Virus record (IMG/VR): IMGVR_UViG_3300023215_000556
Span: 1-29,127 of that record
DNA from: a virus
Length of the DNA: 29,127 nucleotides
Reading direction: 5' to 3' (one strand)
Below, one piece after another: positions 1 through 29,127 of this stretch; the first letter of the stretch is position 1; the number at the start of each line of letters is the position of its first letter. Made by a program: the position numbers and the translations under genes. The notes beneath the pieces are model-generated. The model was not told the DNA's origin. It ran no database searches and saw nothing but the letters and a program-made list of their open reading frames with translations.

Positions 1-7
1 AGACAAA

Positions 8-214
8 ATGAGCGAATTCACTGTAACTTTTCGCACCGACAACGCCGCTTTCGAGGCGGCGGGCGAGGTGCCCCGCATCCTCCGAGGGATCGCGGACAAG
101 GTCGAGGGCGGCTCGTACGAATACGGCACGATAGTCGACATTAACGGTAACAAAGTTGGTCACTGGCACGACGATATTGATGATGGCCGATCGTGTTCGA
201 CGCCCTTTGACTGA
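8..214 (+). CDS. Small hypothetical phage protein (68 aa)
   Basis: An open frame begins with ATG only seven bases inside the window, so its ribosome binding site cannot be seen and a longer upstream start cannot be excluded. The 68-residue product begins MSEFTVTFRTDNAAF and contains a segment IVDINGNKVGHW that looks like a short beta-hairpin. It has no membrane segment or cysteine pair. Its style (an FTVTFRTDNAAF-type opening, then a helix RILRGIADKV, then a D-x-N-G-N-x-V-G strand) resembles small uncharacterised proteins common in alphaproteobacterial phages and prophages, from memory rather than a search. It is the first of four small + strand genes that precede the recombinase. Function is unknown. 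It is probably a real gene because the reading frame, composition and position match its neighbours. Confidence 0.6.
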   Translation: MSEFTVTFRTDNAAFEAAGEVPRILRGIADKVEGGSYEYGTIVDINGNKVGHWHDDIDDGRSCSTPFD

Positions 215-250
215 TCGAGGGCGAGAAAGATCACTTGAAAGGAGAAGACG

Positions 251-529
251 ATGACCGAGATGCAAATGTACCGCATTCATCTCCAGGACGAACTCCGTCA
301 GATCGGCAGCGGGCATCGCACGGTGCTGATCAAAGAGGGCCGGGTCTGGATCACCGTCCTCGATTGGACGACGCTGCGCCACCAGCAGATCAAGAAGAGT
401 GCGTGGGCTGCGCTGAACCCTGTGGCGATCGATCGAGACGGGAAGACCAACCGCGTAATCCGCAGAGCGATCAGGTCTAGACTACGCTTCCAGGATCGGA
501 CAAAGCTGATCAAAGAAGCGCTGTTCTAA
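251..529 (+). CDS. Hypothetical basic protein (92 aa)
   Basis: The ATG at 251 follows a clear Shine-Dalgarno sequence (AAGGAGAAG, about 240-247), which decides the start. The 92-residue product is rich in Arg and Lys, especially in its second half (RVIRRAIRSRLRFQDRTK), so nucleic-acid binding is possible but not shown. A central block around residues 25-45 (VLIKEGRVWITVLDW) looks like beta strands. No catalytic motif, membrane segment or cysteine cluster is seen. The gene lies 36 bases after the preceding stop and is followed by a hairpin resembling a rho-independent terminator. I do not recognise the family. A competing frame at 235-480 is low-complexity and lacks this binding site. Confidence 0.65.
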   Translation: MTEMQMYRIHLQDELRQIGSGHRTVLIKEGRVWITVLDWTTLRHQQIKKSAWAALNPVAIDRDGKTNRVIRRAIRSRLRFQDRTKLIKEALF

Positions 530-544
530 CCCTCCCCCATCCCC

Positions 545-578
545 AACCAGCCCGCATGGATAGCCCCAGCGGGCTTTT
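545..578 (+). terminator. Hairpin, probable rho-independent terminator (copy 1)
   Basis: AGCCCGC at 549-555 pairs with GCGGGCT at 569-575 around a 13-base loop, and TTTT follows at 575-578. It sits just after the stop of the 92-aa gene. A second version of the same element is found about 340 bases downstream. The stem is GC-rich and the short T run fits an intrinsic terminator on the + strand. Confidence 0.6.
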
Positions 579-608
579 GGGGTGACACCATTAACAAGGG
601 GAAAGCAG

Positions 609-866
609 ATGGCCTACATCATTAAGAAACACGACGGCGCTATGGGTTTCCAGGGCACATACGATGTATCTGTCAACGGCGAGAAGGTTGGCGAAATACA
701 ACGCCACCGAAACAGCGTCAACAACCCGGAACGCCACTACATTACCGAAGTCTGGCTTGAGAATGAAGCCCTCGCCGACGAGACCGGCTATCCCAACGAG
801 TACCCCACCCTCGCCGCCGCGAAACAAGCTGTTGCCGAAATGATGGAACGAAATGGCTTGTCATAA
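609..866 (+). CDS. Hypothetical protein (85 aa)
   Basis: I place the start at ATG 609, preceded by AAGGGGAAAG, rather than at the in-frame GTG at 582, which would overlap the terminator hairpin region. The 85-residue product begins MAYIIKKHDGAMGF. It has a strand-rich first half (TYDVSVNGEKVGEIQRH, ITEVWLENE) and an amphipathic C-terminal helix (AAAKQAVAEMMERNG). There is no signal peptide, membrane segment or metal-binding pattern. It lies between the two copies of a repeated hairpin, so it may be its own transcription or exchange unit. The family is not recognised and no function is assigned. Confidence 0.65.
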   Translation: MAYIIKKHDGAMGFQGTYDVSVNGEKVGEIQRHRNSVNNPERHYITEVWLENEALADETGYPNEYPTLAAAKQAVAEMMERNGLS

Positions 867-883
867 CCACCAACCCCACCCCC

Positions 884-914
884 AACCAGCCCGCATGGTT
901 CGCCCAGCGGGTTT
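884..914 (+). terminator. Hairpin, possible terminator (copy 2 of the repeated element)
   Basis: AGCCCGC at 888-894 pairs with GCGGGTT at 907-913, with one G-T pair and a 12-base loop, followed by TTT at 912-914. The left flank and first stem arm (CAACCAGCCCGCATGG) are identical to the copy at 543-578. The right arm and T run are weaker here, so termination is less certain than for copy 1. Confidence 0.45.
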
Positions 915-960
915 AAGGGCGTGAAAGGCCAGTGGTGGCCACCTGAGAGGGAGAAAGAAT

Positions 961-1242
961 ATGACCACATTCAACCACCTGAAGTTCAAGCCCAGGCGGG
1001 GCGATGGTGTCCAGGCGCGGGTGTTCTTCGCTAACGGTTACGGCGCATCAGTCGTTCGAGGTACAGGAACCTACGGTGCGCCATCTCTCTATGAGTTGGC
1101 GATACTGGTGGGCACGCGAGATGATAATGAATTCGCTAGAAATATCCACGTTGGTGGCGAAGGGTTCCCTGACGGTATCGCAGGGTGGCTGGACGAAGAC
1201 CGGGTGACCAAGCTGCTGAAAGACATTCAATCGCTATACTAA
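961..1242 (+). CDS. Hypothetical phage protein (93 aa)
   Basis: ATG 961 follows GAGAGGGAGAAAG, a good ribosome binding site. The 93-residue protein begins MTTFNHLKFKPRRGD and contains VQARVFFANGYGASVVRG, then a Tyr/Gly-rich loop and YELAILVG, followed by a C-terminal segment with a helix EDRVTKLLKDIQSLY. The pattern of alternating beta strands resembles small uncharacterised proteins in alphaproteobacterial phages, from memory. No catalytic residues or membrane spans stand out. The stop lies 14 bases before the recombinase start, and the recombinase ribosome binding site (AAAGGAGG) begins at the stop codon, so the two are probably co-transcribed. Confidence 0.65.
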   Translation: MTTFNHLKFKPRRGDGVQARVFFANGYGASVVRGTGTYGAPSLYELAILVGTRDDNEFARNIHVGGEGFPDGIAGWLDEDRVTKLLKDIQSLY

Positions 1243-1256
1243 AGGAGGACTAACAC

Positions 1257-1964
1257 ATGCCGAGGGAAAAAAAGAGCGACAAGGGCCTGCCGCACCGAGG
1301 CAAATATGTCGCCTATCTGCGTGTCTCGACGCGCGAGCAGGGACGTTCCGGCCTCGGCCTGGAGGCGCAGAAACAGACAATCCAGGATTACCTGGACGGC
1401 GGCGACTGGGAGTTGATCGCCACGTTCAAGGAGGTTGAGAGCGGGAAGAAGGGACGGGCAGGGCGACCGAAGCTCGACGCCGCGCTCAATCTTTGCAAGA
1501 AGGAAAAGGCGACCTTGATCATCGCGCGGATCGACCGGCTGGCGCGGAATGTGTACGTCACCGCCTCTCTGTACGAGGCGGGCATCGATTTCATCTGCTG
1601 CGATTACCCCAACATGGATAAGACGCACATCTATTTGCTGTCGATGATGGCTGAAAAAGAGGCCGACAACATCTCCATCCGCACCAAGGCGGCGTTGAAG
1701 GCGGCGAAGGCGCGAGGCGTCGTCCTCGGCAACCCCAACCTCCCCAAGATCAGCCCTCTAGGCGTCAAGGCATCGAAGGCGAAAGCTGATGCCCACGCGA
1801 AGGAGGTCTACCCAGTTATCCAGATGATCAGACGATCCGGCGTCTCCTCTCTCCGCGGCATCGCACTTGAACTTGAAAATAGACGCGACATCGAGACAAC
1901 CAAAGGCGGTGCATGGTCGGCGCAGCAAGTCAAAAACATCCTGCAACGGTCGGGTGAAAAATAA
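1257..1964 (+). CDS. Small serine recombinase (resolvase/invertase family)
   Basis: The product is a 235-residue site-specific DNA recombinase. The resolvase catalytic domain spans about residues 16-155. It shows YLRVSTREQ with the nucleophilic Ser24, the SGLGLEAQ segment at 31-38, EVESGKKGRAGRPKLDAAL at about 59-77, and ARIDRLARN at 90-98 with the conserved Asp-Arg pair and later Arg. The C-terminal part, about 185-235 (SLRGIALELENR, then GGAWSAQQVKNIL), looks like the helix-turn-helix that binds the crossover site. The total length suits a resolvase or invertase, far shorter than large serine phage integrases of about 450-600 residues. ATG 1257 has a strong AAAGGAGG site. Its role could be integration, inversion or dimer resolution; no target site was recognised. 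A tyrosine integrase remnant begins right after its stop codon, suggesting recombinase replacement. Confidence 0.9.
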   Translation: MPREKKSDKGLPHRGKYVAYLRVSTREQGRSGLGLEAQKQTIQDYLDGGDWELIATFKEVESGKKGRAGRPKLDAALNLCKKEKATLIIARIDRLARNVYVTASLYEAGIDFICCDYPNMDKTHIYLLSMMAEKEADNISIRTKAALKAAKARGVVLGNPNLPKISPLGVKASKAKADAHAKEVYPVIQMIRRSGVSSLRGIALELENRRDIETTKGGAWSAQQVKNILQRSGEK

Positions 1965-1965
1965 T

Positions 1966-2205
1966 GACGGGGTTCCCGGTTGGTTTCGCCGTAGATGCGC
2001 CGACGCTGGCCTCATAGGCTGCTCGGCGCATGGCCTCCGCAAAGCCGGTGCCGTAAGGGCCGCGATGGCAGGGGCAACGACTAAACAACTTATGGCGATT
2101 TTCGGCTGGCAATCTGCGGCTATGGCTGATAGATATACCAGAGAGGCTGATCGAAAAATTCTAGCGGCAGAATCAATCCATTTGCTGGGGCGGAAAGCTG
2201 GATAG
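1966..2205 (+). pseudogene. C-terminal remnant of a tyrosine integrase
   Basis: The frame starting beside the serine recombinase stop encodes about 79 residues ending at TAG 2205. They match the end of a phage-type tyrosine recombinase catalytic domain: a helix WFRRRCADAGL, then SAHGLRKAGAV (the conserved H-x-x-R box), then TTKQLMAIFGWQSAAMADRYT, which contains the His/Trp-box position as Trp in FGW and the tyrosine nucleophile in RYT. The N-terminal core-binding domain, the first catalytic Arg and the Lys hairpin are absent. The open frame extends backward into the recombinase gene only as an unrelated overlap. There is no ribosome binding site for it. I infer a decayed gene and not an active integrase. 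The identification rests on motif order. Confidence 0.75.
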
Positions 2206-2255
2206 ATAGTGTGACTCTGACACAGGCTAATACCATAGACTGGAAAGGAATCGGA

Positions 2256-3242
2256 ATGGCGAAATATTCGATTACAGGCGTCGAAAGCGGCGCATCGGAG
2301 TTAGGGGCAATCGTCCCCGTGAACGGCGAGTACCTGTTGCCTTTTGGCAACAGCCCCAACGACATTCTCAAGCGACATCATGCGGCGCAGGACGGCGTTG
2401 ATGCCTTTTCAGCAACCCGCGTAATGGAAGGCGGCAACAGGTTCGAGGATGCCACCAGACAATGGTTCGAGGATGATTTTAATCAAGCCGTTAAACATCC
2501 TAAGAGAGGATACCGTAATAAGAAATGCAACCTAGTTGCCAGCCTCGATGGCATCATCGATAGCAGCCCCGGAGCCTTTGTGATCACCGACTACCAAGGG
2601 GTTGAGCATGTGTTGGATGTCGAAAATGGGATTGGCGTGGTCGATTTCAAATGCCCGACATTCCAGCCCGATAATCCAGAGGCGCTGCACTATGTAATGC
2701 AGATGCAGGGGCAAATGGACTGCGCGGGAGCCAGCTGGGCGATCATCGCCTATCTACCGAGGATCAATCTCGAATGGGTCATCGCGGTGATCAAGCGCCA
2801 CCAAGGGACGATCAATGCGATTCACGAGGCGGTCGATATCTTCTGGGGCCACATGGAGAACGACACTAATTATCCACCTTCGACGACCACCGAGGCGAAC
2901 AAGCTGATTGGCGGGAATCGCCGCCCCGAGGCCCTCGACCTGATCGAAGGATGCCCGGACGAAAGCCCCATCGACGCCAATGGCCGCGACGAATTAATGA
3001 ACCTGGCTGAAAGCTACACCGCTGGCGTCAAAACCAAGAAGGCGGGCGAACGCCTCAAGGAAGAAAGTCAACTCGCGATCCAGCATATCTTGAATGGCGT
3101 TGAAAGGGTCAAACTCCCAGGCGTCAACGTCAATTGGTCAACAACTGAATATCGAGGCCAGGCAGAGAAAACCAAGATCACGCCAGCCAAACCCGCATTC
3201 ACCACGCGGCGGTTCTCTTTAAAGGAGATCGATAATGTCTAA
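2256..3242 (+). CDS. YqaJ/lambda-type exonuclease (PD-(D/E)XK fold), probable
   Basis: This is a probable dsDNA exonuclease that makes 3' overhangs for phage recombination. I choose ATG 2256, after AAAGGAATCGG, over a GTG at 2211; this gives 328 residues. Motifs in family order are EGGNRFED around residues 58-65 (conserved Gly and Glu), LVASLDGII around 93-101 with Asp98, GVVDFKCP at 127-134 with Asp130 and Lys132 as the D-x-K core, and MQMQGQM at 148-154 with the glutamines typical of YqaJ-like enzymes. An unusual point is Asp at the position usually held by Glu in E-x-K. The C-terminal third (about 240-328) is helical and ends with a segment rich in Thr and Lys. It overlaps the annealing-protein gene by 8 bases, supporting a Red-like pair. 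The nuclease assignment is motif-based. Confidence 0.8.
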   Translation: MAKYSITGVESGASELGAIVPVNGEYLLPFGNSPNDILKRHHAAQDGVDAFSATRVMEGGNRFEDATRQWFEDDFNQAVKHPKRGYRNKKCNLVASLDGIIDSSPGAFVITDYQGVEHVLDVENGIGVVDFKCPTFQPDNPEALHYVMQMQGQMDCAGASWAIIAYLPRINLEWVIAVIKRHQGTINAIHEAVDIFWGHMENDTNYPPSTTTEANKLIGGNRRPEALDLIEGCPDESPIDANGRDELMNLAESYTAGVKTKKAGERLKEESQLAIQHILNGVERVKLPGVNVNWSTTEYRGQAEKTKITPAKPAFTTRRFSLKEIDNV

Positions 3243-4104
3243 GGCATTAGCGGTCACCGACGAAGCTGGCGAAATACTGGAGAAAGTCATCAACGATGGC
3301 GACCTTGCGAAGTTATCTCCATCCGATCGCATTGGATATTATCGGAAGGTTTGCGAGAGTGTCGGTCTGAACCCCCTAACGAAGCCTTTCGAGTACATCC
3401 TCCTCAACCGGAAGCTCACGCTATACGCCAAGCGCGATGCCGCTGATCAACTCCGGCAAATTCACGGCGTCTCGATTAAGGTCATCACGACGACCCTCGA
3501 AGACGGCCTGTTCACCGTCCATGTGGCGGCACAAGACAAGACCGGACGGCACGACGAGGACATCGGAACGGTGCATATTGCTGGTCTTAGAGGAGAGGCG
3601 AAGGCGAACGCCATGTTGAAGGCGATGACCAAGGCCAAACGAAGGGTGACGCTCTCGATCTGCGGGTTGGGATGGCTTGACGAAACGGAGGTGGCCGACA
3701 TTGAGGGAGCGGCGAGGCCAACGCAGAACCTCGATGATCTTTTCCCCACCGCAGAGGCCCCAGCAGCGTCGCAGAGCGACGAGGACGGCGACCAGGCGCC
3801 CGTGGGTGTCGAAGCACCAGACGCCACGGGTGACCCTGTGACCCTCACAGTGAACGGGGAAAAGTACGACCTCTCAAACGCCGCAGAATATTTCGACGAA
3901 TATCTCAAGCAACTACGGCTGATCGAATCTCTCAACAGCACGCCCCCCCGTGAAAGAATGACCGAGATGCGAGTATTTGAGGAAGCGAACGCTGACAGCC
4001 TCGACCAAATCCCCCCAGAGGGGAGGGCAAAGCTGATCGAATGGCGGATGAAATTGAACAGGAAACTCGGGACCACTAAAGAAGACTGGAGTGTAACGAT
4101 ATGA
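3235..4104 (+). CDS. Probable single-strand annealing recombination protein
   Basis: This 289-residue protein is coupled to the exonuclease (8-base overlap, AAAGGAG site before ATG 3235). Phages commonly encode an exonuclease and a single-strand annealing protein side by side (lambda Red, RecE/RecT). The N-terminal core, about 1-157, has YYRKVCESVGLNPLTKPFEY (35-54), LTLYAKRDAADQLR (61-74), and NAMLKAMTKAKRRVTLSICG (125-144) followed by GLGWLDETE. The A-x-T-x-A-K-R-R pattern next to a hydrophobic Gly-rich turn resembles annealing proteins of the RecT/Rad52-like superfamilies. A low-complexity acidic linker at about 158-200 precedes a separate C-terminal helical region (205-289). The exact superfamily cannot be fixed by eye; the role is inferred mostly from context plus the core pattern. 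Confidence 0.65.
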   Translation: MSKALAVTDEAGEILEKVINDGDLAKLSPSDRIGYYRKVCESVGLNPLTKPFEYILLNRKLTLYAKRDAADQLRQIHGVSIKVITTTLEDGLFTVHVAAQDKTGRHDEDIGTVHIAGLRGEAKANAMLKAMTKAKRRVTLSICGLGWLDETEVADIEGAARPTQNLDDLFPTAEAPAASQSDEDGDQAPVGVEAPDATGDPVTLTVNGEKYDLSNAAEYFDEYLKQLRLIESLNSTPPRERMTEMRVFEEANADSLDQIPPEGRAKLIEWRMKLNRKLGTTKEDWSVTI

Positions 4105-4373
4105 AAATTGAAAAATGCCCCTCGTGCGGCAGACCAATGAAAAAAATTGGCATGACGCCCGCACAAGTTAGTGTTTTGGCGATAATAAGAACATTCATAG
4201 CTAAGCATGGATACTCCCCATCCTATGATGAGATTGGCGAGATTCGCGGCAACGTGAAATCGGTAATTTATCACCACTGCCAGGGACTAATTGCTCGCGG
4301 CCACCTCCAGGTTGTGCCTGGATGGAAACGAACGCTGACGCCGGTCAATGAGGAGACGCAACATGACCAATGA
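4101..4373 (+). CDS. LexA-type winged-helix protein with N-terminal CxxC
   Basis: The 90-residue protein starts with ATG 4101, overlapping the previous stop by four bases (ATGA). Residues 18-82 match the LexA DNA-binding winged helix: MTPAQVSVLAIIRTFI, the turn HGYSPSYDEIGE, a recognition helix NVKSVIYHHCQGLIARG, and a wing LQVVPGWKRTLTPV. The N-terminal CPSC (Cys6, Cys9) followed by GRPM looks like half of a zinc ribbon, with no second Cys pair in the chain, so metal binding would need another ligand (His58, His59 and Cys60 are nearby in sequence) or a dimer. There is no C-terminal LexA protease domain, so it is not a self-cleaving repressor. It may regulate the phage recombination genes or compete for host SOS boxes. 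Both are inference from the fold. Confidence 0.75.
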   Translation: MKIEKCPSCGRPMKKIGMTPAQVSVLAIIRTFIAKHGYSPSYDEIGEIRGNVKSVIYHHCQGLIARGHLQVVPGWKRTLTPVNEETQHDQ

Positions 4374-4464
4374 ATTTGAACGGTTGAACAAGCTCGAACG
4401 GAAATATGACGGTCGCATCCCACAAAAAGAGATCGAACGCGGGGATATAAAGAGTGCTGTTTAG
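4363..4464 (+). CDS. Short ORF (33 aa), front part of a probably frameshifted gene
   Basis: ATG 4363 lies behind GAGGAGACG, a strong ribosome binding site, and overlaps the end of the LexA-like gene by 11 bases. The frame encodes 33 residues starting MTNEFERLNKLERKYDGRIP and ends at TAG 4462-4464. The binding site and charged helical composition support translation. The -1 frame continues with protein-like sequence to 4556, so this is probably the N-terminal part of a longer gene. Confidence 0.5.
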   Translation: MTNEFERLNKLERKYDGRIPQKEIERGDIKSAV

Positions 4465-4556
4465 ATACGGACGAGGAGGTTGTCCGGCGGAACCTTGCTA
4501 AATACCAGTCTCGTCTGTCTGTGATTGAACTTGCCTCGGCGGTTTATTCAAAATGA
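4363..4556 (+). pseudogene. Possible frameshifted small gene (about 63 aa if restored)
   Basis: The 33-aa frame from 4363 stops at 4464, but the -1 frame is open from 4410 to TGA 4554-4556. It encodes a plausible chain including LDTDEEVVRRNLAKYQSRLS and IELASAVYSK, with no start codon and binding site of its own. Its stop overlaps the ATG of the next gene (ATGA at 4553-4556), the same coupling used elsewhere in this operon. Together these suggest one ancestral gene broken by a one-base change somewhere between 4410 and 4461. A programmed -1 shift at the A5 run (4424-4428) is possible, but a canonical slippery heptamer is not present. Confidence 0.4.
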
Positions 4557-4753
4557 AACGCATAATGCCGTCATCTCGCATAACGCCGATGGACACAAGC
4601 GCCAATTACTGGGAACGGGTTATCCGTCTGCATTTCCGGGAGGTCAACCATGCCCGCCCCAGCCGAGGTAAAGTTTATTTCGACTCACTTATTTATGCGG
4701 CGGTGATCATATTTTTGTTTGTTCTTTTTGGGATTTTCGGAGACCCGAGTTGA
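4553..4753 (+). CDS. Small single-pass membrane protein (66 aa)
   Basis: ATG 4553 overlaps the preceding TGA by three bases, suggesting translational coupling. The 66 residues have a charged, Arg-rich N-terminal part (MKRIMPSSRI, RVIRLHFREVNHARPSRG) and a hydrophobic C-terminal span of about 20 residues (SLIYAAVIIFLFVLFGIFG, about 45-63) ending DPS. The positive residues before the span predict an N-in orientation. No signal peptidase site is visible. The gene ends at 4753, directly abutting the last base of the convergent spanin gene. Function is unknown. Superinfection exclusion or another membrane accessory role is possible, without direct evidence. There is no strong ribosome binding site, so a later start (for example the internal Met in MDTSANYW) cannot be excluded. 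Confidence 0.55.
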   Translation: MKRIMPSSRITPMDTSANYWERVIRLHFREVNHARPSRGKVYFDSLIYAAVIIFLFVLFGIFGDPS

Positions 4754-5002
4754 TCAACATAACTCTAAATATCTCGCATTATGCCGTCTTATTTGAGCCA
4801 CGGTCGTCGCGGTATCTCCCGCTTCACTATAGCTAATCACGCTGAAAATACCGCAGTCATCTATGATCACGGTTTTGCTTGTCATCAGACAGCCCGACAG
4901 GGACAGCGCTAGCAGCCCTACGACGGCGCTCTTCACGCTCGTTAAACTGCTCCACAAGCGCCTCGTTCTTCCCGTCTTGACGTTGTTGGCGGCGCTCGGC
5001 AT
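4754..5002 (-). CDS. Outer-membrane spanin lipoprotein (Rz1-like)
   Basis: The 82-residue product has a basic N-terminus (KTGRTRRLW), a hydrophobic signal (SAVVGLLALSLSG, about 25-37) and a lipobox L35-S36-G37-C38, predicting lipidation at Cys38. The mature part of about 45 residues ends with TTVAQIRRHNARYLELC, a pattern seen in phage Rz1-like lipoproteins where a short chain ends in an R/H-N-aromatic-x-x-L-C tail. A second Cys (about 50) and the terminal Cys could form disulfides. The start lies inside the inner spanin gene in another frame, the arrangement used by lambda Rz/Rz1. Together the two proteins would link and fuse inner and outer membranes after the endolysin acts. The gene ends abutting the convergent + strand gene. 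No strong ribosome binding site precedes ATG 5002. Confidence 0.7.
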   Translation of the reverse strand: MPSAANNVKTGRTRRLWSSLTSVKSAVVGLLALSLSGCLMTSKTVIIDDCGIFSVISYSEAGDTATTVAQIRRHNARYLELC

Positions 5003-5060
5003 AACGGCTAATCCAATTGATGATCGACATTACACCTGACGCAAGCCCTAGCCAGCCCAT
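4857..5060 (-). CDS. Inner-membrane spanin candidate (Rz-like, 67 aa)
   Basis: ATG 5060 overlaps the preceding stop by one base (TGATG) and has AAGGA seven bases upstream. The 67-residue product has an N-terminal hydrophobic segment (MGWLGLASGVMSIINWISR, about 1-19) and then a long, highly charged helix (ERRQQRQDGKNEALVEQFNEREERRRRA split across about 22-50), followed by a short polar tail. An N-terminal anchor followed by a periplasmic coiled helix is the architecture of inner spanins, although it is much shorter than lambda Rz (153 aa). The lipoprotein gene starts within it in a different frame and runs past its end, overlapping by about 146 bases. It lies downstream of the endolysin. The spanin call is inferred from this nested layout. 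Confidence 0.6.
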   Translation of the reverse strand: MGWLGLASGVMSIINWISRYAERRQQRQDGKNEALVEQFNEREERRRRAASAVPVGLSDDKQNRDHR

Positions 5061-5251
5061 CACGCATCCTTATTGCGGTTTTTGAAAACATTACCGGCCA
5101 AAATATTTAACATCTTGAGCAGCCAACCAATCGCCATGTTGTCTACGGTGGTTGGCGTTAGTGCGGTAATCGCGGTCGCGCCGGTTACCAAAGCCGTGAT
5201 GGCCTGGAGCCAGACGGGAAAACTCTCAAGAGCCGACATGAGAAATTCCAT
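5060..5251 (-). CDS. Small membrane-associated protein in the lysis region (63 aa)
   Basis: ATG 5251 follows GAAAGGA with good spacing. The 63 residues contain a hydrophobic stretch VWLQAITALVTGATAITAL (about 13-31) and a second weaker one around MAIGWLLKMLNILAGNV (about 39-55), then end NRNKDA. Two possible spans separated by a short TPTTVDN loop, placed between the endolysin and spanin genes, make a holin-like role conceivable. I recall similar small proteins near lysis genes in alphaproteobacterial phages, annotated only as hypothetical. The TGATG junction with the spanin gene suggests coupled translation. Function is not established from sequence. Confidence 0.6.
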   Translation of the reverse strand: MEFLMSALESFPVWLQAITALVTGATAITALTPTTVDNMAIGWLLKMLNILAGNVFKNRNKDA

Positions 5252-5268
5252 GGTGTGTTCCTTTCAGG

Positions 5269-5661
5269 TTAATAGTCAAAAGTGGTTTGTTTTAAGGCGA
5301 CGAAATCTCTTCTATCCAGATGCACGAATGTTTTGTGCCATCCCACGCTCCAGCCTAGTCGCCAAGCGGTCGCGACCAAATGGCCACGGTAACTGCCATC
5401 GACAACGGCGACATCGACCGCGAGACAACCCTGTTGCTCAGGTCGGGCTGGCTCATCACAGACATGCAAACTCCGCGGGTGGCCGGCCACCGAATTATTA
5501 TGCGCGGCACTACGACACGCCGAGGTCAGATGCATAGGCCGAGAGAACTCCTCTCGAAGCGTCTGGAGTGCATCCATAAACTGATCCGATACGATCAGCA
5601 TTCCGCTACCCTTGCAGCGCATCTCGTCTGGGCTGAAATTTTCCCAGTTCCAGTCTCTCAT
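5269..5661 (-). CDS. Endolysin, M15-family peptidase (130 aa)
   Basis: This is a zinc peptidase that would cut peptide crosslinks of peptidoglycan at lysis. The start at ATG 5661 (MRDWNWENFSPDEM) follows GGAAGGT and overlaps the upstream stop (ATGA), so I prefer it to the upstream in-frame start at 5688. M15-type motifs appear in order: SACRSAAHN (47-55) as the S-x-x-R-x-x-x-H-N box, SLH with His66, LAVDV with Asp83, and VHLD with His114; His66, Asp83 and His114 are the likely zinc ligands. An insertion VCDEPARPEQQGC between His66 and Asp83 is longer than usual and contains two Cys. No signal peptide is seen, so release would depend on a holin. The length matches small M15 phage enzymes (about 120-150 aa). 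Confidence 0.85.
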   Translation of the reverse strand: MRDWNWENFSPDEMRCKGSGMLIVSDQFMDALQTLREEFSRPMHLTSACRSAAHNNSVAGHPRSLHVCDEPARPEQQGCLAVDVAVVDGSYRGHLVATAWRLGWSVGWHKTFVHLDRRDFVALKQTTFDY

Positions 5662-5954
5662 AGTGTGTCTACCTTCCGTCGTATCCACTCAACATCCTTA
5701 CGGATCGCTTCAATTTCCCGCGTCCGCCTTTCCATTTCAGCGGGAGACAGGATCGATGCCAAAATACCCACTCGCTGCTCGAATATTTCAGATGCCGTAG
5801 TCAACTTGTCGAGCCGAACATCCTGCTGATCTAGCCGCCCCTCTAATTTGTCGCTATCTAATTCAAGCTTTTTTATTTGGAATCTAGCGACAGCCGAGGC
5901 GGCTATCACAGAGGCAACCAACGCCGCTACCGGTATTAGATCAGAAAGTTCCAT
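5658..5954 (-). CDS. Membrane-anchored coiled-coil protein (98 aa)
   Basis: The 98-residue product starts MELSDLIPVAALVASVIAAS, a hydrophobic N-terminal anchor (about residues 6-25), followed by a long charged helix with heptad-like spacing (KKLELDSDKLEGRLDQQDVR, then later RTREIEAIRKDVEWIRRKVD). Its stop overlaps the endolysin start by four bases (ATGA), tying it to the lysis cassette. The layout of an anchor plus a coiled coil is also that of an inner spanin, so it could be an alternative or additional Rz-like protein, or a hemolysin/XhlA-like accessory. XhlA proteins instead carry the membrane span at the C-terminus. The start is probable; only a weak ribosome binding site is visible. Function is unassigned. 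Confidence 0.6.
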   Translation of the reverse strand: MELSDLIPVAALVASVIAASAVARFQIKKLELDSDKLEGRLDQQDVRLDKLTTASEIFEQRVGILASILSPAEMERRTREIEAIRKDVEWIRRKVDTL

Positions 5955-5975
5955 GGGTGCTGGACACTGAGCATA

Positions 5976-6287
5976 TTAGATTTTGCCGTTGGGAGCGCCG
6001 GGACTTAAAACCCTACCCTTACCTCCAATTGGGCAAGTGACCGTACCATTTCTAATCGTTAAAGTCGAACGCCACCCATCGTTTTCAAACTGCCAAATCA
6101 CCCAAATATCTCCGTCATCATCAATCCGGCTATCCACAGATTTAAATTTATTTTGTCGGGCAACTTCCATCCAATATGAGGTTGCAAAGCAGGGCAACAT
6201 TATCCGGTACATGCCTAAATGGCCGGATGCGTTGACGGTTGCGGAAAAAATAAAGACCAAACTAACAACTAGTAATCTAAGGATCAT
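5976..6287 (-). CDS. Secreted small protein with signal peptide (103 aa)
   Basis: I select ATG 6287 (MILRLLVVSLVFIFS), preceded by AAAGGGATAAAGG, over an in-frame start at 6347 that would overlap the upstream gene more deeply. The N-terminus is a typical Sec signal peptide with a likely cut after VNA (about residues 15-20). The mature part is about 83 residues with two Cys (in LPCFATSY and TVTCPIGG), an acidic block IDDDGDIWVIWQF and strands GWRSTLTIRNGTV, consistent with a small disulfide-linked beta fold in the periplasm. The upstream gene overlaps it by 11 bases. It lies in the lysis region but has no recognised enzyme motif. A periplasmic inhibitor or exclusion role would be speculation. 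Confidence 0.6.
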   Translation of the reverse strand: MILRLLVVSLVFIFSATVNASGHLGMYRIMLPCFATSYWMEVARQNKFKSVDSRIDDDGDIWVIWQFENDGWRSTLTIRNGTVTCPIGGKGRVLSPGAPNGKI

Positions 6288-6525
6288 CGCCTTTATCCCT
6301 TTTTCCGCCAAGATATTTAGGGACTTTGTGACCACGCCAGACCGCACGAATCTTGGACGTCATTAAGTAGAGACCACCGGCAACCAATAGCGCATTGCCG
6401 GCGAGGACGAATACGCTGGTGTAGTCGGTCAGTATCTGAAGTCCAGTGCCGCCGCCACCTATGGCCACCGACAGTTTTCCAACTGTCTCCTGTTGCAACG
6501 TCTGGACTTGTTCAGATATTTTCAT
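6277..6525 (-). CDS. Putative holin or small membrane protein (82 aa)
   Basis: The 82-residue chain has a polar N-terminus with a glutamine-rich helix (EQVQTLQQETVGKLS), a glycine run (GGGGTG around 24-29), and a hydrophobic span SVFVLAGNALLVAGGLYLM (about 37-55), then a strongly basic tail (RAVWRGHKVPKYLGGKRDK) ending DDP. Small size, one or two membrane segments, a charged C-terminus and position upstream of the endolysin fit a holin, which would permeabilise the inner membrane and release the M15 enzyme. Holins share little sequence, so this is inference. The ribosome binding site before ATG 6525 is weak. It overlaps the signal-peptide gene by 11 bases. Confidence 0.5.
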   Translation of the reverse strand: MKISEQVQTLQQETVGKLSVAIGGGGTGLQILTDYTSVFVLAGNALLVAGGLYLMTSKIRAVWRGHKVPKYLGGKRDKGDDP

Positions 6526-6556
6526 AGCTAATAGAGCAAGTCGGCCAAACTGGGCA

Positions 6557-6868
6557 TCATTTCGGGAATCGTGCTTTGATTTCGTTTATTGCATCGACCC
6601 AAGTAGTGGTGCCATCTTGTTGATCATCGAAGAGCATTTCAAACTGGTTAAGCTGGGCGTACTCGGTTCTGCGTAGCCGGGCGTATTCAAGGCTATTATA
6701 CTCCCCTAGTAGACTTGCCAGTTCAGCGTCTATTTCTGTTTGAGTAGGTTCTGCTTGTTCTGTGTCAATCCATTCCAGTTCAGTTCCACGGCGTATCCAT
6801 TCAGCATTAGGTTTTAGGCTAATTAGTGCGTCTGCTATCTGAGGAGCTACAAACTCTAAATTTTTCAC
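6557..6868 (-). CDS. Hypothetical tail-region accessory protein (103 aa), GTG start
   Basis: The start is GTG at 6868, preceded by AGGAGAAT, which lies across the stop codon of the upstream fibre gene, so translation is probably coupled. The 103 residues are helical and acidic in the first two thirds (TEIDAELASLLGEYNSLEYA). The last third (RLRRTEYAQLNQFEMLFDD, then WVDAINEIKARFPK) follows a pattern I recall from short phage proteins located after tail fibre genes: an R-x-x-x-Y block, a Q-x-x-M-L-(F/W) block and a terminal (R/K)-(F/Y)-P-K. Such proteins are sometimes annotated as tail assembly or fibre-assembly helpers. That role is inference from position. No membrane span or catalytic motif is seen. 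Confidence 0.65.
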   Translation of the reverse strand: MKNLEFVAPQIADALISLKPNAEWIRRGTELEWIDTEQAEPTQTEIDAELASLLGEYNSLEYARLRRTEYAQLNQFEMLFDDQQDGTTTWVDAINEIKARFPK

Positions 6869-6869
6869 G

Positions 6870-7535
6870 CTATTCTCCTATTTCTAATAATGTTAGTGTA
6901 GCGCCATACATATACGCGGCGGCAGAAGAGCCACCCATCTTCATCTTAACTGTATAGGTCGTGGAAGATGTTGTGGCTGGGGAGTCAAGTTTTTTAATAT
7001 TAGCCATCGCTGCTACATATTTGGCTGAACTAACATTATCTCGTTGGTGTATATAACTCCCTGAACTATGATCCCACATTTCAGTTGAGCCTCTCACAAC
7101 ATTTACTAGTATATCCGGTCCGGACCAGGCCGTCGAACCATTGGCATAAACGCTGCCCACGAACAAAACCATAACCTTACTATTTGCCGATGATGGTGTT
7201 ATAGAGCCGCTGAATATTGTTACATAAGAAGTAGATGTTGTTGATGTGCTGCTATTATTACCGTCTAACTGATGGTTGAACTCAACAACTTGTAGCACCT
7301 TGCCTCCGGCGTCGACCCAAGTCGGGATACTGGTGGTGTTTCCTTGCAGGGTCTGCCCAGCCGTGCCCTTTGCCACCCGCGCCCAGTTGGTGCCGTCGTG
7401 CCACATTAGATCGCCTTGAGCTTCCGACGTGACGGATATCTTGCTGCCGTCTACCGCATCCGCAGCAAGATTCGCAGTATCCACTTCTAGGCTGCCGAGA
7501 GTGCGCATCGCGGCGGTGACTTTGGTCAAGGCCAT
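6870..7535 (-). CDS. Short tail fibre or adhesin protein (221 aa)
   Basis: ATG 7535 is preceded by GAAGGAGTAAAGTA. The N-terminal 70 residues resemble fibre-shaft sequence of marine podoviruses: LEVDTANLAADAVDGSKISV, then EAQGDLMWHDGTNWARVAKG. From about residue 78 a Ser/Thr-rich region begins (KVLQVVEFNHQLDGNN), followed by alternating beta strands (SKVMVLFVGSVYANG, TYTVKMKMGG) and ending ATLTLLEIGE. This suggests a trimeric beta-sandwich (jelly-roll-like) receptor-binding head of about 140 residues on a short stalk. It is the third fibre-type protein in a row in this late region, so it may attach to, or alternate with, the longer fibres. No enzymatic motif is seen. Confidence 0.75.
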   Translation of the reverse strand: MALTKVTAAMRTLGSLEVDTANLAADAVDGSKISVTSEAQGDLMWHDGTNWARVAKGTAGQTLQGNTTSIPTWVDAGGKVLQVVEFNHQLDGNNSSTSTTSTSYVTIFSGSITPSSANSKVMVLFVGSVYANGSTAWSGPDILVNVVRGSTEMWDHSSGSYIHQRDNVSSAKYVAAMANIKKLDSPATTSSTTYTVKMKMGGSSAAAYMYGATLTLLEIGE

Positions 7536-7570
7536 TACTTTACTCCTTCGGGGGTAGCACCAGCATCCAG

Positions 7571-7828
7571 CTAACCAACGTACGCCTTGCCAATAGTAAC
7601 TGCGTTAGTGTAGGAGGTTTTACTATTGCTTGAATCAGAGTACCAATCTTTGGCTGCTTGGATTTCTAAATGATCTGTATTGCGCGTGACCATTAGTTTT
7701 ACACCCTCGGAGCCATCTGGATCATCATTAACAAAACTAGTATCATTTTCCACCACGGCAGCGATTAAATCTACGCTGTCATCCATTGCAGAAAAATGTT
7801 GCGCAATCTCAGCTGGTGTATCAGTCAT
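7571..7828 (-). CDS. Small acidic hypothetical protein between fibre genes (85 aa)
   Basis: ATG 7828 follows AGAAAGGTTAG. The 85-residue product is acidic (clusters such as AMDDSVDLIAAVVENDTS and NDDPDGSEG) and starts with a helix (TPAEIAQHFSAMDDSV). The second half holds LMVTRNTDHLEIQAAKDWYS. No signal peptide, membrane span or Cys is present. It sits 15 bases below the 890-aa repeat fibre gene and 35 bases above the short fibre gene, so it may help in fibre folding or be a small tail component. I do not recognise the family, and the gene is supported by the frame, the binding site and tight packing. Confidence 0.6.
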   Translation of the reverse strand: MTDTPAEIAQHFSAMDDSVDLIAAVVENDTSFVNDDPDGSEGVKLMVTRNTDHLEIQAAKDWYSDSSNSKTSYTNAVTIGKAYVG

Positions 7829-7843
7829 TGTACTAACCTTTCT

Positions 7844-10516
7844 CTAGTCGTTTAATTTTTCTTTCAGATGATTAACTTCAGCCGAAAGTTCTTGGACAGC
7901 CCGCACTAAAATCGGAACTAACTTTCCATAAGAGGCTTCTAGTTTATCGGGGTTATTTTTCAAAACAAGGCTCAGATAATCTTCAGCATCAGCATTGATT
8001 TGTGACTCATCCAAATCTTGCGCGATAAAACCGATTTCTTGGACGCCCTTCTTAGCGCCATCACGCATATTCCAGACGAACTTGACAGGATTTAAGTCAT
8101 TAATAAAGTCCAATCCAACTGGCAGTTCTTCGATATCTTTTTTATCACGCCTGTCTGAAAGTGAGGATATGGTCTGTACTTGGCAACGAATCGCTGAGAT
8201 CGAACTATTACCCAACGTGATTTCGTTATCTGCATCGTTTGCTGATGGATCAGAGTTATAGCCTAAAGATGAGTTATTTGTTCCTGTTGTGGTTAAATCT
8301 CCCGCTTGATAGCCAATACCAGTATTAAAAGTGCCTGTAGTATTTGCAAAAAGAGAGGACAGGCCAACAGCAACATTGCCAGTTGCCGTACTATTGGCAT
8401 AAAGCGCATAAGACCCGACCGCTGTGTTATCTGAACCAGTGGTGTTGGCGGTAAGCGCTAAATTTCCAATCGCTACGTTACCACCCCCCGTGAGATTGAG
8501 TTTCAGCGCATAAGACCCAGTCGCTGTGTTGTTTGCTCCAGTGGTGTTGGTATAAAGAGTATGATATCCGTACGCTGAATTTGCTGAAGCGGTGGTGTTG
8601 GCGGTAAGCGATTGCATCCCGTGCGCTGAATTGTAAGAGCCGGTGGTGTTGGCGTTAAGCGAAAAAGCGCCCGTCGCTGAGTTATTTGCACCAGTGGTAC
8701 TGGTGCTAAGTACTCGACTCCCGAACCCTGAGTTATATGCGCCGGAGACGTTGGACTGGAGAGAATTTTTTCCGAACGCTGAATTATTTGAAGCCGCAAC
8801 ATTGTCTTTTAGCGATTCAATTCCGAATGCACAATTGTCCGAACCGGTGGTGTTGAGACGAAGCGATCTATATCCGAACGCTGAGTTACTTAATCCAGTG
8901 GTGTTGGTGGCAAGCGCAGCAACCCCAGTCGCTGTATTATTGTACCCAGTAGTGTTGGCGGTAAGCGATTGATACCCAGTCGCTACGTTGTAATAGCCAG
9001 TGGTGTTGGCTTTAAGCGATTCACCCCCAAACGCTGCGTTGTAATAGCCAGTGGTGTTGAATCGAAGCGCATAATTCCCAGTCGCTACGTTGCCGGTTCC
9101 AGTGGTGTTGGTAATAAGCGCACCCCTGCCAATCGCTGCGTTGCTTGCCCCAGTAGTATTTGCACCAAGCGCGCTTTCTCCTACAGCCGTGTTGTCTGCC
9201 CCAGTGGTGTTGGCATCAAGCGCATAAGCCCCAGTCGCTGAGTTGTTTGCTCCAGTAGTGTTGGCTTTAAGCGATTCAATCCCAATCGCTGTGTTGTTTG
9301 AAGCAGTGGTGTTGGCGGTAAGCGCCTCCATGCCAACCGCCGAGTTGTAATTACCAGTGGTGTTGGCATAAAGCGCTCGTTGCCCGAACGCTGAGTTTCT
9401 GTTACCAGTGGTGTTGGCGATAAGCGCAAAATTCCCAGTCGCTGAGTTATCGTAACCAGTGGTGTTGAGTTTAAGCGCAGAATGCCCAACAGCTGAATTG
9501 TTGTAGCCAGTGGTGTTGGTAAGAAGCGCATAAGTCCCAAACGCTGCGTTGTCTGAAGCAGTGGTGTTGGATTTAAGCGCCTGATACCCAGTCGCTGTGT
9601 TGTATGCACCAGTGGTATTGGAATTAAGCGCACTGTTTCCAATCGATGTGTTATATGAAGCAGTGGTGTTTTCTCGAAGCGCATTATATCCCACCGCTGC
9701 GTTGCTTCCACCAGTGGTGTTCATATAAAGAGAATAATTCCCAGTCGCTACATTACTTCCACCAGTGGTGTTGGTATAAAGAGCCTTCAACCCAGCCGCT
9801 ATGTTCCAGCTACCAGTAGTGTTGCTACGCATCACCTCATAGCCAATAGCTGTATTCTCTGTACCAGTGGTATTGGTATAAAGCGATTTATACCCAGTCG
9901 CTACGTTGTTTGCGCCAGTGGTGTTACCGCTAAGCACAGCATACCCAGTCCCTGTATTATTTCCACCGCTGGTGTTATTAAAAAGCGCAGTAGATCCAGT
10001 CGCTGTGTTGTAGTAGCCGGTGGTGTTATTATTAAGCGCGTTTTGCCCAGTCGCTGTGTTGCCCCAAGCGGTGGTTAATTCCTCAAGCGCTTGATACCCA
10101 ATTCCGGTATTTGACTGACCGGTGGTGAGGCTTTGAAGAGCAAGATGCCCAACCGCTGTGTTTTCTCTACCAGTGGTACAGGTTTGAAGCGCAGAATAGC
10201 CAAGAGCAGTGTTTTGATTTGTAGTGCCGTCATCGTTGGCTAATGCGTTTGTACCAAGCCCGACTGTTCCACCAGAGGAATTTGTAATGGCATCTGACAG
10301 ATCATCAATCTCTGAAGCACCGCCGCCACCGCCAGAATCAACAAAGCTAAGAACGCCAGACCCGTTTGTTTTTATGACCTGATCCGCACTTCCGTCACTA
10401 TCTGGGAAAAGCAAATTCCCATCGCCAAGAGAAACCTTTCCGGTCCCCTGGCCTTTAATGGTGACATTACTATTCGTTGTTATGCCAGTAACATTGTCAA
10501 CTTCAAATGTACTCAT
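7844..10516 (-). CDS. Long repeat tail fibre with C-terminal S74 self-cleaving chaperone (890 aa)
   Basis: ATG 10516 follows GAGGATAAAG; the preceding GTG is also in frame. Residues 1-66 form an attachment region seen in marine phage fibres (GTGKVSLGDGNLLFPDSDG, then DQVIKTNGSGVLSF) with a Gly linker. About residues 96-758 are some 39 tandem 17-residue units of consensus N-T-T-G-x-x-N-x-A-x-G-x-x-A-L-x-x. These are predicted to wind into a trimeric beta-helix or YadA/S74-associated roll, each unit a turn. Residues 787-890 match the S74 intramolecular chaperone: SDRRDKKDI with Ser787 as the likely cleavage nucleophile and a Lys nearby, then GFIAQDL and a C-terminal coiled coil (VQELSAEVNHLKEKLN). 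The chaperone would assemble the trimer and then cut itself off. It probably recognises a surface receptor. Confidence 0.9.
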   Translation of the reverse strand: MSTFEVDNVTGITTNSNVTIKGQGTGKVSLGDGNLLFPDSDGSADQVIKTNGSGVLSFVDSGGGGGASEIDDLSDAITNSSGGTVGLGTNALANDDGTTNQNTALGYSALQTCTTGRENTAVGHLALQSLTTGQSNTGIGYQALEELTTAWGNTATGQNALNNNTTGYYNTATGSTALFNNTSGGNNTGTGYAVLSGNTTGANNVATGYKSLYTNTTGTENTAIGYEVMRSNTTGSWNIAAGLKALYTNTTGGSNVATGNYSLYMNTTGGSNAAVGYNALRENTTASYNTSIGNSALNSNTTGAYNTATGYQALKSNTTASDNAAFGTYALLTNTTGYNNSAVGHSALKLNTTGYDNSATGNFALIANTTGNRNSAFGQRALYANTTGNYNSAVGMEALTANTTASNNTAIGIESLKANTTGANNSATGAYALDANTTGADNTAVGESALGANTTGASNAAIGRGALITNTTGTGNVATGNYALRFNTTGYYNAAFGGESLKANTTGYYNVATGYQSLTANTTGYNNTATGVAALATNTTGLSNSAFGYRSLRLNTTGSDNCAFGIESLKDNVAASNNSAFGKNSLQSNVSGAYNSGFGSRVLSTSTTGANNSATGAFSLNANTTGSYNSAHGMQSLTANTTASANSAYGYHTLYTNTTGANNTATGSYALKLNLTGGGNVAIGNLALTANTTGSDNTAVGSYALYANSTATGNVAVGLSSLFANTTGTFNTGIGYQAGDLTTTGTNNSSLGYNSDPSANDADNEITLGNSSISAIRCQVQTISSLSDRRDKKDIEELPVGLDFINDLNPVKFVWNMRDGAKKGVQEIGFIAQDLDESQINADAEDYLSLVLKNNPDKLEASYGKLVPILVRAVQELSAEVNHLKEKLND
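8243..10231 (-). repeat. About 39 tandem 51-bp units encoding a 17-aa motif
   Basis: The DNA period is 51 bases, exactly 17 codons, so copy-number change would stay in frame. Units 1-4 and 39 at the ends are the most diverged; the central units retain N-T-T-G almost invariantly while the two residues before the conserved Asn (for example YY, AN, SD) and the A-x-G-x-x-(A/S)-L positions vary. Units 28-31 carry a run of changed motifs (NVAA, NVSG, STTG). The pattern favours slippage or recombination followed by selection on surface positions. Confidence 0.9.
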
Positions 10517-10528
10517 CACTTTATCCTC

Positions 10529-10822
10529 TTATACGTCTACAGCATCAGCAAATTCAGACATCTTTTTTAGCTCAGTATATGCCCAAGATAGCACATTTTC
10601 TGTGGAAACCAGCGGGTATGGAAGTGCCGATATTCCATCAAAAATAACATTCAGAGGGTGACCATTATTCTCTGCTGTTTCGGCGTCCTTAAAAGTGGTG
10701 ACCCTGACACGCATATTCCAAAAACCTTTCGCGTCTTTTAAAAACCGCACAGGCACAACACGGATATACGCATCTGAGGCCGACAACCCGCCTTCTGTTA
10801 CTACGTTCATTTGAAGAGCCAT
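10529..10822 (-). CDS. Hypothetical protein between two large fibre genes (97 aa)
   Basis: ATG 10822 has an excellent ribosome binding site (AAAAAAGGAGAAATAAA). The 97 residues begin MALQMNVVTEGGLSASDAYI and contain strand-like segments (RVVPVRFLKDAKGFWNMRVR, then VTTFKDAETAE). The second half ends with a helix ENVLSWAYTELKKMSEFADA. Proteins of this size and style, starting MALQ and with an AYIRV-type first strand, are frequent next to fibre genes in podoviruses, from memory. A fibre-linked role is possible. There is no catalytic motif, Cys or membrane segment. The gene is 12 bases above the repeat fibre gene and 15 below the long fibre gene. Confidence 0.6.
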   Translation of the reverse strand: MALQMNVVTEGGLSASDAYIRVVPVRFLKDAKGFWNMRVRVTTFKDAETAENNGHPLNVIFDGISALPYPLVSTENVLSWAYTELKKMSEFADAVDV

Positions 10823-10837
10823 TTTATTTCTCCTTTT

Positions 10838-13800
10838 TTAGCCAGCTACTGTTGTGGTTTCAACACGGGCAACCCACCTAATTGTTTTAGACGCCTCGCC
10901 AGTGACTAAGATATTAATCCCGTCATTTGTATTATCGGCTGAAATCGTCACATCCCAAGCACTTGTGTCCTCGGCAACTATTGTCTTTGTGCCTAAACCG
11001 CCCACTAAAGCAGTAGTTCCTGCATTATTATCGATGCAGCCTTCTATTGTATACGCCGCACTTTCGTTATCTGCATCTGTTCTGCGAGCGACAATACTTG
11101 CTCGAAAAAATACCGTGCTATCGGAGGCCACAGAAATGTCGGCTGAACTTCCGTCTGCAAATAATTCAGTTTGAGTTGCATCCGTCGTTTGATTTCTTAG
11201 CACATAGATTGAAGTCTGGGCATCACCATCAGCAGCAAATTGTCCTGAAGCAAAAGCAAATTCACCAACATCAGTAGCAGTGGCCATATTACCTATGGCG
11301 ACTGAATCTACACCGCTGGCTAGGGTCTTTATTCCAATTGCAATTGCGTTAGCAGCAGTGGCATCAGCGCTTGCGCCATCAAGTAAACCGCCACCAATTG
11401 CGATAGAGTCAGCGCCCGAGGAATCTGCATATCTACCAATTGCGATTGATCGTGCGCCGGAGGCAGTTGAAAATTGTCCAAGAGCCATTGAATCTACGGC
11501 CGAAGAAACTGCCCCTCGACCAAATGCCATAGTATAATCACTAGTCTCGGCTCGGGCATCCACGCCTATCGCAATGGAATCCGTTGCTGTTCCATCTGCT
11601 CCCTCACCTATAGCAAGGCCTTTAAACCCTGTAGCTACGGCATTTAATCCAATTGCAATTGCGCTGGTGTCGCTGGCGAGAGTATTAGTCCCAATCGCAA
11701 TGGTATTAGTTGATGTCGCATCGGCGCTTGTTGCGTCGGTTGTATGGCCTCCGATGGCGATAGAGTTAGCACCAGTCGCGTCAGCATTTTCCCCGATTGC
11801 AATTGAACTAATGCCTGTCGCTGTAGATCGCGCGCCTATAGCCAGGACAGCTAGGTCACCTGAGGCATCACCAGCAACCGCCCCATCACCAATAGCGATA
11901 GCATCCGTACCAGTCGCAGTTGGAGTGGTGCCCGGAGCGCTCTGTGCCGTGAATGCGGCTTCCCCACCACCACCACCACTAGAGGCTTGCCAAGAAACGT
12001 CAGTTCCATCGTGCGTTAAAACTTCATCCGCCGATCCAACCGCTAAAACCGCAGGGTTACCGCTCGAGTCTCCATAAATTATTTTACCTCTTGCAATTCC
12101 AGCCATCTTTGCCAAAGTGATTTGGTCATCCGCGATATGCGCGGTATCTATCGAGCCGTCTACATAATGGACACTATTTATTCCATTTTCTAAAGCTGTT
12201 TTAATTTGAGCAGCCGTTTGGTCAGCAGTAGCATTAGATTCAACGCCGTCTAACTTAGTACCATCTGTTGCAACATTTCTTCCGTCAAAAGTAGAGTTAG
12301 TTGTAATAGCACCAGTCATAGCTCCACCAGCTTTAGGCAGAGCAGCGCCAGCAGTTGTAGTTGTGGACGTTAAAACACCATCTCTTGTTGCTACATCTAC
12401 TCCATCAAATGTGGAGTTGGTTGTAATTGCTCCCGTCATCGCACCACCGGCTTTGGGCAGGGCAGCACTAGCAGTTGTACCAGCAGTGACACCTGTAGCA
12501 ATATCTGTATTGATTGAATTGGCCAATTTAGCTGCGGTCACAGCATCATCAGCCAAGTGCGCTGAATCTATTGAACCATCTACATACTGATCACTATCGA
12601 CTGAATTAACGCTCATATGCGCTACATCTACTGCACCCGCTGCAAGTTCCGCCGAATCAACAGCATTATCGGCTAGATGCTCATTGTCGATAGAAGCTGC
12701 TACATAGTGTTGGCTATCTACAGAGTCATTGCCCAAGGTAGTCGAAGAAGCGGCCCAGGTTAATCCACCGGCATTGCCGCTCTGGGCTGTGAGCATGTAC
12801 CCGTTCGTCGGACTGTTTGAGATGTGGAGATTGTCCTCATCAACCGATTGACTAGACATATGCTCCAGGTCAATTGAACCAGCAGCATAGTGTTCAGAAT
12901 TTAATACGTTGTCTCCAATCTTATCCGCCGTAACTGCATCTGCACCCAGAGCAGTTGCATTAACTGAACTAGCAGCGTAGTGCGCAGTGTCGATACTTCC
13001 GTCCGTGTAGTGTTCCGAGTCTACCGCATCATCCGCGAGTTTTGTTCCGTCTATAGCATCCGCCGCAATTTTTCCTGTTGTGACCTGAAGATTTCCAAGA
13101 TGCACAGTGTCTATCGAACCGTCAACATATTGGTCGCTGTCCACGGAATTTGCAGACATATGAACAAGGTCAATTGAAGCGTCGACGTAATGAACGCTGT
13201 TGATGCCATCTTCTAAAAGAGTTTTGATTTCTGAGGCACTCTGATCGTCCTTGGCGCTCGATTCAATGGTGTCTAATTTCGTCCCGTCTGTAGATAAATC
13301 TCTACCATCCACTGTCTGTGAGCCAGACATGGCTATGTTGCCTGTCATCGTACCGCCAGCTTTAGGCAGAGCCGCGCCAGCAGTTGTGGTTGTTGATGTT
13401 AAGACACCATCTCTTGTTGCTACATCAACACCATCAAATGTACTATTTGTTGTGATAGCTCCAGTCATTGCACCACCAGCTTTTGGTAACGCTGCTGCTG
13501 CGGTAGCTGTAGTTGAAGTTAATACTCCATCTCTAGTAGCAATATCCACGCCATCAAATGTGGAGTTGGTTGTTATAGCTCCGGTCATTGCTCCACCGGC
13601 TTTAGGTAGGGCAGCTACACCTGTAGCAATATCTGTGTTGATTGCATTAGCCAATTTAGCTGCGGTTACGGCATCATCCACAAGTTGTGCAGTATCTGCC
13701 GAGACAACAAAATCAATTGTACCATCCGAATCTTGATAGGTTACCGCAACCCCCGTCTCTGTATTACCTGTCAACATAGCGCCGACAATATCTTCGACTT

Positions 13801-14725
13801 GTTCATCCGTTAATGTTGACCCACCACCACCAGAAGCGTCTACGTACGCCTTGACCGATTGCTGCGTTGGCAACTTGGTGGCCGAGTTGCTGGCCATGTT
13901 ATCTTCATCGACTGTGTCGGAAAGTTTGGCGAAGGCGATGCTGGCGTCGTCAGGTACATAAGTGCTTGCCGCCGTGCCGAATACCACCTCTATCGCGACG
14001 CTGCTCGGCGGCGCGGTCGAGAAAGTCAGCGTGGTTCCAACCAAAGTATAATTCGACTTTGATTGATATACACCGTCCAGATATACCTGGGTGTTGGCTT
14101 CCTGCCCTGGTTCCGCCGCTAGTGTATAAGCGGTTGTCGAGCCGTTTCCGGTCGCGCTGAAGACCTGATAATTTGTAAACGCCTGCAACGTTGCCAGGGA
14201 TATGCTATCTGAACCAATCGTCGTCAATGCGGTGCCACCCGAATCGAAAATGATAAACTTGCCCGCCTGGTTGGCCGGTGTCCCGTCGTATGGAAAACCC
14301 AGGGGACCAGAACCACCATCGGAGATATCGCGGTTGGCGAAGGCGTCGATCTGTATGCACCGCCTGACCAAGCTCTCAAGCTGTTGCTGGATAATCGTTA
14401 TTCGGTCGAGTTCATCGTTTATCGTCGCCGCCTTGAAGTCGCCGCCAGTGGTGAAATCGCTAGTGCGGGCGACCGCCTGATCCGACGTGATGGTGACGAT
14501 GTTGCCAGAGGTAGGCGCGTTGCCAGAGGTGAACGTGATAGAGCCTGTGCCATCGGTATTTAGGGCCACGGTATAATGCGTCGTCAGCGTTTTAACCGCC
14601 GTCGCGTCGTAGACCTTGAGATCACCCTCGTCGAGGACGGCAAAGCTAAACGAATACGGACCAACGGAGCCGGTGCTGGTGTATTGAATCCTGCGATGTA
14701 CTGCATTGATGGGGATATCGGCCAT
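10838..14725 (-). CDS. T7-type tail fibre with shaft and YadA-head-like repeats (1295 aa)
   Basis: The N-terminus (residues 1-170: QYTSTGSVGPYSFSFAVLDE, VKTLTTHYTVALNTDGTGS, INDELDRITIIQQQLESLVR) matches the T7 gp17-like virion-attachment domain. A beta-rich domain of about 60 residues follows (190-250). Residues 371-925 are shaft repeats: five ALPKAGG(A/T)MTG units, one region (DGTKLD.., then INSVHYVD) present twice, and many short SID/VDSEHY-type units. Residues 942-1161 hold about 14 SIAIG-type units like YadA head repeats, a fold that stacks beta turns in trimers. The last 120 residues (NQTTDATQTELFADG onward to WVARVETT) form a beta-sandwich receptor-binding tip. At 1295 aa it is more than twice T7 gp17 (553 aa). 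The preceding gene stops 11 bases upstream. AGGAAT before ATG 14725 decides the start. Confidence 0.9.
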   Translation of the reverse strand: MADIPINAVHRRIQYTSTGSVGPYSFSFAVLDEGDLKVYDATAVKTLTTHYTVALNTDGTGSITFTSGNAPTSGNIVTITSDQAVARTSDFTTGGDFKAATINDELDRITIIQQQLESLVRRCIQIDAFANRDISDGGSGPLGFPYDGTPANQAGKFIIFDSGGTALTTIGSDSISLATLQAFTNYQVFSATGNGSTTAYTLAAEPGQEANTQVYLDGVYQSKSNYTLVGTTLTFSTAPPSSVAIEVVFGTAASTYVPDDASIAFAKLSDTVDEDNMASNSATKLPTQQSVKAYVDASGGGGSTLTDEQVEDIVGAMLTGNTETGVAVTYQDSDGTIDFVVSADTAQLVDDAVTAAKLANAINTDIATGVAALPKAGGAMTGAITTNSTFDGVDIATRDGVLTSTTATAAAALPKAGGAMTGAITTNSTFDGVDVATRDGVLTSTTTTAGAALPKAGGTMTGNIAMSGSQTVDGRDLSTDGTKLDTIESSAKDDQSASEIKTLLEDGINSVHYVDASIDLVHMSANSVDSDQYVDGSIDTVHLGNLQVTTGKIAADAIDGTKLADDAVDSEHYTDGSIDTAHYAASSVNATALGADAVTADKIGDNVLNSEHYAAGSIDLEHMSSQSVDEDNLHISNSPTNGYMLTAQSGNAGGLTWAASSTTLGNDSVDSQHYVAASIDNEHLADNAVDSAELAAGAVDVAHMSVNSVDSDQYVDGSIDSAHLADDAVTAAKLANSINTDIATGVTAGTTASAALPKAGGAMTGAITTNSTFDGVDVATRDGVLTSTTTTAGAALPKAGGAMTGAITTNSTFDGRNVATDGTKLDGVESNATADQTAAQIKTALENGINSVHYVDGSIDTAHIADDQITLAKMAGIARGKIIYGDSSGNPAVLAVGSADEVLTHDGTDVSWQASSGGGGGEAAFTAQSAPGTTPTATGTDAIAIGDGAVAGDASGDLAVLAIGARSTATGISSIAIGENADATGANSIAIGGHTTDATSADATSTNTIAIGTNTLASDTSAIAIGLNAVATGFKGLAIGEGADGTATDSIAIGVDARAETSDYTMAFGRGAVSSAVDSMALGQFSTASGARSIAIGRYADSSGADSIAIGGGLLDGASADATAANAIAIGIKTLASGVDSVAIGNMATATDVGEFAFASGQFAADGDAQTSIYVLRNQTTDATQTELFADGSSADISVASDSTVFFRASIVARRTDADNESAAYTIEGCIDNNAGTTALVGGLGTKTIVAEDTSAWDVTISADNTNDGINILVTGEASKTIRWVARVETTTVAG
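11243..11902 (-). repeat. About 14 YadA-head-like SIAIG units
   Basis: Units of about 12-22 residues each contain a hydrophobic-Ala-hydrophobic-Gly core (SIAIG, GLAIG, TMAFG, SMALG) with Ala/Thr/Ser-rich loops. This is the pattern of trimeric autotransporter head repeats (YadA, Hia). Here it sits near the end of a phage fibre, before the tip domain. Confidence 0.8.
12140..13620 (-). repeat. Internal shaft repeats (five ALPKAGG units, duplicated block)
   Basis: Five copies of a roughly 40-residue unit (ALPKAGG, then TTNSTFDGVD and RDGVLTS in four cases) occur at about residues 371-490 and 755-830. A longer region (TDGTKLD, DQ.A.EIKT.LE, INSVHYVD) follows the third and fifth copies. The two blocks imply one segmental duplication inside the fibre gene. 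DNA similarity is high between copies, with differences mostly at third codon positions. Confidence 0.75.
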
Positions 14726-14736
14726 ATCACATATTC

Positions 14737-17700
14737 CTAATTAGTATCAGATGGGCTCAAGCCCTGTTCCTTTAGTTTTCTCTGTTCCGATTCCGGTAAG
14801 TCTCTGAACATCACTCTCTCCTCCAGATCGAGATCCCCCAATAAAAGCATCTCAATCCCCCCGGTGGGCCTGGCTCCCGCCGAGCCCCGGTAGGTGAAAA
14901 TGAGGTCTGACATCTTCTTCACTTTATCCTCGTTGCTGAGATCAAAATATCGATCAGAATAGATTAGCTCTAGAAAGGCGTCCTTCATCAGAAGGCCGTT
15001 TATTTCGACATCGTTAGTGGCCCTGATTAGAGCGTTCTTCTGGACCGTGTTTAGTTTAACGCCATTGACTTGCTTGAACGGGGTCATCGTCAGGCTACCG
15101 CCCACAACGAAATTAAGCCGCATAATTTCTCTATCCACGTCGTTGAATTTCGCTTCCTGTATGCGGATAGGACTGAACAATTCCCACGCCCTGCCATTAC
15201 CGGCGTTGGTTGTTTCGCCCCACAGATTAAGTCGATCGGGAACCTCGTCGCTGTAGTAGGGATTGCGACTCTTCGCCTTTAGGAGGGCTTTGTAGAACCA
15301 GCGAGTAGCATCCGGGAGGTTTGGATCGGGCGTCGTATCCTTGATGGTCGGATTTTGCATTCTCTCGATACTCGCTATCATCGAGGAGTAGTTGATGCCG
15401 GTCGTCATAATTGCCATCCCCGGCTGGATGATCGTCGCTGCGGTCATCTCCGCCAGCTTCTCGATCAGCCCAGGCAGGAAGGCACCATCCTCGTTCGATC
15501 TCCCGAACATCGATCCAATATCGACCATCCCTTGAAGCATCGGCATCTGGTCGATGTAGTTTTCAACGGCCAGGGCCGCTGCCATGGCCAGTGTCTCCAA
15601 CTCTTCCTTGTCGTTGGAATACCGAGCATAATCCGCGTAATCACCGGCTATTGCCAACAACCCAGAGATAGGGTCAAAACGGGCATAAGATACGCAAGAA
15701 TATGTGGTGCCGCTGCCAATGCGGGTGCAGGCAGAATAAGGTTGAAGCCCCTGCCGGCGGAAGGCGTCGTTCGCTCCTCGGGCAGTCGGACCTGATCCGG
15801 TAATGATGGTATCGTCGATGAGGTTGCCGTTGTCGTCGTAGTAATTCCCAGCGGCCATCATCGCGAAGGTTCCCATAATCGTCGATCCGATAGCCAGACG
15901 AGACAACGCCAGATCGCGATCCGCTGGATCGGCGCTCGTTATCAGCTTGCGGAACCGGGGCGAAATAACGGCGAGGGGACCAGCCCTCTGAAGCGTTTCC
16001 CCGATGATGTTGCTGGGCGTCAAATAGAATGGAACGAAAATCTTCATCGCCGGATGAGACATCGTAACTTGAAGATTCCCGAGAGCCCCTTCGAGCTTCT
16101 TGGTGAATGTGGAGATGTCAGCAAATTCCTTCGTCGCCTCGATCAGGTCAGACGGCGGGTCACGCATATCAACCTCGTAACGGACCTTGGCGTCGGCTGG
16201 CGACATCCCGTCCATTACATTCTGCTTCATGCGGCGGAGAGACAAAGCATGAAGCTGAGACCTTTGATTCCAGGCCTTGAAGAATTCATCAACGCTCATC
16301 AGAATGCGACCAGGCTGAGTATAGATAAAACCTATGGCATCGACGGCGCGGCCAAGGGTAGCGAATGGTCCGATACCAAAATTCCTAGCACCCTCGGGGA
16401 GAAGGTTTTCACCGGTTATGGGGTTGCGAACCCTGATATCGAGCTTGGTCGTCAACCCTCCTGATTGAGGTGTATCTTTAATGTAAGACTTGACCATCAG
16501 CCGCAGGGCCTGCGGCGTCCCGACGATGTACCCGTGCAACAACGCGATGGCCTCGCCACGCTGAACGCCTCCAACCGCCTCGCGGCCAAAGAGAGCGGAT
16601 GTCCTCTGTAAGAAATCAGGCGGCGAATTTTGACCAGGACTTAACGGCCTCGCGACTTTATCAACGCCTTTCTTTAGGAGTTTAGCTCCCGTCCTGCGAA
16701 CACCGCCGATTAACTCCGCACCGCCCCGCTCGACGACCTGAAGGATCGCCATGCCAGTGTTTCCGGCCACATTGACAACCTGGGTTGACACGCCAGAAAG
16801 CCAAGCATTGAGGAAGATGGTCGACCATACATCAACTGCCTTGCCAAGGATGCCTCGGGAGAATTGGGCTTTCGACTCGGCGGTCGGCAACAAGGCATAG
16901 CGTTGCGCCAGCCATTCCACCGTCTGGTCGCCGCCCTCGGTGAGCAGCCTGGATATCTCGTCGGCCCGCGCCTCGCTGATATCGGCAACGATACGGCCAG
17001 CGGCCGTCGCTCTGGCGGATTCCGCCCTTCCACCGAGGAGGGAAGCCATCGCCGCTCCTTCGACGGTCATCGCCTGTCTAAACGCTATCTTATCGGCGTC
17101 GGTCGCTATACCGGCATTGATTATCTGGGACAGTCGGTCTACATCCCGGTTGACGACGGCGAGGGCAAGGCGCCCCGCTATCAGGTCTTCCGCGTTGATG
17201 GCCTGGCCGATATTGCGCTTGAACAAAAGGTCGAGAATGCCGCCAACTCCACCCTCCTTGAGCCTGGCGATTGTCTCCCCGCCCTCCTTGACCGCCTCGA
17301 TGACGCCGCCGTCGATCCTCCGTTGGGCTGCTTCGATGGATTGGAGGAACGTGACGGAACCGCGTTTTTGCTTATCGATATATTCCTTGTAGACTTGCGC
17401 GATTCTATCGAAGGTTTCTAGCTCGCTGCCGGTCCCCACCATGCGATCGTAGTTTATGGCGACCGCAGGCGGTTTCCCATCGGGATCGGGGATGATCGCG
17501 TTGAAGGCTCTGACCTCATCGTCGGTCGATTCGCGCACCACCCAGAAATCGCCAACCTTGGTAACGGGCTCTTCCAGCGGCTTTGCCCCGATGGGCTCGG
17601 CCTCGTCGATACTCTTTGCGACCTTCTTAGCGGCCCCGGCTACCGCACCGCCGATAGCAGTCCACATCCCTGCGACCTGGACGGGCTCCTCGGTGGTGAC

Positions 17701-17829
17701 CGGAACGGGATCGACGGACTGCTCGACGGCGCTATCGTCTTCAAATAGCTCGGAGGCCTCGTCGATAGGCCCTTCGATTAGGGGTTCCGTATTGGGTATG
17801 GGAACGAGGGCGTCTTGAGGGATAGCCAT
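14737..17829 (-). CDS. Internal virion/DNA-ejection protein candidate, 1030 aa
   Basis: The gene occupies the slot where podoviruses keep internal core or ejection proteins, last before the fibres. Residues 1-50 are acidic and disordered. Around 340-365 a segment (NAWLSGVSTQVVNVAGNTG) resembles a motif in phage polyvalent and virion proteins. MKIFVPFYLTPSNIIG at about 593-608, LAIGSTIMGTFAMMAAGN at 643-660 (hydrophobic, possibly membrane-inserting) and TGSGPTARGANDAF near 675-690 are followed by QPYSACTRIG and YSCVSYARFDPISG. No lytic transglycosylase motif like that of T7 gp16 was found. I infer a protein injected with the DNA that may line a channel through the cell envelope. ATG 17829 overlaps the previous stop by one base. 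Function stays inferred from context and hydrophobic segments. Confidence 0.7.
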   Translation of the reverse strand: MAIPQDALVPIPNTEPLIEGPIDEASELFEDDSAVEQSVDPVPVTTEEPVQVAGMWTAIGGAVAGAAKKVAKSIDEAEPIGAKPLEEPVTKVGDFWVVRESTDDEVRAFNAIIPDPDGKPPAVAINYDRMVGTGSELETFDRIAQVYKEYIDKQKRGSVTFLQSIEAAQRRIDGGVIEAVKEGGETIARLKEGGVGGILDLLFKRNIGQAINAEDLIAGRLALAVVNRDVDRLSQIINAGIATDADKIAFRQAMTVEGAAMASLLGGRAESARATAAGRIVADISEARADEISRLLTEGGDQTVEWLAQRYALLPTAESKAQFSRGILGKAVDVWSTIFLNAWLSGVSTQVVNVAGNTGMAILQVVERGGAELIGGVRRTGAKLLKKGVDKVARPLSPGQNSPPDFLQRTSALFGREAVGGVQRGEAIALLHGYIVGTPQALRLMVKSYIKDTPQSGGLTTKLDIRVRNPITGENLLPEGARNFGIGPFATLGRAVDAIGFIYTQPGRILMSVDEFFKAWNQRSQLHALSLRRMKQNVMDGMSPADAKVRYEVDMRDPPSDLIEATKEFADISTFTKKLEGALGNLQVTMSHPAMKIFVPFYLTPSNIIGETLQRAGPLAVISPRFRKLITSADPADRDLALSRLAIGSTIMGTFAMMAAGNYYDDNGNLIDDTIITGSGPTARGANDAFRRQGLQPYSACTRIGSGTTYSCVSYARFDPISGLLAIAGDYADYARYSNDKEELETLAMAAALAVENYIDQMPMLQGMVDIGSMFGRSNEDGAFLPGLIEKLAEMTAATIIQPGMAIMTTGINYSSMIASIERMQNPTIKDTTPDPNLPDATRWFYKALLKAKSRNPYYSDEVPDRLNLWGETTNAGNGRAWELFSPIRIQEAKFNDVDREIMRLNFVVGGSLTMTPFKQVNGVKLNTVQKNALIRATNDVEINGLLMKDAFLELIYSDRYFDLSNEDKVKKMSDLIFTYRGSAGARPTGGIEMLLLGDLDLEERVMFRDLPESEQRKLKEQGLSPSDTN

Positions 17830-20426
17830 TACGGGGCTCCCTCATTTAATTCTGCACTACCCTTTTCTGACCCACCCAATAATAGGGGTGCGGCAAGAGC
17901 GGCTGCTGGGGCTAACCTTCCTCGGTGTCCGCTGTTGGCTCCACGGTTGAGGGTCCAGCCGTATCGACGGCTGAAGTCTCTATCGAGTTCGTCGATTCTT
18001 GGGGCGAGTTTTTCGACGATATCACGAACCTTCCGCTGAAGATCGGGTCGTCCTTTGAGGCCTGACTCCAAGTAATCTTCGCCATTTTTCCCTACTCCCC
18101 AGTCATTCCCAAGATACCCATTCTGGGACGCAAACCGTTTACCAATGCCTTCCGCGCTATCATCGAATTCCATACGATCAAGCGCCCTGCCTAATATAGT
18201 GTGGAATTCCTTATTTGTAACCAAAAATTTATGGTCTACCCAAGTGTCTGGCATCAAGGGCGTCCCATCGCTCTTCTTTACTAAATAATCAAAATTAATA
18301 ATACGGGTGCCTAGCGGAGAGCTAATCGGGTTGTATTCCGTATGCCCCGCCTCATCCGCAATAAGCCCTGCGAGGCGCTTGGTTTCGGCGGTGCTTAACT
18401 TCCGGCCAAGCCTAACCTCTATGCCATTCGAGGCATCGATTGTGGCGTTATAAAAAGGCCGGTGCCATCCAACCACATCCTGCTTCAGCAAAATACCCCT
18501 AGCGGCGGCATAGGCGTTAACCAACGCCTCCGCGCCTGGATCGATTTTTCCGTAAGCCGGACCTTTGTAGAGCCTTGGAAGGGCAACCTCGGTTTGGGTG
18601 CCGGGACTTGTTTTTGTTTCAAAATAACCAGGTGCCTCAAAGTCCCGTGGCGAGGGAATCCCAAATTCCTTCGCGATAATGTCATTGCCGGAATCATCAA
18701 GGAAGACCTTTGAGACTGCCTGATGGTATTCGACCTGTTGCTGGTAGGGAGCATCGAACATCTCCGGCATATGACCGGAGGTGCGGCCTGGGATGCTCTC
18801 CCAGCTTACCTGACCAAGGTTGTTCTGTAGCGCATCGGCAAAATCGAATTTTGCCTGAGAAACCGAGGTGCCTTCAAACCTTGCTTTTTCGGCAACCCAT
18901 ATTGCCGCTTGAACCTGTTGCGGCTCCCAGCCCATTTCATCAGCAATCTTAAAAATTTCCCTTTCCACAAAATCATATTGGGCATCTGTCGGACGTGTCA
19001 GCCCATCCTTGCCATTCTTTTGTTTCATTCCAAACGGCGTTCCATCTGGGTTTTTGAAACCAAAAGACCTCATTATCCATATATCTGTGGTGACCCCCTG
19101 CGCTCGTTTGGGATCAATATGAACCATTAGGTTATTATAGAAATTATTTGTCTTGCGCCCCCCCCAAGGGATGCCATCCATCACATCCTGTGCGGCCTTT
19201 GACTGCCGTACTGGGAAACGCCCCGACTTAATTGGCAACCCAGCCTTTGCTTGGGTGAATGCCTGTAGAGCATAATTAAAATTCGACGATACATCGGTCC
19301 CACTACTAAAAATACCGATCAACTGCACCAACTTATCGGCATCATCTATATCGCCCCCAACAGAGTCTAGAATCTGTCGGCTTGATCTTTCATACCAAAA
19401 CCGCCCAGGCTCGCCCTTAACGGTTATTTTCTGTAGTTTTCTTCTCAAACCGCCTAACGCCTGGGGAGATGCAATCCCTTTCGGCGCTCCAATATATTGC
19501 CCAGTCGTCGAGACACGCTCACCTCTAGCACCCCCTGTATTACCGCCACCAATCTCACCGCCGCTGCCCTGAACCTTATCAGCCTGAACCTCGTCGAAAA
19601 CCTCGATAAGCTCTTTACCGGCATTGCCTTTCATTATGAGAGGAAAAATCTTGATCAGTCCCTCAATCGCGGGACTCAAGATTGGAGTTAAAACGGCACC
19701 TGGTACCGTCGATACCAGACGCTCGCGAAACCCCTGAAGATTGTCGCCACCGATGCCATGGTCGATGAAATATTCCATGGTTTCCGCGAAGGCTTGCGTC
19801 CAATCCCAGGGGATCATCTTCACCAGTTCAACCAGGCCTTCCGCTTCCGTCTTCCCTGAAGTGGCAAAATCTCCAACCGCACCACCGAAAAGATCACCCA
19901 TAACCCTCTTCTTGACAGTGGCTGCACCAAGGACTTTTCGGAAGAACATGGTAGCCGGGATGATGCCAACGAGCGCCTGGCTAAAGCCCTCGGCCACTTT
20001 TCCTGGGGTTGATGTTGGCGGATCAGGCGTAAGGAATTCGCGCAAGTCTTCGACGGGTTCTAGCAAGTCGAGAGAATTTTCCTTCCATTGCTCCATCAAT
20101 TTTTGCGCCAGAATGAACATCCCAGCCGGACTATCATCAACCGCGAGGTCGGCAAAATTCTCCGCACCCCTGCCCACGCCCGAATAAATCCCTCCCAAAA
20201 TATCCGGCAATGCCTTTAAGAACGCACCAAAATCACTGGGAGGCCCACCCAACATAGCCTCCTCCCCGAGGGCATCGATAGGTGTCTCGCCTTCAACATC
20301 GACGGGCGGCGTTTCAACGGGCATCGCGGGAGGATCGATAATCTGACCGTCCTCATCGATATCGAACCCATTGGGGTTAGTCCGCCTATAATAGCGATCA
20401 ACCAGCATATCATTTAATGTCGCCAT
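17829..20426 (-). CDS. Internal virion/ejection protein candidate with helical HhH-like domain, 865 aa
   Basis: The chain starts at ATG 20426 (one-base overlap with the previous stop). Residues 1-60 are acidic and Pro-rich. A helical region reaches about 270, and a Gly-rich linker follows near 284-305 (GSGGEIGGGNTGGARGE). Around 340-515 lies a distinctive module: WYERSSRQILDSVGGD, LVQLIGIFSSGTDVSSNFNY, GRFPVRQSKAAQ, then VTTDIWIMRSFGF and WEPQQVQAAIWVAEKAR. Its order recalls a helix-hairpin-helix glycosylase-like domain seen in some phage-encoded polyvalent proteins. This is a faint resemblance, with no catalytic residue confirmed. The tail (LAPAAALAAPLLLGGSEKG) is hydrophobic. Because it lies in the internal-virion cluster, it may be injected with DNA, and the module could bind phage or host DNA. 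Confidence 0.65.
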   Translation of the reverse strand: MATLNDMLVDRYYRRTNPNGFDIDEDGQIIDPPAMPVETPPVDVEGETPIDALGEEAMLGGPPSDFGAFLKALPDILGGIYSGVGRGAENFADLAVDDSPAGMFILAQKLMEQWKENSLDLLEPVEDLREFLTPDPPTSTPGKVAEGFSQALVGIIPATMFFRKVLGAATVKKRVMGDLFGGAVGDFATSGKTEAEGLVELVKMIPWDWTQAFAETMEYFIDHGIGGDNLQGFRERLVSTVPGAVLTPILSPAIEGLIKIFPLIMKGNAGKELIEVFDEVQADKVQGSGGEIGGGNTGGARGERVSTTGQYIGAPKGIASPQALGGLRRKLQKITVKGEPGRFWYERSSRQILDSVGGDIDDADKLVQLIGIFSSGTDVSSNFNYALQAFTQAKAGLPIKSGRFPVRQSKAAQDVMDGIPWGGRKTNNFYNNLMVHIDPKRAQGVTTDIWIMRSFGFKNPDGTPFGMKQKNGKDGLTRPTDAQYDFVEREIFKIADEMGWEPQQVQAAIWVAEKARFEGTSVSQAKFDFADALQNNLGQVSWESIPGRTSGHMPEMFDAPYQQQVEYHQAVSKVFLDDSGNDIIAKEFGIPSPRDFEAPGYFETKTSPGTQTEVALPRLYKGPAYGKIDPGAEALVNAYAAARGILLKQDVVGWHRPFYNATIDASNGIEVRLGRKLSTAETKRLAGLIADEAGHTEYNPISSPLGTRIINFDYLVKKSDGTPLMPDTWVDHKFLVTNKEFHTILGRALDRMEFDDSAEGIGKRFASQNGYLGNDWGVGKNGEDYLESGLKGRPDLQRKVRDIVEKLAPRIDELDRDFSRRYGWTLNRGANSGHRGRLAPAAALAAPLLLGGSEKGSAELNEGAP

Positions 20427-22240
20427 CAGGATTTGGCCCCCAACTTCTTGAGAGCTATGACAGCTTCGATGGCGTCGGTTATCTTATCCTGTGCCGCGTT
20501 CAATATCCGAGTGTTAAATTCAAGGCGTCCTTTGGAATCCTTTTTGCTTTTGTATATTTTAAGAATATCATTGAAGGCTTCAAGGCCCTTAATGGTATCG
20601 AGATCAACATTTTTCGATTCGGGGATGTTTGTAGTTCTCCTAAGAATAGAGCGTTGAAGTTTATCGAGAATGAATGTCGTCTCGGAAATCTTAATTTTGG
20701 GAAGTTCAATTTCATTAAACATTATCGGATCAAAGGATGGATCGAGCATCCCCTCGTGCATCTTGGCGGCAAATTTATTAAAGATCGCGAGGAGACGACG
20801 CTGCTCGGAACTAGCATCTTTGCCTAGTCTTTTGACTTCAGAAGGCTCGATATCGATTTCACGCTTGGCGATGGCAAGGGCTCTCTTAAATTTCTCGTCT
20901 TGGAAATTCCGCAACTCTGTTCCCAAGATGAGTTTCTCGCCGGCACTCAAATCGGGATCAATCGCAATCGCCTTCCATATGTCAGTGACGTCTTCCCTCT
21001 TGTCTAACATTTGCATTTGATACTCGCGAACGACTGGACTGTTTGGCGTATCCGACACCGAACCTTCATTCCATACCTTAAATAAATTGTTATAAACATC
21101 TCGGTCAATTCGTTTTATTTGATCTAGAACTTTTCCTGCCGCCCCCCTCTCGCCTTTATCCAAGTGTGAGAAAAAACTGCGCGACATATCGAAAATAACC
21201 AACTTCCGCCTATCTATAATGTTTTGCTCGTTATTCTTATCCATGCTCACCAGATTGCTATGTAGGGTGCGAAGGTCATCGATGGCCTTGTTTTTACCAA
21301 CGTCGTCGAGGCTTTCAAACAAGGCCCCGATATTGGGGTGATCTACCTTCCTGCCGGGAGCTTCTAGCTGTGATATAAAAGAATACACGCCAGCGATATT
21401 ATTATTGGTAGAATCCCTGACGTAATTCTTAATGACCGCAATCTTCTGGCCGACGATGGCCTTCCTCACGGCTTTTATACTTGCCGCCACGGTTGCTGGT
21501 GCAACACCTTGGGTAATGAGATAGTTAGTCAACTGCTCTACTTCCGTATCGATCCTTTCCTTCAATCCCGGCTCTCCCTCCAATTGGCGATAACCAGCGA
21601 TGATCCCGTTTATATTGCTCTGGAATACCGGGATACTGGCAATGGCCTCGGCCTTCTGGATGGTCTGCTGGCGCGTATAGAACGACCGTGCCTGGCTGAC
21701 ACCAGCACTATTGGCGACGATTGAAAGAGTGCTTTGCAGCTTCACCGCCGAGGTTGGAGAGATGTTGGCCAGGGCGTTGGTGCGATTTTCGACAATGTCA
21801 TTGAGCTTAGCGTTGAAAACATCCGGCGACATGTCGGGGTCAATCGCCGCCTCCAATACTAAAGCCGTGATTGCCTTCCGGCCTTCAACGGCATAACGGG
21901 CAGTGACGACGGCCAGGGCTCCCTTCCTCGCCGCTTGTTCGACGACACTAATGGAAGAGGGATCGCCGGGGAGGTCTTCGAGAGTAACCGGCTTACCGGT
22001 CAACTTCGCCACATCGAGAAGTTTCGTCGTCAAGGTGACGCCACTAGCGAGCCCCGCCACCTCTCCCTCCTTGAGCGCCGCCTTCTGAATGGTGTTTCTA
22101 AGGCTATCGATGCGAGTCGCAAGATTGCCATAGCCCGCCGCCAGGACAGTATTGAGCGGATCGCCTGTCGATACGGTGACGCTGGGTAACGATACCGGAG
22201 CGATTGCAGACGCTCGGTTTATCTGAGGGAGTCGCGCCAT
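20426..22240 (-). CDS. Internal virion protein candidate, helical (604 aa)
   Basis: ATG 22240 abuts the previous stop with no gap. The 604-residue protein is almost entirely predicted helix, with long amphipathic runs (IDSLRNTIQKAALKEGEVAG, ARKGALAVVTARYAVEG, DSKGRLEFNTRILNAAQD) and no Cys clusters or membrane spans. The N-terminus is Pro/Ser/Thr-rich (INRASAIAPVSLPSVTV). The internal region includes a Lys/Arg-rich helix pair (EREIDIEPSEVK-like) before the C-terminal helix TDAIEAVIALKKLG. Size, composition and position second among the four internal genes compare with T7 gp15 or its podovirus counterparts, although no sequence identity is claimed. The likely role is as part of the internal core that forms the trans-envelope channel. 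Confidence 0.7.
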   Translation of the reverse strand: MARLPQINRASAIAPVSLPSVTVSTGDPLNTVLAAGYGNLATRIDSLRNTIQKAALKEGEVAGLASGVTLTTKLLDVAKLTGKPVTLEDLPGDPSSISVVEQAARKGALAVVTARYAVEGRKAITALVLEAAIDPDMSPDVFNAKLNDIVENRTNALANISPTSAVKLQSTLSIVANSAGVSQARSFYTRQQTIQKAEAIASIPVFQSNINGIIAGYRQLEGEPGLKERIDTEVEQLTNYLITQGVAPATVAASIKAVRKAIVGQKIAVIKNYVRDSTNNNIAGVYSFISQLEAPGRKVDHPNIGALFESLDDVGKNKAIDDLRTLHSNLVSMDKNNEQNIIDRRKLVIFDMSRSFFSHLDKGERGAAGKVLDQIKRIDRDVYNNLFKVWNEGSVSDTPNSPVVREYQMQMLDKREDVTDIWKAIAIDPDLSAGEKLILGTELRNFQDEKFKRALAIAKREIDIEPSEVKRLGKDASSEQRRLLAIFNKFAAKMHEGMLDPSFDPIMFNEIELPKIKISETTFILDKLQRSILRRTTNIPESKNVDLDTIKGLEAFNDILKIYKSKKDSKGRLEFNTRILNAAQDKITDAIEAVIALKKLGAKS

Positions 22241-22894
22241 TTAACGCATCCCCCAAGAACTAATCCAAGAGGCTGACGGCGGCATTGAAACCACTGGGGT
22301 TCCCATGTTCGTAGCCGTAAAACCTCCAGATGATAAGCCCATAGACTGAAACCCAGAAGTAGAGGGCCCCAAAGGGGCGGTCGCGCCGCCAAGGAACCCA
22401 GGGAGAGTCCCTCCGGCCTGTGCGTAGCCAAAAACACCAGAACCAAGGGTCATTAGAGCCCCCATAACCCCCGCGCTCTTCGCGGCGCTGGAGGCGGCGA
22501 AAGCCTGTTGTGCTTGATGCCTTAATTGGGTCGCCTGGAAATTGGCGGCGAGGACGGTAATTGCGGCGTTTTCCTTGGCGGTGACTACGTTCAACCCACC
22601 GACGTCGAGAATCTTGCTCTTGACGCCTTCCACGCTACCGGAGAAAGGGTCGATGTTCCCAGCGGCTCCAATGGCAGTTGTCGTGGCTAGGTTCGCCACT
22701 ATTGCCGCGAGTTGATTAACCGCCACACGCTTCGATTTGAGAGATTCCTGCCGTCCTTTCAACTTCTCCCAGTCGGCCTGTACCTGGAGGCCCTGGCCTT
22801 GCGATATGAGAGCAGCCGCCTGCGCCTGGCCCTGCTTTATCTGGCCAAGCGCACCAGCCACCGATAGGGCCAGTCCTATTCCCGCCAGACTCAT
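22241..22894 (-). CDS. Small internal virion protein candidate, gp14-like (217 aa)
   Basis: ATG 22894 overlaps the tail tube B stop by four bases. The N-terminus MSLAGIGLALSVAGALGQI is hydrophobic, followed by a Gln/Ala-rich helix (GQAQAAALISQGQGLQVQAD) and the segment KGRQESLKSKRVAVNQLAA. A hydrophobic segment SAGVMGALMTLGSGVFGYA (about 140-158) precedes a Gly/Ser-rich tail. Small helical proteins with a hydrophobic head, an RxxxLxS-x-x-x motif and Gly-rich ends are usual directly after tail tube B in podoviruses and correspond to T7 gp14, which is ejected into the outer membrane. The assignment is positional and by architecture. Confidence 0.7.
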   Translation of the reverse strand: MSLAGIGLALSVAGALGQIKQGQAQAAALISQGQGLQVQADWEKLKGRQESLKSKRVAVNQLAAIVANLATTTAIGAAGNIDPFSGSVEGVKSKILDVGGLNVVTAKENAAITVLAANFQATQLRHQAQQAFAASSAAKSAGVMGALMTLGSGVFGYAQAGGTLPGFLGGATAPLGPSTSGFQSMGLSSGGFTATNMGTPVVSMPPSASWISSWGMR

Positions 22895-25416
22895 TGTCCG
22901 ACACTCACTGTGTAATCAAGGGCCAGAAGAGTGAAAAACAGCGGGGCGTCCTGGGTGACCTCGATCTGTCCCTGGAGCGTGTAGCCGAGATACGGACCTG
23001 TCTGTTTTGTGCCAGTGAAAAACGCGATACCGCTGTCGAGCTTGTCCTCGTCGAGACGGCGAAAGGGTACAGCATCGCCATTTATCGTTAGATTCTGTGT
23101 ATCATCGAGAATAGCGTTGACCTTGATAACTCGCTTCTTGAAACCGGTGACAGGGCCTGACGGCAACCTCGTTTCGACCGGCATCGTCCTGACGAAAGGC
23201 GTCGTCTTCACCGCGTCTGCGTCCAGATCGTCGATGAATGTCGGATATTCGAGGCCCACCTCAATGTAGGTCGATGCTGGCCTGCCAATGGTGATCGAGC
23301 CTGACGCAACTGTTGCGTCTGCAAGCTCGGCGTCATCGGCAATTACCTTCACCGTCGCAGCTTCAAGGTGCGACAGGCTGTCGATCTTCGTCACGCTGGT
23401 GAAGGTCACAGCGGCATTATTCGATGGCGAGGAGGCGAGGGTCTGCTCGATGGTGAGAGTACTCTCTGTGGTGCTTAAAACCGTCGCAGCGGTGATCGTA
23501 TAGCTGCCGGTGACCCCGCTGATCGTGAAGGTATCGCTAACCTGGGGCTGCACGGTAAAACCATCGACGACCAGGGTGGTTCCTGTCTGGGACGCGCCGT
23601 CAACCAAAGTGGTTCCGTAGGCTGGCGGCAATGTCTGGGACGCGCCGTCTGTGGTGTAATTATCGTCGAAAGCCTCCAGATGATAGACGGTCGCACCGTT
23701 GATCGTGCGCTTGCAGACGACATAGATAACCGGCGTGTCGGCGTCGTCGATGGCAACGTCCTCGAAGGTGCCGGTTGTCGTCCACAATGCCGGAGCAATA
23801 ACATTCTGGTTGCGGAGAATCGAGAAGGCGGCGATCGACCCTGCGATACCTCCGGTGCCGCCGTTGCGGATTAACAGCAGATCACCCTCGTCTACGTTGG
23901 TCCCCCTCCTCATTGTGATCCGCGTAGGCGACTGCAAAAGATGAGAACTCAACAACGAGATATCGTTGGACACGAAACTACCCTCAAGGTCGCTGAAGAT
24001 AAGCTCGCGGATCGCCTTCCCGCCACGCTGAATATAGAGGGTGCCGCCCTCGGTCATCTGCGGCCTTATGCCCTCCGCCGAACCTCGGCGCGTGGCTGGC
24101 TTGAATAGGAACCCGGTCGGCGTCAAAGGCTGGCCGTCGAGTTGCGGCACGGTGAACTCGGTACCGGTCGTGAAACATTGAAAATCACGGCCCGACATCA
24201 CAGCGGTCACCGCGTTGACCTGATCGGTATCGATGGTCGCCTCAAGGGCCTCGTCGTCGAGAGCCTGGCCGGGGTCAAAATCGAAGAAAAATCCTACCCT
24301 CGATCCCCAAACGGTCGTCGGGAGCGACCGCGCCCCTCCAACCAGAAGCCTCCCCTCGTGGAAGGTTGCCGTCCTCGGCCACCCCCTGGCAACAGACCAA
24401 GCATCCCGATAGCCTTGTTCAATCGTCCAATCTCCAGACGGGATGGCGTCGGTGTCGAAAAACGGCGATAGCGTAACGGCCTTGACGACAGTCGAGCTTT
24501 CGATTTCGAGGATGCGGGCCTCGCCAATGCCGCTGCCGTTATCGAATATTCTCTGCCCTACCTGGCTGGTGACGGTGAATACCGAGGTGGCGTCGGGATT
24601 GACGGTCCACGCAACGGATACGGTTGCCACTTTGGTGGAGCCAACATAGTCGGAGATGATCCTCTCCTGACCGATGCCGGTCCCGCTCTGGATAATGACC
24701 GAGGAGCCGTTAAATATGTCGTTGGTGGCGCTCGCTCCGCTATCGAGGGTGATCGTCGTCGAGGTTCCGGCTTGGGCAGTCCCATCGCGGCCCTCGTGGA
24801 AAACCGCAACGCTCGCCGTGAGATCAACCCTGCCATCGGTGGCGGAAGGCGTCAACGTCGCAGCGGGATTTGTATTTGTCGCGGCGAACAGATATCGCGG
24901 TATATTGTCCCACGCGATATCGGACACCGTCCACGCGGAGTCGGTTGAACCCCTGACAATCTTCAAGGACTTCATATCCTCGTGGAAAAGCAGGAGCGTG
25001 TCGGCGGATTGCGTCCACCACATATTGCCTAGCTCGGCTGAAGTGACGCCATCGGTGACGCCGGATACGCCAGACGAAACATCGAGATAATCGTTACCGC
25101 TGGCGTTGATATTTGTGACGAGGACGCCTCCCTTGAAAATGTACGCCCGCGTCCCGACGAAAAGAAAAATATACGTTTGCGTCGTGCTGAACGAGAAGTT
25201 GACGATTGCAACGCCGTCTTCTGGGGTGGCGGCAGACGGTATCAGGAATTTGAATGGAAGACCGGGGCGGCGCTCGATGGTGCCGCGGGGATTAATAACG
25301 ACGTTTCGGGCACGCTCCAAAGCACTTTCGTATTGTTTTAGGTCAACTCTCCCCCGTAATTCTGGGTTGATTTCGCCGACCGTAAAATTGGTTTGAAGTT
25401 TGACGACACGGCTCAT
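22891..25416 (-). CDS. Tail tubular protein B-like (841 aa)
   Basis: This would be the nozzle protein at the end of the short tail. The N-terminus KLQTNFTVGEINPELRGRVD, then YESALERARNVVINPRGTIE and RRPG, is the hallmark of podovirus tail tube B/stabilisation proteins. The remainder is beta-rich with repeated strands (FSFSTTQTYIFLFVGTRAYI, MWWTQSADTLLLFHEDMKSL, TATFHEGRLLVGGARSLPTT), as expected for a beta-propeller-like nozzle. A Gly/Thr-rich domain around 580-670 (DGASQTGTTLVVDGFTVQ) could be an inserted Ig-like module. Length is close to T7 gp12 (794 aa). The start overlaps the tail tube A stop by four bases (ATGA), so the pair is co-translated. The end overlaps the 217-aa gene start by four bases. 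Confidence 0.9.
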   Translation of the reverse strand: MSRVVKLQTNFTVGEINPELRGRVDLKQYESALERARNVVINPRGTIERRPGLPFKFLIPSAATPEDGVAIVNFSFSTTQTYIFLFVGTRAYIFKGGVLVTNINASGNDYLDVSSGVSGVTDGVTSAELGNMWWTQSADTLLLFHEDMKSLKIVRGSTDSAWTVSDIAWDNIPRYLFAATNTNPAATLTPSATDGRVDLTASVAVFHEGRDGTAQAGTSTTITLDSGASATNDIFNGSSVIIQSGTGIGQERIISDYVGSTKVATVSVAWTVNPDATSVFTVTSQVGQRIFDNGSGIGEARILEIESSTVVKAVTLSPFFDTDAIPSGDWTIEQGYRDAWSVARGWPRTATFHEGRLLVGGARSLPTTVWGSRVGFFFDFDPGQALDDEALEATIDTDQVNAVTAVMSGRDFQCFTTGTEFTVPQLDGQPLTPTGFLFKPATRRGSAEGIRPQMTEGGTLYIQRGGKAIRELIFSDLEGSFVSNDISLLSSHLLQSPTRITMRRGTNVDEGDLLLIRNGGTGGIAGSIAAFSILRNQNVIAPALWTTTGTFEDVAIDDADTPVIYVVCKRTINGATVYHLEAFDDNYTTDGASQTLPPAYGTTLVDGASQTGTTLVVDGFTVQPQVSDTFTISGVTGSYTITAATVLSTTESTLTIEQTLASSPSNNAAVTFTSVTKIDSLSHLEAATVKVIADDAELADATVASGSITIGRPASTYIEVGLEYPTFIDDLDADAVKTTPFVRTMPVETRLPSGPVTGFKKRVIKVNAILDDTQNLTINGDAVPFRRLDEDKLDSGIAFFTGTKQTGPYLGYTLQGQIEVTQDAPLFFTLLALDYTVSVGQ

Positions 25417-26039
25417 AGACTCAACCTGGCGTCAACCAATGGATAATCAGCGATGATGGCTGTGGGCCGTCCCTGGCCGTCAATCGACGCAGCCTGGCGG
25501 AAGAAACCGCCCCGCCCGCCCTCGACGGGTGTACCGATGGCAATCCTCTCCCAGTGCTGCGCCTTAGTAATCTGATCGGTTATTGGCTCGGCCATGTGCA
25601 TGGCGACCATGTATTTAAGGAGTTGGATAAAATACGCTGGCATTTGGGCTTCCAGCGGGACGAATTGATAATCGATGACGACTGTTACAAAGTCGGTGAC
25701 GACATCTGACCCAAGCATCTCCCAGCCAGCAACAACCGGCGAAACACCGTTCCCGGTCGAATTAAACAGGGCTCGAGGAACACCCGTCAGAGAATCGGAC
25801 GGCATCGGGAAAGAATTATTCCACTCGTTGACCGGATCACCAACGCTCTCGAAGATTTCAACCTTTTTCAAGGAAAAACTCCAAGGATACATCGCCAAGG
25901 TGATCGAGCGGATTTCCGGGTAGAGAGCCTCGCATATTCCGGCTCTGGTTGTACCATCAGCGAAACTGCTGATCTCGCTCTCGCCTAGAAGGATCAGGGC
26001 GTGCGAGCAAATTTTAACGTCTGTATCACCAGCCGCCAT
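25413..26039 (-). CDS. Tail tubular protein A-like (adaptor, 208 aa)
   Basis: This adaptor would link the portal to the nozzle, as T7 gp11 does (196 aa). The 208-residue sequence opens MAAGDTDVKICSHALILLGE and shows ITLAMYPWSFSLKKVEIFES, LTGVPRALFNSTGN and FVPLEAQMPAYFIQLLKYMV, the conserved order of gp11-like proteins (a helix with ALxLxG, then a YPW block, then a mid-protein P-x-x-F block). The ending HWERIAIGTPVEGGRGGFFR is also family-like. ATG 26039 follows GGAGAGGGTC. Between its start and the head gene lies a strong GC hairpin. The stop overlaps the tail tube B start by four bases. Confidence 0.88.
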   Translation of the reverse strand: MAAGDTDVKICSHALILLGESEISSFADGTTRAGICEALYPEIRSITLAMYPWSFSLKKVEIFESVGDPVNEWNNSFPMPSDSLTGVPRALFNSTGNGVSPVVAGWEMLGSDVVTDFVTVVIDYQFVPLEAQMPAYFIQLLKYMVAMHMAEPITDQITKAQHWERIAIGTPVEGGRGGFFRQAASIDGQGRPTAIIADYPLVDARLSL

Positions 26040-26067
26040 GTGACCCTCTCCGCCGGTGGACCCAAGA

Positions 26068-26093
26068 CTGGGGGGAGCCGAAACCCCCCCCAG
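26068..26093 (-). other. GC-rich hairpin between head and tail genes
   Basis: CTGGGGGG at 26068-26075 pairs with CCCCCCAG at 26086-26093 around a 10-base loop. On the - strand no T run follows, so it is not a typical intrinsic terminator. It lies in the 62-base gap before the tail tube A start. It may trim or stabilise the abundant capsid messenger, as stem loops do in other phages, which is inference. Confidence 0.6.
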
Positions 26094-26101
26094 AATTAGC
26101 C

Positions 26102-26407
26102 TTAGTCGGTATCGGTACCACCAAGCACCGTCGCATCGGTGATATCGATGATGCCGGCGGAAGTGACCTGGGTGACGACGTGCATACCAAAGGTCGCGCT
26201 GCCAGAGGCAACCGCGTGGATGTACATCAAATCTCCTACTTTCATCAGATCCCGCATGCCGGTATTCGTCGTCGTGCCGTTGTCGAAATACCCAGCAGAA
26301 TCGATGACCGCAGCCGTATCATCAGACTTGTAGCTCCACATCTGAGGAGCATTACCGGCCTTGGAACCGCCGCCGACGAGAGACAAGTTTTCAGAATTAA
26401 AAGCCAT
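26102..26407 (-). CDS. Small head-associated protein, decoration candidate (101 aa)
   Basis: ATG 26407 follows GGGAGACGG, eleven bases below the capsid stop. The 101 residues begin MAFNSENLSLVGGGSKAGN and contain APQMWSYKSDDTAAVIDSAG, then YFDNG and DLMKVGDLMYIHAVASGS. The first half (N-x-E-N-L-S-x-x-G-G, G-N-A-P-Q-x-W-x-Y) and the V-G-D-L pattern are found in short proteins beside podovirus capsid genes, from memory, where they are treated as head decoration or head-fibre-related beta folds. No Cys or membrane span is seen. The role is inferred from position; it could bind the outside of the shell. Confidence 0.72.
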   Translation of the reverse strand: MAFNSENLSLVGGGSKAGNAPQMWSYKSDDTAAVIDSAGYFDNGTTTNTGMRDLMKVGDLMYIHAVASGSATFGMHVVTQVTSAGIIDITDATVLGGTDTD

Positions 26408-26418
26408 TATCCGTCTCC

Positions 26419-27258
26419 CTATTCCCTAGTTGTGATTTTGACGATGCCCTCATCGTCGATGGCAACAGCGCCGGCGGAGAGCTTGCCCGTGACGAGCCAC
26501 GAGGTTTTCTCCGCGATATAGTTGATTTCCGTCGCCTGGCCCATGCTTTCGGCATAGCCGAGGGCGTCGGAATGCCACGCAAAGGTGCTTCGATCACTGG
26601 AGCCGTCGATGGACAAGCCGCCTTCATCGCGGTCGCCCATCATAATGAACCTAAATCCGAGAAAGGTGTCTACCGCGCCGTTTACAAGACTTTTAACGGT
26701 ATTGTAATCGGACGAAGAAATCTCGGTTTGCGAAAGAAGGTTCGCCAACCCGTCCGCAGACATCAGGAAATAACGGTCGCCAGACGGTACGTTATTGCCG
26801 TCGAGCAGCCGCTTGGCTTCCCGGATTTTAGCGACCACTAGATTGGTGTTGCTCCCGCCAATAGAGTTGGCCACCGTGAGCGAGGTGCTAGAGGCGGCGA
26901 GGGCATCGAGCTTGATCTGATCGGCGCGGCGACCAATGGCCCCCGAGACAACTTTAACAAGCTCTTGGCGCTCATTGTAGTTGACGTGACTCTGGTCGAA
27001 TATGTCGGTGTACTCGGGCGCCGCATAATCGCTTAGAGTTGCCGTCACGTTGGTGTGAGCCACGTTAAGTGGCGTTACGTCGGTCTGGGGAATTCGCAAA
27101 CCGGCGACCCCCTTCCCGACCTTGGGGAATTTAACTGTTGACCCGATGACACCATTTCGGATGCGGCAAGTACCAGCAAGTTGCTGTTGCGCCTGGTACC
27201 CTTGCTTCACCTCGGCGTCGAACAAGGTCACAAAGTTTGTAGATAGTGATACAGCCAT
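26419..27258 (-). CDS. Major capsid protein (279 aa)
   Basis: The start is ATG 27258 (MAVSLSTNFVTLFDAEVKQ), with GGAG ten bases upstream; a TTG at 27279 in the same frame has no better site. The sequence GTCRIRNGVIGSTVKFPKVG, then TDVTPLNVAHTNVTATLSD and NERQELVKVVSGAIGRRADQ, follows the HK97-fold capsid proteins of podoviruses (N-arm, E-loop, spine helix). DRYFLMSADGLANLLSQ and FLGFRFIMMGDRDEGG match the A-domain and later strands. At 279 residues it is somewhat shorter than T7 gp10A (345 aa). The chain ends IVKITTRE without a visible extension, and I see no frameshift form. It lies after the scaffold gene, behind a structured leader that may give it a separate transcript. Confidence 0.92.
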   Translation of the reverse strand: MAVSLSTNFVTLFDAEVKQGYQAQQQLAGTCRIRNGVIGSTVKFPKVGKGVAGLRIPQTDVTPLNVAHTNVTATLSDYAAPEYTDIFDQSHVNYNERQELVKVVSGAIGRRADQIKLDALAASSTSLTVANSIGGSNTNLVVAKIREAKRLLDGNNVPSGDRYFLMSADGLANLLSQTEISSSDYNTVKSLVNGAVDTFLGFRFIMMGDRDEGGLSIDGSSDRSTFAWHSDALGYAESMGQATEINYIAEKTSWLVTGKLSAGAVAIDDEGIVKITTRE

Positions 27259-27324
27259 TTCGGTTGCGCTCCACTGCAAGATGTGACAGGGCGCTACAGT
27301 TGTCAGGCGGACCTGGCTGCGGCT

Positions 27325-27363
27325 CGGGGGAAAGCCCCCCGTTTCGCTGCGGGTTTTCCCCGC
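27325..27363 (-). promoter_or_regulatory. Tandem hairpins in the capsid gene leader
   Basis: Two stem loops lie 67-105 bases upstream of the capsid start: CGGGGG/CCCCCG at 27325-27330 and 27336-27341, and GCGGG/CCCGC at 27349-27353 and 27359-27363. Both would form in the capsid mRNA (- strand). Neither has a T run after it. They may protect the messenger or control ribosome loading, which is inference. Confidence 0.5.
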
Positions 27364-27404
27364 TACCAGACCGGCCCACCGAAATGGGTTATCGATCTAT
27401 CTTG

Positions 27405-27434
27405 TCTATAGACACAAAAAAAAGGCTCCGTCAA
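27405..27434 (-). promoter_or_regulatory. Candidate sigma70-type promoter for the capsid gene
   Basis: On the - strand TTGACG (27429-27434) and TATAGA (27405-27410) are separated by 18 bases. The -35 element matches the consensus at five of six positions and the -10 at four. The -10 lies in a perfect palindrome TGTCTATAGACA (27403-27414). The -35 falls in the upstream terminator stem, an unusual arrangement. A start near 27398 would give a leader of about 140 bases. Confidence 0.3.
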
Positions 27435-27447
27435 GAGACGAAACCTT
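27415..27447 (-). terminator. Rho-independent terminator between scaffold and capsid genes
   Basis: Read on the - strand, an 11-pair stem (27437-27447 with 27422-27432, three G-T pairs) has a TCTT loop and is followed by eight T residues. This is a strong intrinsic terminator shape. It would stop or reduce read-through from the portal/scaffold transcript before the capsid gene. Confidence 0.7.
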
Positions 27448-27451
27448 AGTT

Positions 27452-27501
27452 GTGGTGTTTTATGCCGGAGGGGGAGGTCTTCGATCCGGCAATTACACCA
27501 C
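27452..27501 (-). other. Nested hairpin downstream of the scaffold stop
   Basis: GTGGTGT at 27452-27458 pairs with ACACCAC at 27495-27501, and inside it GCCGGA (27464-27469) pairs with TCCGGC (27485-27490). It sits just downstream of the scaffold stop and directly before the terminator. Possible roles are RNA processing or part of a compound terminator. Confidence 0.5.
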
Positions 27502-27512
27502 GAGGAGAACTC

Positions 27513-28310
27513 CTACATAACCATTCGATTGTCTGGAGCAGTGCCGAATACCGCAGCGAAGGTCTTCTCGACCTTTGCGCGATAAGCAGGATCGGTCTGA
27601 TATTTCGGGTCTTTCACCATCTGGTAGCATTCTTCCTTTGAGGGAAGAGCCGCAGCCTCGGGGGAGACGGTGGTGGGGATAGTTGTAATATCGTTATAGA
27701 AACGCCGCATCGACATCATCGCCTTGACGCCCGAGGCGGTACCGCCCCAGACCTTGAATTCCTCAAAATCGTCCTCGCCCCAATATCCACTCTTCACCAA
27801 ACGACGCGCCCAATCGATCTGATCGTTGATGATCTTATCGGCTTGCGGGCCAAGACGCTTCATCTCGGCATCGCGGTCGAAGGCGTTCTGCTGCACCGTA
27901 TCCTTGCCATTCTGAAGTATCTTCTCGGCAAGTTGGTCGAAGTGTTCCTGGCTGATCCCGGCTTCCTTCGCCCAGTCTGCGTAGGTCTGCAAGACAGGAT
28001 CGTCCTCGGGAACATTGTGATCCTTGGCGACCTTTAAATCGTAACCGCCTTCCGGCGTCTTGTGTTTGCCGGCGCGGAACTTTCCTTCAAGCTCCGTATA
28101 TGATTTTGCGAGGCCCTCGACATCGACCTCGCCTTCCTTGACGAATTTATCGGGAACCCCTTCCGGGACAGGCGGCGACTCTGCGGCCTCGTCTGACTCG
28201 ACGGCCACATGATCGACAGCCGTGCCTTCTTCCGGCAGTGTATCTTCAACCGGCTCTTCCATCGGGGTGTCAGCGAGGAGGCTGGTCGCCGCTTTTTCTT
28301 CTTCCACCAT
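27513..28310 (-). CDS. Capsid scaffold / assembly protein (265 aa)
   Basis: This 265-residue protein is very acidic at its N-terminus (EEPVEDTLPEEGTAVDHVAV), has a PEGVPDKFVKEGEVDVEGLA motif followed by SYTELEGKFRAGKH, and a helical middle (VLQTYADWAKEAGISQEHFD, QLAEKILQNGKD). KFV-x-x-G-x-(V/I)-D-x-x-x-L-x-K-(S/A)-Y-x-E-L-E is the signature I associate with scaffold proteins of T7-like and other podoviruses. It acts as a temporary internal scaffold for procapsids and leaves on maturation. The C-terminus (CYQMVKDPKYQTDPAYRAK) may bind the shell. ATG 28310 follows AGAGGTAGATAG eight bases below the previous stop. A terminator stands between it and the capsid gene, so the two may be expressed in different amounts. 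Confidence 0.85.
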   Translation of the reverse strand: MVEEEKAATSLLADTPMEEPVEDTLPEEGTAVDHVAVESDEAAESPPVPEGVPDKFVKEGEVDVEGLAKSYTELEGKFRAGKHKTPEGGYDLKVAKDHNVPEDDPVLQTYADWAKEAGISQEHFDQLAEKILQNGKDTVQQNAFDRDAEMKRLGPQADKIINDQIDWARRLVKSGYWGEDDFEEFKVWGGTASGVKAMMSMRRFYNDITTIPTTVSPEAAALPSKEECYQMVKDPKYQTDPAYRAKVEKTFAAVFGTAPDNRMVM

Positions 28311-28318
28311 TCTTCTAT

Positions 28319-28615
28319 CTACCTCTTTCTCGCCCTATCAATGCGAGCCATTAGCTCGCGAATAAGCGTGTTCTGACCCTCGCGGAAAAACCCGTAATCG
28401 GTTGCGTAGCCGGGAGCCCAGCAAGGCTGGTCGATGTAAGCTCTCTTCAAATGCTTCATCACCTTAAGACCGTCCTCGGTCGAGAATAGCCTCGATATTG
28501 CCTTATCAGTCTCGGCTTGTTCTGTTTCAAGATAAGCAGGAGCCATCGGCGGCTCAACATCGACACCTTCCCATCCTGGTGTCGAAATGCTGACTACGTT
28601 TTCGTCGGCGCTCAT
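28319..28615 (-). CDS. Bbp19-like protein between portal and scaffold (98 aa)
   Basis: ATG 28615 overlaps the portal stop by four bases. The 98 residues contain ISRLFSTEDGLKVMKHLKRA, then QPCWAPG, GFFREGQNTLIRELMARID. The pattern (R-x-F-x-T-E-D-G-x-x-V-x-x-x-L, later FREG-x-x-x-L/V-x) is the one I know from Bbp19-like proteins of short-tailed phages, which lie near portal and scaffold genes. Their function is not known; a role in DNA packaging or head assembly has been assumed. The N-terminus is acidic and the C-terminus strongly basic (RIDRARKR). It carries a single Cys and no membrane span. The call rests on motif order and gene position, so I give it moderate confidence. Confidence 0.65.
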   Translation of the reverse strand: MSADENVVSISTPGWEGVDVEPPMAPAYLETEQAETDKAISRLFSTEDGLKVMKHLKRAYIDQPCWAPGYATDYGFFREGQNTLIRELMARIDRARKR

Positions 28616-29127
28616 TGGACAGGCGCTCCTGGCGGCGGCGCCCCCGGATCAACAGCCTGTTGTTGCGACTGCGCCTGGGCCTCAAGGAACTGCTGCCCCA
28701 TCTCCTCGATCTCCTGGCGTTCTTCCTGGCTGGTGCGGAGCGTGACCGGAACGCCAAGTTGATCCGCCACCCAATCAGCGATCGCATCCATCTTCGCCGT
28801 CGCCAACCCCACCGGTCCTAATTGCGAGGCAATACCAAGCCACTGAAGGACGCTCTGAACCTCATCGAGGTTTTGCGCTTGAGCCAGCGGCGAAACGGGG
28901 ACGATCCGAACCTCCAGCCCATCGACGCGAAGCGGCAGATCGATCAGGCCCTCGTCGCCCATAATGTCGAGAACCAGGCGCACCAGCGGCACCATCGTTT
29001 CGGTGATCATCCTCCCGTAGGCGGCACCCATATTGATCGCCAGGTCACGCATACGCTCGACTATTTCGGTCGCGCTCCTTGCCGACATGTTGTCTGGCGG
29101 GAGGCTGTCGTCGAGAAGCGTCTTCTT
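28612..29127 (-). CDS. Portal (head-tail connector) protein, C-terminal part
   Basis: The frame is open to the window edge, so the gene's 5' part is missing. Codons before the internal Met at 29088 continue in frame (KKTLLDDSLPPDNM), showing that this Met is not the true start. The 172 visible residues hold SARSATEIVERMRDLAINMG, AYGRMITETMVPLVRLVLDI and then VRIVPVSPLAQAQNLDEVQS, as in the C-terminal part of podovirus connectors of the T7 gp8 family. These proteins form a dodecameric ring where DNA enters and leaves the head. The Gln/Pro-rich end (QSQQQAVDPGAPPPGAPVQ) is flexible and typical. The stop overlaps the next gene by four bases. Confidence 0.85.
   Translation of the reverse strand, partial: KKTLLDDSLPPDNMSARSATEIVERMRDLAINMGAAYGRMITETMVPLVRLVLDIMGDEGLIDLPLRVDGLEVRIVPVSPLAQAQNLDEVQSVLQWLGIASQLGPVGLATAKMDAIADWVADQLGVPVTLRTSQEERQEIEEMGQQFLEAQAQSQQQAVDPGAPPPGAPVQ

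Follow-up and report, generated by a model that had tools for sequence, protein, structure and literature searches.

Tail fibres that combine an S74 domain with YadA-like domains and have a variable C-terminal region have been described in marine pelagiphages (Mizuno et al., 2014; PMC3909814). S74 domains are recognized by the motif SDxxxK (PMC10769870; PMC8326128), and the catalytic pairs are S587/K592 in MyRF and S911/K916 in endosialidase NF (endoNF) (PMC8326128). The design principle closest to that of the shaft analysed here is found in BpaC, in which each layer has an invariant Gly, with a core of Thr/Asn residues, and layers were amplified (PMC9543794). In addition, the exchange of fibre modules has been described for Alteromonas phages (PMC10579305). 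In this work we analysed a tail fibre gene in a viral DNA of 29,127 nucleotides (IMG/VR record IMGVR_UViG_3300023215_000556, positions 1–29,127; this whole stretch is called the window below). The reading that we favour strongly is that this podovirus-like phage has a trimeric tail fibre, composed of a short N-terminal attachment part, 38 (up to 40) coils of a predicted YadA-type left-handed beta-roll and an S74 chaperone, in which length and surface would have changed by duplication, codon divergence and module exchange.

The fibre is encoded by a single open reading frame (ORF) on the minus strand, which covers 7844–10519 if translation starts at a GTG codon (891 amino acids, AA) and 7844–10516 if it starts at the ATG one codon downstream in the same frame (890 AA). 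The ATG is the start favoured by the homologues, which begin MST, and fits best; AA positions are given below in the GTG numbering. Over the repeats and the S74 domain the product matches PHROG profiles 23837 and 4636 (E 1e-173 and 5e-121), as well as 6002, a family annotated as structural or tail spike. The gene lies within the tail block of a genome that encodes tail tubular proteins A and B and a connector, in agreement with the original prediction that this is a podovirus. The N-terminal part (AA 2–85; 10265–10516, minus strand) is partially similar to the N-termini of other S74 fibres, for example that of locus L025 (37.5% over 128 AA), and is presumed to attach the fibre to the tail. Elsewhere in the window, a serine recombinase, a RecE-like exonuclease and an ERF-like gene (1257–4104, plus strand) follow the gene order seen in Methylophilales phage MEP301.

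In the central part of the protein, 38 units, each of 51 bp or 17 AA, form an array without indels (8276–10213, minus strand). When the ORF was compared with itself, residue identity was 0.51 at lag 17 and about 0.50 at lags 34 and 51, and it never exceeded 0.15 at any lag between 5 and 59 that is not a multiple of 17. Strict units number 37 (AA 103–731), a profile scan finds 38 with 37/37 spacings of 17 residues and zero indels, and TRF likewise detects the 51-bp array. Beyond these 38 units there are one or two degenerate ones; two degenerate coils (AA 749–782; 8174–8275, minus strand), through which the strands continue in one of the structure models presented below (m7c28ac6ca5e1), link the array to the S74 domain. 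The unit consensus is N-T-A-x-G-x-x-A-L-x-x-N-T-T-G-x-x. Asn1 and Gly5 are present in 37/37 units, Leu9, Asn12, Thr13 and Thr14 are almost invariant (the N-T-T-G residues are kept in 33, 33, 34 and 30 of 37 units, respectively), and positions 6, 7, 10, 11, 16 and 17 vary freely. The original prediction counted about 39 exact 17-codon repeats; the count was fair and the period is exact, but the sequences are not, as units share on average 30.9/51 nucleotides (61%) and 8.5/17 AA (50%), the most similar pair shares 41/51 nucleotides, and the longest exact DNA repeat, between neighbouring units, is only 23 nucleotides long.

AlphaFold was run on monomers, either of 12 units (m581f0814a7b0) or of units 29 onward together with the S74 domain (m7c28ac6ca5e1). 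The best model of the former had a pLDDT of 85.8 (59–67 for the remaining four of five), and the latter reached 90–98 across most units. Both place one solenoid coil in each 17-residue unit, a prediction that agrees with the earlier proposal of a stacked beta coil whose corners are conserved and whose surface pairs vary. VIA-align with m7c28ac6ca5e1 ranked CbpF first (Z 16.9, rmsd 2.7, 169 AA, 25% identity) and YadA second (Z 15.4, rmsd 2.3, 141 AA, 21% identity), and lower-ranked trimeric adhesin heads included BpaC (Z 13.9) and BoaA (Z 13.4). Left-handed beta-helix acyltransferases reached Z 13–14.5, with 6–13% identity compared with 21–28% for the best adhesin heads; because these Z scores are close below or level with those of adhesin heads, the predicted fold class is a safer assignment than homology, and, judging from the fold matches alone, the coil would be left-handed. 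Among viral structure models the same fold was found with TM values of up to 0.96, in many phage S74 proteins and in giant viruses, where one match is annotated as a YadA-like head. A sequence search of solved structures gave no match to the repeat. The Pfam YadA_head family (PF05658) did not match in the fibre ORF, and within these data was found only in the neighbouring ORF 10838–14725, with whose YadA repeats a profile comparison of the fibre repeat gave no match. Since the layer has 17 residues and not 14–15, we class the shaft as resembling the YadA-type fold, without assigning it to the adhesin family. In such a coil, the conserved Asn, Thr, Gly, Ala and Leu would build the structure, and the variable pairs 6–7, 10–11 and 16–17 would face outward and could carry receptor contacts. 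With the BpaC value of 0.48 nm per layer applied to the window shaft, 38 layers would span about 18 nm.

The C-terminal AA 788–891 (7847–8158, minus strand) form a Peptidase_S74, or intramolecular chaperone, domain, as had been proposed. Pfam PF13884 matches AA 788–839 (E 2e-12, 47.4 bits versus a gathering cut-off of 22), a fold search with this part ranked the MyRF ICA (7dc3) and the endoNF chaperone (3gw6) at the top, and a sequence profile matched 6f45 (E 2e-4). The sequence SDRRDK (AA 788–793; 8141–8158, minus strand) is an intact SDxxxK motif, the Ser, Asp and Lys of which do not vary among the 50 aligned sequences (alignment A4). Ser788 (8156–8158), which is the Ser787 singled out in the original prediction with ATG numbering, and Lys793 (8141–8143) have the same five-residue spacing as the MyRF and endoNF pairs, and by analogy with these relatives the dyad is predicted to direct self-cleavage after Ser788. 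The C-terminal helix (AA 864–889; 7853–7930, minus strand; helix 286–311 of m7c28ac6ca5e1) is likely to be a trimerization coiled coil, as in MyRF (PMC8326128). Most likely, the S74 domain would set three chains in register and so nucleate the trimer, the shaft of the trimerized chains would zip up, and the S74 domain would finally cut itself off, leaving the mature shaft.

The history of the array can be read from its codons. The same residue is encoded differently in different columns (Thr2 by ACA, Thr4 by ACT, Thr13 by ACC and Thr14 by ACT; p 3e-20), indicating that a single ancestral unit of 51 bp gave rise to the whole array; codon bias as the source of the uniformity is ruled out, because one amino acid uses different codons according to the column. 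Neighbouring units are more alike than in shuffled order (0/2000 shuffles), with 32.5 of 51 identical nucleotides versus 30.9 for distant units. In conserved columns, four-fold sites have gone about halfway to saturation (0.39 of 0.73), whereas positions 1 and 2 of the surface codons have almost reached it (0.65 of 0.75), and the same tendency is seen in the arrays of L023 and L027, each with its own codon set. The array thus grew by local duplication long ago, and its surface codons have since diverged at a rate near the neutral one or above it, which is suggestive of diversification, although not proof. The saturation pattern could also be accounted for if the shaft were itself the receptor-binding surface, with outward codons under diversifying selection between units, and among close unit pairs the ratio of surface dN to all-column dS is indeed 1.5. 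However, as the 95% interval over arrays (0.96–2.04) includes 1, we make no firm claim of positive selection; dN/dS inside the surface columns alone is 0.93, so that the data are explained by neutral drift of the surface together with conserved codons in the core, and most other arrays approach saturation at sites of either kind. We consider this explanation of the shaft possible but rather unlikely, and still more doubtful the wider proposal that phages repeatedly rebuild the shaft by amplifying one 51-bp unit, whose outward codons would then diversify at more than the neutral rate, each layer becoming a different receptor-contact surface.

Unit number differs among relatives, for which a comparison had been proposed along with the original prediction: those with S74 domains 85–91% identical to that of the window carry 7 (L021), 8 (L025), 13 (L027, with its 5' end cut), 20 (L002) or 74 (L024) units. 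This range, a unit length that is a multiple of 3, the slight excess of similarity between adjacent units and a two-unit block copied in L023 (92/102) would all be expected of a length-variable (phase-variable) fibre, in which 51-bp copies are gained or lost in the population by slippage or unequal recombination, thus tuning length. Nevertheless, the window array has no identical or near-identical units, and its best pair and longest exact repeat show units too diverged for polymerase slippage, the means of changing length that was originally put forward, to operate currently. Furthermore, the most alike two-unit blocks, in the window array as in L023, are ten units apart and not neighbours, and the nearest syntenic relative covering the region lacks the gene. 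We also searched for a near-identical virus record carrying the array, in which unit number could be polymorphic within a population, and found none. A phase-variable fibre is in our opinion improbable, and changes in length seem to come from ancient duplications of single units or blocks and from exchange of the whole module.

Several individual arrays deserve mention. In the window the best two-unit match is between units 13–14 and 23–24 (78/102), which may be due to chance. The L023 ORF (1896–4808) is a second S74 ORF, with 22 units and very uniform codons, and it is here that the copied block lies ten units away. The 74 units of L024 (450–5363) are part of a 1638-residue open frame in which neighbouring units become less alike the farther apart they lie, which records local duplication. 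The fibre ORFs of L067, L069, L084 and L086 have a higher-order four-unit repeat, with an identity peak at lag 4, and frequent 19-residue spacings, consistent with a 17+17+17+19 arrangement.

The nearest syntenic relative (G001, 37 kb) is 82% identical to the window in the capsid protein and 84% in tail tubular protein B, and keeps the N-terminus of ORF 10838–14725, but it has no S74 fibre gene; near the fibre position in this genome, a LamG-like ORF was read by eye (L106, 8795–9457). In the relative with 74 units (L024, genome G002), the S74 domain is 91% and the product of the gene at 7571 is 74% identical to the window, and no other window gene is closely matched. The latter gene (7571–7828, minus strand) encodes 85 AA and follows the fibre ORF; it matches no Pfam or PHROG family, and tblastn finds it in 37 related loci, in nearly all of them about 8–50 nucleotides after an S74 ORF (alignment A5). 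From its position it is probably a partner in the same exchanged module, and possibly a partner of the fibre itself. The absence of the S74 gene from G001, the sharing of S74 and gene 7571 alone with G002 and the linkage of the 85-AA gene suggest that the fibre travels as a module, in which whole fibre, S74 domain and 85-AA gene would be swapped together between unrelated phages.

That this module is the part swapped between unrelated phages, as expected for host recognition (compare PMC10579305), and that the surface positions are not conserved bear on another explanation, in which the repeat is a passive spacer, receptors are recognized by other tail proteins (10838–14725, 6870–7535) and the end exposed by S74 cleavage is a mere cap. 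Both observations argue against it; the wide variation in unit number is what a spacer would show, and the large neighbouring fibre (ORF 10838–14725, minus strand) has YadA head repeats (PF05658, E 5e-21) and an N-terminus that is conserved in relatives (74–86% identity), the remainder being not conserved. We regard a purely passive shaft as a minority possibility. The neighbouring ORF also contains a 120-bp tandem duplication (13392–13608). As favoured here, the fibre unites a long beta-roll-like shaft with an S74 cap, both of them known parts, in one portable phage module, and its column-specific codons reveal how a shaft grew, one ancestral unit being amplified and then diverging. Moreover, relatives whose S74 sequence hardly changes while unit number runs from 7 to 74 provide a natural series for the effect of shaft length and surface on host binding.

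How does this fibre compare with known systems? The first assessment held a repeat stalk with S74 to be noteworthy in a podovirus; actually, the same repeat and S74 fibre occurs in the podovirus-like Pelagibacter phages HTVC111P and HTVC112P, and 97 phage records match the fibre. The repeat is encoded at 75 bacterial loci, mostly in Bacteroidota, and in many phages and giant viruses; searches of the literature brought up no account of a tail fibre repeat of 17 residues. Closest in design are gp55 of Methylophilales phage Venkman (47% identity over 78% of the query) and gp52 of HTVC111P (38% over 78%), which are alike in having a 17-residue shaft and a C-terminal S74 domain. Relatives in PHROGs 23837, 4636 and 6002 differ in unit number and surface residues, and some have 16- or 19-residue units, of which the window array has none. 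The pelagiphage fibres of Mizuno et al. share S74 and YadA-like parts with the window fibre and have a T7-type N-terminus (PF03906), for which Pfam gave no match here. EndoNF, MyRF and Bdellovibrio MAT fibres share the SDxxxK dyad, the chaperone fold and an upstream shaft, but their stalks are triple beta-helices or otherwise beta-helical, whereas the window fibre has a long array of 17-residue layers. The heads of YadA, BpaC and CbpF resemble the window shaft in predicted fold, in an invariant Gly per layer, in Thr/Asn-rich layers and in layer amplification; however, BpaC and UspA1 layers have 14–15 residues compared with 17 in 38/38 units here, and trimeric autotransporter adhesins (type Vc) end in a C-terminal membrane anchor, whereas the window ORF ends in S74, with no anchor family found. 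In conclusion, this design is found widely among phages and bacteria, and the fibre exemplifies something already known and not something new.
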